Part shown: positions 1 to 64,000 of the stretch, piece after piece
How the letters are laid out: the number at the start of each line of letters is the position of its first letter
How positions within the stretch are numbered: position 1 is the first letter of the stretch
Source: an uncultured Burkholderiales bacterium
GTDB lineage: Bacteria > Pseudomonadota > Gammaproteobacteria > Burkholderiales > Burkholderiaceae_C
Assembly (NCBI GenBank): GCA_903871545.1
Contig: CAIQHG010000012.1
Span: forward strand, 1 to 64,000
Direction: 5' to 3'
DNA: 64,000 nucleotides
Position numbers and translations under genes: made by a program
Notes under the pieces: model-generated
Databases searched by the model: none
Told to the model about the DNA's origin: nothing
Seen by the model: the letters and a program-made list of their open reading frames with translations, nothing else

Positions 1-105
1 GAGTAAAAAAATTTTGAAAATTATGTAAAGAAGCGAATTCTTTTCATTTCATAGCATTACGATCATTCATAGTCGGTCAATTAACATTTATTACAATCAG
101 TCTAA

Positions 106-573
106 ATGAATTCCCGTTACGCCCCAGTATTGCCACAAAGCCTGCGCTCAAAATCATTGATTAATTTAAAAGTTTTAATTTTATACGGACTTTTAAACTC
201 AGTTGCACTTTATCCAAGCGCTCAAGCCCAGCAGTTGCCAACCTCTAGCTCTATAAATTCCTTAGCTCTGGCGCCCTCGGTTGAGTCCCTTAAGCTAGAG
301 TCCTTTTATGACAGAGTCAATGCCTCGATGTGCTCTCAGTGCCACGGCACTTACGGGCAAAGTGCAGAGGGCTCGAAAATTCCAAGCCTAGCAGGCCAAT
401 CCACGCAAGAGTTGCTCACGAAATTACAAAAGTACCAGGCATCGGAACCTAGCTCCTCAGTCATGGCCCGCTTAGTTAGAGGCTTGAGTGCGCAGCAACT
501 ACTTACAACAGTCGAATACTTTGCCGATCGATCCGCGTTTTTTGAACACACAACACCCAAACCAAAAGAATAA
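106..573 (+). CDS. Monoheme c-type cytochrome, probable cytochrome subunit of flavocytochrome c sulfide dehydrogenase
   Basis: Signal-peptide-like N-terminus, a single CSQCH heme motif, directly followed by an FCSD-type flavoprotein. Confidence 0.75.
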   Translation: MNSRYAPVLPQSLRSKSLINLKVLILYGLLNSVALYPSAQAQQLPTSSSINSLALAPSVESLKLESFYDRVNASMCSQCHGTYGQSAEGSKIPSLAGQSTQELLTKLQKYQASEPSSSVMARLVRGLSAQQLLTTVEYFADRSAFFEHTTPKPKE

Positions 574-574
574 T

Positions 575-1903
575 TTGAAAAGACGTACCCTCCTAAAGTC
601 CTCGCTTGGACCGGCGCTCATGTCGGCGTTGGGCTCAGACCGAGTGCTCCAACTCGCTGGTGCTCAACCGCTTGGAGAGCTTACATTGAATGGGGCCTCT
701 CAAAAAAACCTCAAAGCCGCTCACGTCGTCATCGTCGGAGCGGGCTTCGGGGGCACTACTGCTGCTAAATATCTTCGCTTACTCTCTAACCAACAAATTA
801 ATGTAACTCTCATCGAGCCTGACCCCTACTTTGTATCATGCCCACTCTCCAACTTGGTGATCACGGGTTCTAAAAGTATGTCAGATATCACTTTGAGCTA
901 CAAAGCTCTCCAGCAAAACTACGGCATTCAAGTGATCAAAGACAGAGTTGCCTCAATTGATCCTCTTAAAAGAAAGCTCGTGACGCTTCAAAATCTGGAA
1001 CTACATTATGATTATTTGGTCATATCCCCCGGTGTAGAGCTCATGTATGATGAAATAATGGGGCTCAAAAATGCCCTTAATCAACAACAAGTTTTGCAAG
1101 CCTGGGGCTCAACCGCTGAAAGCGTCTTGCTCAAACAGCAACTTGAAGCAATGAATAACGGTGAAATATTTGCTCTAAGCGTCCCGGAGCTCCCCTACCG
1201 CTGCCCACCTGGTCCCTACGAACGGGCGAGTTTGGTGGCCAATTACTTTAAAAAGTTCAAACCAAAATCCAAAGTGATCATCTTGGATGCCAACCAAGAT
1301 GTCACCTCCAAGGGCGCCTTATTTAAGAGGTTTTGGGCAGAAAATTACCCCCATCATTTGGAATATAGACCCGAGCATAAAGTTATGGAGGTGGACGGCG
1401 CAAATCGCACCATCAAGTTTGAAATCCAAGACGATCTAAAGGCAGCAGTGCTAAACGTTCTTCCCCCCATGCGTGCGGGCGCAATAGCTGTGCAAACAGG
1501 CCTGGCAAATGTGAATAAACGTTGGTGTGAGGTTGATTTTTTAAGCTTTGAGTCCTCAATTGCGCCTTGGATTCATGTGCTAGGTGACTCCATTCAAGCG
1601 GGCCCCTATATGCCAAAATCAGCCCACATGGCAAACGCACACGCCAAAGTTGCTGCGGCTGCAATTGTTGCTAAACTCTGCGACTTCGCGCCAAACCCCC
1701 GTCCCTGGCTAACCAACACTTGTTACAGTTTTGTAGACCCAACCCAAGCCATTTATATCGCCTCTGTTCATCAGTACGACCCCAAAGAGCACACTTTTAA
1801 GATACTCGCCAATGCTGGCGGCGTCTCCGGAGCGCCCAGTGAAAAGGAGGGGGAATATGCACTCGGATGGGCTAAAAATATTTGGGCCGACTGCCTAGCC
1901 TAA
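575..1903 (+). CDS. fccB: Flavocytochrome c sulfide dehydrogenase flavoprotein subunit (FccB/SoxF-like)
   Basis: Twin-Arg-like N-terminus KRRTLLKSS; FAD motif VVIVGAGFGGTTAAKYL; RCPPGPYERA motif typical of FCSD; C-terminal ALGWAKNIWADCLA. The ORF track starts at GTG 488, but TTG 575 right after the upstream stop is more likely. Confidence 0.8.
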   Translation: MKRRTLLKSSLGPALMSALGSDRVLQLAGAQPLGELTLNGASQKNLKAAHVVIVGAGFGGTTAAKYLRLLSNQQINVTLIEPDPYFVSCPLSNLVITGSKSMSDITLSYKALQQNYGIQVIKDRVASIDPLKRKLVTLQNLELHYDYLVISPGVELMYDEIMGLKNALNQQQVLQAWGSTAESVLLKQQLEAMNNGEIFALSVPELPYRCPPGPYERASLVANYFKKFKPKSKVIILDANQDVTSKGALFKRFWAENYPHHLEYRPEHKVMEVDGANRTIKFEIQDDLKAAVLNVLPPMRAGAIAVQTGLANVNKRWCEVDFLSFESSIAPWIHVLGDSIQAGPYMPKSAHMANAHAKVAAAAIVAKLCDFAPNPRPWLTNTCYSFVDPTQAIYIASVHQYDPKEHTFKILANAGGVSGAPSEKEGEYALGWAKNIWADCLA

Positions 1904-2007
1904 ACGAACGTAAAGAGATTATCTGGTTCACTTACTAACTAGGCGAGAAGATAACTCAATCAAAAAGTCAGTAATTACTATCTAAAAAAATAAGAATTTA
2001 TCAGGAT

Positions 2008-2769
2008 TTACGAATTTTTAAAAGTAAGTAGAAGCTCCCCAATTTTTAATCTCAGATCAGTTGCCCACTCTTTGCGCGATCGGGCTTGGCAGTACTGCAA
2101 AGCCCCCGCTTTTACTTTAGCCGTGATAGGGTCTGCGCTGATCGTGCTCCAAACGGACTGAACAAGGCTAATTTCTCCAACAAAACTTGGTGCCTGAGTT
2201 TGCTGCCCACTTGCTCTGTCCAGATATGAAATGCAAAGTGGTTGGACCGGTGCGTCAGCGCTTACTGCGGCTTGGACCAAGTTAGCATGAAAGGGGAGTA
2301 AATCGGTACCGTCGCTTGTTGTCCCCTCTGGAAAAACTGCTAAAACATTGCCCTCTTGCAGCGCCGCAGACATCGTTTGCACGACTTTAATTGCGCTTCT
2401 AGGTTTTTCTCGCTCGATAAAAAACATTCCTGTTTTGCGGGTTAAAAAGCCAACCACTGGCCATCCCCCGATCTCAGACTTAGCAACAAAGCGACAGTAC
2501 CCAACAGAGTGCAGCACCAATACATCCAACCAAGAGATGTGATTAGAGACAATTAGCAAGGGACCACGAAAAGTAAAAGCCCCCTCCAAATGAACAATAA
2601 TTCCAAAGCATTGGAGTACTTTGATGGACCATTTCTGAACCTCTTGTTGGCGCAACCGTTGGCTCAAAAAGGGAAACTTAAACAAAACAATCAAATACCC
2701 TTTAAACAGGTAAAGCACCAGCAACATAAATCTAGCCAGAGCCCGAGAATGCTTGAGTAAGAAGGTCAT
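2008..2769 (-). CDS. plsC: 1-acyl-sn-glycerol-3-phosphate acyltransferase (PlsC family)
   Basis: HX4D motif NHISWLD and FPEGTTSDG motif. Confidence 0.85.
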   Translation of the reverse strand: MTFLLKHSRALARFMLLVLYLFKGYLIVLFKFPFLSQRLRQQEVQKWSIKVLQCFGIIVHLEGAFTFRGPLLIVSNHISWLDVLVLHSVGYCRFVAKSEIGGWPVVGFLTRKTGMFFIEREKPRSAIKVVQTMSAALQEGNVLAVFPEGTTSDGTDLLPFHANLVQAAVSADAPVQPLCISYLDRASGQQTQAPSFVGEISLVQSVWSTISADPITAKVKAGALQYCQARSRKEWATDLRLKIGELLLTFKNS

Positions 2770-2801
2770 TTAGGTTGTGTTGTCGCTGTTGTGAGCGGGC
2801 C

Positions 2802-4166
2802 TCAATCCCGAGAGTAAACCAACTCACCGCCTAGGACTGTAAACTTAACGATCCCCGGCATAGCCGTGCCCCCCATATCAAATGCAAACGGGGTAAATTT
2901 ACCCTGGCTTTTTAGATCCTCAGGTTTAACCATCCACACCGCATTGGGATCAAAAATACAGATATCCGCCACTCCGCCCACTCTCAGTTCACCCACACCT
3001 GATGCGACTTGGGCGTTGCTACTTGGGGTAGCTTGCACGTTTGAAGTCCCGCAACTAGGGTCTGCCATGCGCAAGATTTTGGCGGGATTGTCAGTGATCA
3101 CTCTCAAAGTGTCTATCATTGAGAGCTTATATTTAGAACCCCACTTCAATGCCAAGCTAAGCAGGAGTTCTACCCCGCTGGCACCAGGCTGAGCCTGTGC
3201 AAAAGGCAGTGACTTTAGATCCCCTTCAACCGGGTTGTGATCCGAGACAAGGACGTCTATTACGCCTTCGAGCAGGGCCTTTTGCAGGGCCTCCCTGTCA
3301 CTTTCTTGGCGCAGGGGAGGGGTAAGCCTTGCACGGGAATCAAAGAACCCAATATCTTGATCCGTTAAGTGAAGCGAGTTAACACTCACATCACAACTAA
3401 GGGGCAAACCTTCGTCTTTAGCACTTTTAATCAGAGCGACTCCTGCAGCGCTTGAAATTCTGCAAAGATGCACTCTTGCACCCGTTCCCCTCATCAGTGC
3501 GAAGATTGTGTTTAAGGCAATGGTCTCAGCTGCAACGGGGACGCTGCTCAGGCCCAAACGGGTTGCCAAAGCGCCACTGGCCGCAACGCCTTGGCCAAGG
3601 TAGTAATCTTGGGGTCTTAGCCAAACGCAAAATCCGTAAGTTGCTGCGTACTGCATCGCCCGTTGCAAAACCTGGGTGTTAGAGATGGAGTGCTCCGCTT
3701 GGCCAAATCCGATACATCCTGCCTGGGCGAGTTCAAGCATTTCCGTTAAAGCCTCGCCCTTCAGCCCTTTGGTGAGCGCTCCAAGCGGATGAACCCTCGT
3801 TAAATTCATTTTTCCGGCTCTGAACTTAAGCATATCCACCAATCCCGGCTCATCAAGCACAGGATCCGTATCGGGGGGGCATACCAGTGAGGTGACACCT
3901 CCCGCTACACAGGCCCTTAGCTCAGACTCCAGCATGCCCTCGTGCTCGTAGCCAGGCTCTCTCAGGCGGGCCGTCAAATCCACCAAACCAGGGGCAACGA
4001 TGCACTGATTTGCATCAATCTCCAAATCAGCCTTAAACCCCTTTGCAGAGTCTGCTCGGCCAGCGCCTATCCTTGAGATGATGGAGTCTTCGATCTGAAT
4101 GTCACACACCGCATCTAATGAGGAGCAAGGATCAATTACACGGCCGTTTTTTATCAGTATTTTCAT
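2802..4166 (-). CDS. Dihydroorotase-like protein, predicted catalytically inactive PyrC'/PyrX
   Basis: DHOase fold with REPG and SDHNPV segments, but the HxH metal motif is replaced ([10 protein letters not shown]); overlaps pyrB. Confidence 0.85.
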
Positions 4167-5125
4167 GCGTCATTACCGGCAACAATAGACATTACGGCCA
4201 TTCTGACCGCGATGCCAAACGTAACTTGAGGAAGAATCACGCTTTGAGGTCCATCCACTACGGCTGAATCTATCTCAACTCCTCTGTTAATGGGACCTGG
4301 ATGCATCACAATCGCATCAGGCTTGGCAAGGGCAAGCTTTTGAGGAGTTAGCCCGTACCCCTTAAAGTACTCTTGACTAGAGGGTAACAATGCTCCGCTC
4401 ATGCGCTCGTTTTGTAATCTCAACATAATGACCACATCACAACCTTTGATACCCTCTTCCAAGTTATTGAATACTTTAACTCCCATTTGTGTCATGTCTG
4501 TAGGAACCAAGGTCTTGGGGCCAACCACTCTGACCTCGGCGCATCCGAGTGTTGTCAAGGCATGAATATCAGACCTAGCCACGCGGGAGTGCAACACATC
4601 CCCAACGAGGGCAACGCACAAGTTAGAGAACTCGCCCTTGTAATGACGAATGGTGTACATGTCCAGTAACCCTTGAGTGGGGTGAGCGTGTCTGCCGTCT
4701 CCGGCGTTGATCACGTGCACGTGTGGGGCTGTGTGCTGTGCAATTAGGTAGGGTGCTCCGGACTCAGCGTGGCGAACCACAAAAATATCAGCAGCCATTG
4801 CGCTCAGATTTGCAATCGTATCTAAGAGTGACTCACCTTTGCTCGCAGATGACCTTGCAATGTCTAAATTAATCACATCGGCACTTAAGCGTTTAGCAGC
4901 GATCTCAAAAGTTGTGCGGGTGCGCGTGCTGTTTTCAAAAAAAAGGTTAAACACGCTCTTGCCTCGTAGAAGAGGGACTTTTTTAACCTCCCTATCGCTC
5001 ACTGAGACAAAATTAGCGGCTGTATCCAATATGTGAGTTAACAAAGCGCGAGATAGCCCCTCGGTTGATAAGAGATGGATGAGCTCACCGTTTTTGTTAA
5101 GCTGGGGATTGCGCTTATGTTGCAC
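4163..5125 (-). CDS. pyrB: Aspartate carbamoyltransferase catalytic subunit
   Basis: [24 protein letters not shown] and [12 protein letters not shown] motifs. Confidence 0.95.
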
Positions 5126-5636
5126 GCTGGGACTCCAAAGAAAATTTAAAGCGCCCTTGCACGTCTTGCTCTAGTGTGAGCTTACTTGCATCGGCTAGGG
5201 GAAGTCTGGCCGCCGCGTAGTCACAGTGTATGGGTAACTCTCTTGAACCCCGGTCTACCAGCACGGCTAGGCGCACGCTTGCAGGTCGCCCAAAATCAAA
5301 CATCTCATTGAGTACGGCTCTGATCGTTCGGCCCGTATAAAGCACATCATCGATTAATAAAATGTGCGCCCCTTCAATCTCAAAAGGCAACTTGGTTTGA
5401 CCTCCATCGCTTAACCCTCTTCGTGCAAAATCATCGCGGTGCAAACCCGATGAAATGGCCCCTACCGGACAACTCAACCCCAAATCATTGACCACACGCT
5501 TTGCCAGCCACACTCCACCCGAAATGACCCCCACCACACTGGTCCCGGGCGTCAACAAAGGTTTGACGCCTTGGCAAAAATCTTTGTAAATGGACTCCGC
5601 ATCAAGCTCTATATGACCGTGATTGACAGTACTCAT
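5115..5636 (-). CDS. pyrR: Bifunctional pyr operon regulator/uracil phosphoribosyltransferase PyrR
   Basis: PRPP-binding motif [18 protein letters not shown]; upstream of and overlapping pyrB. Confidence 0.9.
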
Positions 5637-6154
5637 AATGAGAGACTTCTAAAAAATTGATTAAGAATGATACAAGCAGACTCAGCGTCTACGTCTACTC
5701 CCCGAGTATCGCCCCCGTGAGCGCTATACACTTCAGTGGTTGAGTAGCGCTCATCTACTTCGTAGACGGGCAAATTAAATCTACCCCGCAGTTGCCTGAT
5801 GAAACGCCGCGCTTTGATGGTGTTCTCATGTTCTGCCCCGTCAGGGTGAAAGGGTACCCCAACAACTAAAGCTTGGGGCTGGTACTCAGCAATGCGCTGA
5901 CCAATTTGAGTCCATTGCTCAAGGGCGCTGCCACTGACTCCTTGGCATGGTTTGGCGCTTGAGAGTAATTTGTGGCCGTAGGAGACACCAATTCGCTTGG
6001 TCCCGTAATCTAGGCCCATAAACATCTCAAAAGCCTTTGGATTTAGACAAAGAGGTTGGGAAACCACACTAGGATTAGAGGGAGTCTCGTCAACCTGCAA
6101 AGTGTCTTGCAAGCTATTTTCTAGGCCGGGTGTAACTTGGTCAGCCCCTGTCAT
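5633..6154 (-). CDS. ruvX: Holliday junction resolvase-like YqgF/RuvX
   Basis: GLDYGTKRIGVSYG and VDERYSTTEV motifs; position between yqgE and pyrR. Confidence 0.9.
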   Translation of the reverse strand: MTGADQVTPGLENSLQDTLQVDETPSNPSVVSQPLCLNPKAFEMFMGLDYGTKRIGVSYGHKLLSSAKPCQGVSGSALEQWTQIGQRIAEYQPQALVVGVPFHPDGAEHENTIKARRFIRQLRGRFNLPVYEVDERYSTTEVYSAHGGDTRGVDVDAESACIILNQFFRSLSL

Positions 6155-6750
6155 GCATGTCCTGCGTCTGGGGATAGCATCCAGGCCTGAAGACCCAAAA
6201 GGGAGAGCGCTTTATCGTACCTTTGCTCAAAAGGTGTGTCAAAAATGACACTGGGATCAGCTTGTACCGTGAGCCAACTGTTTTCACCTAATTCAGACTC
6301 TAGTTGACCCTGCGCCCAGGCTGAATAGCCGAGGGAGACGAGTACTTTTTTAGGCCCCGCCCCGGTTGCCAAGGCCTCAAGTACATCTTTAGAAGTAGTC
6401 ATCTCAAGCCCCCCAGGCACCGAAAGGGTTGAGGCGTAAACCGTCTCTCCATCGGTTTGGTCAAGCTTTAGCATTGGTTCGTGCAATACGAACCCCCGCT
6501 CCGTGTGCATCGGCCCGCCTTGAAAGACTAAAGAGGAGTCCAAATCGGGACGCGTTACAGGAAGCTCCACTTTTTCAAATAAACTCCTCAGACTCATCTC
6601 GCTTGGCTTGTTGATCACCAACCCCAAAGCCCCTCTTTCACTGTGTTCGCATAAATATACGACACTACGGGAGAAAGAGTCATCAGACATGCCGGGCATT
6701 GCAATCAGAAAGTGATCAGTTAAGTTGATTGAGTCTATTTCAGTAGTCAT
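6151..6750 (-). CDS. yqgE: YqgE/AlgH family protein
   Basis: LTDHFLIAMPGMSDDSFSRSVVYLCEHSERGALGLVINKP; conserved position upstream of ruvX. Confidence 0.92.
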   Translation of the reverse strand: MTTEIDSINLTDHFLIAMPGMSDDSFSRSVVYLCEHSERGALGLVINKPSEMSLRSLFEKVELPVTRPDLDSSLVFQGGPMHTERGFVLHEPMLKLDQTDGETVYASTLSVPGGLEMTTSKDVLEALATGAGPKKVLVSLGYSAWAQGQLESELGENSWLTVQADPSVIFDTPFEQRYDKALSLLGLQAWMLSPDAGHA

Positions 6751-6794
6751 GTGTTCATTTTACTAGATAGCGAAAAGTTAAAAAAATTATTCAT

Positions 6795-8327
6795 TTGGAT
6801 CAAAAAGTGCACAACTCCATTATTGGTGATTTTCAGTCAGGATTGGTTTGGTTTAAACGCGATTTACGTGTCAAAGATCAACATGCGCTGTATATGGCAC
6901 TCAAACACTGTCAAAAAGTGTATTGCCTATTCGTTTTTGATACCGATATTTTGACTCCCCTACCCAAAGAGGACAGAAGAGTCGAGTTTATTCAAGAATC
7001 TTTGGTCTCCTTGGATCGCGAGCTCAAAAAGTTCGCAGGCTCACAAGAGGTAAGGCTCATTACTTTGATGGGCCAACCGGTCTTTGAAGTTCCAAAGGCA
7101 GCTGCCTCGCTGCAAGTTCAAGCGGTCTTTTCTAACCATGATGATGAACCTTACGCCTTATCTAGGGACGCATTGGTCAGGGGGAAATTAGCCGAGCAAG
7201 GCATCTCCTTCTTTGACTTTAAAGATCATGTGATCTTTGAGCGCAGTGAGGTGCTTACTCAAGCCGGGACTGCTTACGGGGTCTTTACGCCTTATAAAAA
7301 TGCGTGGTTGAAAAAAGTGAAGGACGCAGATTTAATGCCTTTTGACGTTACCCCTTACAAAAGCCACCTTGCTGCTCTTGGCCCATCACAAAAAAAGACA
7401 TTTGCGCATCCTATTCATACCTTGGAGGATCTGGGCTTTAAGCAAACGAACTTAAGAACTCTGCCCGTACGCACCGGAGTGGAGGGGGGGGAATACCTAT
7501 TTAAAGATTTCCTCAGCCGCATGGATCTTTACGCAGAGACACGAGATTTCCCAGCCGTTAAGGGACCTAGTTACCTGGGCGTTCATTTACGGTTTGGGAC
7601 TGTTTCTATTCGCCAACTCGCAAACATAGCTCTTGAGAGAACTCGAAGTGGATCGCCGGGTGCAGCAGTTTGGTTATCCGAGCTTATATGGAGGGACTTT
7701 TACGCGCAAATAATGCATCACCATCCCCGAGTTGTGCGCAAATCTTTTAAACCCGAGTATGACAAAATAGTGTGGGAAGACGGTGCACTAGGTAACCAAC
7801 TCTTTGAATCTTGGCGTTCAGCCAAAACGGGATACCCAATTGTTGATGCTGCCATGCAACAAATCAACTCCACAGGTTACATGCACAACCGATTAAGAAT
7901 GATTGTTGCTAGTTTTTTAGTGAAAGACCTAGGTATTGATTGGAGACGGGGGGAGGCCTACTTTGCGACACATTTAATTGATTTTGATCTCTCCTCCAAC
8001 AACGGTGGTTGGCAGTGGGCAAGCTCAAGTGGGTGCGATGCGCAACCCTACTTTAGAATATTCAATCCCATCAGCCAAAGTAAGCGCTTTGATCCTAAGG
8101 GCCTTTTCATTAAGCGCTATTTGCCAGAGCTTGGCGAACTTGGAGAGAAAGATATTCACGCACCCTGGGAAGCCTCTAGCCTCACCCTAAAAAGTGCTGG
8201 CCTTGAATTGGGTAAAAATTACCCCTTACCAGTGGTGGATCACGCTTCAGCACGCGAGCTCACGCTCAAACGCTATTCGGTGGTTAAATCGACTAAGACT
8301 GATCTCAAAACTCATGACAAAACCTAA
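6795..8327 (+). CDS. phrB: Deoxyribodipyrimidine photolyase/cryptochrome family
   Basis: GLVWFKRDLRVKDQHAL N-terminus; NNGGWQWASSSGCDAQPYFRIFNP FAD-binding region. Start is TTG 6795 or GTG 6807. Confidence 0.92.
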   Translation: MDQKVHNSIIGDFQSGLVWFKRDLRVKDQHALYMALKHCQKVYCLFVFDTDILTPLPKEDRRVEFIQESLVSLDRELKKFAGSQEVRLITLMGQPVFEVPKAAASLQVQAVFSNHDDEPYALSRDALVRGKLAEQGISFFDFKDHVIFERSEVLTQAGTAYGVFTPYKNAWLKKVKDADLMPFDVTPYKSHLAALGPSQKKTFAHPIHTLEDLGFKQTNLRTLPVRTGVEGGEYLFKDFLSRMDLYAETRDFPAVKGPSYLGVHLRFGTVSIRQLANIALERTRSGSPGAAVWLSELIWRDFYAQIMHHHPRVVRKSFKPEYDKIVWEDGALGNQLFESWRSAKTGYPIVDAAMQQINSTGYMHNRLRMIVASFLVKDLGIDWRRGEAYFATHLIDFDLSSNNGGWQWASSSGCDAQPYFRIFNPISQSKRFDPKGLFIKRYLPELGELGEKDIHAPWEASSLTLKSAGLELGKNYPLPVVDHASARELTLKRYSVVKSTKTDLKTHDKT

Positions 8328-8493
8328 CGATCAAACCAACCCTAACTCCGACTTGAATCTAAAAGACTCTAAGCAAGGCACGCCCACTGAGCCCATACAC
8401 TTAGAATCCAACCCAGTCGCTCGAAAAGCTTTAATGTTCATAACGCTTGCGGTTGCTCTTTTTTTAGGCTACTTGCTTTACACACTCAAATAG
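8314..8493 (+). CDS. Small single-TM protein (59 aa)
   Basis: In-frame ATG at 8314 (MTKPNDQTNPNSD...) overlaps the phrB end by 14 nt; hydrophobic C-terminal helix ALMFITLAVALFLGYLLYTLK; xdhC ATG follows the stop immediately. Confidence 0.5.
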   Translation: MTKPNDQTNPNSDLNLKDSKQGTPTEPIHLESNPVARKALMFITLAVALFLGYLLYTLK

Positions 8494-9546
8494 ATGGAAA
8501 ATATTGATGTAATGGTCCTCAGAGCCATCGCCAAGTGGCGTAGCTCTGGCAAGCGGGCCTTGCTTGCCACTGTGACCCGAACATGGGGCTCCTCGCCAAG
8601 GCCTATTGGCTCGATCATGGCCTTGTGCGAAACCGGGGCAGTCGTAGGCTCAGTGTCAGGTGGCTGTATAGAAGACGATTTGATTGATAGATATACAAAA
8701 TCGTATGCAACGCTTGCCCGCTCCAAGCCCTTGGAGATAACTCAGACACACAACTCAAATGTGATTCCCATGGGCCCGCCTCAAAGCGTTAAATACGGTA
8801 TCAGTGCCGATGAGGCGCACCGATTTGGTCTACCCTGCGGAGGGACTTTAGAGTTGCTGCTTGAGTTTGACCCAGAGCCCAACGCTTTGCTCTCTTTGAT
8901 TGAGAAACTTGAGGCGGGATTACTGGTACAGCGCAAAATCGATTTGAACAACGGCCACGTTGAACTCCTTGTATGCGACGCCCCAGCTGAATTGAGGCTA
9001 GAAAAAGAACATTTAGTCAATACGTTTGGGCCAGAGTACAGGATGCTCCTAATTGGGGCAGGGCAATTGACTGAGTATTTGGCGACGATGGCAAAGTTCA
9101 ACGGCTTTGCTGTAACGGTTTGCGATCCAAGGCTGGAGTACGATCAAGACTGGTCTGTGCAGGGGGTGGGCATTTCAAAGGAAATGCCAGACGACATGGT
9201 CCAAAGCTTCAAACCAGATAGACGCAGCTGCGTGATTGCCCTCAGCCACGACCCCAAACTTGATGACCTCGCTCTACTTGAAGCCATTAATAGCGAAGCA
9301 TTTTATGTGGGTGCGATTGGCTCTCGACGAAATAACGAAGCAAGAAAACAAAGGATGCAAGAGCACTTTGAAGTGTCCGACCAAAACATTCTTCGCTTAA
9401 AGGGACCTATTGGTATTTATATCGGAAGCAAAACTCCGGCTGAGATAGCTGTAAGCATCATGGCTGAAGTGCTAGCCGTTAAAAACGGCGTTACCATCGC
9501 CAAAGAGCAAGAGGTCACTCACGCCAAGAATTCCAAAGAAAGTTAG
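8494..9546 (+). CDS. XdhC/CoxI family protein (molybdoenzyme maturation)
   Basis: VTRTWGSSPRPIGSIM, GSVSGGCIEDDL and YVGAIGSRRNNEARKQRM motifs. Confidence 0.88.
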   Translation: MENIDVMVLRAIAKWRSSGKRALLATVTRTWGSSPRPIGSIMALCETGAVVGSVSGGCIEDDLIDRYTKSYATLARSKPLEITQTHNSNVIPMGPPQSVKYGISADEAHRFGLPCGGTLELLLEFDPEPNALLSLIEKLEAGLLVQRKIDLNNGHVELLVCDAPAELRLEKEHLVNTFGPEYRMLLIGAGQLTEYLATMAKFNGFAVTVCDPRLEYDQDWSVQGVGISKEMPDDMVQSFKPDRRSCVIALSHDPKLDDLALLEAINSEAFYVGAIGSRRNNEARKQRMQEHFEVSDQNILRLKGPIGIYIGSKTPAEIAVSIMAEVLAVKNGVTIAKEQEVTHAKNSKES

Positions 9547-9574
9547 CGTCTGCCTTTTTTTAAGGAGTAATAAA

Positions 9575-10462
9575 TTAGAAAGGCCAGGCTACGATACTTT
9601 TAATCGTCCAATTGTCGGTAGAACTATTTAAACCTCTACCCAGCCCTAGATTAATTTCATAAGGTTTGCGCTCGTAGTCCCACACAAAGTACAAAGTATT
9701 GTTTTGCAGTGAATAAGGCGTTAAATTGTTGATTTGTCCCTTGCCGCTGTAATACTCTAATCCGTAGCGTGATTTACCAAATAAACGGTAGCTGGCTTTC
9801 AGTGCCAACGTGTAATCGGGTGAGTGTTCTACATAGTCCTTGGAGACGGGCCAATTGAAGATGGGATTGACCGATATTAACCAATCCTCATTTCTCCAAC
9901 CCGTAATGTATCTGAATTCGTAAAAACGTTGCGATAGAGCAAACTCAGGCTTTAACTGCCCCCATTCCACATTAAATCCGGCAAAAAATCCCACTCCGTA
10001 CAAGGATTGCACCGGCATATATTTAGCCTTTGCAATGTATCCTGCTTCAGTGATGAGGCCACTGTTGGTCCGTGTTATGGGCAAGAGTAGACCGACCTCA
10101 AGCGTTTGACTGAGCCCGTAGTTGAACTCTGGTGTTAGGCGTTGACCATGCACATTCATCACTTCATTTTGATAGGTGGGGACACTAAGGCCTTGGGGAG
10201 TCATATTAAAGTGTAGGTTGGTGCCTAACTCGCCGGGCGCTACTATGTCGTCAGTAAAAACTGCAATCTCATAGCTAAGAGCACTGTGTGCAGGGTCTGA
10301 AAAGAAGCAAACAAGGATAAATGCAGTTAATAAAAAAAGAGCGTTTAAACGGACTAATTTAATCTCGATCGGGGTAAATCTTGCCCCCCCCAGAACACCC
10401 AAAGTAGTCTTTGATTGGGTCTTGATGAACTGCTTGTTTGTTGTCGTGCCTGATTTCATCAT
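9575..10462 (-). CDS. Putative outer-membrane beta-barrel/exported protein
   Basis: N-terminal hydrophobic segment, alternating aromatic-rich strands, C-terminal Phe (VAWPF) as in OMP beta-signals; no family recognised. Confidence 0.5.
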   Translation of the reverse strand: MMKSGTTTNKQFIKTQSKTTLGVLGGARFTPIEIKLVRLNALFLLTAFILVCFFSDPAHSALSYEIAVFTDDIVAPGELGTNLHFNMTPQGLSVPTYQNEVMNVHGQRLTPEFNYGLSQTLEVGLLLPITRTNSGLITEAGYIAKAKYMPVQSLYGVGFFAGFNVEWGQLKPEFALSQRFYEFRYITGWRNEDWLISVNPIFNWPVSKDYVEHSPDYTLALKASYRLFGKSRYGLEYYSGKGQINNLTPYSLQNNTLYFVWDYERKPYEINLGLGRGLNSSTDNWTIKSIVAWPF

Positions 10463-10902
10463 TATTCCTAGAATATTTTCCCGATTCTACCAAACGCACC
10501 GAACGAATAATTGTGCAAATGGGCGCCTAAGCTCAATTGCGGATTGCACGACTGCTTGCTTTAAATATCCGTTTGATCGCTAGCTTATAGAAAAATTACA
10601 TGCAAAAACAAATAATTAGCACCCAAATCCTCCAATGGAGGTTAGCCTTTTTGACGCGGTAGAAAAAGCTTATTAGTGAAAAATTACTACTTAAGAACTC
10701 ATGCGTCTTTTTTTGTAATTTTTCTTATTAAGTCATCCCTTCGTTGGATTTAGATCTAAGTATCCGCACACATCAGACGTGGCCGTCAAGGGGTGGAATC
10801 ATGTGCTCAAGGGCTCTAATAGCATTTGCGCAGATTAAACTGCGCGCACTTTTTAATCGAAGAGTTAAAATGTCTGATTAAAGATTAAATGTAGATAATC
10901 CC

Positions 10903-11676
10903 ATGAGTGCCTTTCACGAAGAAAAAGTATTGTCCGTTCATCACTGGACGGATAGTTTGTTTAGTTTCACAACGACTCGAGATACGGGTCTGCGTTTTTC
11001 AAACGGACACTTCACCATGATTGGCTTGATGGTCAACAACAAACCGTTGCTCAGGGCTTACAGCATTGTGAGTCCCAATTACGAAGAGCATCTTGAGTTT
11101 TTGAGCATCAAAGTACCCGACGGACCCCTCACCTCTAGACTTCAGCACATCAGCGTTGGAGACACCATTATTGTGGGGAAAAAACCGACTGGAACTCTTT
11201 TAATTGACTACCTTTTACCAGGTAAAAATCTCTATCTTTTAAGCACAGGAACTGGACTTGCGCCTTTTTTAAGTGTAATTAGAGACCCAGAAACCTTTGA
11301 CCGTTTTGACAAAGTTATAGTGGTGCACGGCGTCAGACAAGTCAACGAGTTGGCGTACCATGACTACATCACACAAGAATTGCCCAAGCATGAGTTGTTG
11401 GGGGAGATGATTCAAGAAAAACTGCTTTATTACCCAACCGTCACCAGAGAGTCCTACATCCACCAAGGCAGAGTGACCGATCTGATTGAGAGCGGCAAAC
11501 TCTTTAAAGATTTAAATATGCCCGTGTTCGATCCAGCAATTGACCGAGTGATGATTTGCGGAGGCCCTCAAATGTTAAAGGATTTAAAGAAGATCTTTGA
11601 GGAGCGCTCTTTCAAAGAGGGCACTACCACCACGCCCGGTGACTTTGTAGTAGAGCGCGCTTTTGCTGAGAGTTAG
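10903..11676 (+). CDS. fpr: Ferredoxin--NADP+ reductase (Fpr type)
   Basis: LLRAYSIVSPNYEE, LLSTGTGLAPFLSVIRDPET, VMICGGPQMLKDL and C-terminal FVVERAFAES. Confidence 0.92.
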   Translation: MSAFHEEKVLSVHHWTDSLFSFTTTRDTGLRFSNGHFTMIGLMVNNKPLLRAYSIVSPNYEEHLEFLSIKVPDGPLTSRLQHISVGDTIIVGKKPTGTLLIDYLLPGKNLYLLSTGTGLAPFLSVIRDPETFDRFDKVIVVHGVRQVNELAYHDYITQELPKHELLGEMIQEKLLYYPTVTRESYIHQGRVTDLIESGKLFKDLNMPVFDPAIDRVMICGGPQMLKDLKKIFEERSFKEGTTTTPGDFVVERAFAES

Positions 11677-11699
11677 AGCTTAGAGACAGCCATTAGCAT

Positions 11700-12335
11700 A
11701 TGAAGTCCCGCTCTCTCCAAGATCTTGAGGGCATGAAGCGCGCGGTTCAAGAAAAACTTACTCGCCAAAAATTAGAACGCGAGGAGGCGCTTAGACTCGA
11801 GAGGCTGCGCAGTGCTGAGCAAGATCTTTTTAAAAAAGCAATAGGCGTTGTCAAGCCCCTTGCTTCAAAGCCACGGGTAGAGCTGAAAAATGAGCCCTCT
11901 GCGCCCATTGCAAGCCAACAAATCAAGGACGACAAAAATGCCCTTCGAGAGAGCTTGAGTGATGAATTTGATGTGAGCTCCCTGTTAGACACAGATGACG
12001 CACTTAGTTTTCGAAGACCGGGCATTGGAGTCGATGTCACGAAAAAACTAAGAAAAGGCGACTGGAGCGTACAAGCGCAAATCGATTTGCACGGACTCAG
12101 GCGTGAGGAGGCTAGAGAAACTTTGAGTGAGTTTATAAAAGACTCAGTTAAAAATGGAGTGCGCTGTGTTCGAGTGATTCACGGAAAAGGATTAGGTTCT
12201 CCTGGCAAAAACCCGGTGCTCAAATCAAAAGTTCAATCTTGGCTGATACAGAAAAAAGAAATTCTTGCCTTCGTTCAAGCCAAACCCACACAAGGAGGGG
12301 CAGGTGCGATGATTGTCTTGCTCACGGGAAGATAA
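11700..12335 (+). CDS. Smr domain protein
   Basis: IDLHGLRREEARETL and VIHGKGLGSPG motifs. Confidence 0.85.
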   Translation: MKSRSLQDLEGMKRAVQEKLTRQKLEREEALRLERLRSAEQDLFKKAIGVVKPLASKPRVELKNEPSAPIASQQIKDDKNALRESLSDEFDVSSLLDTDDALSFRRPGIGVDVTKKLRKGDWSVQAQIDLHGLRREEARETLSEFIKDSVKNGVRCVRVIHGKGLGSPGKNPVLKSKVQSWLIQKKEILAFVQAKPTQGGAGAMIVLLTGR

Positions 12336-12380
12336 ACTTTTAGGACGAACATTAGAACAACAACATTCATCACCAAACGT

Positions 12381-12806
12381 ATGACAGGCATGACTGAGAA
12401 AATTCGAATTGATAAATGGCTTTGGGCAGCCAGGTTCTTTAAGACCCGAACTCTTGCAACGGACGAGGTAAGTAAGGGCAGAATTTTAGTAAACGATCAA
12501 ATTGCAAAACCCTCTAAAGAGATAAAGCTGAACGATATCTTGAGTATCAAAAGGGAGGGTTTCGTTCAAACTGTAACAGTCCTGGGTTTGAGCCAAAACA
12601 GGGGCCCAGCCAGCGTTGCTCAGCTCCTGTACAACGAAACACCACAAAGTTTAGAGGCCAAATCGAGATGGGTCGATCAACGAAAATACGCACGCGAACC
12701 CTCAAGTAGTATCGAAAACGGTAGGCCCACAAAACGCAACCGAAGAGAGTTAGACCAAACAAGAGCACCCGAATGGAACGAGAGATGGAGTGCATCTATA
12801 GATTGA
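12381..12806 (+). CDS. hslR: S4-domain RNA-binding heat-shock protein Hsp15-like
   Basis: KIRIDKWLWAARFFKTRTLATDEVSKGRILVND S4 domain, basic C-terminal tail. Confidence 0.85.
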   Translation: MTGMTEKIRIDKWLWAARFFKTRTLATDEVSKGRILVNDQIAKPSKEIKLNDILSIKREGFVQTVTVLGLSQNRGPASVAQLLYNETPQSLEAKSRWVDQRKYAREPSSSIENGRPTKRNRRELDQTRAPEWNERWSASID

Positions 12807-12833
12807 ACAAAATTTTTCTGCCTTATCTGTAAG

Positions 12834-15440
12834 TTATATTTTCCTAAGGGTCTGCAGGACCGATTGATTGAGAACCGCTCTGAGTCCCAACCATCCTGCT
12901 CCCCAAGCCATCAACACACCAAACGCTGTACCCACGAGTACAAATAGAGGGGACGCCGTCCACTCAAATTCAAATACGAACTTGGCCAAACCCCATCCTA
13001 TGGCGCAGGCACAAAAGCTAGACATGAATCCAGCTAAAGCACCCATTCCCCAAAGCTCAGCGCGTTGAATTTTTACCAGTAGTTTGTTTGTACCCCCCAA
13101 GGCACGAATCACTGCATACTCCTTAGCCCTTTGCTCTCTGGTGCTGTGTACACAAGCCACCAAGACGATCAGACCCGCCACCAGCGTAAAAACAAACAAA
13201 AACTCAACTGCATTGGTGACTTGCTCCAAAATATTTTGAATCTGATTTAACGTAGAGCCAATATCGAATTCCGTAATATTTGGAAACTGACGTACCAATT
13301 TATTATCAAACCCCGTTGAGCCCGGTGCCTTAAAGGCGGCGATAAAGCTTTGAGGGAGATCGTTCATGTCTTTCATTGGAAAAATAACGAAAAAATTAGT
13401 TCTCATCGAGCTCCAATCAACTTTCCTAATCGAAGTGATTTGTGCTTCGTAAATAAATCCTGAAATATCAAACCGCATTTTGTCCCCAAGGTGCAAATCA
13501 AGCGTCTTTGCGATTCCTTCCTCAATACTCAATGCGTGTTCCTCATTGGGGACCCAGCGACCAGCGATGATCTGGTTATTTTCAGGGGCTTGGGCACTGT
13601 GGGAGAGATTAAATTCTCGGTCCACCATGTGCTGGGCGCGCTCGTCCTTATATCTGTTGGCTTTGATAGGATCATCGTTTATGGCGATAAGCCTTCCTTT
13701 AATCATCGGGTACCAATCTAATTTTTGAACGCCTGCTGTGTTGAGTTGCTTTTGAAAATCATCTGCCTGATCGCTTTGTATGTTGATCACAAAGCGGTTG
13801 GGTGCGTCCTCGGGGGTGGCATTTCTCCAACTTGTGATCAGATCGGTTCTAAGCAAAACAAGCAGCATCAGCGCAAGCAACCCAACAGAGAGCGCACTAA
13901 TTTGTAAAACCGCGTACCCACTTTGCGCGTAAATTTGTCTTGTCGCAACACGCAACCAAACAGGAGAGTTTTGTTCATGTACAAATTTGCGTAAAACAAA
14001 GATAGCGCCCAAACTGCCCAATGCAAAGATCAGTATTGCCCCTAGAAAACCGCCGACAACATAGGATGTGAGTAAAAAATCTTTACTCACTGACGCCATC
14101 AAAAGACACAAACCCACTGAGCCCAAGGACCACACTAAAAATGGCATTTTTTTAAGTCTACCCAACTCACGCCTCATCACCAAAAGGGGAGGAATGCTGG
14201 AGAGCTGCAACACGGGGGGCAACCCAAAGGCCAACATACAACACATCCCTACTCCAATACCTTGAAGGCTTGGCATCCAGTTGGCAGGGGGCAGGACTGT
14301 ATCAACTAGGCTTGATAATAGTTCAACAAAAAACAAATGAGCTGCATACCCGGCTGCGAGCCCAATCAGGCTAGCAACGAGTCCAAGCACTATAAATTCA
14401 AATGTGAACAAAGTCGCAATTGAGGCTTGACTTTGGCCAAGTACTCGGCGCATAGCGCAGTCTTGCATATGCTGCTGAGAAAAGTTTCTTGCAGCCAATG
14501 CCACCGCTACCGCGCTAAGTATCACAGCAAGCAAGGCCACCAATCTTAAAAATTTAGCAGCTCGGTCCATGGTTTGCTTGATCTCAGGGCGACCACTCTC
14601 TAGTGTCTCAAGCCTCACGCCTTTATTGGCTTTTGTTTCGATTCGCTTGGACACTGCGTCCGTAAAAAGCTTCACCCCCAATTCACTCCCCGCAACCGCA
14701 AAACGCCAGTTGATTCTGCTACTGGGTTGAATCAATTGGGTTTTTTCAAGGTCTTGTTTATTAATAAGTACTCGGGGAGCAAAACTCATGAAACCAACGC
14801 CTTTATCTGGTTCGAAGCTCAGTACTTGGGTTACTAGAAAACTTGCTTGACCAAGTAAGATGTGTTGTCCTGTTGAGATCTCAAGCGCCTCTAAAAGGCC
14901 AGCCTCAACCCATGCCTCGCCAACCCCTGGTACACCTTTGATCGCAACAGAGGGTAGATTGAGCTTTGGTTTAGCTTGAGGGGCAGCGTCCTTTGTTAAC
15001 ACTTTTAAAGAACCTCTTAAGGGGTAAGACGAATCTACGGCTTTTAAAGATACTAGTCTTGTTTGAGCATCGCTTTGGGTGGACTCAGACCTTGCCATGG
15101 TTGGAAAACTCAAGGTAAGTGCCGTGCTTAGTCCGCGGCTTTTTGCCTCATCAATAATGTCTTGTGGTGTAGTTGAGCTACTCGTGACTACTGCGTCTCC
15201 CCCCAGCATTTGGCGGGCGTCTCTGTCTAGTCCAGATTCGAGCCTGTTGGATAAAAAACCTACAGAGGACAGGGCCGCCACACTTAGGGCAGTTGAGAGG
15301 AGAAGCATTTTGAGCTGCCCTGATCTCAGATCCCTCTTTATGGCCTGTATCGACAATTGAAGTGTATTCACTATTTTTAAGTCTTTGGATAATGGAGTAA
15401 CTCTTAACACTAAGGGCAAAAAGAGTCTAGCCCGCATCAT
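12834..15440 (-). CDS. FtsX/MacB-type ABC transporter permease, large two-module form (YbbP-like)
   Basis: 868 aa with multiple TM blocks; AVIRALGGTNKLLVKIQRAELWGMGALAG FtsX repeat; no ATPase gene adjacent. Start uncertain, with a downstream GTG (VNTLQLS) possible. Confidence 0.8.
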   Translation of the reverse strand: MMRARLFLPLVLRVTPLSKDLKIVNTLQLSIQAIKRDLRSGQLKMLLLSTALSVAALSSVGFLSNRLESGLDRDARQMLGGDAVVTSSSTTPQDIIDEAKSRGLSTALTLSFPTMARSESTQSDAQTRLVSLKAVDSSYPLRGSLKVLTKDAAPQAKPKLNLPSVAIKGVPGVGEAWVEAGLLEALEISTGQHILLGQASFLVTQVLSFEPDKGVGFMSFAPRVLINKQDLEKTQLIQPSSRINWRFAVAGSELGVKLFTDAVSKRIETKANKGVRLETLESGRPEIKQTMDRAAKFLRLVALLAVILSAVAVALAARNFSQQHMQDCAMRRVLGQSQASIATLFTFEFIVLGLVASLIGLAAGYAAHLFFVELLSSLVDTVLPPANWMPSLQGIGVGMCCMLAFGLPPVLQLSSIPPLLVMRRELGRLKKMPFLVWSLGSVGLCLLMASVSKDFLLTSYVVGGFLGAILIFALGSLGAIFVLRKFVHEQNSPVWLRVATRQIYAQSGYAVLQISALSVGLLALMLLVLLRTDLITSWRNATPEDAPNRFVINIQSDQADDFQKQLNTAGVQKLDWYPMIKGRLIAINDDPIKANRYKDERAQHMVDREFNLSHSAQAPENNQIIAGRWVPNEEHALSIEEGIAKTLDLHLGDKMRFDISGFIYEAQITSIRKVDWSSMRTNFFVIFPMKDMNDLPQSFIAAFKAPGSTGFDNKLVRQFPNITEFDIGSTLNQIQNILEQVTNAVEFLFVFTLVAGLIVLVACVHSTREQRAKEYAVIRALGGTNKLLVKIQRAELWGMGALAGFMSSFCACAIGWGLAKFVFEFEWTASPLFVLVGTAFGVLMAWGAGWLGLRAVLNQSVLQTLRKI

Positions 15441-15529
15441 AGTACGATCTCAATATCGGCTCAATTTACTGAAGTTGACCCTAAAAAGCTTGAGTTTAAA
15501 TAAACTAAAAAAGCTTAAAAACCCCTCAG

Positions 15530-16948
15530 TTAGCAATTCTTCGGACCTGAAATAGAGGACTTTAAAAACGCAGCCGCACTATTAGCAGCAATATATCCTC
15601 CAGCGAATGCGCTCAACAAACCGTTTCCAGACAAGTAGCCTGCAACATGATTGCCTGAGACACCGCGCGCTGCGCCGCCCGCTGCCCATAGATTACTAAA
15701 CGGCACCCCACTACTATGCATAACGCGGGCATGAGTGTCAATGCCCAGCCCCCCTTGTGTATGAAAAAGTGCCCCTGTGACTTTTATTGAATAGTAAGGG
15801 GCTTCTAATTTTCTCTTGAACTGTCGACCCGTTGCGTCGGGGGCAACTGTGCTAAGGCCAGAGAGTTGGGTGCTCAAAGTGTGCTCAGAGCAACCGAGAA
15901 CTTTGGCAAGTTCACTTAAGTTGTTGGATTTTTTAATGACACCATTTTTTTCCGCACTCACAAAGTCCGGAAAGCCGTCTCCAAATGTTTTAATAATTTC
16001 ATCAAAAACGCACCACGCAACACCGCCGGGTTGACTAAGCACCTCAACAGCTGCCTCCGAGTAGCCCTTGGTTTCATTGTGAAAACGTTGACCCAAAGAA
16101 TTGAGTTGCACCCCGCCCTCCAACATTACTGCCCATGTGATCAAAATCCCGTGCGGAGAGGCCCAAGAACCATGTCCTTGGTAGCCCCCTAAATCGGCTA
16201 ACTGCGCTCCAAGCTGGCGTCCCCATAAAACCGCCGAGCCGTCATTGCCTTGATGCCCTGCAAAAACAGCGTCCTTTACTTGAGGTAAGTACTGTTTTAC
16301 CAATTCAGGGTTGCCGCCGTATCCGTTACAACAAAGAATCAATGCATCGCAGGAGTAAGTCTCAACTGAGCCGTTTGGTCGCAATAAACTAAAACCTTTT
16401 ATGCTTTTGTCTTGAACCCACAAATCTTTGACCAACGCTTCGTTGATTAAGGGGATTTCTCTGCGCTCAACAGCACCCGTCAACTTTGCCATCAAACTTT
16501 GTCCTGTCTTCTCTGGGACTGCATGCATTCGGTGAGTGCTGTGACCGGAGTAGAGAAATTGATCCAATAAAATCCACTCGAAACCGTGCAAACTCTCCAG
16601 CGCGTCAAGCGCTTTACCAACGGCTTGTGCGTAAGCCACGGCTAGTGCAGGATCCGATTCGTAGCTTGATTTTTTCTGAATATCCTGCGCGAATAACTCA
16701 ACACTATCGGCAATACCCATGCTCTTTTGAAGTCGTGTGTTGACTGCGGGGATAAATCCAGAGGACAAGGCCGTAGACCCCTGCGCCAAGGTGTCACGCT
16801 CAAATACGGCGCACTCAACTCCTAGATCTGATAGATGCAAAGCACAACTCAAGCCGCATGCACCGCCCCCTATGATTGCAACAGGTATATGTGCATCAGC
16901 GTGGGTCAAGTCAGCGAATTTTATTTGGGGGGGAGAGGAACTTATCAC
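15530..16948 (-). CDS. FAD-dependent dehydrogenase (FAD_binding_2: fumarate reductase/3-ketosteroid dehydrogenase-like)
   Basis: VAIIGGGACGLSCALHLSDLGVECAVFERD; C-terminal LWAAGGAARGVSGNHVAGYLSGNGLLSAFAGGYIAA. Confidence 0.8.
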   Translation of the reverse strand: MISSSPPQIKFADLTHADAHIPVAIIGGGACGLSCALHLSDLGVECAVFERDTLAQGSTALSSGFIPAVNTRLQKSMGIADSVELFAQDIQKKSSYESDPALAVAYAQAVGKALDALESLHGFEWILLDQFLYSGHSTHRMHAVPEKTGQSLMAKLTGAVERREIPLINEALVKDLWVQDKSIKGFSLLRPNGSVETYSCDALILCCNGYGGNPELVKQYLPQVKDAVFAGHQGNDGSAVLWGRQLGAQLADLGGYQGHGSWASPHGILITWAVMLEGGVQLNSLGQRFHNETKGYSEAAVEVLSQPGGVAWCVFDEIIKTFGDGFPDFVSAEKNGVIKKSNNLSELAKVLGCSEHTLSTQLSGLSTVAPDATGRQFKRKLEAPYYSIKVTGALFHTQGGLGIDTHARVMHSSGVPFSNLWAAGGAARGVSGNHVAGYLSGNGLLSAFAGGYIAANSAAAFLKSSISGPKNC

Positions 16949-17056
16949 CTTACACCTTTAAAGTAATGGCTAGTAAAACTCTTTAAAACGCTACAACCAG
17001 GTTTCTAAACTCAATTATCCTGAAAACTCAAATAGCTACTAATTTTAAAGAAATGA

Positions 17057-17866
17057 CTACCGCGCAGTGAATCCACCGTCAACGCAAATGATTTGCCCTG
17101 TTATGAAAGAGGCTCTGGACGAGATCAGAAAACTCACCAACTCAGCCACCTCTCCTGCTTGTCCAAGACGGCCCATAGGGATCGTTGCACACATGGACTC
17201 AAGAGCTTGTGGATTTTCTTTGACTGCTAAAACCATAGGGGTATCAATTGGACCTGGGCCGACCGCATTGATACGCACGCCTGTGCTTGCCCACTCCAAG
17301 GCGAGCGAGCGCACAAGACCATTTAAACCTGCTTTAGACGCTGCGTAAGCTGCCCCCAAGGGGTGGCCAACTAAGCCAATTTGACTACTAATGATCACGA
17401 CACTTGGACAATAAGAAGCTTGAAGCTCTTTTGGTTCTTTGCTCCAATGCTCACGCATGACCCTTATGCATTGACGAGTCAACAAAAATGTGGAGGTTAA
17501 ATTAACATCCAAAGTGTGTTGCCATTCGCTTAAATTTGTATCCTCTGATGATTTTTTATAAAACACTCCTGCACAGCAAACCAATCCATCTATTGAGCCC
17601 ATATGAGAGACCGCGTGCTGGGTAACTTGTTCTGCTGCGTTCACAAGGGTGAGCTCTTGCACGATCGCATGAACCCCAGGGGCACTTTTATTGAGATGGT
17701 TAGCTTGTTCGCTGTTTTGAACAACGCCGCAGACATTAGCCCCTTGCGTAAGCGCAGTTTGCACTGTAGCCAGACCGATCCCACTGCCTGCCCCAGTAAT
17801 TAAGAGCCGACGCCCTTTAAGCTCTGGGTGATGGACAAGGGGCGTGGATCTTTGTTTATCCATCAA
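17057..17866 (-). CDS. SDR family oxidoreductase
   Basis: [21 protein letters not shown] and GQIICVDGG motifs. Confidence 0.88.
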
Positions 17867-18567
17867 AGACCCAGGTAGCGTTTTTTAAGGTCTGGATCAG
17901 AGGCCAGATCGGATGACTTACCACTCAAGGGGACGAGGCCGTTTTCAATAATATAGGCGCGGTTTGAAATAGCCAAAGTTTGCACCGCATTTTGCTCCAT
18001 AAGCAAAATGGATTGGCCTTGTAGGTTAAGTTGACGAATTAACAAAAACATCTCTTTGACCATAAGAGGAGACAAACCAAGTGAGGGTTCATCAAGTATT
18101 AAGAGCAGGGGCTCTGACATCAGTCCTCGACCGATGGCAAGCATCTGTTGTTCGCCCCCCGACATCGTGCCAGCCGATTGAGTAATTCGCTCCTTAAGCC
18201 TAGGAAACACAGAGAATACTTTTTCTAGGTTTTTAGCCCGGTTTTTTCTGCCCCGTCGTACAGACCCCATCTCCAGGTTCTCCAACACATTGAGGTTGGG
18301 GAATATTTTCCTGCCCTCAGGCACGTGTATCAAACCCCTGTCCACAATTTGCATCGAGCTTAGGCCACATATTTCTTCACCCGCGAATCGAATCGATCCA
18401 TTGTAGGGTTTGTAAAGAGCGGAGATATTATTATTGAGCGTAGATTTGCCCACGCCATTGCTTCCCAAAACAGCCACTATTTCGCCTTGGTTGACGCTTA
18501 GATCTATGCCTCGTAATATTTCAACGCCTGCGTAACCTGCACGCAAGTCTTTGATCTCAAGCATCAA
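17863..18567 (-). CDS. livF: LIV-type ABC transporter ATP-binding protein LivF
   Basis: Walker [10 protein letters not shown] (variant), [29 protein letters not shown]. Confidence 0.9.
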
Positions 18568-19276
18568 CTATCTCCCGACCAAGATAAGCCTCAATGACTT
18601 TGGGGTTAGCTACTATTTCTTTGGGAACGCCGCGCGCTATTACTTGTCCGTAAGAGAGCACATACACATAACTTGAGAGTTGCATAACGGCTTGCATCAC
18701 ATGCTCAGTTAATAAAATGGTGACCCCGCTTTGGTTGATTTGTTGAATTATTTCAATAGTCTCTAAAAGCTCTGATGGATTAAGGCCTGCCATGACTTCG
18801 TCAAGTAACAAAAGTTTGGGCGAAGTTGCTAAAGCCTTAGCCAACTCTAATTTCTTGCGGCCAACTACAGTTAAAGAAACAGAGGGTTGTTCCAGTATTT
18901 TGAGCATTCCTAACTGCTCAGCAACTCCTTGGGCATGAGCTCGTGCGCGCTCATAATCCGGGTAAAGTTGGTATGCGCCGATGATGATGTTATCAATAAC
19001 GCTTAACCGAGCAAAGGGTTGAGTAATTTGAAAAGTTCTGACTAAACCATGGCGTGCTATTTTATGGGGAGCAACGTTCGCAATCGATTTTTCTTCAAAT
19101 TCAATGTGACCGTTATCTATTTTATGAAAACCAGCAATAGCCGAAAATAAAGTTGTTTTGCCGGCCCCGTTGGGACCGATCAAGGCCGCTATCTGTCCTT
19201 TTTCAACCTCTAACGAAACTTGATCAACGGCTCGAAGTCCACCAAAAGATTTACTCACACCTTTGACCTTAAGCAT
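18557..19276 (-). CDS. livG: LIV-type ABC transporter ATP-binding protein LivG
   Basis: GPNGAGKTTLF Walker A; LLLLDEVMAGLNPSE. Confidence 0.9.
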   Translation of the reverse strand: MLKVKGVSKSFGGLRAVDQVSLEVEKGQIAALIGPNGAGKTTLFSAIAGFHKIDNGHIEFEEKSIANVAPHKIARHGLVRTFQITQPFARLSVIDNIIIGAYQLYPDYERARAHAQGVAEQLGMLKILEQPSVSLTVVGRKKLELAKALATSPKLLLLDEVMAGLNPSELLETIEIIQQINQSGVTILLTEHVMQAVMQLSSYVYVLSYGQVIARGVPKEIVANPKVIEAYLGREIVDA

Positions 19277-20258
19277 CTGAACCTCGACTTTGAGAGGGTT
19301 TAATTTTTTTAAATAACTCTATCAAACCGTGAGGCAAAAACGTAATAATGACGATCAATAGTGCCCCATAAAGCACAAGTGAGAGTCCTTGAATCTGACT
19401 CATTGAGCGAGTGCCTTCACTGAGTATTGCAAGCAAAATTGAACCAACAAGCGGTCCGTACACGGTCCCCTGACCCCCGATCATACTCACAAGCAACATC
19501 TCGACGGACTTATCCAAACCAAAAACAATACTAGGATCAATGTATAAAAAATATTGTGCAAAGAAGCACCCACCTACCCCGCACACAGCGCCAGATAGCA
19601 GCATGATTTTGACTTTTTCTGTGAATACGTCGATACCAAGCGCCTGAGCGGCTTCCTCATTTTCTCTTATGGCTGCCAACCGCGCGCCAAACCTAGAGCG
19701 TCTTAACCACTCGGCTATAGCAATTGAGATTGCCGTTAAAAATAGAATAATAAGATAAAAAGCGAGTCTGTCTTTAAATTGAAAATTCTCAAAACCGATT
19801 TTTTTCGGAATCAGCAAACCCAACCCTGCCCCTGTGAATTCAACAGAGTTACTTAAAATTTTAAACACTTCTACAAACGCAAGTGTGATCAACGCAAAGT
19901 AAGACCCCCTAAGCCCAGCCCTGAATGACAGCACGCCCACCAACCCAGCTGACAAAGCTCCAGCTAAAGCAGCAGCGGGCAGACCCAACCAAGGTGAGAC
20001 GCCGTACCTCATCTGCAAAATTGTGCTGGCATAAGCACCGAATCCAAAAAAACCAACATGACCAAAGGAGAGTTGCCCGGCAAAGCCGCCCGACAAATTC
20101 CAGGACTGGCCAATCAGGGCATAAAAAAGCGCCATAACGCCTAAGTTGATTGCGAAATTTGATGGAAAGATAAACGGATACACAAGCGCACAAGTCAAAA
20201 TTGCGAGGTGTAATTTCCAAGTAATTAAGTGGGAAGTACCCGGGCGGGGTTGACTCAT
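19269..20258 (-). CDS. livM: LIV-type ABC transporter permease LivM
   Basis: SWNLSGGFAGQLSFGHVGFFGFGAYASTIL; EAAQALGIDVFTEKVK EAA-like loop. Confidence 0.9.
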   Translation of the reverse strand: MSQPRPGTSHLITWKLHLAILTCALVYPFIFPSNFAINLGVMALFYALIGQSWNLSGGFAGQLSFGHVGFFGFGAYASTILQMRYGVSPWLGLPAAALAGALSAGLVGVLSFRAGLRGSYFALITLAFVEVFKILSNSVEFTGAGLGLLIPKKIGFENFQFKDRLAFYLIILFLTAISIAIAEWLRRSRFGARLAAIRENEEAAQALGIDVFTEKVKIMLLSGAVCGVGGCFFAQYFLYIDPSIVFGLDKSVEMLLVSMIGGQGTVYGPLVGSILLAILSEGTRSMSQIQGLSLVLYGALLIVIITFLPHGLIELFKKIKPSQSRGSDA

Positions 20259-21124
20259 TTACTTGCTCCAAATAAGCCAACTGGGCGCAACAACAAGATC
20301 AAAATAAATATGACTGAGATCCCGATTTGTCCTAAACTCTCACCTAAATAAAGCCCACCAAATGACTCAGTTAGCCCAACGATCAACCCGCCAACCAAAG
20401 CCCCTAAAAAGCTACCCATACCCCCCAATACAACGACAGTAAATGCAACTAAGATAAAGACATGCCCAATCGTTGGGGATACATAAAAAATAGGCATTAA
20501 TAGACAAGCAGCAGCCCCAAGGGTTGCCAAACCTATTCCGAACGAAATAGCATAAATCTTATCAACATCCAGGCCTACTAGCCTTGCGCCCATTTTTTCT
20601 TTTGCGACAGCCCGTATAGACTTTCCCGTGTCCGTGTACTTAATAAAAAGTCCTAACCCAGAGCAAAGTAACATTGCGCAGGCAAATGAGATCAACTTGG
20701 TTAGAGGAATTAAAGTCGGCCCAATCTCCACCATTTGGTCTGAGTAGGCCACCGCGATTGTTCTGGAGTCTCCTTTAAAAAACATCAGTGCTAAGTTTTC
20801 AATAAAAATTGAAATCCCAAGTGTAATTAAAAGAATATTTTCATCGCGCCCGCTAGATAGCTTTCCAATCAACCATTTAAATAATAAATAGCCCGTGAGG
20901 TACATCACAGGGACCAGGATAAAAATGGATAAGTATGGGTCAACGTGACCGATAGTTAGCAAGTAATACACCCCAAACATGGCCAACATGAGAAAGCTTC
21001 CATGGGCGAAGTTAATGATGTGTAAGACTCCGTAAATAAGAGTCAACCCACACGACACTAGGGTGTAAATACCTCCAAGCAACAAGCCGTTTAGGATTGC
21101 CGATATTATTATTGCAGAATCCAA
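20255..21124 (-). CDS. livH: LIV-type ABC transporter permease LivH
   Basis: LNGLLLGGIYTLVSCGLTLIYGVLHIINFAHG; RAVAKEKMGARLVGLDVDKIY. Confidence 0.92.
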   Translation of the reverse strand: MDSAIIISAILNGLLLGGIYTLVSCGLTLIYGVLHIINFAHGSFLMLAMFGVYYLLTIGHVDPYLSIFILVPVMYLTGYLLFKWLIGKLSSGRDENILLITLGISIFIENLALMFFKGDSRTIAVAYSDQMVEIGPTLIPLTKLISFACAMLLCSGLGLFIKYTDTGKSIRAVAKEKMGARLVGLDVDKIYAISFGIGLATLGAAACLLMPIFYVSPTIGHVFILVAFTVVVLGGMGSFLGALVGGLIVGLTESFGGLYLGESLGQIGISVIFILILLLRPVGLFGASK

Positions 21125-21170
21125 AGTATGCCCTGTGTAGATTTATTTTCTCTGAGCTCTAATAGAAAGA

Positions 21171-21218
21171 GGTTGAGCGTGCATGTATCTAGAATCCTCC
21201 ATGCAGAGTTGCTCAACC
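21171..21218 (-). other. Intercistronic stem-loop between LIV binding-protein gene and livH
   Basis: Outer arms GGTTGAGC 21171-21178 / GCTCAACC 21211-21218; inner arms TGCATG 21180-21185 / CATGCA 21200-21205; about 24 nt past the binding-protein stop. Confidence 0.65.
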
Positions 21219-21241
21219 GCTAAGAGAAGCGTTAAAACTTT

Positions 21242-22462
21242 TTACGCCTTTGGTCTTGGGAAAATAGCCTTGGTGGCGGCAAACTCATTGGGCCAAACAA
21301 CGTCAATATCGGTTTTACTAGCCTGCAACAAAGCAGCCCGTGCGCCTTGGTTTTGACCATTCACGAACTTAGTTGGCCCATAAGGCATGAAGTGATCAGA
21401 GAATGTGCTGTTTTGTAGCGCTGCAATCACTTTTTCTTTGTCTGAAGTTCCTGCAGCTTGAAGAGCTTCTGCGTAAAGCTTGACAGAGTTGTATGAGCAA
21501 TAAACTTCAAAGGTAAACAAACCTCCTTTGGCTTCTACTTTTTTACGCATCTCCATAGCTTTAGGATTTTTAGGGTTGTACCAATGATTAAAGTCCATCA
21601 TGTACTGAGCAACTTCAGGCTGTTCTTTAACGAGTTTGTAGTTAAATCCTCCGCCCAAAACACTAAACATACCTGCTAACTCAACTTTTTGCTGATTCAA
21701 AGTCCTAGCTATCAAAACGTATTCGTTTTGATAATTACTCATAATCACGATATCTGGTTTGATGGCTTTTATTCTGAGCACCAAGTTGGTGAAGTCTCTT
21801 GTTGGAGTTGCGTGTGCTAAATTTTCTTTAGTCTCAATACCAATGCCGGACAGCTTACTGGCGAGCATTTTGGCAGTACCGGTACCAAACTCGGAGTCCT
21901 CGTGAACGATCACTGCAGTCTTAGCGACTCCGCCGGCCGCTTTGTTAATCTCAGATAGGCCTGCAAATGCGTCTTCAACACATTTGCCGTTGCCTGGGGC
22001 TAATCGAAATACATTCTTAAGTCCTCTATTGACTAAATTATCTGATACTCCCACATCAATTAAAAAAGGTGTGTTGTAGTTGGCAGCTGCTTGAGTTGCC
22101 GGCAGTGCTATAGCACTGGAGAAGCAGCCTAAATAAGCAGATACGCCCTCTTGTTGCAGCCGTTCTACCTCGCTTACACCGATTTCGGGTCGCGACTGGG
22201 AGTCAGCAAGCATGCCCTCTAATTTTGCGCCGCCCATTGACTTGATTCCACCGGCCGCATTGATTTCATCAATAGCCCATAGTGCACCCATTCTGGATTG
22301 TCCACCGTTATAAGCAAGTCCGCCGCTTACAGGATGTATAAGTCCTATTTTGACTGTGTTTGGTTCAGCCAATAAGAGTCCGGGAAATCCAAGAGTTGCT
22401 GTTGTAGCTAGGGCTTGCTTGATTACGGTGCGGCGAGAAGTTTCAGTCTTTTTTTCGATCAT
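21242..22462 (-). CDS. LIV/amide-type ABC transporter substrate-binding protein, apparent Tat signal
   Basis: SRRTVIKQALATTATLGFPGLLLA leader; VKIGLIHPVSGGLAYNGGQSRMGALWAIDEINAAGGI. Confidence 0.88.
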   Translation of the reverse strand: MIEKKTETSRRTVIKQALATTATLGFPGLLLAEPNTVKIGLIHPVSGGLAYNGGQSRMGALWAIDEINAAGGIKSMGGAKLEGMLADSQSRPEIGVSEVERLQQEGVSAYLGCFSSAIALPATQAAANYNTPFLIDVGVSDNLVNRGLKNVFRLAPGNGKCVEDAFAGLSEINKAAGGVAKTAVIVHEDSEFGTGTAKMLASKLSGIGIETKENLAHATPTRDFTNLVLRIKAIKPDIVIMSNYQNEYVLIARTLNQQKVELAGMFSVLGGGFNYKLVKEQPEVAQYMMDFNHWYNPKNPKAMEMRKKVEAKGGLFTFEVYCSYNSVKLYAEALQAAGTSDKEKVIAALQNSTFSDHFMPYGPTKFVNGQNQGARAALLQASKTDIDVVWPNEFAATKAIFPRPKA

Positions 22463-22786
22463 GTTCGGGCTCTTTTTAGGAAAATTGAGGGATATTTTCT
22501 GCTTTGCAAATAGTCTAATCGGCAGACCATTTCAATCTCAATATAAGTTTAGCAGATAGTAATCGAGGTGAAATCTTTTGAGGCTTATTAATTTGTCAAC
22601 ATAACCACAAACTTCAGAAATAATTCAATAAATCCATACCAATTGGAGGACGGGCGCTTTAGACATGAATTCATTAATACGCATCCAGCCTTTGAATACA
22701 GCCTTTGCGTCCTGCCATTACCGGGCATTGAACCCTAAAGATTTCAACGTCTTATCTCATGGATTTTCACAAGAGCTTAAATAGTT

Positions 22787-22837
22787 TAGACTAGGATATT
22801 GGAAGTCTCACGAGCTGTTTAATTTTCACCTAGTCTA
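22787..22837. repeat. 9-bp perfect inverted repeat TAGACTAGG/CCTAGTCTA, 33-nt spacer
   Basis: Arms 22787-22795 and 22829-22837, just downstream of the SnoaL-like gene stop. Confidence 0.4.
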
Positions 22838-22842
22838 TTTAA

Positions 22843-23220
22843 TTAGCTTAAAGAGTTTTCACCAGTCATGTAGACATAAACTGATGAAAATAAGTCGTTT
22901 TGTAGATAAAAATAATTACAATTGCTTTTAAAAGTCTTCACATCTTCGAAGCTCGTATTTCTTACCTGAAAACGACTTGCAATTTTATCTGGTGGCTCTA
23001 TCACATGCTCAAACTCGCCGTGCCATACGGTCTTGTAACGCCTGAATAGGCGTTGATACATCTTAGCGATTTCATCATCTCGACCTTTGTAAATCAAGCC
23101 ATGTGTTGGAATATGAAATACAGCATTAGGATGAAAGAAAGATAAAACTCGGTTTAAATTCATTTCATCTACAGCAGCGAAATAGGCTTCGGCCCTAGAC
23201 TTTAAATTTTGGTGTTCCAT
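22843..23220 (-). CDS. SnoaL/NTF2-like small protein
   Basis: MEHQNLKSRAEAYFAAVDEMNLNRVLSFFHPNAVFHIPTHG; ATG 23220 preferred over the upstream start because it avoids overlap with the PhyH gene. Confidence 0.65.
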   Translation of the reverse strand: MEHQNLKSRAEAYFAAVDEMNLNRVLSFFHPNAVFHIPTHGLIYKGRDDEIAKMYQRLFRRYKTVWHGEFEHVIEPPDKIASRFQVRNTSFEDVKTFKSNCNYFYLQNDLFSSVYVYMTGENSLS

Positions 23221-23278
23221 AAAAAAATTTAACCCTGTTTTTGAATTGCAATTAATAAAATGCCCAAGACCAATCCAA

Positions 23279-24121
23279 TCAGCCCACGAATCCAGCATCT
23301 TGTTTTGCGCGGAAAAGAGCTAAGGCTCCTTGGTGTAGCTCATAGGCTTGTGGTGACAAAGGACTTTGAAGGCGTTTTTCAGGTAAAAAGTGGCCATGGT
23401 CTTGCCCCCTCACACACAAGGCAGAGGGTATACCCTTGCCTTTGGGCTTGACACAAGAGGGAATATAACTGATTGCAAAACCAATTCGACGATCATCTCC
23501 GTTATTTGGACCCGAGGCGTGCACCAAATCGGTATGGTGCAGAGACATTTGCCCAGATTTCAAAGGCATTGCTACGCCAGACTCTTGATCAAAAACATCT
23601 GTGATGCCTTGCCCTCTCCTGATCATATTGTTAGCACTTGGTTGATCATCGTGTACATACCCACCGAAAAGGTGACTGCCCGCAATTGCATGCATACAAC
23701 CTTGTAAAACGCCCGCATCTGACAACGCGACCCATGCCGTGACGTGCAAGTGCGGATCTAAGTAAAAATAGGTGCTATCTTGATGCCACCTCACAAATGC
23801 CGGCTGGTGGGCCTCTTTCAAAAAAAGGGTTGAGTGGTAAACCAAAATGTCTGGGCCGATTAGATCCTCTACGGCGTCTAATATAGCTGGATGATGCACA
23901 AGTTGATCGGCCCAATTAAAAAGCAAATAAGATTTCGATTTTTCTGGAAAATCAATCAACGCACCTTTTAATCTTTCCCATTCCTCTAATTCACTTCGAT
24001 ATGATTGAACCTCTTCAGAGGTCAACACATCAACTGGGCAGACGAAACCCTGCTCGGCATAGTGCTGAACTTCGCTTGCCTTAAGTTTGATTAAACTAGA
24101 GGAGTTTTGATTAGTTACCAA
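23279..24121 (-). CDS. Phytanoyl-CoA dioxygenase (PhyH) family Fe(II)/2OG oxygenase
   Basis: WHQDSTYFYLDP (HxD), LHHTDLVHASGPNNGDDRRIGFAISYIP; TTG start. Confidence 0.85.
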   Translation of the reverse strand: MVTNQNSSSLIKLKASEVQHYAEQGFVCPVDVLTSEEVQSYRSELEEWERLKGALIDFPEKSKSYLLFNWADQLVHHPAILDAVEDLIGPDILVYHSTLFLKEAHQPAFVRWHQDSTYFYLDPHLHVTAWVALSDAGVLQGCMHAIAGSHLFGGYVHDDQPSANNMIRRGQGITDVFDQESGVAMPLKSGQMSLHHTDLVHASGPNNGDDRRIGFAISYIPSCVKPKGKGIPSALCVRGQDHGHFLPEKRLQSPLSPQAYELHQGALALFRAKQDAGFVG

Positions 24122-24292
24122 TACACACCCTTAAAACTAAATTAATAAATCCGCACGAGCGAACTTGAGCGAGCTTATTTTTATTATTATGAAAAGTCTT
24201 TGCTTAAATATCTGCCATCTAACTTCTAGATTACCATCTATTACCGAACTCATTGATGCTAAATTACCCTAATTTCAAAAAATAGACTAAAA

Positions 24293-25657
24293 ATGATACC
24301 GAAAAAACTGAAAGATATAAGTGCTTTTTCATCTGGAATAGACCTAGCAACTCTCTCTCCGCAAATTCTCAATCATCTCAAACTAATTGTTATCGACAGC
24401 GTTGGTGCAGTGATCGCGGGCTCTCAAGAGCCTGAAATGCTTGCGCTAGGGGGGAAAAAGATTAACCAACCAGGACTCGCTACCCTTGTTGGATTTGACC
24501 GCTCCGTTTCAACCGAAACTGCAGCCTTTATGAACGGCACTTCGGGCACTTTTTTAGAGATGGACGAGGGTAACCGCTTCTCCAAAGGACATCCAAGCAT
24601 CCACGTTTTGCCCGCAGTGCTCGCGCTTTGCCAAGAAAGAGGGTTGGGTGTGGAATCTTTTTTAAATGGTCTACTCGCAGGCTATGAGGTAGGCTCCAGA
24701 GTTGGGGCATCTACGAAACTGCGCTCTTGCATGCATCCCCACGGAACATGGGGCACAGTTGGGGCTGCTGCGGGATGCGCTAGAGCTTTGGGTCTAGACG
24801 CGTCAGCGACTTGCGAAGTCATCAATATCAGCACGTCCCTCACAATAGCTACTTCGAAGAAAACAATGCTTGAGGGAGGATTAGTAAGAAACACTTACGC
24901 CGGCTTGAGTAACAAACACGGCCTTCTTGCATTAGATCTTATGGAGTGCGGTTTTAGCTCAGAGGTTGACGGCTTGGACTCCGTATTTGGATCTGTAGTG
25001 TCTGAGACTTTTGACGAAAGCATATTTTTAAAAGGTCTTGGCACTGAGTGGCATGTCTTACAAAATTATTTCAAATTGCATTCATGCTGCCGCTATAACC
25101 ATGCGACCTTAGATGCAATTGATTTAATCACCAAAGAGTCACAATCATTAGATGTTAACCAGATTGAAAGGATTGAGGTATCAACTTATAACTTAGCTGC
25201 AGAGCTAAAGGACGCTAAGCCGCGTAATACTCTAGCGGCTAAGTTTTCAATTCCATTCGCAGTTGCGACCCGCTTAGTCAACGGACACAGTAGACTGGAG
25301 AGCTTTACGAGGGATAGCATCAACAATCCGAAAATTCTCGCCCTTGCAGCCAAGGTAGCCGTCGTTGAGGACCTAAGTATGTCTGCCAGGTTACCTAACG
25401 AGCGACCTGCAACAGTCAAGATTCATATAAAAAATCGACCAACCCTAGAGGCTAGTGTCTCCACCAACAGGGGTGACGACGCAAGCCCTTACGTTGAGCG
25501 TGAAATATATGATAAATTTTTGGGCCTCGCGCAAAGGGTTTGGTCCGAGAAAAGAGCACAGTCATTCATAGATGCATCCCTTGAATTATTTGATGGCACG
25601 AAGACGCAACAAGCAAAAAATTGGGATTTGTGGCTCAATTTACTAAGCAGCACTTAA
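24293..25657 (+). CDS. MmgE/PrpD family protein
   Basis: IDSVGAVIAGS, FMNGTSGTFLEMDEGNRFSKGHPSIHVLPAVLAL and GTWGTVGAAAGCARALGLD motifs. Confidence 0.9.
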   Translation: MIPKKLKDISAFSSGIDLATLSPQILNHLKLIVIDSVGAVIAGSQEPEMLALGGKKINQPGLATLVGFDRSVSTETAAFMNGTSGTFLEMDEGNRFSKGHPSIHVLPAVLALCQERGLGVESFLNGLLAGYEVGSRVGASTKLRSCMHPHGTWGTVGAAAGCARALGLDASATCEVINISTSLTIATSKKTMLEGGLVRNTYAGLSNKHGLLALDLMECGFSSEVDGLDSVFGSVVSETFDESIFLKGLGTEWHVLQNYFKLHSCCRYNHATLDAIDLITKESQSLDVNQIERIEVSTYNLAAELKDAKPRNTLAAKFSIPFAVATRLVNGHSRLESFTRDSINNPKILALAAKVAVVEDLSMSARLPNERPATVKIHIKNRPTLEASVSTNRGDDASPYVEREIYDKFLGLAQRVWSEKRAQSFIDASLELFDGTKTQQAKNWDLWLNLLSST

Positions 25658-25703
25658 TAACAATCAAATTGCGGCAACAAACGTCAAAGTTTACCCAAGC
25701 GCT

Positions 25704-26456
25704 TTACTGGTTTAGCCCTTTAACCATCTTCTCAAACATCTCTAACTGTGAGTGCATGGGTTTGGGATAAGCATTGATACTATGGGTTAGTTTGGCTTGA
25801 TAAATGGTTATAGCTTGTAAATAACTTAGAGGTCCTGGGTTAATGATAGGTACTTTGATGTGCTGCTGAAGGTAGGCGTGTGATTGGTGCATCGTAGTTG
25901 AACCCAGGATTAATACATCAGCCCCATCAATTGTCACCGCCTGCTCACAGGCTTTCAACAGCATCGGGAAAACCTCCTCCTCTTTGCCACTTAACAAAGA
26001 TTGGTTGTCAGCGGGCATTTCAATTGAGCGCACCGATGCGCATTTGGCGTGTATGCCAAGTTCGTCAATTGTTTTTTTGTACAAAGGCTTCCACCGATTG
26101 ACCATTGTGATAATTGAGAATTTGTCCCCTAACATGAGTGCGCTTAGCATGGCGGTACGACCTGGCCCAATCACTGGAATGTTTAACACAGAGCGAAGAG
26201 CACTGACGCCTGAGTCACTCATGGTGTCTATACAAACTGCATCAAATCCTTCCCGATCAGCACGACAAGCCGCCTCAAAGATACCCACATCGGCTAAAAC
26301 AAAGTCATGATAGCTTGAGTAATTGACAGGACCCATTTTGACGCTGCGGTATTCAAAATGAATAGAGGCATCCAACTTTAAAGCTAGCAACTGAGACTTT
26401 CTCAACTCAAGGTTTTCAGGTGACATTTTGAAAGGAACGACGACTAATATTTTCAT
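25704..26456 (-). CDS. Asp/Glu/hydantoin racemase-fold protein
   Basis: FDAVCIDTMSDSGVSALRSVLNIPVIGPGRTAM and ADVLILGSTTMHQ. Confidence 0.75.
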   Translation of the reverse strand: MKILVVVPFKMSPENLELRKSQLLALKLDASIHFEYRSVKMGPVNYSSYHDFVLADVGIFEAACRADREGFDAVCIDTMSDSGVSALRSVLNIPVIGPGRTAMLSALMLGDKFSIITMVNRWKPLYKKTIDELGIHAKCASVRSIEMPADNQSLLSGKEEEVFPMLLKACEQAVTIDGADVLILGSTTMHQSHAYLQQHIKVPIINPGPLSYLQAITIYQAKLTHSINAYPKPMHSQLEMFEKMVKGLNQ

Positions 26457-26467
26457 AATCTAAGAAC

Positions 26468-27859
26468 TTAAGAGATTGAAGGGGTAATGTTGAACTGCTT
26501 GATTTCAAACCAGTCCAAAATATCTGGAGCGGGTATGGTGTGATAGAGCGAAAATGCAAAAACTTCTCCCGCAGATAATTCACTAGGAGAAAAAGGAAAC
26601 GCCAAATTACCCGCTGTACAAATGCGCCCTTCAAAGGAGAAATGCAGTAAGTTTTGTTTAAAGACTGCTGCACATTGCTTTGCCAGTTCCTCAGTTGCCG
26701 CGATGAATTCAATCAACAAACCTACCTCGTTTGAAGATTGCAGTTGCTGGGGTAGCTTTTGTACCGCACCCATCCCGTAGACGTGTGGATGATAACTCCA
26801 CTGACTAGGGATTAAAAGTTTGACTCTCTCATGGACAGTTTTTAAATGATCTAAGATGTTTGCAATGAATCCAGGATCCGCACTTGCAGCAATTAAGACA
26901 CTGCGGTATCCCAAGGAATAAGCGCCCTCAACTTTAAGGGTAGGCGCTGCTCGGGGTATCCACAATGAGTTGCTTACCCGGGTAGAGTGAGAGTCAACTT
27001 GTTCGTACTTTGCTTGTCTCAAATCAAGAGTGCCAGTTGGCTCCTCTACAAAATGAGGGTCCGCCTGTTCGTAGAGCGCGTGCGCTGCCACCGATTGGGG
27101 AGTTGCGTGACAACTGGAATTCATACTCTCTATGATAAAACCCTCTTCAGACAGATAAGCCATGATCGCGTCTCGCCCCCCCGGAACACAACAAAGAGAG
27201 GAGCATTCGATAATTTTTGCCATGTGCACCGACAATCCTGTCGGGTAGCCTAGCATCTCAGGCAAACTGGCAAATATTGCGGTGTCGCATGCTCTTCCAA
27301 CAATTAAAACGTCTGGATCTAACTCCAATGCTCTTTTAAAAGTCTCCGTACCGCACTGGGCAACTATGCGACTATTAAAAAGCACGTCATCACTTGGGGG
27401 GGCCATTTCACCCAAGGGTCTCAGATTGCCCGATTTTTTTGCTTGAATTATTATTTCAGGAGATAAATCCGTACAGACGCTTACTACACTAAGTTGCAAT
27501 TTGTTTTTAACTGACAAATGTTTGATGGTGTTGACGACCAAATCCACTTGCTGCTTAGAACCTGCAGTTCCAGCACTCCCTATGATGAGAGGCACTCCTA
27601 GACCTTGCGCTCCAAGCAATACGGTCTCCAAATCGCTTTGCATCATCTGGCTAGGAGCAGCAGGCTGGCCCGAGCCCAAAAAATAAGGTCCTAGATCAAT
27701 AGAGCCCATATCAGCGCCAATGAAATCGGGGCGTTGTGCTAAGCCTCTATTAAAAGAGTCCTTGGGTATTCCGTACCCGAGTTGCCCAGAGGCGCACAAA
27801 ACCTTTAAAGGTCTGCCCCCTAAAATGTGACTTGATAGTAACCGCTTTGTTGCATTCAT
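26468..27859 (-). CDS. Acyclic terpene utilisation AtuA family (DUF1446) protein
   Basis: IGADMGSIDLGPYFLGSG, DVLIVGRACDTAIFASLPEMLGYPTGLSVHMAKIIECSSLCC; overlaps a DUF4387 gene by 4 nt. Confidence 0.78.
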   Translation of the reverse strand: MNATKRLLSSHILGGRPLKVLCASGQLGYGIPKDSFNRGLAQRPDFIGADMGSIDLGPYFLGSGQPAAPSQMMQSDLETVLLGAQGLGVPLIIGSAGTAGSKQQVDLVVNTIKHLSVKNKLQLSVVSVCTDLSPEIIIQAKKSGNLRPLGEMAPPSDDVLFNSRIVAQCGTETFKRALELDPDVLIVGRACDTAIFASLPEMLGYPTGLSVHMAKIIECSSLCCVPGGRDAIMAYLSEEGFIIESMNSSCHATPQSVAAHALYEQADPHFVEEPTGTLDLRQAKYEQVDSHSTRVSNSLWIPRAAPTLKVEGAYSLGYRSVLIAASADPGFIANILDHLKTVHERVKLLIPSQWSYHPHVYGMGAVQKLPQQLQSSNEVGLLIEFIAATEELAKQCAAVFKQNLLHFSFEGRICTAGNLAFPFSPSELSAGEVFAFSLYHTIPAPDILDWFEIKQFNITPSIS

Positions 27860-28167
27860 AACTTTATGCGTAGCAAGTGCCCATGTTGCTGCGCTCCGTA
27901 AAGATCGCTGTCACCAGGTGTGCCGGCAATTAATTTTCTAGGCAAGGAGAATTTAATTGCATTTATTTGAGGAATCTCAAATTTCAAAACCGTATCTGGA
28001 CTGACCTCATAAAGTGCTGCAACGGACTGAATACTCAAAGTCTCGCTTTTTACAGCAGATTGATAGCATTGAGAGTTGTGGAAAAAAAGATCTAAAGTCA
28101 GGCAAGAGGGGCCTGCGTTTTTGCTTCTAAGGACTTTAACCAAATCAGATAGTTGGGTTTTAGACAT
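27856..28167 (-). CDS. DUF4387-like small protein
   Basis: LSDLVKVLRSKNAGPSCLTLDLFFHN ... AGTPGDSDLYGAQQHGHLL. Confidence 0.75.
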   Translation of the reverse strand: MSKTQLSDLVKVLRSKNAGPSCLTLDLFFHNSQCYQSAVKSETLSIQSVAALYEVSPDTVLKFEIPQINAIKFSLPRKLIAGTPGDSDLYGAQQHGHLLRIKL

Positions 28168-28206
28168 GCTCAGTCTGTGCTTGTTTCATCTGCGTTTTTC
28201 AAGAAA

Positions 28207-28255
28207 TTAAAATTTTAAAAACTAAGTATATACTAGCTAAAACGATATAGTTTTA
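28207..28255. promoter_or_regulatory. Three palindromes in divergent promoter region
   Basis: TTAAAATTTTAA 28207-28218, AGTATATACT 28225-28234, TAAAACGATATAGTTTTA 28238-28255 (one mismatched pair); centres exactly 17 bp apart. Confidence 0.4.
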
Positions 28256-28333
28256 CTATCCCACTTGTCGGTTGTAGTTGGTTAGCTTTGTTTATTTTCA
28301 TCACCGAAAAAACCAAAAGTCTTTTTAAAAATC

Positions 28334-29233
28334 ATGGATCACGATCACTACGATTTCAGTCCCAAAGTTTATCGCCAAAATCCTTTCAAAGAATCATCTA
28401 TTGGTATTTTAGGATTTGTGGTTTTATATCTTGAGCACTGGGAATTTTTGCCTGAAGAAAATTGGCGTCGCGATCCAAGATGGATGGGGGAATTTGGAAG
28501 TTTTTTCCCAGACTTTCGTACCTGGACTCAAAGAGAATACGGATTACGCGTTGGCATTTTTAGAGTAATTGAGGCCCTTGAAGACGCCGGCATAAAGCCG
28601 GCCATTGCTGCGAACTCAGCCGCTTTGAAGCGGCTTCCTAATTTGGTGCAGAGATTTAATCAAATGGGGTGTGAGTGGATTGGGCACGGCGTTGCTATAA
28701 ACCATATGATGCACTCTAAAATGTCCGTTGAAGAACAACAAAAATACATTGAGGACAGTTTGAGAGCTGTTGAAGAATTCACGGGTAAGACTGCGAAGGG
28801 GTGGGTCAGTCAAGATTGGGGCAGCACTACCCAGACCCCTAATTTACTTAGCAAACTCGGTATTAAGTACACCCTAGATTGGCCAAACGACGAGCAACCT
28901 TATATATTAAAAAATAAATCTGCAACCAAAGAGGGAGCTGTTTTATCGATTCCAATGTCTAACGAGTACGATGATGTTCAGTGCCAGTGGTTTAGGAATC
29001 TTAATGCGAGTGAGTTCCAAACTATATGCACGGATGGACTTAGCTACCTTAGCCGAGAGTGGCAAACTAAAGGGGTTCAAAGTATTTACGGCTTAGGCCT
29101 GCATCCTTGGTTATGCGGCATGCCCAACAGGATCAAGTATTTAAAACAAACCTTAAATGAACTTAAAAATAATAAGGATGTGCGTTGGGTGTCTCCCGAG
29201 CATATTCTTAGCGAATTTACGACTCACCCTTAA
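28334..29233 (+). CDS. Polysaccharide deacetylase-fold protein (PuuE/allantoinase-like)
   Basis: REYGLRVGIFRVIEALEDAGIKPAIAANSAAL, NQMGCEWIGHGVAINHMM, LHPWLCGMPNRIKYL. Confidence 0.75.
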   Translation: MDHDHYDFSPKVYRQNPFKESSIGILGFVVLYLEHWEFLPEENWRRDPRWMGEFGSFFPDFRTWTQREYGLRVGIFRVIEALEDAGIKPAIAANSAALKRLPNLVQRFNQMGCEWIGHGVAINHMMHSKMSVEEQQKYIEDSLRAVEEFTGKTAKGWVSQDWGSTTQTPNLLSKLGIKYTLDWPNDEQPYILKNKSATKEGAVLSIPMSNEYDDVQCQWFRNLNASEFQTICTDGLSYLSREWQTKGVQSIYGLGLHPWLCGMPNRIKYLKQTLNELKNNKDVRWVSPEHILSEFTTHP

Positions 29234-29294
29234 AAGGCTTATTAAATCCTTTCTGATATTGGCAAAACCCTAGCCCAGCCCGGCTCACATCGCC

Positions 29295-29960
29295 TCATTT
29301 CAGCTCAGTGAGGCATTCATCCGTAGATTTAACACTGCCAAATAATCTTTTAAAGTTTTTCATAGTTGAGTGGTGTAGGTCCTCATGTGTCGTTCCGCAC
29401 GCGTCCTCTACCAAGGTGACTGAATACCCTCTGTCTGCAGCCTCTCTAGCTGTAGTCTCTACACACATATTAGTTGAAACACCGGTTAAATAGAGTTGAT
29501 CACAGTTCAAAGACCTGAGAAGACTATCAATGCCAGTCGAGGCAAATGCGCCTATCGTTGTTTTTCTAAGAACATAGTCTGTCTCTAAGGGCTTTAACTC
29601 TTCGATAATTTCGTGCTCTTTTGAACCCACATAATTACCCAACTTAACGAACAACTCTTTCATGTGAAAGGGGGCATCATGGGCGTTCGCCTGCGCGGCT
29701 CCTATTGTGATGTAGACGACGGGTCTGCCTAAGTGGTGAAACAAATCAATCATCTTTCGTGAGTTTGGAACAACAAATTTCTCGATTCGCTCGAAACGGT
29801 ACTCTCCCACATTTGAGCCTTGTTGCTTTAGCTGCCGAGCGAGCGCCCCCTCCTTTGAACCCGTTGCATACTGCATATCGATGACTAAAAGCGCTGTGCT
29901 AGAAACTGAGATTTTACGCTTTCGGGTATAGGCATTGATGTAGTCAGTTGTTGTATTCAT
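29295..29960 (-). CDS. Isochorismatase family cysteine hydrolase
   Basis: ALLVIDMQYATG (D), YVLRKTTIGAF (K), GVSTNMCVETTAREAADRGY (C). Confidence 0.88.
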   Translation of the reverse strand: MNTTTDYINAYTRKRKISVSSTALLVIDMQYATGSKEGALARQLKQQGSNVGEYRFERIEKFVVPNSRKMIDLFHHLGRPVVYITIGAAQANAHDAPFHMKELFVKLGNYVGSKEHEIIEELKPLETDYVLRKTTIGAFASTGIDSLLRSLNCDQLYLTGVSTNMCVETTAREAADRGYSVTLVEDACGTTHEDLHHSTMKNFKRLFGSVKSTDECLTELK

Positions 29961-29986
29961 GATAAGGGGTAGATTGGGTTTGAAAA

Positions 29987-30844
29987 TTAAACTGGAAACT
30001 GTTTCGCATAGTGACTAACGATTTCCGAACCTGTTGCGCACCATACACCTGGATGCGAAAAAATGTAATCAAATGCTTTGGATAAATAATCGATTCGGTG
30101 AGGCTGGCCCATTATAAAAGGGTGAATCGCAATATTCATGACCCGCCCACCCTCCGCGTACAAAGTATCAAATGTATCGCAAATATTCATACCAAACTCT
30201 TTAGCCTCTATGCCTCTTCGCCAAGCAATGCTGTCGTTGATCTCCATTGAGTAAGGAAGCGATAATAGTCTACCGCTCTTCACGTTGATTTCTGTAGGTT
30301 GATCATCGTGATAAAAATCACAAATATAGCTAATTCCAGCCTCTGCAACCAAATCAGGCGTGTTCAGTGTATTGGACGCAGCTGGAGAGAACCACCCCTT
30401 AAAAGGAGCGCCCACCGAGTCGATATGCATTTGCTGAGCTTTTTGAATTTCAGTCCTTTCTTCCTCCTCCGTCATGTTCCAGTGATAACGGGTGTTATAA
30501 ATCCCGTGGGACATAAATTCCCACTCTCTTTTCGCCATCTCCTGTGCGATTTCTGGATACATCGTTAAAACAGCCATGGACAAAGAAACTGTGCATTTAA
30601 TTTTGAAGCGATCCATCAACTCAAAAAATCTCCAAACTCCGACCCTGTTACCGTAATCTCTTTGCCCGTAACCCAAAATATCTGGATGAGGCGTGCGGGG
30701 CCAAGGATCTCTTACTTTGACTAAGGAGGGAAGGTATTCATAGTGTTCAATATTAGGTGCCACCCAAAGCGCAATGCGAGCATTTGAGGGCCAAGCTATA
30801 GGGGCTCTCTCAGTGATTGCACTATATGTAATTCTTGAATTCAA
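29987..30844 (-). CDS. PuuE-type polysaccharide deacetylase-fold protein (allantoinase-like)
   Basis: RDYGNRVGVWRFFELMDRFKIKCTVSLSMAVL, EFMSHGIYNTRYHWNM, IHPFIMGQPHRIDYL; TTG start. Confidence 0.78.
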   Translation of the reverse strand: MNSRITYSAITERAPIAWPSNARIALWVAPNIEHYEYLPSLVKVRDPWPRTPHPDILGYGQRDYGNRVGVWRFFELMDRFKIKCTVSLSMAVLTMYPEIAQEMAKREWEFMSHGIYNTRYHWNMTEEEERTEIQKAQQMHIDSVGAPFKGWFSPAASNTLNTPDLVAEAGISYICDFYHDDQPTEINVKSGRLLSLPYSMEINDSIAWRRGIEAKEFGMNICDTFDTLYAEGGRVMNIAIHPFIMGQPHRIDYLSKAFDYIFSHPGVWCATGSEIVSHYAKQFPV

Positions 30845-30908
30845 CTGGATATCCGTTTTTTACAGAAGATCTTAAAAATTGTAACAGCGCTGAGGGAGTA
30901 TGCTTTTT

Positions 30909-31700
30909 TTACAAGGGCTTGGCCGTCACAGCTGCTCGAGCAAGATTTGCCTCCTCCCGTATGACCTCCATCACGTGACGCTTGATATCGTTAAAGTCAG
31001 AGGAGGTAACGTCACGTGGCCTGTCTAAATTTATTTTGATTAACTCGCGAAGCTTGCCGGGACGGTGGGTCATAATTGCAATTTGAGTTCCAAGGATCAG
31101 TGCCTCATCCACGCTGTGGGTCACGAATAGTATTGTGCTGTGGTACTTCTCCCAAATCGCGACAAGTTCTTCTTGCATCTCCAACTTTGTCTGCGCGTCT
31201 AGCGCAGCAAAGGGCTCGTCCATCAAAATGACTGCCGGGTTTTGAAGCAATGCCCGAGCAATGCCCACGCGCTGGGCCATCCCGCCCGATAATTCGCTTG
31301 GAAAGTGGCGCTCAAAACCTTTTAGCTTTACTGCGTCAATAAAGGGCTGTGCTGCCTCTTGTCTTTGCTCCTTACTATGACCCTTCAACTTTAATGCAAA
31401 TGCGATGTTGTCCCAGACAGGCAACCAAGGCATCAAATTAGGTTGTTGAAAAACCATTCCTCTATCTGCTCCTGGTCCCAAAATAGGGCGACCATCTACC
31501 AATACATCTCCGCGAGTGGGTTTTTCAAAACCAGCGACCATGTTGAGGAGAGTAGATTTCCCGCAACCGCTAGGGCCGATCAAACAAACAAACTCTTTCT
31601 TCTCCACGCTAAGTGAGACGCGGTCTATTGCCAATGTTTTCGTTTCACGCACTTGATCATGAAATTCTTTTACGATATCGTTCAGTTGGATGAATGACAT
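30909..31700 (-). CDS. ABC transporter ATP-binding protein (nitrate/sulfonate/taurine type)
   Basis: GPSGCGKSTLLNMVAGFEKPTRGDV, LSGGMAQRVGIARALLQNPAVILMDEPFAALD. Confidence 0.92.
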   Translation of the reverse strand: MSFIQLNDIVKEFHDQVRETKTLAIDRVSLSVEKKEFVCLIGPSGCGKSTLLNMVAGFEKPTRGDVLVDGRPILGPGADRGMVFQQPNLMPWLPVWDNIAFALKLKGHSKEQRQEAAQPFIDAVKLKGFERHFPSELSGGMAQRVGIARALLQNPAVILMDEPFAALDAQTKLEMQEELVAIWEKYHSTILFVTHSVDEALILGTQIAIMTHRPGKLRELIKINLDRPRDVTSSDFNDIKRHVMEVIREEANLARAAVTAKPL

Positions 31701-31709
31701 AAGTACCCT

Positions 31710-32543
31710 TTAAGAAGCCACGCCCTGCAAAGTTCCTGCCTGTTGCCAACGCAGTAATTTATTAGAGATAGCTTTGACAGCAAAATCAGATAGAAAACCT
31801 AATAGTCCGATGCTAAACATGCTGGCTATAACCATGTCATATCGTAAAAAGTAATAGGAATCCCAAAGTACATATCCAAGCCCACTTTTAACGGCGACCA
31901 TTTCAGCCGTCACAGTCAGCATCCACGCACTTCCAACGCCAATTCGAAGACCGGCAAAGATACTGGGCATGGCAGCGGGCAAGACAACAAATCTTAGCAA
32001 TTGGCTCTCAGTGGCCCCAGCCATTGAGGCGGCACGCAATAAGTCTCGACTAACCGTTTTGACACCGTGAATGGTGTTCATTAAGATGGGGAAAAATGCG
32101 CCTAAGAACACTAAAAATATGGCAGGTTTATTTGCTATGCCAAACCAAATAATGGCTAAAGGTATCCAAGATACGGGCGGTATCGGACGCAGTATCTGCA
32201 AAGTAGGCTCAATCGTCTTCTCAAACAAACGAGACCATCCGATTCCTACCCCTAGACCAATGGCTAGTACGGTGGCAATAAAGTAGCCAGTAAATACTCT
32301 TGTACTGCTTGATAAAGCGTCAATGTACCAATGGCCTGCATTATCTTGCGTAAATTCGTCAATCGCAAAAAGCCAATCTGCCCATGACATTAAAACACGG
32401 GAAGGTGCCGGTAAAAGTGCCGGCGGAATGTATCCAGAGCGTGAAAAAAGCTCCCATCCTATGAGCAATAAAGCCGGCACCCACACTCTTCCCTTGTAAG
32501 ACCAGATATTTTTAATAATTCGCATTATCAACTTAATAACCAA
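31710..32543 (-). CDS. ABC transporter permease (nitrate/sulfonate/taurine type)
   Basis: TauC/SsuC-like IGWSRLFEKTIEPTLQILRPIPPVSWIPLAIIWFGI; RAASMAGATESQLLRFVVLPAAMPSI EAA loop. Confidence 0.9.
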   Translation of the reverse strand: MVIKLIMRIIKNIWSYKGRVWVPALLLIGWELFSRSGYIPPALLPAPSRVLMSWADWLFAIDEFTQDNAGHWYIDALSSSTRVFTGYFIATVLAIGLGVGIGWSRLFEKTIEPTLQILRPIPPVSWIPLAIIWFGIANKPAIFLVFLGAFFPILMNTIHGVKTVSRDLLRAASMAGATESQLLRFVVLPAAMPSIFAGLRIGVGSAWMLTVTAEMVAVKSGLGYVLWDSYYFLRYDMVIASMFSIGLLGFLSDFAVKAISNKLLRWQQAGTLQGVAS

Positions 32544-33573
32544 GTGCCGAAGCGGGTTTACCCGTCACCTCAGTCAAAAAGGTGTAGTTCATATTTTTGT
32601 CGATGTCTGAGCTCACATCACGGGAAATGTACTTAAGATCTAACATCATCTCCGCAATAGCGTGGGTAGAGGACCTTTGCATTGAAATATCAGGATATGC
32701 ATTTTTGAGAGCCTCTGTGGCAACTGCTTTATCAAGTCCAGTTCCTTTAACGATGCTGTCAATCCAGCCTTGTTTGTCTTTGTTCAGTTGATCAACTAAC
32801 TTTACAACGGAGGCGACGGTTTGACGCACAGCCTCTGGCTTTTCTTTGACAACGTCAGAGCGTGTCACAATCAAATTGGTGAGCCTTCCAGCAGCTTGTT
32901 CATAGGGGAAATTAAAATGTTTGCCCACGCCTGTGAGTCTGATTTGCGATGCAAATGGTTCAACCGTACCAATCAACTCAATCTCCCCTCTTTGCAATGC
33001 TGCAGCGTGGTCTGCGGGATTGGGGATATTGACAAATTGCACATCACGGCTTGGATTAATCCCATTTTTAACTAACTCTCCGCGCATGTGCAAGTCCTGG
33101 GCGTTGCCCCTTGAAGCTGCAATACGAAATGGTTTACCTTGAGCTTTGTAATCGGCTATCATTTTTTTAAGTCCAGCCCAGTCGTTTGGATTTAAAGTTG
33201 AATCCTTTGCAACCAAGAGCTCCGAGCCGCCGTTGACTTGACCAGATACTGCGACCAAATCCATCCCCTTGTCCAAACCCGTTACGAAGTGCAAATAAGT
33301 AACTTGTGCAATGTCCACGCTTTTAGACACAAGCGCTGTGAGCGCGTCATTGCCTGAGTTAAAGTTAATCGCCTCGATTTCAACTCCTTTTGCTAAACCG
33401 GGAACCATGGCCATTGATAAGCAATGAGCACATTTGGCATATGCCATTTTAATTTTTGGTACAGCAGTTTGTGCTTGAACAGTAAAGCTGTAGCCAAGTC
33501 CAAGACTTGCTAGCAAAGTCGCCAGAGCTATAGAACGAGTCAAAACCGAAATTGGCTTGAAGGAAAAAAACAT
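32533..33573 (-). CDS. ABC transporter substrate-binding protein (NMT1/TauA-like)
   Basis: Signal peptide; DIAQVTYLHFVTGLDKGMDLVAVSGQ; operonic with TauBC-like genes. Confidence 0.82.
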   Translation of the reverse strand: MFFSFKPISVLTRSIALATLLASLGLGYSFTVQAQTAVPKIKMAYAKCAHCLSMAMVPGLAKGVEIEAINFNSGNDALTALVSKSVDIAQVTYLHFVTGLDKGMDLVAVSGQVNGGSELLVAKDSTLNPNDWAGLKKMIADYKAQGKPFRIAASRGNAQDLHMRGELVKNGINPSRDVQFVNIPNPADHAAALQRGEIELIGTVEPFASQIRLTGVGKHFNFPYEQAAGRLTNLIVTRSDVVKEKPEAVRQTVASVVKLVDQLNKDKQGWIDSIVKGTGLDKAVATEALKNAYPDISMQRSSTHAIAEMMLDLKYISRDVSSDIDKNMNYTFLTEVTGKPASALGY

Positions 33574-33612
33574 AATATTAACTCCTTTGAAAGTTTACTG
33601 GTTATAAAAAAA

Positions 33613-34359
33613 TTACGAGTTTGCCACTATCAAAGCTCTCATTGAAAGCGACAGGCCTTTGTTTAATTTTTGTGGAGGAGATGCATAACTGCCCTCCCTT
33701 GCTTTTTCAGGTCTAAGTCGAGCCAGCATTTCTGCTTGTTGAATAGCGCTTGATACGCCGTCAACTACTGGCGCGGGCAATAAGTGCTTTATTGTGCGAG
33801 CAAGTCCCGCCAAAGGTGCTCCTGCAAGCACAATGACATCAGCTCCGTCCTCTCGCACACACCGATTGGCCAATTCAATCAATCTTTCGCCTTGCTCCTC
33901 TTGCACCGTTACAACATCTTTAAGGGGCTCGTTTAAAGACCTAAAACTAGCTAAACGACCGCTTAGGTGGTAGGCATGCACAGTATCTAAATACCATCCG
34001 CGCATGCGCGGAGAAATTGAAACAATTGAGAATCTGCTTCCAAGTTGGCAAGCACAGGCAAGAGATGCCTCAGTCATACCCGTGACGGGTACTTGTAATA
34101 CTTCGCGCAAAGCAGCTAATCCAGGATCCCCAAAGGCTGCAACCACCACAGCGTCATGTCCAGCTACGTTGGCAGCGACTTTTTCGGCCGTAGCGTAAGC
34201 CCCAACCATGGCCTCAAACCGAGTCTCAATATAGGCCACACCAAAATCAGCCGTTAACGCCGTGATCTCGGTTCCCTCGGAGGCGCTACGAATAGCCTCG
34301 GCTCGAATTAGTTCCGTCACACCGGTGGAAATATTGGGATTTACGACCAATAACTTCAT
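33613..34359 (-). CDS. Asp/Glu/hydantoin racemase-fold protein
   Basis: MKLLVVNPNISTGVTELI, HDAVVVAAFGDPGLAALREVLQVPVTGMTEAS, ADVIVLAGAPLAGLA. Confidence 0.8.
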   Translation of the reverse strand: MKLLVVNPNISTGVTELIRAEAIRSASEGTEITALTADFGVAYIETRFEAMVGAYATAEKVAANVAGHDAVVVAAFGDPGLAALREVLQVPVTGMTEASLACACQLGSRFSIVSISPRMRGWYLDTVHAYHLSGRLASFRSLNEPLKDVVTVQEEQGERLIELANRCVREDGADVIVLAGAPLAGLARTIKHLLPAPVVDGVSSAIQQAEMLARLRPEKAREGSYASPPQKLNKGLSLSMRALIVANS

Positions 34360-34365
34360 ATTTTT

Positions 34366-35814
34366 TTACTCTTTCCAAAGAGGTGAACGATGCCCGCGGC
34401 CCCGTACTTTTGCAGGAACAGGGCGTTCACATGCTAAGAATTGACCGTGTCCTGGATTTCCTAAATAGACCCCGTCTTGCCAAACCACAACACCCCTAGA
34501 TAAGGTTATAGCGGGCCAAGCTTGCACCTTTATACCTTCATAAGGTGTGTAATCAACGTTGTGGTGGAGCGCGCTATTTTGAATCGTTCGGGGTGTATCT
34601 AAATCCCATACCACTAAGTCCGCATCAGAGCCAACGGCAATGGTCCCTTTTTTGGGAAAAAGACCGTAGAGTTTGGCAGCATTTGTTGATGTCAATGCAA
34701 CAAAATTGTGAAGATCTATTCGTCCATTCAAAACACCGTGAGACATCAAAAGGGACATCCGAGTTTCTAGCCCAGGGATACCGTTTGGCACTTCATTAAA
34801 AGCAGCCCCTTCCCCGCGCACTTTCTTACCCGTTGGACCCTCAAATGCAAAGGGGGCGTGATCTGATGAGAAGACTTGAAAGGTTCCGTTATCTAAAGCA
34901 CGCCAAATAATCTCTTGATTGGCTTTATCCCTAGGGGGAGGACTGCAAATACATTTAGCCCCCTCAAATCCGTCTAACCCTAAGTCATCCGCGGTCAGCA
35001 TCAAATACTGAGGACACGTCTCTCCGTAAATTTTAAGTCCCAAGCTCTGGGCTGCGCGAATTTGATCTACCGCTTCGCGCCCCGACACGTGAACCACCAA
35101 AATAGGCACATCCACCAGCTCAGCTAAGGCAATAGCGCGGTGAGTTGCCTCTCGCTCAATCAACATGGGGCGTGAATGAGCGTGATAAATTGGCGACGTC
35201 ATACCAGCCTCTAACAATTGATCGGTTAACCACGCGATGCAATCGGCATTTTCTGCATGAATCATCGTCATTGCCCCCTCTCTTCTTGCCAAGGCTAGAA
35301 GATTTAGGATTTGACGATCATTAAGCTTCATATCGTCATAGGTCATGTAAACCTTAAACGATGTGTACCCTTTCTCAACCAAGCGCGGCAACTCCTCTTT
35401 AAGTACCTGGGGGGTCGGATCACTAACAATCAAATGAAAGGCATAATCAATTGAAGCCAATTTACCCGCACGCTTATGATAATCGTCCACCGCATCTTGA
35501 AGAGATTGGCCTTTGAACTGACAGGCGAAAGGAATCACTGTGGTTGTTCCACCGCAAGCAGCGGACCTTGTGCCAGACAGAAAATCGTCTACCATTTTTG
35601 AGCCATCTGACATGGGTTGATCTAAATGGCAATGAGAGTCTATCCCCCCCGGGGTGACGAGGCGACCTTTGGCGTCAATTTCTTTTCGCCCTCCACTCAG
35701 CCCTTTAGCTATTGCATTTATTTGACCGTTAACCACTCCAATATCTGCAAGGTAGCGATCCGTAGCAGTGACGACCTCTGCAGAGCGAATTACTAAGTCA
35801 AAGTCCTCTCTCAT
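34366..35814 (-). CDS. Dihydropyrimidinase/D-hydantoinase family amidohydrolase
   Basis: GGIDSHCHLDQPM (HxH), TSFKVYMTYDDMKL (candidate carboxy-Lys), MIHAENADCI, VVHVSGREAVDQI, FSSDHAPF. ATG 35814 preferred because it overlaps the upstream stop as ATGA. Confidence 0.9.
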   Translation of the reverse strand: MREDFDLVIRSAEVVTATDRYLADIGVVNGQINAIAKGLSGGRKEIDAKGRLVTPGGIDSHCHLDQPMSDGSKMVDDFLSGTRSAACGGTTTVIPFACQFKGQSLQDAVDDYHKRAGKLASIDYAFHLIVSDPTPQVLKEELPRLVEKGYTSFKVYMTYDDMKLNDRQILNLLALARREGAMTMIHAENADCIAWLTDQLLEAGMTSPIYHAHSRPMLIEREATHRAIALAELVDVPILVVHVSGREAVDQIRAAQSLGLKIYGETCPQYLMLTADDLGLDGFEGAKCICSPPPRDKANQEIIWRALDNGTFQVFSSDHAPFAFEGPTGKKVRGEGAAFNEVPNGIPGLETRMSLLMSHGVLNGRIDLHNFVALTSTNAAKLYGLFPKKGTIAVGSDADLVVWDLDTPRTIQNSALHHNVDYTPYEGIKVQAWPAITLSRGVVVWQDGVYLGNPGHGQFLACERPVPAKVRGRGHRSPLWKE

Positions 35815-36536
35815 GTAACCTCCCTGAACAATCTTCCCCAACCTTTTATACGCCCAGTATCTATACCACTCAATTGCAAAGCTTTCCAAACAACAGTTGC
35901 CACGCTGTCATAAATTGCGATACCCAGCTCCATCTCTAGTTCCTCGACCAAAGGAGCGCCGCGCAGGTTTGTACACATAATTAAAATAGCCTCAGGCTTA
36001 AGCGTCGCTACTTCTCGGATCATTAACTCTAGTTGAGAGGATGAGACCTCAGAGAATGAATAATTGTCCTCTAATCCTGAATGTTGTTCGGCCACAATCT
36101 CGTAGCCTGCATTTTGATAATTAAGAATAATAGCCGCTTGCACCTCATCCGTGTAAGGAGAAACGAGACCTAGTCTACGCGCTCCCGTTTTTTGTAATAT
36201 CTCGTTGAACGCCAAAACTGAGGTACACGCGCGTGCACTTGTTGAGGACTCGATACTTTTGCAAAGCCGGTTGTCTGAATCAAAACCCAACCAACTTGAA
36301 GATGTCCCGCTCCAACCAATGACTTGACACTTGGCATGCTCCAACAATTCAGCCGCTTTAACCACTTCAGGTGTTGCAAATTGAGCCAAAGCACCCTCAC
36401 TCAAAGCTATACGAGTAACTGCAAAGCGACCAAAATGTGCACTTGCCTCAGGCACACCTCTTAACATCTCCGATGTCAGTGGCTCAAGAACCGTATTGGA
36501 CGACGGCGTCAATATGCCTAGCAAAACCCGTTGCAT
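35811..36536 (-). CDS. Arylmalonate decarboxylase/maleate isomerase-like Asp/Glu racemase-fold protein
   Basis: LGILTPSSNTVLEPLT; GWSGTSSSWLG (Gly at first catalytic site), AILIMCTNLRGAPL (Cys at second site). Confidence 0.75.
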   Translation of the reverse strand: MQRVLLGILTPSSNTVLEPLTSEMLRGVPEASAHFGRFAVTRIALSEGALAQFATPEVVKAAELLEHAKCQVIGWSGTSSSWLGFDSDNRLCKSIESSTSARACTSVLAFNEILQKTGARRLGLVSPYTDEVQAAIILNYQNAGYEIVAEQHSGLEDNYSFSEVSSSQLELMIREVATLKPEAILIMCTNLRGAPLVEELEMELGIAIYDSVATVVWKALQLSGIDTGRIKGWGRLFREVT

Positions 36537-36667
36537 TTAAATCTCCCTTTTGTTTTAACTAGCAAACGTCGAGCCAGCCACATTTATTCAGAATATAAGA
36601 CTTTTAAAGTTATTTAACAAGATAAAGTCAAACTAAAGCACATCTGTGGTGCACAAAATAATTTTAG

Positions 36668-36726
36668 TATCCTACTTTAGTGCATCTTGGATACAAGATA
36701 GAGCAAACCCTGTATCCAAATGGATA
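36668..36726. promoter_or_regulatory. GGATA/TATCC operator-like array in divergent promoter
   Basis: Perfect 9-bp inverted repeat TTGGATACA 36687-36695 / TGTATCCAA 36711-36719, flanked by further TATCC (36668-36672) and GGATA (36722-36726) units. Confidence 0.5.
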
Positions 36727-36791
36727 AAAACCAATTAAGTTAGTGGGCAGTGTTCCACTTTAAATGGCATGCCTATTGCACGAAAAAAAAT

Positions 36792-37559
36792 ATGACAAAT
36801 TATGATCTCTACGACCGAGAAATTTTGGTGGATGAATCTGCTGATGATGCAACCGCTCGAACTACGTTAATGTATTCACAAATCGTCTCATCAATAGTTG
36901 AACATCGCATTGCCCCTGGAACACGGTTTAGGGAGGAGCGCTTAGCAGATTTGTTTAAGGTCAGCAGGACCCAGGTTCGAAAAGTCTTGCAAAGACTCGA
37001 GCTAGAGGGCTTAGTGGCTAGGCAGCCTCGCAAAGGCGTTACTGTGGCCACACCTAATGCGCAGGAGACCAAAGATATATTTGAGGCGAGGCGTTTAATT
37101 GAGCCTTGGATTGTGGAACAACTTTGTCAAAATTGCAGCCGAAAAGATATATTGGATTTTAAAAAAATTATCAAAGAGGAGAATCAAGCACAACAAAAAG
37201 GTGAGCGACATCTGGCAGTTCGCTTATCAGGAGAATTTCACCGCTCATTAGCCGCGGCCGCCCATAACCAAGCACTGATTAAAACGATGGGTGAGTTGAC
37301 TCTGCGAACTTGTTTGGCCTTATTGGCAAATAAAGCATCTACTAAAGTCACTTGTCGCAATCAAGAACATAAAGAAATTATTGAAGCCATTCAGGACAAG
37401 GATCATAAAACTGCCGCCCGCCTGATGGTCGCCCACCTGCAGCATATTGAAAACTCAATGGAGTTACCCACCAAATCGGACTCAACCGATGACTTAGATC
37501 GGTTATTGTTGGGACTTCCGCAGGGAAGCCCTAAGTCACCCAAAGTGAGCAAAAAGTGA
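36792..37559 (+). CDS. GntR-family transcriptional regulator (FCD-type)
   Basis: wHTH FREERLADLFKVSRTQVRKVLQRLELEGLVARQPRKGVTV then all-helical C-terminal domain; ATG 36792 preferred. Confidence 0.88.
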   Translation: MTNYDLYDREILVDESADDATARTTLMYSQIVSSIVEHRIAPGTRFREERLADLFKVSRTQVRKVLQRLELEGLVARQPRKGVTVATPNAQETKDIFEARRLIEPWIVEQLCQNCSRKDILDFKKIIKEENQAQQKGERHLAVRLSGEFHRSLAAAAHNQALIKTMGELTLRTCLALLANKASTKVTCRNQEHKEIIEAIQDKDHKTAARLMVAHLQHIENSMELPTKSDSTDDLDRLLLGLPQGSPKSPKVSKK

Positions 37560-38914
37560 CGAACACCCTACAAGCCCAAAGCACAATTGACTGGTTGATA
37601 TCTGGCGTTACAGTTCTCACTGCCAACCCGGATCAACCTATCATTAGAAATGGTTTTATTGGAATTCAATCGGAGCGGATCGTTTGGCTTAGCACCAGCG
37701 CGCCTGAAGATTTCAAAATTCATCAAACACTTCACCTCCCAGACCACTGGGTTACTCCCGGCTTTGTTAATCCGCATACGCATGCGATTCTCACAATGGT
37801 GCGAGGTGTAGCGGCTGATTTAGGATTTGCGCCCTCCTACACCCCTGGCATTCCCAAGGGAACGCAGGTGAACCCCGAGCAAGCAAGAGCGCTGGCCCGC
37901 CTCGGGGCCGCAGAGGCTATGCTCGCTGGATCAACTTTGATTGGAGATAACTTTGTACATGCCGATATCACCACAGAGGCAATGACATCTTTAGGTGTTA
38001 GGTTGTCTCCGAGCTGGAGAATTCATGATGTTGATTTCTCACGCGTTGGAAGCGGTGAATGGCATCACTCAGCACAAATTGGGGAGAAAACGCTTCGATC
38101 AGCAATGGAGTTGCACAGTAAGTGGAAAAATGATCCATTGGTCAAAGTCAATTTAGCTGCTCACGCCGTTGACACCTGCTCGGAATCATTTCTCAGGGAA
38201 GTTGCTCAACTATCTGCCCTAAACGATATGGCTATATCTACCCATCTTGGACAAAGTCAAATTGAAGTTGACCGGGTCATGATTAGAACTGGAAAAAGTT
38301 CGACTGAGGTTTTAGAGGAGGTAGGACTGCTTAACAACCGATTACTGGCTGGGCACTGCATATACGTGAGTGATACAGACATAAGTAGATTGGCTAAAAA
38401 CAGGGCACATGTGGTTCACATACCCAAATGTAACGCTGCATCTGGTCGACTCGCGCCAACCCCTGCATTGAAAAAGGCTGGAATCAATATATGCCTAGCA
38501 ACGGACACTCAACACGGTGACATGATTGAGCTCATGAGATGGGCGTTGGCTACTGCAAGGATTCAAAATAACTCAGTCTGTGATGATTGGCAACCGCATC
38601 ATGTTTTTCACATGGCAACCCTTGGCGGCGCAGTAGCCTTAGGAATGCAAGAAGATATTGGTTCTTTGGTCGTGGGCAAAAAAGCAGACTTAGTTGTAAT
38701 AGATGCATCTCGCCCACATCTGCGCCCACACATTAACCCGGTTGGAACTCTCGTTCATACTGGTCAAGGACGAGATGTATCAAGAGTCATGGTCAACGGC
38801 AAATGGGTGGTGATTGACGGAGTTCCAACCCAAGTAGACATTGATGAGGTCACAAAAGCTGGAGAGTCGGCTTGTAGGGAGTTGTGGTCAGCCCAAGGTT
38901 TTAATTACAATTAA
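37556..38914 (+). CDS. Amidohydrolase (AtzA/TrzA/SsnA-like chlorohydrolase/deaminase family)
   Basis: GFVNPHTHAILTMVRG, THLGQSQIEV, LLAGHCIYVSDTDI, CLATDTQHGDMIELMRWAL; GTGA overlap with GntR stop. Confidence 0.85.
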   Translation: MTNTLQAQSTIDWLISGVTVLTANPDQPIIRNGFIGIQSERIVWLSTSAPEDFKIHQTLHLPDHWVTPGFVNPHTHAILTMVRGVAADLGFAPSYTPGIPKGTQVNPEQARALARLGAAEAMLAGSTLIGDNFVHADITTEAMTSLGVRLSPSWRIHDVDFSRVGSGEWHHSAQIGEKTLRSAMELHSKWKNDPLVKVNLAAHAVDTCSESFLREVAQLSALNDMAISTHLGQSQIEVDRVMIRTGKSSTEVLEEVGLLNNRLLAGHCIYVSDTDISRLAKNRAHVVHIPKCNAASGRLAPTPALKKAGINICLATDTQHGDMIELMRWALATARIQNNSVCDDWQPHHVFHMATLGGAVALGMQEDIGSLVVGKKADLVVIDASRPHLRPHINPVGTLVHTGQGRDVSRVMVNGKWVVIDGVPTQVDIDEVTKAGESACRELWSAQGFNYN

Positions 38915-38951
38915 CCGATACAATTTTAGTAACGAATTAATAATATTTGAA

Positions 38952-39950
38952 TTACACCTCGGGAACTATCCCTGCATCCCTAACCTTTTTGCCCCAAATA
39001 TCGAGTTGTTTCTTCATGTACTCATCCAATTCAGCAGCGGTGCTAGGAGAGGCCTCTATGCCTTGGAGGGAGAGTTTCTCGACTATATCTTTGCGTGATA
39101 AAAACTGCACTAAACGCTCATTGAGCTTATTCACAATAGGTGCTGGTATGCCTGAAGGCCCAATGATACCGATCCATGCAGCCAAATCAAACCCGGGCAG
39201 GTGAGCCGCATTAGCAACAGTGGGTAAATCGGCTGCCAAAGATGTTTTTTGTTCTGTACTAATCGCCAAAGCTCTCACCCGCCCAGAATTTACGTGCGGA
39301 CGACTTGAGGCAAGGTCTACAAATAAAAACGTAACTTGTCCTCCCATCAGATCAGTCAAGGCTTGGGGCGTGCTTTTGTAAGCAACAACAGAGACATCCA
39401 TATGTGTCAGATTACTAAAGGCAGCCCCCGCTATTTGCCCAGTGCTGTTACCGTATGCATAGCTAGCTTGATTTTCTTTTTTCTTACAAAAAGCAATTAA
39501 CTCTTCAACGCTTTTAACTTGCAGCGAATTATTCACAGCCAACACAAAAGGGGCAAAACCTATTCGGCCTATTGCGGTGAAGTCTTTGATAGGATCGTAG
39601 GGTAGTTTTTTAAATAAATAAGGATTTGCTGAATTAACTGTATTTGTAGTTAGAAATAGGGTGTAGCCGTCAGGTGCAGATTTAGCCACATAGTCAGCGG
39701 CAATAATTCCCGAAGCACCAGGCTTATTTTCAACCAGAACGGGCTGTTTGAATGCATTTTGGAGATCCTCTGCAACCATTCGAGCCAAGATGTCACTTGC
39801 ACTACCCGCCGCAAAAGCAGTAACAACTCTTAAACCTTTACTGGGCCAGTCTAAGTTTTGAGGCTTTGCTGAGGTAGCCAACAAACCTATGAGCAAACTT
39901 AACAAAACTTTATACCAAGTCATATAAATACCCTTTGAATTAGATTGCAA
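38952..39950 (-). CDS. Bug/TctC family extracytoplasmic binding protein
   Basis: LRVVTAFAAGSASDILARMVAEDLQ, VLVENKPGASGIIAADYVAKSAPDGYTLFL, AWIGIIGPSGIPAPIVNKLN. Confidence 0.9.
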   Translation of the reverse strand: MQSNSKGIYMTWYKVLLSLLIGLLATSAKPQNLDWPSKGLRVVTAFAAGSASDILARMVAEDLQNAFKQPVLVENKPGASGIIAADYVAKSAPDGYTLFLTTNTVNSANPYLFKKLPYDPIKDFTAIGRIGFAPFVLAVNNSLQVKSVEELIAFCKKKENQASYAYGNSTGQIAGAAFSNLTHMDVSVVAYKSTPQALTDLMGGQVTFLFVDLASSRPHVNSGRVRALAISTEQKTSLAADLPTVANAAHLPGFDLAAWIGIIGPSGIPAPIVNKLNERLVQFLSRKDIVEKLSLQGIEASPSTAAELDEYMKKQLDIWGKKVRDAGIVPEV

Positions 39951-39981
39951 GGTAAATTAGGATCTCTGTTTCTGAGGCATG

Positions 39982-40767
39982 TTATCTGCTTTGATTGCGA
40001 TCGCGCCCCAACGTAAACCCTGCGTCCACTTTTATAACTTGTCCAGTTACAACTGAATCGGGATCAGACAGCCAAAAAGCGGCCCCAGCGATATCTTGCG
40101 GCCTACAGATTTTCCCAAGGGCAGCTAAATCAATAAAATCTTTTTTAACTCTGTTGTATGAGTCTTCCCCAAGTCCGTCTAGCATCCACTTGCCCTCAAT
40201 CATCCCCGGCATAACAGCGTTCACTCTTATTTTAGGTGCCAAGGACCTTGCTAAACTTACTGTTAATATATTTAAAGCAGATTTTGAGAGCACATAAGGA
40301 TAAGAGCTGCCACGACCAGTTTCACCAGCGATGGAGGAAATGTTGACAATGGAGCCAGCCTCTTTCATGAATTTACTGACCGCTCTGGCCATTAAAAAAG
40401 GGCCTACAGCGTTTACAGAATAAATTTTCAAAAAATCTTCCGCCTGCACATCATCTAATTGGGTCAACGGAATGAACTGGGTCGCTCCTGCACTGTTGAC
40501 TAAAACATCAATTCGACCCCAAGCATCATTAGCGGCTTTAGCGACCTCTTGGCACCCTTCATTTGAGGAGACATCAGCGCAAATTGCAGTGCTTTCTACG
40601 CCGTAAGATTTACAAATTTCAACAACCTCCTCAGCCCTTTTTTTACTTCGGTTGTAATTTATTAAAACGTGATATCCACGGCTTGCAAAAAATTCTGCCG
40701 TTGCAGCGCCTACGTCACCTGCCCCCCCAGTCACTATAGCCACTTTTTGATTTTGCACCTTATTCAT
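39982..40767 (-). CDS. SDR family oxidoreductase
   Basis: AIVTGGAGDVGAATAEFFASRG, VNSAGATQF, YPYVLSKSAL, GQVIKVDAGF. Confidence 0.9.
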   Translation of the reverse strand: MNKVQNQKVAIVTGGAGDVGAATAEFFASRGYHVLINYNRSKKRAEEVVEICKSYGVESTAICADVSSNEGCQEVAKAANDAWGRIDVLVNSAGATQFIPLTQLDDVQAEDFLKIYSVNAVGPFLMARAVSKFMKEAGSIVNISSIAGETGRGSSYPYVLSKSALNILTVSLARSLAPKIRVNAVMPGMIEGKWMLDGLGEDSYNRVKKDFIDLAALGKICRPQDIAGAAFWLSDPDSVVTGQVIKVDAGFTLGRDRNQSR

Positions 40768-40782
40768 GATTTCTCCTCCAAC

Positions 40783-41256
40783 TTAAACCTTGGAACTGAA
40801 GTACTGCCTGACAATCGATTCAGCAACGCAGGCTGGTTTTTCTTGATTTTCCACCTCTATCGTGACGGTGAATATCATTTGCAAACCACCCTCAATAAGT
40901 TCAAGCGCTGATAAATGAAATTGACCTCTTACACGACTATTAACTTTTACTGGACTAATAAAACGAACCTTATTTAGTCCGTAATTAATACCCATTTGGC
41001 AAAAGGGGAGTGACAGCTTTTCATCATAGAACTTTCCAAGTAACGAAAGGGTTAAAAAACCGTGTGCAATCGTACTCCCGAATGGAGACTCCCTAGCAGC
41101 CCGCTCATGGTCAATGTGAATCCACTGTGGATCGCTCGTTGCCTCTGCAAACTGATCTATTCTCTTTTGATCAACTAACACCCAATCTGAGGTGAACGCA
41201 TGAGCCCCTACAACACTTTGTAGGGCCTCCAATGTTGGAAATGATAGTTGACTCAT
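40783..41256 (-). CDS. MaoC-like (R)-specific enoyl-CoA hydratase/dehydratase family
   Basis: QFAEATSDPQWIHIDHERAARESPFGSTIAHGFLTLSLL. Confidence 0.9.
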   Translation of the reverse strand: MSQLSFPTLEALQSVVGAHAFTSDWVLVDQKRIDQFAEATSDPQWIHIDHERAARESPFGSTIAHGFLTLSLLGKFYDEKLSLPFCQMGINYGLNKVRFISPVKVNSRVRGQFHLSALELIEGGLQMIFTVTIEVENQEKPACVAESIVRQYFSSKV

Positions 41257-41268
41257 ATTAGACTTACC

Positions 41269-42885
41269 TCAAGCAGTAAAGGGCGTAATTTTGTTTCTCA
41301 AATCTCGCTTTAAGAGTTTACCGTTTGCATTTCTAGGGAGCAACTCTTTAGAGATAGAAAATGATTCTGGTACCTTGTAATCAGCGAGGTGCTGAGCACA
41401 AAATTCCTTCAAAGTTGATTCTTTAACTAGTTCTCCTTTTAAAGTTATAAAGGCGTGCACTCTCTCCCCCAACACAGGACAAGGTTTTGAGACCACAGCG
41501 CACTCTAAAACACTTGGGTGCTGATAAAGTACATTCTCTACCTCAATCGTGTAAATCTTGTAGCCGCCCCTGTTGATCATGTCTTTTATACGGTCTACGA
41601 CTTTTAAATAACCCTTCTCATCAATTGAGCCTAAGTCTCCGGAACGCCAAAAGCCACCCACAAAGTTAGTGCGTGTGGCCTCTAGATTGTCCCAATACCC
41701 CTTCACAACCATGGGGCCTTTAATCCAAATTTCACCCAACTCCCCCACGGCGAGTTCTCGCCCCTGTGAGTCCATAGTTCGAATTTCAACACACGGCAGC
41801 GCCTGGCCAACGCTATCTAAGTGGCGAAGGGTCTCACCCTTTGGCATCAAGGTGGAGGGAGAAGTTGTCTCAGTAGAGCCGTAGCAGTTGAGCAAAATTA
41901 ATTTTGGAATTTTGCCGACTAATTGCTCAATCGTTGCAACTGGCATCGGCGCTCCACCAAAAGCGCCAACGCGCCAATTTGATAGATCGGTCTTCTCAAA
42001 TAACGGATCCAACAAACACAAGTTGTACATAGCTGGAACCATTAACGTATAGGTCATAGCGTGAACCTGGGCAAGGCTAATAAAATGAGCCGCCTTAAAA
42101 TTGGGCATGATTACTAATTTGGCACCAGCCATGATTACACATGTAATCAGCGCAACTACACCCGTGACATGACTTAGAGGTACGGTTGCGATGGCACAAT
42201 CTGTATGACTCAAATTAAAACTAAATTTGTAATGCATTGAGGAGTGAACCAACCCAAAGTGGCTAAGCATTGCTCCCTTGGGAAGACCCGTGGTGCCAGA
42301 GGTATACAAAATGATGGCGGTATCCTCCTCATCGCAGGCAAAAGGGGTAAATGCTGCGTGTTGCGCTTCATTATTATCAATTTCAATCCAATCAGCATAA
42401 GACTGCGAGGACTCGCAAGTTTGGATTGACAATTTAAATCTTAAGCTAGGAGCCTCTTCTTGAGTAGGCAATAGTTGAGCCAAGTTAGATTCATGTATCA
42501 CCATTGAAGCTTTACTGTGTGTGAGCGCGAATTTAATTCCTGTTTTTTGTTCCCTTACACTGAGTGGTACACAAATAGCTCCGATTGCGGTAATGGCAAA
42601 CAAGGCTACGACAAATTCAATTCTATTGTTAAGTAGCAAAGCGATTCGATCGCCTGGCTTGATCCCCTCTAAAGACATTCTTTGAGCTAAAAGGGATGAA
42701 TCACGCCGTAACTCTGAATAACTTAATTGACTTTCCTCGCAAACCAAAGCAATTCCATGAGGGTTAATTTCACATGCTTTTTCAAGCAACTGATAAAGAG
42801 TTTGTGCTCTTTTTTCAAAACATTTAACTACCCTATCTCCAAAATGTGATTCAACGCGGATTCTGGGCCACTCAGTTGGATTCAT
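41269..42885 (-). CDS. Acyl-CoA synthetase (AMP-forming)
   Basis: AIILYTSGTTGLPKGAMLSH, NCYGSTETTSPS, GGYKIYTIEVENVLYQHP, NANGKLLKRDLR. Confidence 0.93.
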   Translation of the reverse strand: MNPTEWPRIRVESHFGDRVVKCFEKRAQTLYQLLEKACEINPHGIALVCEESQLSYSELRRDSSLLAQRMSLEGIKPGDRIALLLNNRIEFVVALFAITAIGAICVPLSVREQKTGIKFALTHSKASMVIHESNLAQLLPTQEEAPSLRFKLSIQTCESSQSYADWIEIDNNEAQHAAFTPFACDEEDTAIILYTSGTTGLPKGAMLSHFGLVHSSMHYKFSFNLSHTDCAIATVPLSHVTGVVALITCVIMAGAKLVIMPNFKAAHFISLAQVHAMTYTLMVPAMYNLCLLDPLFEKTDLSNWRVGAFGGAPMPVATIEQLVGKIPKLILLNCYGSTETTSPSTLMPKGETLRHLDSVGQALPCVEIRTMDSQGRELAVGELGEIWIKGPMVVKGYWDNLEATRTNFVGGFWRSGDLGSIDEKGYLKVVDRIKDMINRGGYKIYTIEVENVLYQHPSVLECAVVSKPCPVLGERVHAFITLKGELVKESTLKEFCAQHLADYKVPESFSISKELLPRNANGKLLKRDLRNKITPFTA

Positions 42886-43213
42886 TAAGAGGCACTCCCA
42901 TATTAGTAATTAAGAGTTCATGATCTAGCAGCAACCAAATTGCTGCTTTTTGCCAATGTAGGCCTGCGTGCATTGAGGCATACACACCTCCAGGTAAGGC
43001 AGTTGGGAAAACAAATTTCAAAGCATTAAGCCCCTCTAGCTCATACCTTATAACCTCTGTTGTTAGAAGCGGACTCACCAACTCTTTGACCACCATTGGG
43101 GTAAGTTGTGCGTATAGTAATTTGTAATGTTCAGGCGTTTCGCTCACAAGGGTCAGATCTAAAATATCACCCTTATCCCCTGATCGCCCTGTAGCAATAT
43201 CTCCAACTCTCAT
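42872..43213 (-). CDS. AtuA-like ferredoxin-fold domain protein
   Basis: ATGRSGDKGDILDLTLV motif; 4-nt overlap with the AtuA-family gene. Confidence 0.75.
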   Translation of the reverse strand: MRVGDIATGRSGDKGDILDLTLVSETPEHYKLLYAQLTPMVVKELVSPLLTTEVIRYELEGLNALKFVFPTALPGGVYASMHAGLHWQKAAIWLLLDHELLITNMGVPLNESN

Positions 43214-44553
43214 GACTCACTCCAAATCAATTCAGCTTGGATCCATTTTTGCTCTATGTATCCATCTAAGACCTCAATGCGCGCTCTTTTCTCAGAGCGA
43301 ACACTGCATCCACCTGCTGGACCTGACAAAGTCAATGCATACACCTCATCCTCTACGCTTTGAGCGGCGAATGAGTCATCGCAAACAGCAGATATATGAA
43401 CCCTTACCTCCACCGGTTCTGCTGTCAAATCACGTGAGCACTGGCCTAAGACGGAATTAACACCTACCAAATCTATTTGGGCCTCAATACCAAGCCAGTT
43501 GCTTACTCTACGGCGCAACACGTCGCTAGCAAATTGTGCACGCATTAAAGCCCCAGTGCCCGCATATCCGATTTCAATGTCAACTGTGAAACCGGGGTGC
43601 TCCACAAATCCGGCAACCTTCAGCGTGGGTGGAGCCCCTTTAGAGCAAGCTCCGTACAACATGATTTGATTTGACGCGGTCTGCTCAAACCTTACATTTG
43701 AGAAATCAAGTATTAAATCTGGAGTGATGTAATGCGCAGGGTTATGTACCTCGTAAAGCAATTGTAAAGTGCAGGTGAGCTTGTCAACAATTCCAGGCAA
43801 ACCAGGGACAAGGCTAATTTGCGCATGCCCATCTTTAAATATCTTTGCAAGAGGATACCCCAATGCAGCATACTCCTGCGCGCTCAAAGGGGGTGGCTTT
43901 GTATTCCCAGCAATCGGCTCGTAATTACCGCCCGTCAATTGCCCCCCGCATTCAAGCAAATGCCCAACCGTTAACGCACCGGCTAATGCATCACCTTCAT
44001 TATCCAAATGGGCAAGCGCAGGCGCAGCAAAAATAGCAGAATCTGCAACTCGGCCCGTTACAACCACATCAGCGCCTTCTTCAAGTGCCTTAGACATCAT
44101 TTTGCATCCCAAATAAGCATGTGCGCCAAGTAAATTAGCTTGACCGTCAATGGGTTTGTTCCATTTGATGTGCTGAGTTAAACCCATCACATCATCACCA
44201 ATCATCCCAGCGATTCGACGTTTTTTATAGCCAAGTTCATTTGCCAGACGGGCTATTTCCTCACCAGCGCAGGCCGGATTAGCCGCACCAAGATTTGAGA
44301 TGATGCGGCAGTTTTTTTGAAAGGCCTCTGGGAGTAGAGGCGTCAAACGAGTTCGCAGGCGAGGATCAAAGCCTTTTTTTGAATTCTCTTTTCGCAACTT
44401 GATCGCTGGGACTAATGTCCTCTCAGCCAAGCACTCCAGTCCTAGTGAGTCTATGAGCCCTGATTTAACAAGTGCCACAGCTGGGTCAACTCTATCGCCT
44501 GCGAAGCCAGCCCCAGAGCCTATACAGGTTATGGGTTTTTGGGATTCATTCAT
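43210..44553 (-). CDS. Acyclic terpene utilisation AtuA family (DUF1446) protein
   Basis: CIGSGAGFAGDRVDPAVALVKSGLIDSLGLECLAERTL, DVVVTGRVADSAIFAAPALAHL, CGGQLTGGNY. Confidence 0.85.
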   Translation of the reverse strand: MNESQKPITCIGSGAGFAGDRVDPAVALVKSGLIDSLGLECLAERTLVPAIKLRKENSKKGFDPRLRTRLTPLLPEAFQKNCRIISNLGAANPACAGEEIARLANELGYKKRRIAGMIGDDVMGLTQHIKWNKPIDGQANLLGAHAYLGCKMMSKALEEGADVVVTGRVADSAIFAAPALAHLDNEGDALAGALTVGHLLECGGQLTGGNYEPIAGNTKPPPLSAQEYAALGYPLAKIFKDGHAQISLVPGLPGIVDKLTCTLQLLYEVHNPAHYITPDLILDFSNVRFEQTASNQIMLYGACSKGAPPTLKVAGFVEHPGFTVDIEIGYAGTGALMRAQFASDVLRRRVSNWLGIEAQIDLVGVNSVLGQCSRDLTAEPVEVRVHISAVCDDSFAAQSVEDEVYALTLSGPAGGCSVRSEKRARIEVLDGYIEQKWIQAELIWSES

Positions 44554-44556
44554 GAT

Positions 44557-45273
44557 TTATAAACCCATATAAGAGCGTTGGATATCGGCGTCGATTAAGA
44601 GCTCTTTAGATGCTCCGCTTTTTCGGATCTGGCCTTGCTCAAGAACGTAACCTCTTTCAGATAAATCAAGTGCGTTACCCACATTTTGTTCAACCAATAG
44701 GATTGAAACTTTTTTAGTTTTCACCAACTGTTTTATCAATTCAAATATTTTCCCAACCATGATAGGGGCTAACCCAAGAGAGGGCTCATCCAACATAAGG
44801 AGTTTAGGGTTCGCCATCATTGCGCGTGCAACCGCGCACATTTGACGCTCTCCTCCTGACAAACGTCCTGCCAACTGATGGCTGCGGTCTGCAAATAAGG
44901 GAAACAATTCAAATACTTCCTCCAACTTACGTTTCATATCATGTCGTGCAGTGGAATGATAAGCACCTAGCTGAAGGTTTTCTAAAACAGTCATGAAGGG
45001 GAAAAGACGCCCCCCCTCCGGTATTAGAACCAATCCCTTAGCAGGACAATCGTGCGCTGGCACATTCGCAATGGATTGATTCTCAAATCTAATCTGCCCA
45101 GCATTTATTGAAAGATGTCCCGCGATGGTCAATAAAAGAGTACTCTTCCCCGCCCCATTTGCGCCTACAACTGAGACTATCTCGCCTTCGCCCACATACA
45201 AGTTAATGTCTCTCAAGACTGTAAACTGACCGTAACCTGAGCTAAGGTTATCGACTCTTAGGATCTTTTCCAT
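44557..45273 (-). CDS. livF: LIV-type ABC transporter ATP-binding protein LivF (second copy)
   Basis: [46 protein letters not shown] 45273 preferred. Confidence 0.9.
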   Translation of the reverse strand: MEKILRVDNLSSGYGQFTVLRDINLYVGEGEIVSVVGANGAGKSTLLLTIAGHLSINAGQIRFENQSIANVPAHDCPAKGLVLIPEGGRLFPFMTVLENLQLGAYHSTARHDMKRKLEEVFELFPLFADRSHQLAGRLSGGERQMCAVARAMMANPKLLMLDEPSLGLAPIMVGKIFELIKQLVKTKKVSILLVEQNVGNALDLSERGYVLEQGQIRKSGASKELLIDADIQRSYMGL

Positions 45274-46019
45274 TTGTGTCCCTCCCCCAGATATGCAGTG
45301 ATTACTTTGGGTGAATTTAATATCTCGCTGGCCGAGCCTTGAGCAATCAAGCACCCTCGATCCAAAACAATTACTCTTTGGGAAAAAGCTCTAACAACTT
45401 TTAAATTGTGTTCAATAATTAAAAATGTCTGTCCCTCAGAGTGCAATTGATTCAAAAGATCAATAGATTGAGACACCTCGCTTTGGTTTAGTCCTGCCAT
45501 TACCTCATCAAGCAACATAATTTGAGGATCCAAAGCCAACGCTCTTGCAACCTCTAGGCGTCTTCTTTGACTGAGCGTTAAATCCCCTGCCTTAACAGGT
45601 GCAAGTTGCAAAAGGCCTACTTTTCTAAGTAAAGAGATCGCTTTTTCCTTTGCCCGCTCCATGTTTGATTCGCGCATGAAAGCGCCAATCATGACGTTTT
45701 CCAATACATTGAGTGCAATCAAAGGTTTTGAGATTTGAAATGTTCTCCCCATTCCAAGTCGAGCTCTCTCGTGCGCACCTAAGCTATTGATGGTCTTGCC
45801 ATCAAAATTAATCTGTCCATGGGTGGGTTGCAATTGCCCGGTTAGTAAATTAAAAAAAGTCGTTTTACCCGCCCCATTGGGACCAATAATACTAACAATT
45901 TCACCCTTACTCACTGACAAGCTGACACTGTCTACTGCTTTTAAACCAAGAAACTGCTTAGTCACATCTTGCACTAGTAGCAAAGGCGAAGGCGCGCTTA
46001 AATCTTGCGAAGTTTCCAT
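45258..46019 (-). CDS. livG: LIV-type ABC transporter ATP-binding protein LivG (second copy)
   Basis: GPNGAGKTTFFNLLTG, LSQRRRLEVARALALDPQIMLLDEVMAGLN. Confidence 0.9.
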   Translation of the reverse strand: METSQDLSAPSPLLLVQDVTKQFLGLKAVDSVSLSVSKGEIVSIIGPNGAGKTTFFNLLTGQLQPTHGQINFDGKTINSLGAHERARLGMGRTFQISKPLIALNVLENVMIGAFMRESNMERAKEKAISLLRKVGLLQLAPVKAGDLTLSQRRRLEVARALALDPQIMLLDEVMAGLNQSEVSQSIDLLNQLHSEGQTFLIIEHNLKVVRAFSQRVIVLDRGCLIAQGSASEILNSPKVITAYLGEGHKWKRS

Positions 46020-47122
46020 TAAGTTGCACCTCCCCCCGGTCTTACACTCATCGGTGTAGATTTTTTTGGTTTTTTATTTTTACCAAACCTTTCTTGAAAT
46101 AAACCGTAAATACCCTTTTTCATAAATAGGGCTGCCAATACCATTAAAAATCCAAGCACGGCTAAGTTAGATCCAGGCAAACCATTTGAGAGCTCCGTTC
46201 TTAAATAATTCTCAAAAGGAATGATTAACGCAGCACCTAAGACCGGGCCGGCTATAGTTCCAATTCCCCCGATCAAAGAAAGAAGCGCAAATTTAACGCC
46301 AATATCTGACATGGTGAACAGTGTCGGCGGGTCTATATAGCGCAGGTACATTGTAAATAAGGTACCCCCCATTGAGGTCAATATCGCACTTATGGCCATG
46401 CCACTTAACTTGACGCCCAAGACATTTATTCCACAAGCCCGGGCGCAATCCTCATCCTCTCTAACCGCAAGCAAATAGTATCCCAATCTGCTGTACCTGA
46501 CCAGCACGGAGACTCCAACGCTAAACGCAGCAAACCCGAACATCAGATAAGCATAGTAAGAACGTTCAGTAAAGATCATGTTGGCAAAACCCGCCTTAAA
46601 CGGAATCATCAACCCTCTTGGTCCGCCCGTTAGACTATCAAAATGATTAGCCAATACAAACATCACCTCATTAAAGGCCAAGGTCGCAATTGCAAAGAAT
46701 GGACCCCTTAATCTAAAAGTTGGCCACGAAATTAAAACCGAGACCAAACCAGCTATCAGTGCTATTGGGACAATACTTATCCAAGGAGAGACTCCGTAGT
46801 TGATAAATAAGGCAGCAGTCATGTAGGCACCGATACTAAAAAATACGCCGTGCCCGAGTGAAAATTGCCCACCGTAACCTCCGATAATATTCCACGCCAC
46901 CGCCACTCCGCCCATCAAATAGGTAAACGCAACTATGTTGATCCACTGGGGGTACTGAGCCAATAGCAATGCAGGCAAAAAGAGCAGCGCCATGCATCCA
47001 ACGTATTTGAAACTCAATGATTTGGGTGTTTCAATCAATTGGGAAGAGTCCACATCTATTGTTTGCTCAAGTGATGAGACAGTAATTGGGACAGTATCTA
47101 CAGTGTGTTCAGTTTTGTTCAC
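46019..47122 (-). CDS. livM: LIV-type ABC transporter permease LivM (second copy)
   Basis: AWNIIGGYGGQFSLGHGVFFSIGAYMTAAL; DEDCARACGINVLGVKL. Confidence 0.9.
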   Translation of the reverse strand: MNKTEHTVDTVPITVSSLEQTIDVDSSQLIETPKSLSFKYVGCMALLFLPALLLAQYPQWINIVAFTYLMGGVAVAWNIIGGYGGQFSLGHGVFFSIGAYMTAALFINYGVSPWISIVPIALIAGLVSVLISWPTFRLRGPFFAIATLAFNEVMFVLANHFDSLTGGPRGLMIPFKAGFANMIFTERSYYAYLMFGFAAFSVGVSVLVRYSRLGYYLLAVREDEDCARACGINVLGVKLSGMAISAILTSMGGTLFTMYLRYIDPPTLFTMSDIGVKFALLSLIGGIGTIAGPVLGAALIIPFENYLRTELSNGLPGSNLAVLGFLMVLAALFMKKGIYGLFQERFGKNKKPKKSTPMSVRPGGGAT

Positions 47123-47999
47123 GAAAACCTACCTCCTCCGCTCCGACCATACCGAGTAGTCCGCTTGGGCGAACCATCAATACAATCAAAAAAATCATAA
47201 ACCAAACTGCACTTCGCAAAACCGGATCTATATAGTATCCCGCGAGTGCCTCAACAACACCCACAATTAAACCTCCGAGATATGCGCCCCAAACGCTTCC
47301 CAGTCCACCTAGAACCACAACCGCGAAGGCGGCCAAAATAAAGTTCCCCCCCACCCCTGGGGTTATTGAGTAGATAGGTGTAAGCATCGCTCCTGCAAAA
47401 CCTGCCAAAGTAGCGCCAATCCCAAAGGTCAGTAAATAGGTGCGCTCTACATTAATCCCCATCGCCCGAGCAGCTAGTTTGTCCTGAGTAACCGCCCTAA
47501 TAGATTTGCCTGTTAAGGTTTTATTCAAAAATATATGCAACCCAATCGTTATAAGCGTTACAGAAAAAAAGACAATTAACCTTACAACGCTTAAGTTAAG
47601 CTCCCCTAAGCTGAGTGACCATCTACTGCTCTCACCCCCGATGCTGTAGGCCTCTCCCTTTGTAATCATCAACATGATGTTTTGAAACATCATCAACAAC
47701 CCAAAGGTGGCAAATATTTGCATATTTGACTCAGCTCTTAAGGGTTGAATCACAAAGCGCTGAATCACTATCCCTACCAAACCAACCAAAGGAGCAACTA
47801 CTAAGAAGGAAAGGTAGGGACTGATATTGAAGTGGTTGTAAGCAAAGTAACTTCCGTACATCCCCAGCATCACCAACTCACCTTGTGCAAAGTTAACAAT
47901 TCTCACCACTCCGAAGATGAGATTTAGGCCAATACTGACGAGACCATAAATGCCACCCAAAAGCAGTCCGATGATGAGAACGTTAAGTATTTGATCCAT
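47109..47999 (-). CDS. livH: LIV-type ABC transporter permease LivH (second copy)
   Basis: IIGLLLGGIYGLVSIGLNLIFGVVRIVNFAQGE; RAVTQDKLAARAMGINVERTY. Confidence 0.92.
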   Translation of the reverse strand: MDQILNVLIIGLLLGGIYGLVSIGLNLIFGVVRIVNFAQGELVMLGMYGSYFAYNHFNISPYLSFLVVAPLVGLVGIVIQRFVIQPLRAESNMQIFATFGLLMMFQNIMLMITKGEAYSIGGESSRWSLSLGELNLSVVRLIVFFSVTLITIGLHIFLNKTLTGKSIRAVTQDKLAARAMGINVERTYLLTFGIGATLAGFAGAMLTPIYSITPGVGGNFILAAFAVVVLGGLGSVWGAYLGGLIVGVVEALAGYYIDPVLRSAVWFMIFLIVLMVRPSGLLGMVGAEEVGFREQN

Positions 48000-48046
48000 C
48001 GTGAGGCTATATTTAATTGAATTACTAAAAAAGTATTTATTAATAT

Positions 48047-49348
48047 TTACTGTTTACGGGGTAAGTTCTTAAGCACGACGCCCGCTGGGGTTGCCTCCTT
48101 AGGAAAGACAGTTACCATCTTGCCCGCCTGCCATTGGGCAGTTGTAAAGTTACTTCTGACGTTTTGTAATTTGTTAAATTTTGCACCGTATCCTGAGGGG
48201 TAGGTACTCTCTGGCACATCCATTTTCTCTGCGACTGCGCGCACTTTATCAACATCAGTACTTCCAGCGGTTTTTATAACATCAAATAAAATCATAGCGC
48301 CAGAATAGGCTGCCATGCTCTGGGGGGCTAATGGCTCTGCGTTATATTTGGCGCGGTAAGCTTTTAGATAAGCCTTTGATCCTGGACCATAAACCTCAGA
48401 GATGTCGTATTTAGGATATCCAACAACCAATAGACCTTCCATAAAATCCGCTCCTAAAGCGTCCAAGGTCTCTTTTGTATCCCCTGTGCCTACAAAAACA
48501 ATGGCGGGGGGTTTGACGCCCTGGTCTCTGATGGTCCTTAGTAGCAGCGAGCCATCTGGGACGTAGCCTGTTTGCAAAAGCACATCTGGGTTTGCTTGCT
48601 TGGCTCTAAGAACAGAATCATTCATATCAATTGATTTCGCAGAATGCGCACTCATAACTACAACTTTAGCGCCCAAGGCTTCTAAAGAGATTTTTTGCGA
48701 GTTTGCGATAGAGGATCCGTAAATTGAGTCCTCGTTCTCAATCCAAATTTTAAGATCCTTCATCTCTTTTTTAAGCGCTGGTGCAACGATGTACTTAATA
48801 GTGGCTACTGAGGTGGTGGAGAAGGCCGCGCTATCGGGGCCACTTCGAATGAAATTTGGCAGTCCTCTATCAATCAAATTTTGAGCAACTGCGTTGGTCT
48901 CCCAGTAGAGCTTGTTATACCTAGCCGCGGTATCGCTTGCAGTTAAGGAGATGGCACTTATATAAGTACCCATAAAGAGGTCAACTTTGTCGTTGTTTGC
49001 GAGTTGTTCGACTGTTGCAATTCCCTGCTGTGGGGTTGAGGCGTCGCCGCGAATCAACTCGACTTTCTTCCCAAGTAGCCCCCCTTTTTTATTTATTTCT
49101 TCAACTGCTAATTCGTAGCCTCTGGTCACCTCTGTGCCGTACAGCGCCATGGGACCGCTGTAGGGATTAATAGCCCCAATTTTTAAATTTTGTTGAGCGC
49201 TCGTAAAACTTGAAAAAGCAAATAAGCCTGACAACAACACTGTGTGCAGTGTCGCTCTTAAACCCACTTTCAAACTCTCACGCAACCCTGTTGCAGTTGC
49301 GCTGGAACTTGGAGGCGTAATCTTTGGATTGTTCATTATTTTTTTCAA
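48047..49348 (-). CDS. LIV/amide-type ABC transporter substrate-binding protein
   Basis: Signal sequence; LKIGAINPYSGPMALYGTEVTRGYELAVEEINKKGGLLGKKVELIRGDA. Confidence 0.9.
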   Translation of the reverse strand: MKKIMNNPKITPPSSSATATGLRESLKVGLRATLHTVLLSGLFAFSSFTSAQQNLKIGAINPYSGPMALYGTEVTRGYELAVEEINKKGGLLGKKVELIRGDASTPQQGIATVEQLANNDKVDLFMGTYISAISLTASDTAARYNKLYWETNAVAQNLIDRGLPNFIRSGPDSAAFSTTSVATIKYIVAPALKKEMKDLKIWIENEDSIYGSSIANSQKISLEALGAKVVVMSAHSAKSIDMNDSVLRAKQANPDVLLQTGYVPDGSLLLRTIRDQGVKPPAIVFVGTGDTKETLDALGADFMEGLLVVGYPKYDISEVYGPGSKAYLKAYRAKYNAEPLAPQSMAAYSGAMILFDVIKTAGSTDVDKVRAVAEKMDVPESTYPSGYGAKFNKLQNVRSNFTTAQWQAGKMVTVFPKEATPAGVVLKNLPRKQ

Positions 49349-49403
49349 CTTAATCTCCTTTAAAAATAGTCTTTGTTAAGCCTTGACTTTTTATTTGCAC
49401 AAT

Positions 49404-50195
49404 TTATAAAACACCAATTTCTCTACCAACAGACAAAAAGATACCCCCACCCGCTATGCCTCCATCAACAGGTATGTCCGCACCTGTGATGTAGTTTGAT
49501 TCTGGGCCTAGCAAGAAATACATTACTTTTGCGATTTCATCGGACTGAGCTTTTCTTTGCATTGGAATGATTTTGTCCAAAGCCTGAACCAGATCGGGTC
49601 TGTTTTGAATCATTTCAGTATCTACAACACCAGGCATGATTGCGTTCACTCTGATTCCCTTTGAGGCCAACTCAAGGGAGGCACTTTTGGTTAAGCCTCG
49701 CATCGCCCATTTGCTGGTGGTGTAGGCAGCGGAGTAGTATCCGGTGAGTCCTACGATTGAAGATACATTAAGGATAGAAGCTCCTTGCGACATGAGGGGC
49801 GCCAAGTGCTTGATCCCCAAGAATGCACCAGTTAAGTTAACGCTTATCACTTTCCCCCACTCGTCTAGTTGAGTTTGAGTAACGGTTTGACGGCTACCTG
49901 TAATGCCTGCATTGTTTAAAAGACCAAATAAAGAGGCTTGCGTCTTTTTTAGTATCTCAACCATTTTGATCCACGAAGACTCAAAGGAAATATCAAGGTC
50001 CAGGCAGTGTAGGGTGCCTGGTTTGCCTTTTGCGCTGTCTTTCAAAGCAGTCCAACTTCGTTGCTCAGTATCAAAATAGTCCATCACAAAAACATGGGCA
50101 CCTTGCTCGAGCAGCATTAATGCTAAGCTTGCGCCTTGTCCTCTGGCGCCTCCAGTGATCACAACAGATTTATCAAACCAATATTTTTGTAACAT
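49404..50195 (-). CDS. SDR family oxidoreductase
   Basis: VVITGGARGQGASLALMLLEQGA, LNNAGITG, YTTSKWAMRGLTKS, ADIPVDGGIAGG. Confidence 0.9.
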   Translation of the reverse strand: MLQKYWFDKSVVITGGARGQGASLALMLLEQGAHVFVMDYFDTEQRSWTALKDSAKGKPGTLHCLDLDISFESSWIKMVEILKKTQASLFGLLNNAGITGSRQTVTQTQLDEWGKVISVNLTGAFLGIKHLAPLMSQGASILNVSSIVGLTGYYSAAYTTSKWAMRGLTKSASLELASKGIRVNAIMPGVVDTEMIQNRPDLVQALDKIIPMQRKAQSDEIAKVMYFLLGPESNYITGADIPVDGGIAGGGIFLSVGREIGVL

Positions 50196-50227
50196 TTTTT
50201 GAGATGGATTTTGTTGCTTGGATTAAT

Positions 50228-51310
50228 TTACTGTTGAGCAATTTTTGCGCCGTCTGCAATACGCCTGTAACGCTCTGTTTCTTGCTTTTGAAATTCACGC
50301 ATCTCACTGGGGCTCAAATTAAGAGGGGCTGAACCGATGGACTTAATAAAATCATCCGTCCCCTTGGTCAACACGATTTTGTTAATTGCATCCACCAACC
50401 TGCCCGTTACCCCCTCAGGTGTTTGAGATCTGACATAAAGGGAAGTCCATGAATAGTTCACATAATTGGGATACCCACTCTCCTTCACGGTGGGTATATC
50501 CGGATAATCAGGATGGCGGGTCTCCCCCGTTACAGCTATGGCCCTTAATTTGCCAGCCTTCACCTGGGGCATGGCAGCAATCAAATCACTTACGGCCCAG
50601 TCCAATTGATCGCCCAAAATTCCAAGAAAAGTCTCGGGCGCGCCTTTGTAGGGAATATTTTCAAAATTGATGGAAGCTTCAGATGAGAACCATGCTGCAG
50701 ATAAGTGAAACCCGGCCGTGTAAGTGCCTACATTTAGTCCATGTGGCTTTGCTTTGGACGCGCTGACCAAATCATTGATTGTGACGATTTTGGACTGCGG
50801 GTTTGATACAAACACCATCATCCCTCTTGCCAAACCATGAAGCGGTTTAAAGTCTTTAAAAGGGTCGTAGGGCAAATCCTTAACGATGACGGGATTAACC
50901 GACAGATGTGTGTTGGTGCCTAAAAAAATAGTATATCCGTCTGCAGGCGCTTGTTTTACGGCCATCGCTGCAATGATGCCATTACCCCCCGGACGATTTT
51001 CAACAACCACACCGACACCTAAAGATGCAGCCAATTGTTCCGCAAAATAACGCGCCGTGGTGTCTGAGCCGCTGCCCGCGCTGGTTGGAACAATCATTTT
51101 GATGGCGTGCAAAGGAAAATCATTACTCTGAGCAAGGGCCATATTTTGAGTTGTGAACTCCACACAAATAAGTGCTGCTGCCCATAAACAGAATTTAAAA
51201 AAATAATCCACAAAACGCAAACCAAAGACAATGTGCATTTGGCGACAAACATAACCCTTTTTAGTCCCAAGTGAGACTGCAGCAGCGTTATCGTTATTTG
51301 ATTTTTTCAT
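50228..51310 (-). CDS. Bug/TctC family extracytoplasmic binding protein
   Basis: IKMIVPTSAGSGSDTTARYFAEQLAASLGVGVVVENRPGGNGIIAAMAVKQAPADGYTIFLG. Confidence 0.9.
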   Translation of the reverse strand: MKKSNNDNAAAVSLGTKKGYVCRQMHIVFGLRFVDYFFKFCLWAAALICVEFTTQNMALAQSNDFPLHAIKMIVPTSAGSGSDTTARYFAEQLAASLGVGVVVENRPGGNGIIAAMAVKQAPADGYTIFLGTNTHLSVNPVIVKDLPYDPFKDFKPLHGLARGMMVFVSNPQSKIVTINDLVSASKAKPHGLNVGTYTAGFHLSAAWFSSEASINFENIPYKGAPETFLGILGDQLDWAVSDLIAAMPQVKAGKLRAIAVTGETRHPDYPDIPTVKESGYPNYVNYSWTSLYVRSQTPEGVTGRLVDAINKIVLTKGTDDFIKSIGSAPLNLSPSEMREFQKQETERYRRIADGAKIAQQ

Positions 51311-51345
51311 GAAGAGTTTGTTCCGTGAATTGGCATAAATGTCAA

Positions 51346-51762
51346 TTAATGGGGATCAAAAGGCTCAAACCTTGGAACCTTAAACTCACCCTCTTGCTGG
51401 ATCACCAACCTCAGGGGCTGATCTATTTGGAGGGTTTCAGCGTCCTGGATATGGATGACGTTGCTGAGCAAACGCGGGCCCTCCTCTAATTCAACGACGG
51501 CAACGTTATAGGGCAGACGGCTCTCAAATGCCTTGTGGTATGCAATGTGAAAAACCACCCAGCTTATTAATTTTGCTTTGCCGCTGGCCGCTTTCCAAGA
51601 CAAGTTATCCTGCAGACAGTTTGGACACTCAGAGCGGGGGGGCAAAAACGCATGCTTACAATGCGCGCAGCACTGATAGCTTAGGACGCCCTTTTTCAGA
51701 CTCTCCCAATAAGGGGCAGTCAATGAATTAATATGAGGCAAAGGAATTTCGGTTGAGTCCAT
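51346..51762 (-). CDS. DUF35 OB-fold/zinc-ribbon protein
   Basis: CAHCKHAFLPPRSECPNC zinc ribbon; adjacent thiolase-like gene. Confidence 0.88.
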   Translation of the reverse strand: MDSTEIPLPHINSLTAPYWESLKKGVLSYQCCAHCKHAFLPPRSECPNCLQDNLSWKAASGKAKLISWVVFHIAYHKAFESRLPYNVAVVELEEGPRLLSNVIHIQDAETLQIDQPLRLVIQQEGEFKVPRFEPFDPH

Positions 51763-51777
51763 AGTCTATATATCTCC

Positions 51778-52902
51778 TTATTGACCCAAAATGAGTGTGG
51801 AATGGGTGTGCATGATTCCGCCTTGATTACTGATAATGCATTTTTTAGCGCCAGGCACTTGCAAATTGGCCTCGCCTCTCATTTGACGTACTCCCTCAAT
51901 AACCAACTGCATTCCCGGCATACCCGTCTCCGATAAAAGGCCACCCGCGGTGTTGATGGGCAATTCACCCCCAATTTCTACACGCCCCGCTTCAACAAAA
52001 TGTCCTCCCTCTCCCTTTTTGCAAAAACCGTAATCCTCTAGCGTCATGAGCGGCACAATGCTAAAGCAATCATAGAGCTGGGCGACATCGATGTCTTTGG
52101 GCTTTAGGCCAGCCATTTTGAATGCAGTTTGCGCCGAGACTGCGGCAGCTGTAGAGGTTAGAACGGGTCTTTGAGCCACTTCCCAAGATGTTTGACCTTG
52201 ACCGAATCCCAAAACAGCGACCGGTTTTTTAACTCCTAACTCCTTAGCCTTTGATGCAGACATGAGTACGACAGCTGCGCCCCCATCAGAGACTAAACAA
52301 CAATCATCCCTTTTCAAAGGTGCAACGATTAGCCGAGACGCTTGGTACTCCTCAATCGTTAAGGGCTTCCTTAGCTGCGCTTTCGGATTGGCTGCGCCGT
52401 GACGACGACAAGCAACCGCGATTGCGCCAAGCTGTGAGCTCTTGGTGCCGAACTCCTGCATATGGCGCCTAGCTATCATGGCGTAACCCGAGGGCGTGCC
52501 GAACCAGCCGTATACATCGTCATCTCCCCACGCCTTCTCGTAAGCGCTGCGGGAACCTGTTTTAGGGTTATCGGCGAAACAAACCACCGCAACCTCGCAT
52601 TGCCCGGCCTCAATTGCCATGTAGGCGTACCCAATCATGCTGCTGTTGGCTGCGCCTCCTTGGTCCCAAACACCCCCGATACGCGGCACTATGCCTAGTG
52701 ACTCTGCGAGTTTTTGACCGTACATCATCTCCCAACTTGAGGTCGGAAATTTAACAAATAATCCATCAACGCTACTTTTTTCAACACCAGCGTCCTCGAG
52801 CGCTTTGCGCACTGCCTCCACATTCATGGAGATGGTGCTGCGCCCCTCTAGTTTGCCGAAATCGGTATGGCCAACGCCTGCTATAACTACTCTTTCTTGC
52901 AT
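51778..52902 (-). CDS. Thiolase-fold (SCP-x/lipid-transfer protein-like), predicted non-thiolase
   Basis: VVIAGVGHTDFGKLEGRS, LYDCFSIVPLMTLEDYGFCKKGEGG, NTAGGLLSETGMPGMQ; canonical Cys/His/Cys catalytic residues not seen by eye. Confidence 0.85.
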   Translation of the reverse strand: MQERVVIAGVGHTDFGKLEGRSTISMNVEAVRKALEDAGVEKSSVDGLFVKFPTSSWEMMYGQKLAESLGIVPRIGGVWDQGGAANSSMIGYAYMAIEAGQCEVAVVCFADNPKTGSRSAYEKAWGDDDVYGWFGTPSGYAMIARRHMQEFGTKSSQLGAIAVACRRHGAANPKAQLRKPLTIEEYQASRLIVAPLKRDDCCLVSDGGAAVVLMSASKAKELGVKKPVAVLGFGQGQTSWEVAQRPVLTSTAAAVSAQTAFKMAGLKPKDIDVAQLYDCFSIVPLMTLEDYGFCKKGEGGHFVEAGRVEIGGELPINTAGGLLSETGMPGMQLVIEGVRQMRGEANLQVPGAKKCIISNQGGIMHTHSTLILGQ

Positions 52903-54098
52903 TAAATCACCTCTTCTTTTAAGAGTCCTTGAATTTGCTCTTTAGATAATCCTAACCACTCCCCGTAGACCTCTTGGTTGTTTGAACCGAGTTCCCCGCT
53001 CGGGACAAGCGCAATTGTTTCGCTGTCTTGATAGCGCATGGCAGAATTCATCAAACACACCCGCCCATACATAGGGTGATCTACCCACTCAAGCGCTTTG
53101 CGCTCATGCATATGAGCGTCATTAACCACCTCCCCTAAATCTCGAACTGGCGCACAGGGGACTTTGTGTTGCATTAAAAGATTAAACAAATCTTGCTTCT
53201 TATGGATATGTGTGAAGGCGCTTACAAGTTCATCAATCTCCTCCATATGGTCCACCCTCAGCTTTAAATTTTGGTAGGAGGGGTGAGTTACTAAATCAGT
53301 GCGATTCATCGCTTTTAATAATGAATGCCAGTGTTTTTCACCTACACAAATAATGGCAATATGACCATCTTGAGTTGGATAGACGTTATAAGGTGCCTCA
53401 GCTAATCCGCCGTGCCTGTTACCGGTCCTAGGAACTGCAGTCCCTTTGGAGCCGAAATACAAACCTAAATTAGAACTAAGTGAGGGGTATACAGCCTCTT
53501 GCATTGAGACTTCAACTTGACGACCCAGTCCCGTTCTCTCACGCTCAAAAAGGGCAGTCATAACAGCCCCGTATAGATGCACGCCTCCAAAGAAATCACA
53601 AAGCGCGGGCCCCGCTTTAACCGGTGGACGATCTGCAAAGCCAGTCACGTTCATTACCCCCGCCATCGCTTGAACGGTCAAGTCCATCGCGGGATAGTCT
53701 TTGTTGGGACCGCTCGTCCCGTAGCCTGAACCTGCGCCGTAAATTAGCCTAGGGTTTTCTTTAACTAAATCATCAAAACCCAGTCCCAATCTTTGCATGG
53801 TGCCGGGGGCGAAGTTTTCAATCAAAATATCTGCTCTCCTCACCATCTCTTTAAGCAACTCTTTGCCCTTTTCACTTTTTAAATTAAGTGTGACAAATGT
53901 TTTATTCGAGTTCAGCATAGCAAAGGGCAACGCTGCCCCCCCCACAACGCTCCTACGTCTGAGATGCTCACCCCCCCTTGACTCAATTTTGATGACCTTT
54001 GCCCCTGCCATTGCCATAAGAAATGTGCAGTAAGGGCCGTTATAAATCTGCCCAAGATCTACAACCGTGATACCACTCAGTGGCAAAGGGCGACTCAT
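52902..54098 (-). CDS. CaiB/BaiF family CoA transferase
   Basis: LPLSGITVVDLGQIYNGPYCTFLMAMAGAKVIKIE, NSNKTFVTLNLKSEKG, YPAMDLTVQAMAG; ATG 54098 preferred. Confidence 0.92.
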   Translation of the reverse strand: MSRPLPLSGITVVDLGQIYNGPYCTFLMAMAGAKVIKIESRGGEHLRRRSVVGGAALPFAMLNSNKTFVTLNLKSEKGKELLKEMVRRADILIENFAPGTMQRLGLGFDDLVKENPRLIYGAGSGYGTSGPNKDYPAMDLTVQAMAGVMNVTGFADRPPVKAGPALCDFFGGVHLYGAVMTALFERERTGLGRQVEVSMQEAVYPSLSSNLGLYFGSKGTAVPRTGNRHGGLAEAPYNVYPTQDGHIAIICVGEKHWHSLLKAMNRTDLVTHPSYQNLKLRVDHMEEIDELVSAFTHIHKKQDLFNLLMQHKVPCAPVRDLGEVVNDAHMHERKALEWVDHPMYGRVCLMNSAMRYQDSETIALVPSGELGSNNQEVYGEWLGLSKEQIQGLLKEEVI

Positions 54099-54099
54099 T

Positions 54100-54876
54100 T
54101 TATTCGCCCTTAAATTGAGGAGGACGTTTCTCAGCAAAAGCCTTAGCGCCTTCTGCGACGTCTTGTGTAGATTGAAGCATTCGAGCGATTAATCTCTCAA
54201 GCCTCAGCCCGCTTTGCAAATCAAGATCTCTGCTGCGTATGGCAAGCTCTTTCGCGGCTTGCACGGCTAAGGGTGCATTTGCTGCTATTTTCTTTGCGTA
54301 GGCATAAGCGGTAGGCAAAAGCTCCTCTAAACTCACCACCTTATTCACCAAACCCCAACGCTCTGCGGTTTGAGCGTTGAAGGAGTCTCCCGTCAAAAGT
54401 ATTTCCATTGCAATTGCGTAAGGTACTTGGCTTATGATTCGTTGCGTGCCCCCGTTGGCAGCAATGATTCCCCTTTTGACCTCCGCTAAATTAAAAGTAG
54501 CGTGTGTAGCTGCTATTCGAATGTCCGTTGCTAACATCAAGGTCACCCCGCCCCCTAAACAAAAGCCGTTCACGGCTGAGATGACGGGCTTCCAGACTTC
54601 GAGGCCACGATTTAAGAGTTGATCGGCTTGGGTTAACCACATTTGGGACATGGGTGTGGGAGCAGTTATAAAGCTCTTAATATCAGCCCCAGTAGTAAAA
54701 GATTTCTCACCCGCTCCAGTCACAATGGCCACTCTAATTTTAGGATCATCTCGCACACTAATCCAAGCGTTGGAGAGCCCTTGGTAATGCTCGGCATCCA
54801 TTGCATTGAGTTTTTCTGGGCGGTTGATCGTAATGAGCGCAATTCCAGCATCGTCTACTTTAAAGTCTATGGACAT
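54100..54876 (-). CDS. Enoyl-CoA hydratase/isomerase family
   Basis: INRPEKLNAMD, FTTGADIKSF, AVNGFCLGGGVTLMLATDIRIA, EKRPPQFKGE; ATG 54876 avoids overlap with the ACAD gene. Confidence 0.92.
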   Translation of the reverse strand: MSIDFKVDDAGIALITINRPEKLNAMDAEHYQGLSNAWISVRDDPKIRVAIVTGAGEKSFTTGADIKSFITAPTPMSQMWLTQADQLLNRGLEVWKPVISAVNGFCLGGGVTLMLATDIRIAATHATFNLAEVKRGIIAANGGTQRIISQVPYAIAMEILLTGDSFNAQTAERWGLVNKVVSLEELLPTAYAYAKKIAANAPLAVQAAKELAIRSRDLDLQSGLRLERLIARMLQSTQDVAEGAKAFAEKRPPQFKGE

Positions 54877-54878
54877 TA

Positions 54879-56096
54879 TTAACCCCTTGTTCGGTTGCTG
54901 CCTAATAGATCTCGAGAAATCACCATACGGTGCACCTCTGAGGGACCTTCTCCAATCCGTTTGATACGCATCTCTCTGTACCAACGCTCAAGAGGCATTT
55001 CCTGAGAAACCCCCAAACCTCCGAATATTTGCATACACCGGTCTACAATTCGTCCAGCAGTTTCGGTTCCAAATACTTTTGCAACCGATGCGTCAACTTT
55101 GATATTTTTATTTAAATCAGCATTCCACGCAGCTTGGTAAACCACTAGTTTGGCTGCCCTCAGCTCAATCGCAGAGTCTGCAATCATCCACTGAATCGCT
55201 TGTTTCTCAGCCAAAAGGCTTCCAAAAACTTTTCTTTGCTTTGCCCATTCAATGGCCAACTCGAGCGCAGCCTCCGCTATACCAAGGGTGGCTGCAGCGT
55301 AGGGTACTCGCCCGTGCAACAACCAGTCCTCGGCAAGTGCAAAGCCCTGCCCCTCCCCTCCTAAACGATCTTCTACGGGAATTTCGTAATTATCAAAATG
55401 AACCTCATAAGGAGAATAGGAACGAATGACAGGTATGGGTTTAAGGGAAATTCCCGGCCTGTCCGTTGAGATTATGAAACTTGTGATCGCACCTCTTCCT
55501 TTTTCCTCCCCCGTTAATGCAAAGACTATTCCCCATTTAGCTTGCCCTGCACCGGAAATCCAAATCTTTGTACCGTTCAGCACGTATCGATCCCCCTTTA
55601 AGACGGCTTTTGCCTGAATGGAACGGCTTGGGTCAGAGCCACCACTGGCCTCACTGATGGCTACAAATGCTTTTTCTCCTGAATTTACGTTTGCAATTCC
55701 GTATTTCTCAATCTGGGCCTTTGTGCCTTTCCAAATCACGTTCGGTGGGTCAAAACCAAAGGCTCCACATCCCGCAATGTAGGCGCCCATTTTGCATTTG
55801 GCAGCCTCCTCTGCAGCGATGCATTGGCCCAGTAAATTAAGACCTGCTCCCCCGTACTCCGCGGGCGTCTCGAAACACCATAAACCAACATCTCTAGCTT
55901 TTTTTTGTAGTTTCTTTAACGGTTCTGGCTCAAGTGTGTAGGCGTCGTGTGGCAATCGGTCCTCAAGCGGCTTCACCTCCTGCTGCATGAAGCGGCGGAT
56001 AGTGTCTCTGAGCATTTCGAACTCTTGAGGCATTTCCCATGCGCCTAAAGAGGGCTCTAATAGTTTGGAGATTTCTTCTTGAGAAATATTTGTCAT
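54879..56096 (-). CDS. Acyl-CoA dehydrogenase
   Basis: FVAISEASGGSDPSRSIQAKA, QRKVFGSLLAEKQAIQWMIAD, QIFGGLGVSQEMPLERWYREMRIKRIGEGPSEVHR. Confidence 0.93.
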   Translation of the reverse strand: MTNISQEEISKLLEPSLGAWEMPQEFEMLRDTIRRFMQQEVKPLEDRLPHDAYTLEPEPLKKLQKKARDVGLWCFETPAEYGGAGLNLLGQCIAAEEAAKCKMGAYIAGCGAFGFDPPNVIWKGTKAQIEKYGIANVNSGEKAFVAISEASGGSDPSRSIQAKAVLKGDRYVLNGTKIWISGAGQAKWGIVFALTGEEKGRGAITSFIISTDRPGISLKPIPVIRSYSPYEVHFDNYEIPVEDRLGGEGQGFALAEDWLLHGRVPYAAATLGIAEAALELAIEWAKQRKVFGSLLAEKQAIQWMIADSAIELRAAKLVVYQAAWNADLNKNIKVDASVAKVFGTETAGRIVDRCMQIFGGLGVSQEMPLERWYREMRIKRIGEGPSEVHRMVISRDLLGSNRTRG

Positions 56097-56154
56097 GATT
56101 TTGTTTAGGTTGTTTTATAAAAAAAGGATCTTTATTAGTTAAGTCGACTAGTTA

Positions 56155-58005
56155 TTAGCTTTGTGCGCTTGCCTGCGACGCCTTGGCCCTGGGGTTTGAG
56201 AATTGATTTTTCAGTTCATTAAGACTGTGCTTTCTCTTGTCCAACAGCGCCGCTCTTTTGGTCGCGCTCGCTTGTCGGTCCAATCGGTAAGTCCTGTGCC
56301 CTGCCCCCTCAGCATCACCCGCAGAGTCAGGCGCAGGTGCAATAACTACACCGTATTTCTCAAGGGCCGAAGACTCGTTGATGTAGCCGCGGTTCAAGTC
56401 CAACTGGACGCTGTCTAAATCGCGCTCGAGGGGGTCACCAAAGCCACCCCCGCCCGGGGAGGCAGCACGCAAAGAGTCGCCTGGTTTGAGAAGTTGTTTT
56501 TCTTCCTTACTTCTGAAGTGAGGAATCCACTTTTTACCCTGGGTCTCGAACTCAACATGGCTCGGGGACGCTGGTCCACCTCCTTGAACGCCAAAGGGGG
56601 CGTAATCCACTCGATCACCCAACACGGATACAACGCACTCTGACCATGCAGTGAAACCGTAAGAGGTCCCGCATCCGCCCCTGTGCCAACCCGCTCCGCC
56701 TGAGTTCTCCCTGAGCGCAAAGTAATCAAACCTTAATGGAAATCGATGCTCGCACATCTCTAGGGACATAAAATTAGCCATCGACTGGGGCGGGTTTCCG
56801 TTGACTAAACCATCACTCGCCTTTGAAGCGCCGTACCCCCCTGGGTAAGGAAATACTCCGACAAAATAATTGTTGCTGCGTGGGTGGGTGCCGCTTACGG
56901 TCACAACCCCAGTTGTTCCAAAAAAGGCAGCCGGAGCTTTGTCTGGAATGATTTGAGACATAGCCCCAAAAATCAAATCTATGACACGGCCCACCCCTTC
57001 AAGGTATCCCCCGACAGGGGCAGGGTACTGGGCGGACAAAACCGTTTTATCGGGGAGCGTAAAGTGAATCGGCCTAAACGTTCCTCCGTTCACTGGGACG
57101 TCGGGGAAGATGTGCTTGATGGCCACATAACTTGTCGATAAAGTCGTGTTACTCGACATATTCAAAGGACCCTTTGCGGTGGCACCTGTGCCCGTGAAAT
57201 CAAAATGCATTTCATCGCCTTTGACGGTAATCTTTAACCTAATAGGAATAGGTTGATCTGTGATTCCGTCGTTGTCAAAGAAATCTTCATAGGCGTATTC
57301 CCCGTCTTTGAGCTCTTCAATATAAGAGCGCATTTGACGCTCTGAGTACTCAATCATCTCATTTAAGCACGTGGAAAGTACAGCCCTGCCATAGCGTTTA
57401 ACCAAAGTCTCTATTCCACGGGTACCCACACTAAACACGTTTGCCATCGCAGACAAGTCGCCTGAGATTTCTTTGGGCAATCTGACGTTTGCGGTAAACA
57501 TACTAACTAGCGCCGTGTTTAGTTTGCCAGCTTCATAGAGTTTGACCGGGGGAATGATGATCCCCTCTTGGTGGATCTCTGTAGCTTTGGGCGCCCACCC
57601 ACCCGGGACATTTCCACCAATATCCATCCAGTGACCTGTGGTTGCCATCACTGCAAAGAGTTCGTTGTCTACAAAAACGGGGGCAATCAACTGAACATCT
57701 TGAAGATGGCTCCCGCCAATGTAGGGATCGTTCAAAATCCACATATCGCCTGGTTTAAAGCCCCCCTCTAGCCGGGCTTTTTCAATGACATGTTGAACAG
57801 TAAACTGCATATAGGCTAAGAAGACAGGTAAACCGTACCTGCCCTGTGCAATGGTCTCCCCCGTTGTAGGATGAAAAATACCGTTTGCACAATCATTGGT
57901 CTCTGAGATGATGGGGGAGATGGCTGCATGTATTAAATGCAGATCCATCTCATCTGCTATTTGCTCTAAACTACCCCTGACGACGGCTAAAGTTACTGGA
58001 TCCAT
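56155..58005 (-). CDS. hyuB: Hydantoinase B/5-oxoprolinase family subunit HyuB
   Basis: DPVTLAVVRGSLEQIADEM, ILNDPYIGGSHLQDVQLIAPVF, HRGGCGTSYGF, SPGGGGFGDPLERD. Confidence 0.9.
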   Translation of the reverse strand: MDPVTLAVVRGSLEQIADEMDLHLIHAAISPIISETNDCANGIFHPTTGETIAQGRYGLPVFLAYMQFTVQHVIEKARLEGGFKPGDMWILNDPYIGGSHLQDVQLIAPVFVDNELFAVMATTGHWMDIGGNVPGGWAPKATEIHQEGIIIPPVKLYEAGKLNTALVSMFTANVRLPKEISGDLSAMANVFSVGTRGIETLVKRYGRAVLSTCLNEMIEYSERQMRSYIEELKDGEYAYEDFFDNDGITDQPIPIRLKITVKGDEMHFDFTGTGATAKGPLNMSSNTTLSTSYVAIKHIFPDVPVNGGTFRPIHFTLPDKTVLSAQYPAPVGGYLEGVGRVIDLIFGAMSQIIPDKAPAAFFGTTGVVTVSGTHPRSNNYFVGVFPYPGGYGASKASDGLVNGNPPQSMANFMSLEMCEHRFPLRFDYFALRENSGGAGWHRGGCGTSYGFTAWSECVVSVLGDRVDYAPFGVQGGGPASPSHVEFETQGKKWIPHFRSKEEKQLLKPGDSLRAASPGGGGFGDPLERDLDSVQLDLNRGYINESSALEKYGVVIAPAPDSAGDAEGAGHRTYRLDRQASATKRAALLDKRKHSLNELKNQFSNPRAKASQASAQS

Positions 58006-60029
58006 TATTTCAACCTTATCAATAAATTATTAAAAGAATCGACTTTAAGGGTCATATCTGGTTCAACCACGGTTGTGGTGTCTAGTTGCTCAATGATGGC
58101 TGGGCCATGAAGCGTCATTCCTGGCCTTAAGCTGGTGCGGGCGTAAATAGGCGTATCCATCCAGGCACCAAAATAAACGGGACGCTTACTTTTGATCTCA
58201 AGCTCTGAGGAAGTGTTTACACTTGGAGCGCGTTTTTGTTCTGCCGAGCTGGTTCTGAGTCCAATCGCAATGGTTCTCAAATGAACAATCACGATAGCAA
58301 TATCTTTTAAAGTGTTCCCAAACTGAGCGCTATAGGCGTCGTTAAAAGCTTGTTGCATCTGCTTTGGACTCCACCCCTTTTCAATCTCAACTCTGATTGA
58401 GTGAATTTGTCCGGTGTAGGCCATATCAGCCGCGTGTGTAATGCGAACCTCATCCACAGGCACTTGACTGTTTACGATTTGATCGTGAGCCTGCTTTATT
58501 TGCTGCTCAATGATTTGCGTGAGCTGCGCCTCAGGAATTAGATCCAGTCTTTTCTCAACAGTTTGAGAAATATCGTATCTTAAATCTGCGTACGCACAAC
58601 CCAGCGCACACAGCACGCCCGGGTACTCAGGAACCAACATCGTGCTGATGCCGACCTCCCTGATAAGGGCCCCGCCGTGAAGCGGTCCTGCACCCCCAAA
58701 GGCAACCATTGCAAAATCCCTTGGGTCTAATCCCCGCTCGATTGACATCAAGCGGATACGACCCGACATGCGTTGATTAACCACGGCCAATATAGCCTCG
58801 GCCATTTGCTCCATAGTGAGATTTAGTTTGGCGCCCATCTCCCTCACAGCTTTCTTGGCACCCTCTACATCAAGACGAGCATTCTGTCCATTCATTAAAC
58901 TTTCCGGATTTATTCGTCCGAGCACTACGTTTGCATCCGTGACCGTTGGCTCTGTACCGCCTCTTTTAAAAGCAACTGGACCCGGCACCGCCCCAGCACT
59001 CCTGGGACCTACCTGCAGCATTCCCCCACGGTCAAGAAAAGCAATACTTCCTCCCCCTGCGCCAATCGTATGAACATCAATCATGGGCAAACGAAGCGGA
59101 ATCCTAAAATCCAGATTGGTCATTTCAGCAATTTTTGGTTGGCCGTTGATTACAACAGCCACATCAAAGCTTGTACCCCCCATGTCTGCAGTGATGATGT
59201 GTGAAAAGCCGGCTTGAGTGGCTAAACGAGCTGAGGCGGTAACCCCCGCCGCTGGCCCTGAGCGAACAATGTAGGCCGCTCGTTCAGCCAATTGCTTTAG
59301 GGGAGCAACGCCGCCGTTTGACTGCATGATGGCAACCTCACGGTTAAAGCCCCAGTGGTTTAAACGTTCAGCTAAATTTTTGGCATATTTAGACACCAAG
59401 GGCTGAAGAAATCCTTGAACTACAGCGGTGCTTGTTCGCTCAAATTCATAGTACTCCCTGACCACAGAAGTAGAGGTCACAACCTCCCAAGAGGAATTGA
59501 TTTCATTTAATATTTCCTGCGCTCTGAGCTCGTGAATGGGGTTTGCATAGGAATGCATAAAGGCAATCACAACAGACTGAACACCGCTCAGCTTTAAGGT
59601 CTCGGCCAAGACCTTTAAAGCCTTCTCATCTAGAGGCTCAAGCACTTTGCCCTCATAATCCAACCGCTCTTGGATTTCGAAGCGAAGTTCCCGAGGAATC
59701 AACGGTTCATGCGTTCCCTCAAGACCATACATATTGGGTCTGTCGCGTCTACCCAACTCTAAAAGATCTCTAAAACCACGAGTCGTGATAAGTGCGCAGC
59801 GTGCGCCTTTTCGCTCAATTATGGCGTTCGTTGCAATGGTCGTTCCATGCAAAATGGCGTTTAATTCGTCAGGACTTATATTTGCATTTTTTAAAGAATC
59901 CAACAACCCAACTGAAGGATCATGAGGGGTTGAGGGAACTTTTAATATTAAATGTGGCCGAGTTGAACTGCCAGAAAAATAGAGATCTGTAAAAGTACCC
60001 CCCACATCTATACCGACAATTGCATTCAT
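58005..60029 (-). CDS. hyuA: Hydantoinase A/5-oxoprolinase family subunit HyuA
   Basis: VGIDVGGTFTDLYFSG, HGTTIATNAIIERKGA, TADMGGTSFDVAVV, FGGAGPLHGGAL; 1-nt overlap with hyuB. Confidence 0.92.
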   Translation of the reverse strand: MNAIVGIDVGGTFTDLYFSGSSTRPHLILKVPSTPHDPSVGLLDSLKNANISPDELNAILHGTTIATNAIIERKGARCALITTRGFRDLLELGRRDRPNMYGLEGTHEPLIPRELRFEIQERLDYEGKVLEPLDEKALKVLAETLKLSGVQSVVIAFMHSYANPIHELRAQEILNEINSSWEVVTSTSVVREYYEFERTSTAVVQGFLQPLVSKYAKNLAERLNHWGFNREVAIMQSNGGVAPLKQLAERAAYIVRSGPAAGVTASARLATQAGFSHIITADMGGTSFDVAVVINGQPKIAEMTNLDFRIPLRLPMIDVHTIGAGGGSIAFLDRGGMLQVGPRSAGAVPGPVAFKRGGTEPTVTDANVVLGRINPESLMNGQNARLDVEGAKKAVREMGAKLNLTMEQMAEAILAVVNQRMSGRIRLMSIERGLDPRDFAMVAFGGAGPLHGGALIREVGISTMLVPEYPGVLCALGCAYADLRYDISQTVEKRLDLIPEAQLTQIIEQQIKQAHDQIVNSQVPVDEVRITHAADMAYTGQIHSIRVEIEKGWSPKQMQQAFNDAYSAQFGNTLKDIAIVIVHLRTIAIGLRTSSAEQKRAPSVNTSSELEIKSKRPVYFGAWMDTPIYARTSLRPGMTLHGPAIIEQLDTTTVVEPDMTLKVDSFNNLLIRLK

Positions 60030-60056
60030 CTTCTTTCCTTCTAAATTAAATTGAGT

Positions 60057-60791
60057 TTATTTGGTTTGCATTTGGTTTACATTTGGTTTGCCAATCTCCT
60101 CAACACTTGTGATGTAAGCTGAGACGTGTTGGCTCATTCTTCTAAATGCCGACTCAGGGTTGGCCGATTCAATGGCCGTTATCACGCGCTGGTGAGCAAT
60201 TTCAACTGCTTTTCTTATTTCAATTGAATTGAAGTCAGTTACGTCTGTTGATTCATAAAATGATTTTGAAATAGCTGTCATAAATGCAATCAAGAGTTCG
60301 TTATGACTTGCTTTAACAACCTGTAAATGCCAAACCAAATTTGCTTTCAAAAATGCAGGAATATCCTCCCCCGATTCTTTTAAATTTGCATGTGCTTTCT
60401 TTAATTCTTGCAAATCCTCATTCGATCGATTTTGCGCAGCAAGTCGTGCAGCATGAGGCTCAATTGCCTCTCTTACCTCTGAGACGGCTTGCATCCTAAT
60501 TCCCTGGCCTTTGATAAAGATATCAATAGATTTTTCTATGCCTATGCTTGAGGGCTTAATCACCTCTGAGCCACCTTTTCTGCCGGTTCGTATGGCGATC
60601 AACCCCTCACCCTCTAATATTCTCAAAGCCTCTCTGACCGAGGTTCTAGAGATGCTGGCACGCTCTGAGAGCTCTCGCTCATTGGGCAACAACATTCCCT
60701 CGGGCAAAGAACCCGTTAATATTTGAGTGCGCAGGTTTAGAGCTAAATAGTCTGCCGCTTTGGGGATTAAAACTTTACTGATCTGGACCAT
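60057..60791 (-). CDS. GntR-family transcriptional regulator (FadR/FCD-like)
   Basis: LPNERELSERASISRTSVREALRILEGEGLIAIRTGRKGGSEV then FCD-like helical domain. Confidence 0.92.
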   Translation of the reverse strand: MVQISKVLIPKAADYLALNLRTQILTGSLPEGMLLPNERELSERASISRTSVREALRILEGEGLIAIRTGRKGGSEVIKPSSIGIEKSIDIFIKGQGIRMQAVSEVREAIEPHAARLAAQNRSNEDLQELKKAHANLKESGEDIPAFLKANLVWHLQVVKASHNELLIAFMTAISKSFYESTDVTDFNSIEIRKAVEIAHQRVITAIESANPESAFRRMSQHVSAYITSVEEIGKPNVNQMQTK

Positions 60792-60845
60792 TTGTTAAAC
60801 GCAAAGAGTTATCTTTATTAAAAACAAAACTATTTTTATTTAAAA

Positions 60846-60856
60846 TGGTTGGACCA
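60846..60856. promoter_or_regulatory. Candidate GntR/FCD operator TGGTTGGACCA (matches TGGTnnnACCA)
   Basis: Perfect TGGT-N3-ACCA dyad in the divergent intergenic region between the GntR gene and the tandem crotonase gene. Confidence 0.6.
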
Positions 60857-60954
60857 AATACAGTCGTTTTCCCTAATTAGGCGTAATTACTTCATCACTT
60901 TTATATGTTTTTAAGCTAGTATCGAGACAAATAAACGCTTAATTAGTCCTTACT

Positions 60955-62613
60955 ATGACTTACCCTAATATTGATAAAGATACTAACCAATCCGTTCATT
61001 TTTGGCGAATTAATGGGATAGCCCACATTCGGTTTAACCGTCCTAAAAGCTTAAACAGCATCAACATTGAGCTTGCCCAGGGGTTCTTGCTAGCTTGCAA
61101 GACCATTGAAGATGACCCATTGGTTAGGGTTGTAATCGTTAGCTCAGAGGGTAAAAATTTTATGGCCGGCGGGGACCTCCAAGCTATGAAAGCGGATCCG
61201 GTCTCAATTTCCAAAAACTTAATTAAACACATGCATTCAGCCATCATGATTTTAGATGGCCTTGGAGCTCCCGTCATCGCAAGCGTTCAAGGCGCATGCG
61301 CAGGCGGTGGTCTCGGCGTTGCTGTGGCCTGTGATTGGATTGTTGCCTCCGATAACGCACGCTTTAATTTTGCATATACAAGCATAGGAGCAAGCCCGGA
61401 TTGCTCAACATCGTGGGGTTTGCCAAGGTCTGTTGGCACAAGAAAAGCATTAGAGTTGGCAATGCTTTGTGAAACAGTTAATGCAGATGAAGCTTTAAAG
61501 ATCGGGCTAATTAATCAAATAATTCCAAACGAGAATTTACAAGAAGTTACGCTCAAGATCGCCGAAAAATTAGAGCATTGCGCACCTCAAGCCCTTAGAA
61601 GAATAAAAAGACTGATCAAAGACTCAACCCTTACTGGTTTAACCCAGCATCTAACGGCAGAGGCAAAAAACTTTCTCGAGTGCGCATCAGGCAGTGATTT
61701 CACGGAAGGCGTAAGCGCATTTTTTGAAAAGCGTACACCCAACTTTAAAGGCGCTGAGGTTGAGCCTAAAGATCCCATGCTCGCTAAAATGCTTCTGGAG
61801 ATTGAGAGGAATGACTCCCCCATCCACACCTTTAAACTAAACGAGCAATTGGCAGTTATCAGCATTCATTCACCCAAAAAAATGAATGCTCTTAATACCA
61901 ATTCAATGACTGAACTGCGACAACAGATCGCAAAATTAAACGATGACCCCAGCGTGAGAGTCATTATTTTAAGAGGGCATGCAGGAAACTTCTGCACTGG
62001 CCTTGATTTGAAATCTTTGTTGGATGAAAATCAAAATTACAACCTAAGCGTTCACCAAGCATATGAGCTTCAAAAGTGCTTTGAGGGCTCTGTTCGTGCA
62101 TTAAGGCAATCTACTAAGATAATTATTGCGGCTGTCGACGGGGTTGCGGTTGGTGCTGGATTTGCCCTAAGCCTTGCAGCAGATATTCGTTTTGCATCAC
62201 AGACCGCGAGCTTTCACATCGGCGCTGTCAAAATGGGACTCTCAGCAGGTGAGTGCGGTATCAGCTATCACCTCCCCAAGTTAATCGGGGCTGCAAGAGC
62301 GTTTGAGGTCATGCTCACGGGGCGGGCAATTGAGGCCAGTGAGGCTCTGGGTATTGGGTTGATAGCGGACATTGTGCCCTCCACTCATTTAATGAGCAGA
62401 GCAATTCAATGTGCGAATGATATTTTGAGCAACAGTCCTTACAGTACCCAGGAGACTAAAAAAATTATGTGGACTAACCTAAACGCACCCTCTTTAGAGT
62501 CAGCGCTTGAGCTGGAAAATCACACACAGGTTCAAGCTTTAATGACCAAAGATTTCGCAGAAGCTGCAAAAGCTTTTGCACAAAAGCGCGCACCCCTTTT
62601 TATAGGAAAATAG
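60955..62613 (+). CDS. Tandem-fused double enoyl-CoA hydratase/isomerase (two crotonase domains)
   Basis: Two oxyanion-hole segments (SVQGACAGGGLGVAVACDW; AVDGVAVGAGFALSLAADIRFA) and two crotonase C-terminal signatures (FFEKRTPNFKG; FAQKRAPLFIGK) in one ORF. Confidence 0.92.
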   Translation: MTYPNIDKDTNQSVHFWRINGIAHIRFNRPKSLNSINIELAQGFLLACKTIEDDPLVRVVIVSSEGKNFMAGGDLQAMKADPVSISKNLIKHMHSAIMILDGLGAPVIASVQGACAGGGLGVAVACDWIVASDNARFNFAYTSIGASPDCSTSWGLPRSVGTRKALELAMLCETVNADEALKIGLINQIIPNENLQEVTLKIAEKLEHCAPQALRRIKRLIKDSTLTGLTQHLTAEAKNFLECASGSDFTEGVSAFFEKRTPNFKGAEVEPKDPMLAKMLLEIERNDSPIHTFKLNEQLAVISIHSPKKMNALNTNSMTELRQQIAKLNDDPSVRVIILRGHAGNFCTGLDLKSLLDENQNYNLSVHQAYELQKCFEGSVRALRQSTKIIIAAVDGVAVGAGFALSLAADIRFASQTASFHIGAVKMGLSAGECGISYHLPKLIGAARAFEVMLTGRAIEASEALGIGLIADIVPSTHLMSRAIQCANDILSNSPYSTQETKKIMWTNLNAPSLESALELENHTQVQALMTKDFAEAAKAFAQKRAPLFIGK

Positions 62614-62617
62614 TTAG

Positions 62618-63922
62618 ATGACTTTAGGGGCGATAAAAAAAGTGGCAATCATCGGTGCAGGTGCTGCAGGTATTTGTGCAGCTAAGCACTTAGCCGCTGC
62701 GGGCCAAGAGGTCATCATCTTTGAGATGGGCAGCAAAATCGGTGGATTATGGGTATACGAAAACGACAACGGCATGAGTCCAGCTTATAAGTCCTTGCAC
62801 GTCAACTCGGAGAATAAGGTTACAGCTTATAAAGATTTCCCCTTCAAGGAAAGCGCTCCTATCTACCCCGATCACTCGCAAATGGTAGAGTATCTGAATG
62901 ATTATGCCAATCATTTTGGAATTACTCAGCTTATCCGCTTTAAAGCCGTCGTCACAAACGTACTTCCAGATCAAGACCAACGTTGGAGAGTAACGCTTGC
63001 TGACGGAACACAAACTCTATTTGACGCGGTCGTTGTAGCTACAGGTCACCAAGGAGTTCCCAAGCACCCAAATTTTCGGGATCAATTTTCTGGGGAATAC
63101 TTACACTCCCAAGCCTATAAAGTACCCGAACCCTTTAGAGATAAAAATATCTTAGTTGTTGGTATCGGCAACAGTGCTTGCGATATTGCATCCGATGTTT
63201 GTTCCGTAGCCAAATCAGTTACTGTTGCCGTTCGCTCTCCCGTTTTGCTGATGCCGCGTATGTTCCTAGGAGTGCCCACCTCCAGGGTTCTTGGTAAATT
63301 AGAGAAACCTTGGATGCCCTGGATTATGAAGCGGTGGTTGAGGACCTGGATTTCAAGACTTGCATTTGGAACCATGGAGCAATGGGGGCTAAAAACACCA
63401 AAAACCCGCACTCACCCAGCAGGACATCACTTGCTTATGGGGCATATGATTTGGGAGCGAATCAAAGCAAAGCCCGGCATTAAAAATGTGCACAAACAAG
63501 ATGTGTATTTTGAGGATGGGTCTTGTCAGAAATTTGATGTCATGATTGCAGCCACTGGCTACTCCTTATCGCTCCCATTTCTAAATACAGAGAACTCCCC
63601 CATTACGCATCCTTATTTAGATCTCTTTCACCGGGTCGTCAGCCCCAAACACAAAGGGCTTTACTTTGTAGGTTTTTTTAATGTAAGTGGAGGTGGCAAC
63701 ATAAGAATGATGGATGACCAAGCAGAGTGGGTCACTGAGCTCATAGCCCAGAAACAAGGTTTACCCAATCAAAGTGTGATGACAAAAGCTATTCAAGAAG
63801 AGAGAGATTACATTCAAAAATATTACCCTAACAGCGAGCGATACGGCTTGGAGTTAGATCCCGCCAAGTACAGGAGCGAGTTGTTGAAGCAACGACTAAA
63901 TTACAAAAAAGTATTAAGCTAG
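62618..63922 (+). CDS. Flavin-containing monooxygenase
   Basis: VAIIGAGAAGICAAKHL (GxGxxG), FSGEYLHSQAY (FxGxxxHxxxY), VVGIGNSACDIA, ATGY. Confidence 0.9.
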   Translation: MTLGAIKKVAIIGAGAAGICAAKHLAAAGQEVIIFEMGSKIGGLWVYENDNGMSPAYKSLHVNSENKVTAYKDFPFKESAPIYPDHSQMVEYLNDYANHFGITQLIRFKAVVTNVLPDQDQRWRVTLADGTQTLFDAVVVATGHQGVPKHPNFRDQFSGEYLHSQAYKVPEPFRDKNILVVGIGNSACDIASDVCSVAKSVTVAVRSPVLLMPRMFLGVPTSRVLGKLEKPWMPWIMKRWLRTWISRLAFGTMEQWGLKTPKTRTHPAGHHLLMGHMIWERIKAKPGIKNVHKQDVYFEDGSCQKFDVMIAATGYSLSLPFLNTENSPITHPYLDLFHRVVSPKHKGLYFVGFFNVSGGGNIRMMDDQAEWVTELIAQKQGLPNQSVMTKAIQEERDYIQKYYPNSERYGLELDPAKYRSELLKQRLNYKKVLS

Positions 63923-63923
63923 T

Positions 63924-64000
63924 ATGTTATTGAACGGAATAGTAGTAATCGAATGCAGCCAAGTTTTATCGGCCCCTTATGCGGGAATGATATTGGCTGA
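63924..64000 (+). CDS. CaiB/BaiF family CoA transferase, N-terminal fragment running off the window
   Basis: Translation from ATG 63924: MLLNGIVVIECSQVLSAPYAGMILA matches CaiB N-termini; not in the ORF track because the window truncates it. Confidence 0.7.
   Translation, partial: MLLNGIVVIECSQVLSAPYAGMILA

Follow-up and report, generated by a model that had tools for sequence, protein, structure and literature searches.

A double-crotonase gene in an uncultured Burkholderiales bacterium, probably a recent fusion of two neighbouring isomerase-type crotonase genes

The window, a stretch of 64,000 nucleotides from an uncultured freshwater Burkholderiales bacterium, contains an intact gene that encodes two different crotonase domains in a single chain. 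The gene most likely represents a recent, lineage-specific fusion of two neighbouring isomerase-type crotonase genes of one pathway, a reading given a probability of roughly 55%. Neither half of the product appears to be catalytically empty; as judged from sequence, both look like single-acid isomerase-type crotonases, because each carries an invariant acid at the position of Asp136 in PaaG. The gene and its parts are as follows.

60955..62613, + strand: fused double-crotonase gene, 552 aa, intact open reading frame matched twice by ECH_1
61012..61752, + strand: domain 1, residues about 20-266, PaaG-like, apparently single-acid crotonase
61399..61401, + strand: D149 codon, proposed catalytic acid of domain 1, aligned with PaaG Asp136
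61753..61809, + strand: linker AEVEPKDPMLAKMLLEIER, residues 267-285, at the place of the intergenic region in relatives
61755..61757, + strand: TGA, out of frame, probably what is left of the domain-1 stop (by-eye comparison with L061-L064, L066 and L071)
61811..61813, + strand: ATG, out of frame and preceded by a ribosome-binding-like site, probably what is left of the domain-2 start
61840..62607, + strand: domain 2, residues about 296-551, EchA19/3sll/5e0n-like crotonase with the motif AGECGISYHLP
62251..62253, + strand: E433 codon, proposed catalytic acid of domain 2

The open reading frame runs from ATG to TAG with no internal stops. Pfam ECH_1 (PF00378) matches the whole protein in two stretches (382.4 bits against a curated cut-off of 27, E=1.2e-114), the best covering residues 20-266, and single-domain crotonase structures match each half with E-values of about 1e-42 to 1e-45. 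The original prediction of a 552-aa protein with two fused crotonase domains is thereby borne out, as is its view that the domains are not a recent duplication. The halves share only about 27% mutual identity and fall in different clades, both of which include single-domain relatives of their own, so that a recent internal duplication is ruled out by both the tree and the identities. Domain 1 (60955-61752) stands on a long branch in the tree and is unusual in composition, though most of the invariant positions it has lost carry conservative changes. Two AlphaFold models were made, each informed on one half, because a full-length MAFFT alignment had placed domain-1 relatives on domain 2. The models confirm the crotonase fold of each half (TM-scores near 0.85-0.9 by target length against single crotonase structures), with mediocre mean pLDDT values of 68.2 and 66.8, poorly modelled active-site loops, and a relative placement of the halves that is not fixed.

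Genome searches covered the genus (84 genomes), the order (399), the family (401) and the nearest relatives (101), overlapping sets that amount to roughly 900 genomes, with the three best candidates per genome scored for the order and family. Single-domain orthologues of each half occur in these relatives. Domain-1 relatives are 43-53% identical, separately encoded domain-1 orthologues about 47-53%, and separate domain-2 orthologues about 50-60%. The other double-crotonase fusions that the original prediction had suggested seeking were found neither in the roughly 900 genomes nor among 51 loci recovered by scanning the GTDB species collection with domain-2 motifs; what the search returned was the separate orthologues. 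A scan of the same collection with the single protein as query gave no confirmed matches, and a phrase search of the literature found no fused crotonases. One apparent fused homologue, in G607 (match 13-551), proved to be two separate adjacent crotonase genes. That a second genome with the fusion was not found in the searched genomes and the 51 loci counts against the preferred reading.

In 13 of the 51 loci a second crotonase gene directly adjoins the domain-2 gene on the same strand, always in a different frame. The neighbour is the domain-1 orthologue in six Comamonadaceae MAGs (L061-L064, L066 and L071). In the other seven loci (L081, L083, L084, L086, L104, L105 and L108), four of them from Variovorax, two from Frankia and one from Mycolicibacterium, it is a different crotonase, and the tandem genes are never fused. 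The six MAGs have an F-x-G-R-stop ending on the first gene and a good ribosome site ahead of the second, and likely remnants of both signals can be recognized at the window junction. Insertion of a single base into codon 266 would yield F-K-G-R-stop, with the TGA at 61755-61757 and the G-R-stop ending of the six relatives. The ATG at 61811 has an SD energy of -6.4, against -5.8 to -8.0 at the domain-2 starts of relatives; the in-frame ATGs at 61777 and 61789 have energies of -2.7 and 0. One extra base in the run of five C at 61817-61821 would place ATG 61811 in frame with domain 2, and the restored start would give MTPPIHTF, close to the MTTPCLTL of L066. Remnants as well preserved as these point either to joining in the very recent past or to a slip in sequencing, which also weighs against the preferred reading. 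The reading favored here is that the fusion would have arisen recently, by small deletions between neighbouring genes.

The slip is the core of the best-surviving alternative, considered rather unlikely, in which the pair are really two adjacent or overlapping genes, with a base missing from the contig or an unfixed frameshift in the strain. It accords with the separate adjacent genes of the six relatives, with an out-of-frame stop, ribosome site and ATG as good as those of the relatives, and with a fusion seen in no other searched genome. Recovery of the exact layout of the relatives, however, requires two distinct single-base changes, at sites about 65 nt from one another. In addition, no frameshift-like cases were found in 12.6 kb of contig coding sequence compared with relatives, and the crotonase matches of the same genome are without obvious frame break. 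The possibility of a joining error, raised in the original prediction, is countered by a reading frame that is open across the entire linker and kept partly alive by the close relatives, in which the two genes lie next to each other unfused, and by a junction that resembles the outcome of small deletions.

Alignment with the canonical enoyl-CoA hydratase (ECH) of the same genome, which reads GGGCELAM ... FGQPEINLG, places G121 and Y141 of domain 1 and A404 and A424 of domain 2 in the columns of rat ECH Glu144 and Glu164. Neither domain has the Glu pair of a canonical hydratase, as had been proposed by eye, and no intact catalytic Glu that would point to a standard ECH is kept in either. A third acid position that is well known in crotonases, the PaaG Asp136 site, had been overlooked. 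In domain 1, D149 lines up with Asp136 of Thermus thermophilus PaaG (structure 3hrx), and in domain 2 the corresponding place is taken by E433; D149 is invariant in all 13 aligned domain-1 sequences and E433 in all 12 aligned domain-2 sequences. Both halves therefore carry the acid of a PaaG-type single-acid isomerase, in which Asp136 is catalytic and shuttles a proton between C2 and C4 (PMC7497051). Domain 1 keeps 48 of 55 positions invariant among its relatives and domain 2 keeps 47 of 51, so both halves look constrained. With the PaaG-type acid invariant in each half, the earlier suggestion that loss of the Glu pair leaves the chemistry open-ended is not supported, and the isomerase-like role put forward alongside it is plausible.

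Crotonases of the hydrolytic, MenB/BadI and 4-chlorobenzoyl-CoA dehalogenase types carry an acid in the same loop, and this service of one acid position to several chemistries counts against the preferred reading. Accordingly, D149 and E433 could instead act in hydrolysis, in C-C cleavage or formation (MenB/BadI type) or in nucleophilic catalysis (4-chlorobenzoyl-CoA dehalogenase type), an explanation judged unlikely. The nearest NCBIfam model to domain 1 alone is a hydrolase family, NF046063 (oxepin-CoA hydrolase, alternative type; 186.4 bits, cut-off 300), and the 4-chlorobenzoyl-CoA dehalogenase structure 1nzy is among the domain-1 matches, but PaaG scores far above 1nzy for this domain (134.7 versus 90.4 bits). 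The whole chain reaches 333 against NF046063, which is not a pass because the score only sums two domains and the cut-off is 300 bits per protein. Domain 2 alone lies nearest EchA19 (NF051848; 188.2 bits, cut-off 400), and the PaaG model TIGR02280 gives 159.3 for domain 1 and 141.3 for domain 2, below its cut-off of 345.15. Among the matches listed for the separately scored halves, neither half reaches any curated family cut-off, that of the hydrolase family included.

The precedents for the fused pair are the double crotonase domains of BoxC and the trimer stack of PaaF-PaaG. BoxC is likewise a protein of about 550 aa with two crotonase domains per chain and a place in CoA-dependent catabolism. 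In contrast to BoxC, the fused protein is without the Glu pair and keeps an acid in both halves. Identity with BoxC is ruled out by score, as the halves reach 28.7 and 24.2 bits against the BoxC model TIGR03222, whose cut-off is 712.3 over 548 positions. A true BoxC is encoded elsewhere in the same genome (G000:C48:38500-40146, L053; 922.7 bits). Because BoxC has its active centre in the N-terminal crotonase domain only (PMC4498308), and domain 1 has a long branch, a similar division into one catalytic and one purely structural half might be envisaged, but it is very unlikely given that the acid and most invariant positions are kept in both halves and that each half occurs alone as a gene elsewhere.

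PaaG (1,2-epoxyphenylacetyl-CoA/Delta3,Delta2-enoyl-CoA isomerase; 3hrx, 6sl9) is matched by domain 1 along the whole domain, and its structures (3hrx, 6sl9-6slb) are among the closest solved for that domain; in domain 2 the place of Asp136 is taken by Glu. Unlike PaaG, the fusion falls below the TIGR02280 cut-off, lies in another operon and is fused. The PaaF-PaaG complex (4fzw) similarly keeps together two different crotonases of one pathway, although as a non-covalent stack of trimers in which PaaF has the Glu pair (PMC4498308). By analogy, this complex would be the nearest experimental counterpart for the question of channelling, and its authors called tunnelling unlikely, with active sites that face solvent and lie far apart (PMC4498308). 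The closest solved relatives of domain 2 are the mycobacterial enoyl-CoA hydratase/isomerase structures 5e0n and 3sll, which have the Glu loop in common (LTASELGLSYLLPR) and, unlike the fusion, are single-domain. Set beside these enzymes, the fused pair is a modest variation on known ones.

The operon context in the window comprises the following.

39982..45354, operon to 49348, - strand: remaining shared operon, with SDR, MaoC, CoA ligase, AtuA ferredoxin-like, AtuA and LivF-type ABC ATPase genes
60057..60791, - strand: GntR/FCD regulator, divergent from the fused gene
62618..63922, + strand: FMO-like flavin monooxygenase, starting 4 nt past the stop of the fused gene and probably co-transcribed with it

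In the six freshwater Comamonadaceae MAGs the adjacent, separate and out-of-frame domain-1 and domain-2 genes end a catabolic operon that includes AtuA, CoA ligase, MaoC, SDR and APH-like kinase. The order in L061, L062, L064 and L071 includes ABC subunits, AtuA, CoA ligase, MaoC, an alcohol-dehydrogenase-like MDR, SDR, domain 1 and domain 2. An APH-like kinase lies before domain 1 in L062 and L066; in L064 an unlabelled ORF, comparable in size and location, is probably one too. Orthologues of the window operon genes (39982..45354) accompany the domain-1 and domain-2 genes in relatives. In G828 the halves are separate genes of one operon, around an NMO-like protein and a CoA ligase and followed by MaoC, while in G020 and G035 the domain-2 gene lies between an SDR gene and an orthologue (56-58%) of the GntR/FCD regulator. 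Two further features of the window are an AtuA family protein with a separate AtuA ferredoxin-like partner within the Liv-ABC/CoA-ligase operon (42872-44553), and a hydantoinase A/B-like pair, recognized by eye, beside the GntR regulator and an acyl-CoA dehydrogenase (56155-60029).

The APH-like kinase (PF01636), which shares its fold with LvaA and with the kinase domains of ACAD10/11, recurs near domain-1 and domain-2 genes (L062:6897-7961, L066:2-817, L067:2209-3234, L070:5694-6731 and L011:3-488). A levulinate-type (LvaA/ACAD10-11) pathway is suggested by this neighbour of the relatives; it is only an idea, since the 64-kb window has no APH-like kinase and the genome's best homologues sit on other contigs.

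Under the preferred reading of a recent fusion, small deletions would have removed the stop of the first gene and brought the second into frame. Each half would most likely be a single-acid CoA isomerase-type crotonase. By alignment with PaaG, a pair of backbone NH groups in each half may hold the thioester enolate (G73 and G118 in domain 1, L350 and A401 in domain 2). One acid per half (D149, E433) would serve, like Asp136 of PaaG, to move a proton between C2 and C4 in an unsaturated acyl-CoA substrate. The halves probably handle consecutive or alternative intermediates in breakdown of the same acid, in which the presumed steps would be those of CoA ligase, SDR, APH-like kinase or ACAD, double-bond shift, MaoC hydration and thiolase. 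As other crotonases do, each half would form trimers in the oligomer. The fullest version of this proposal, in which two different single-acid CoA isomerases are covalently joined, retain remnants of their recent fusion and perform consecutive double-bond shifts in an undescribed AtuA/APH-kinase pathway of freshwater Comamonadaceae, is quite unlikely to be correct in every part.

A genuine fusion would single out two uncharacterised crotonase families as partners in one pathway, and would be a clear case of genes joined through small deletions where two members of an operon meet. Should the joining prove to be an error, the recurrent adjacency of both separate genes with the AtuA/CoA ligase/MaoC/APH-like kinase operon still defines an apparently undescribed catabolic module.
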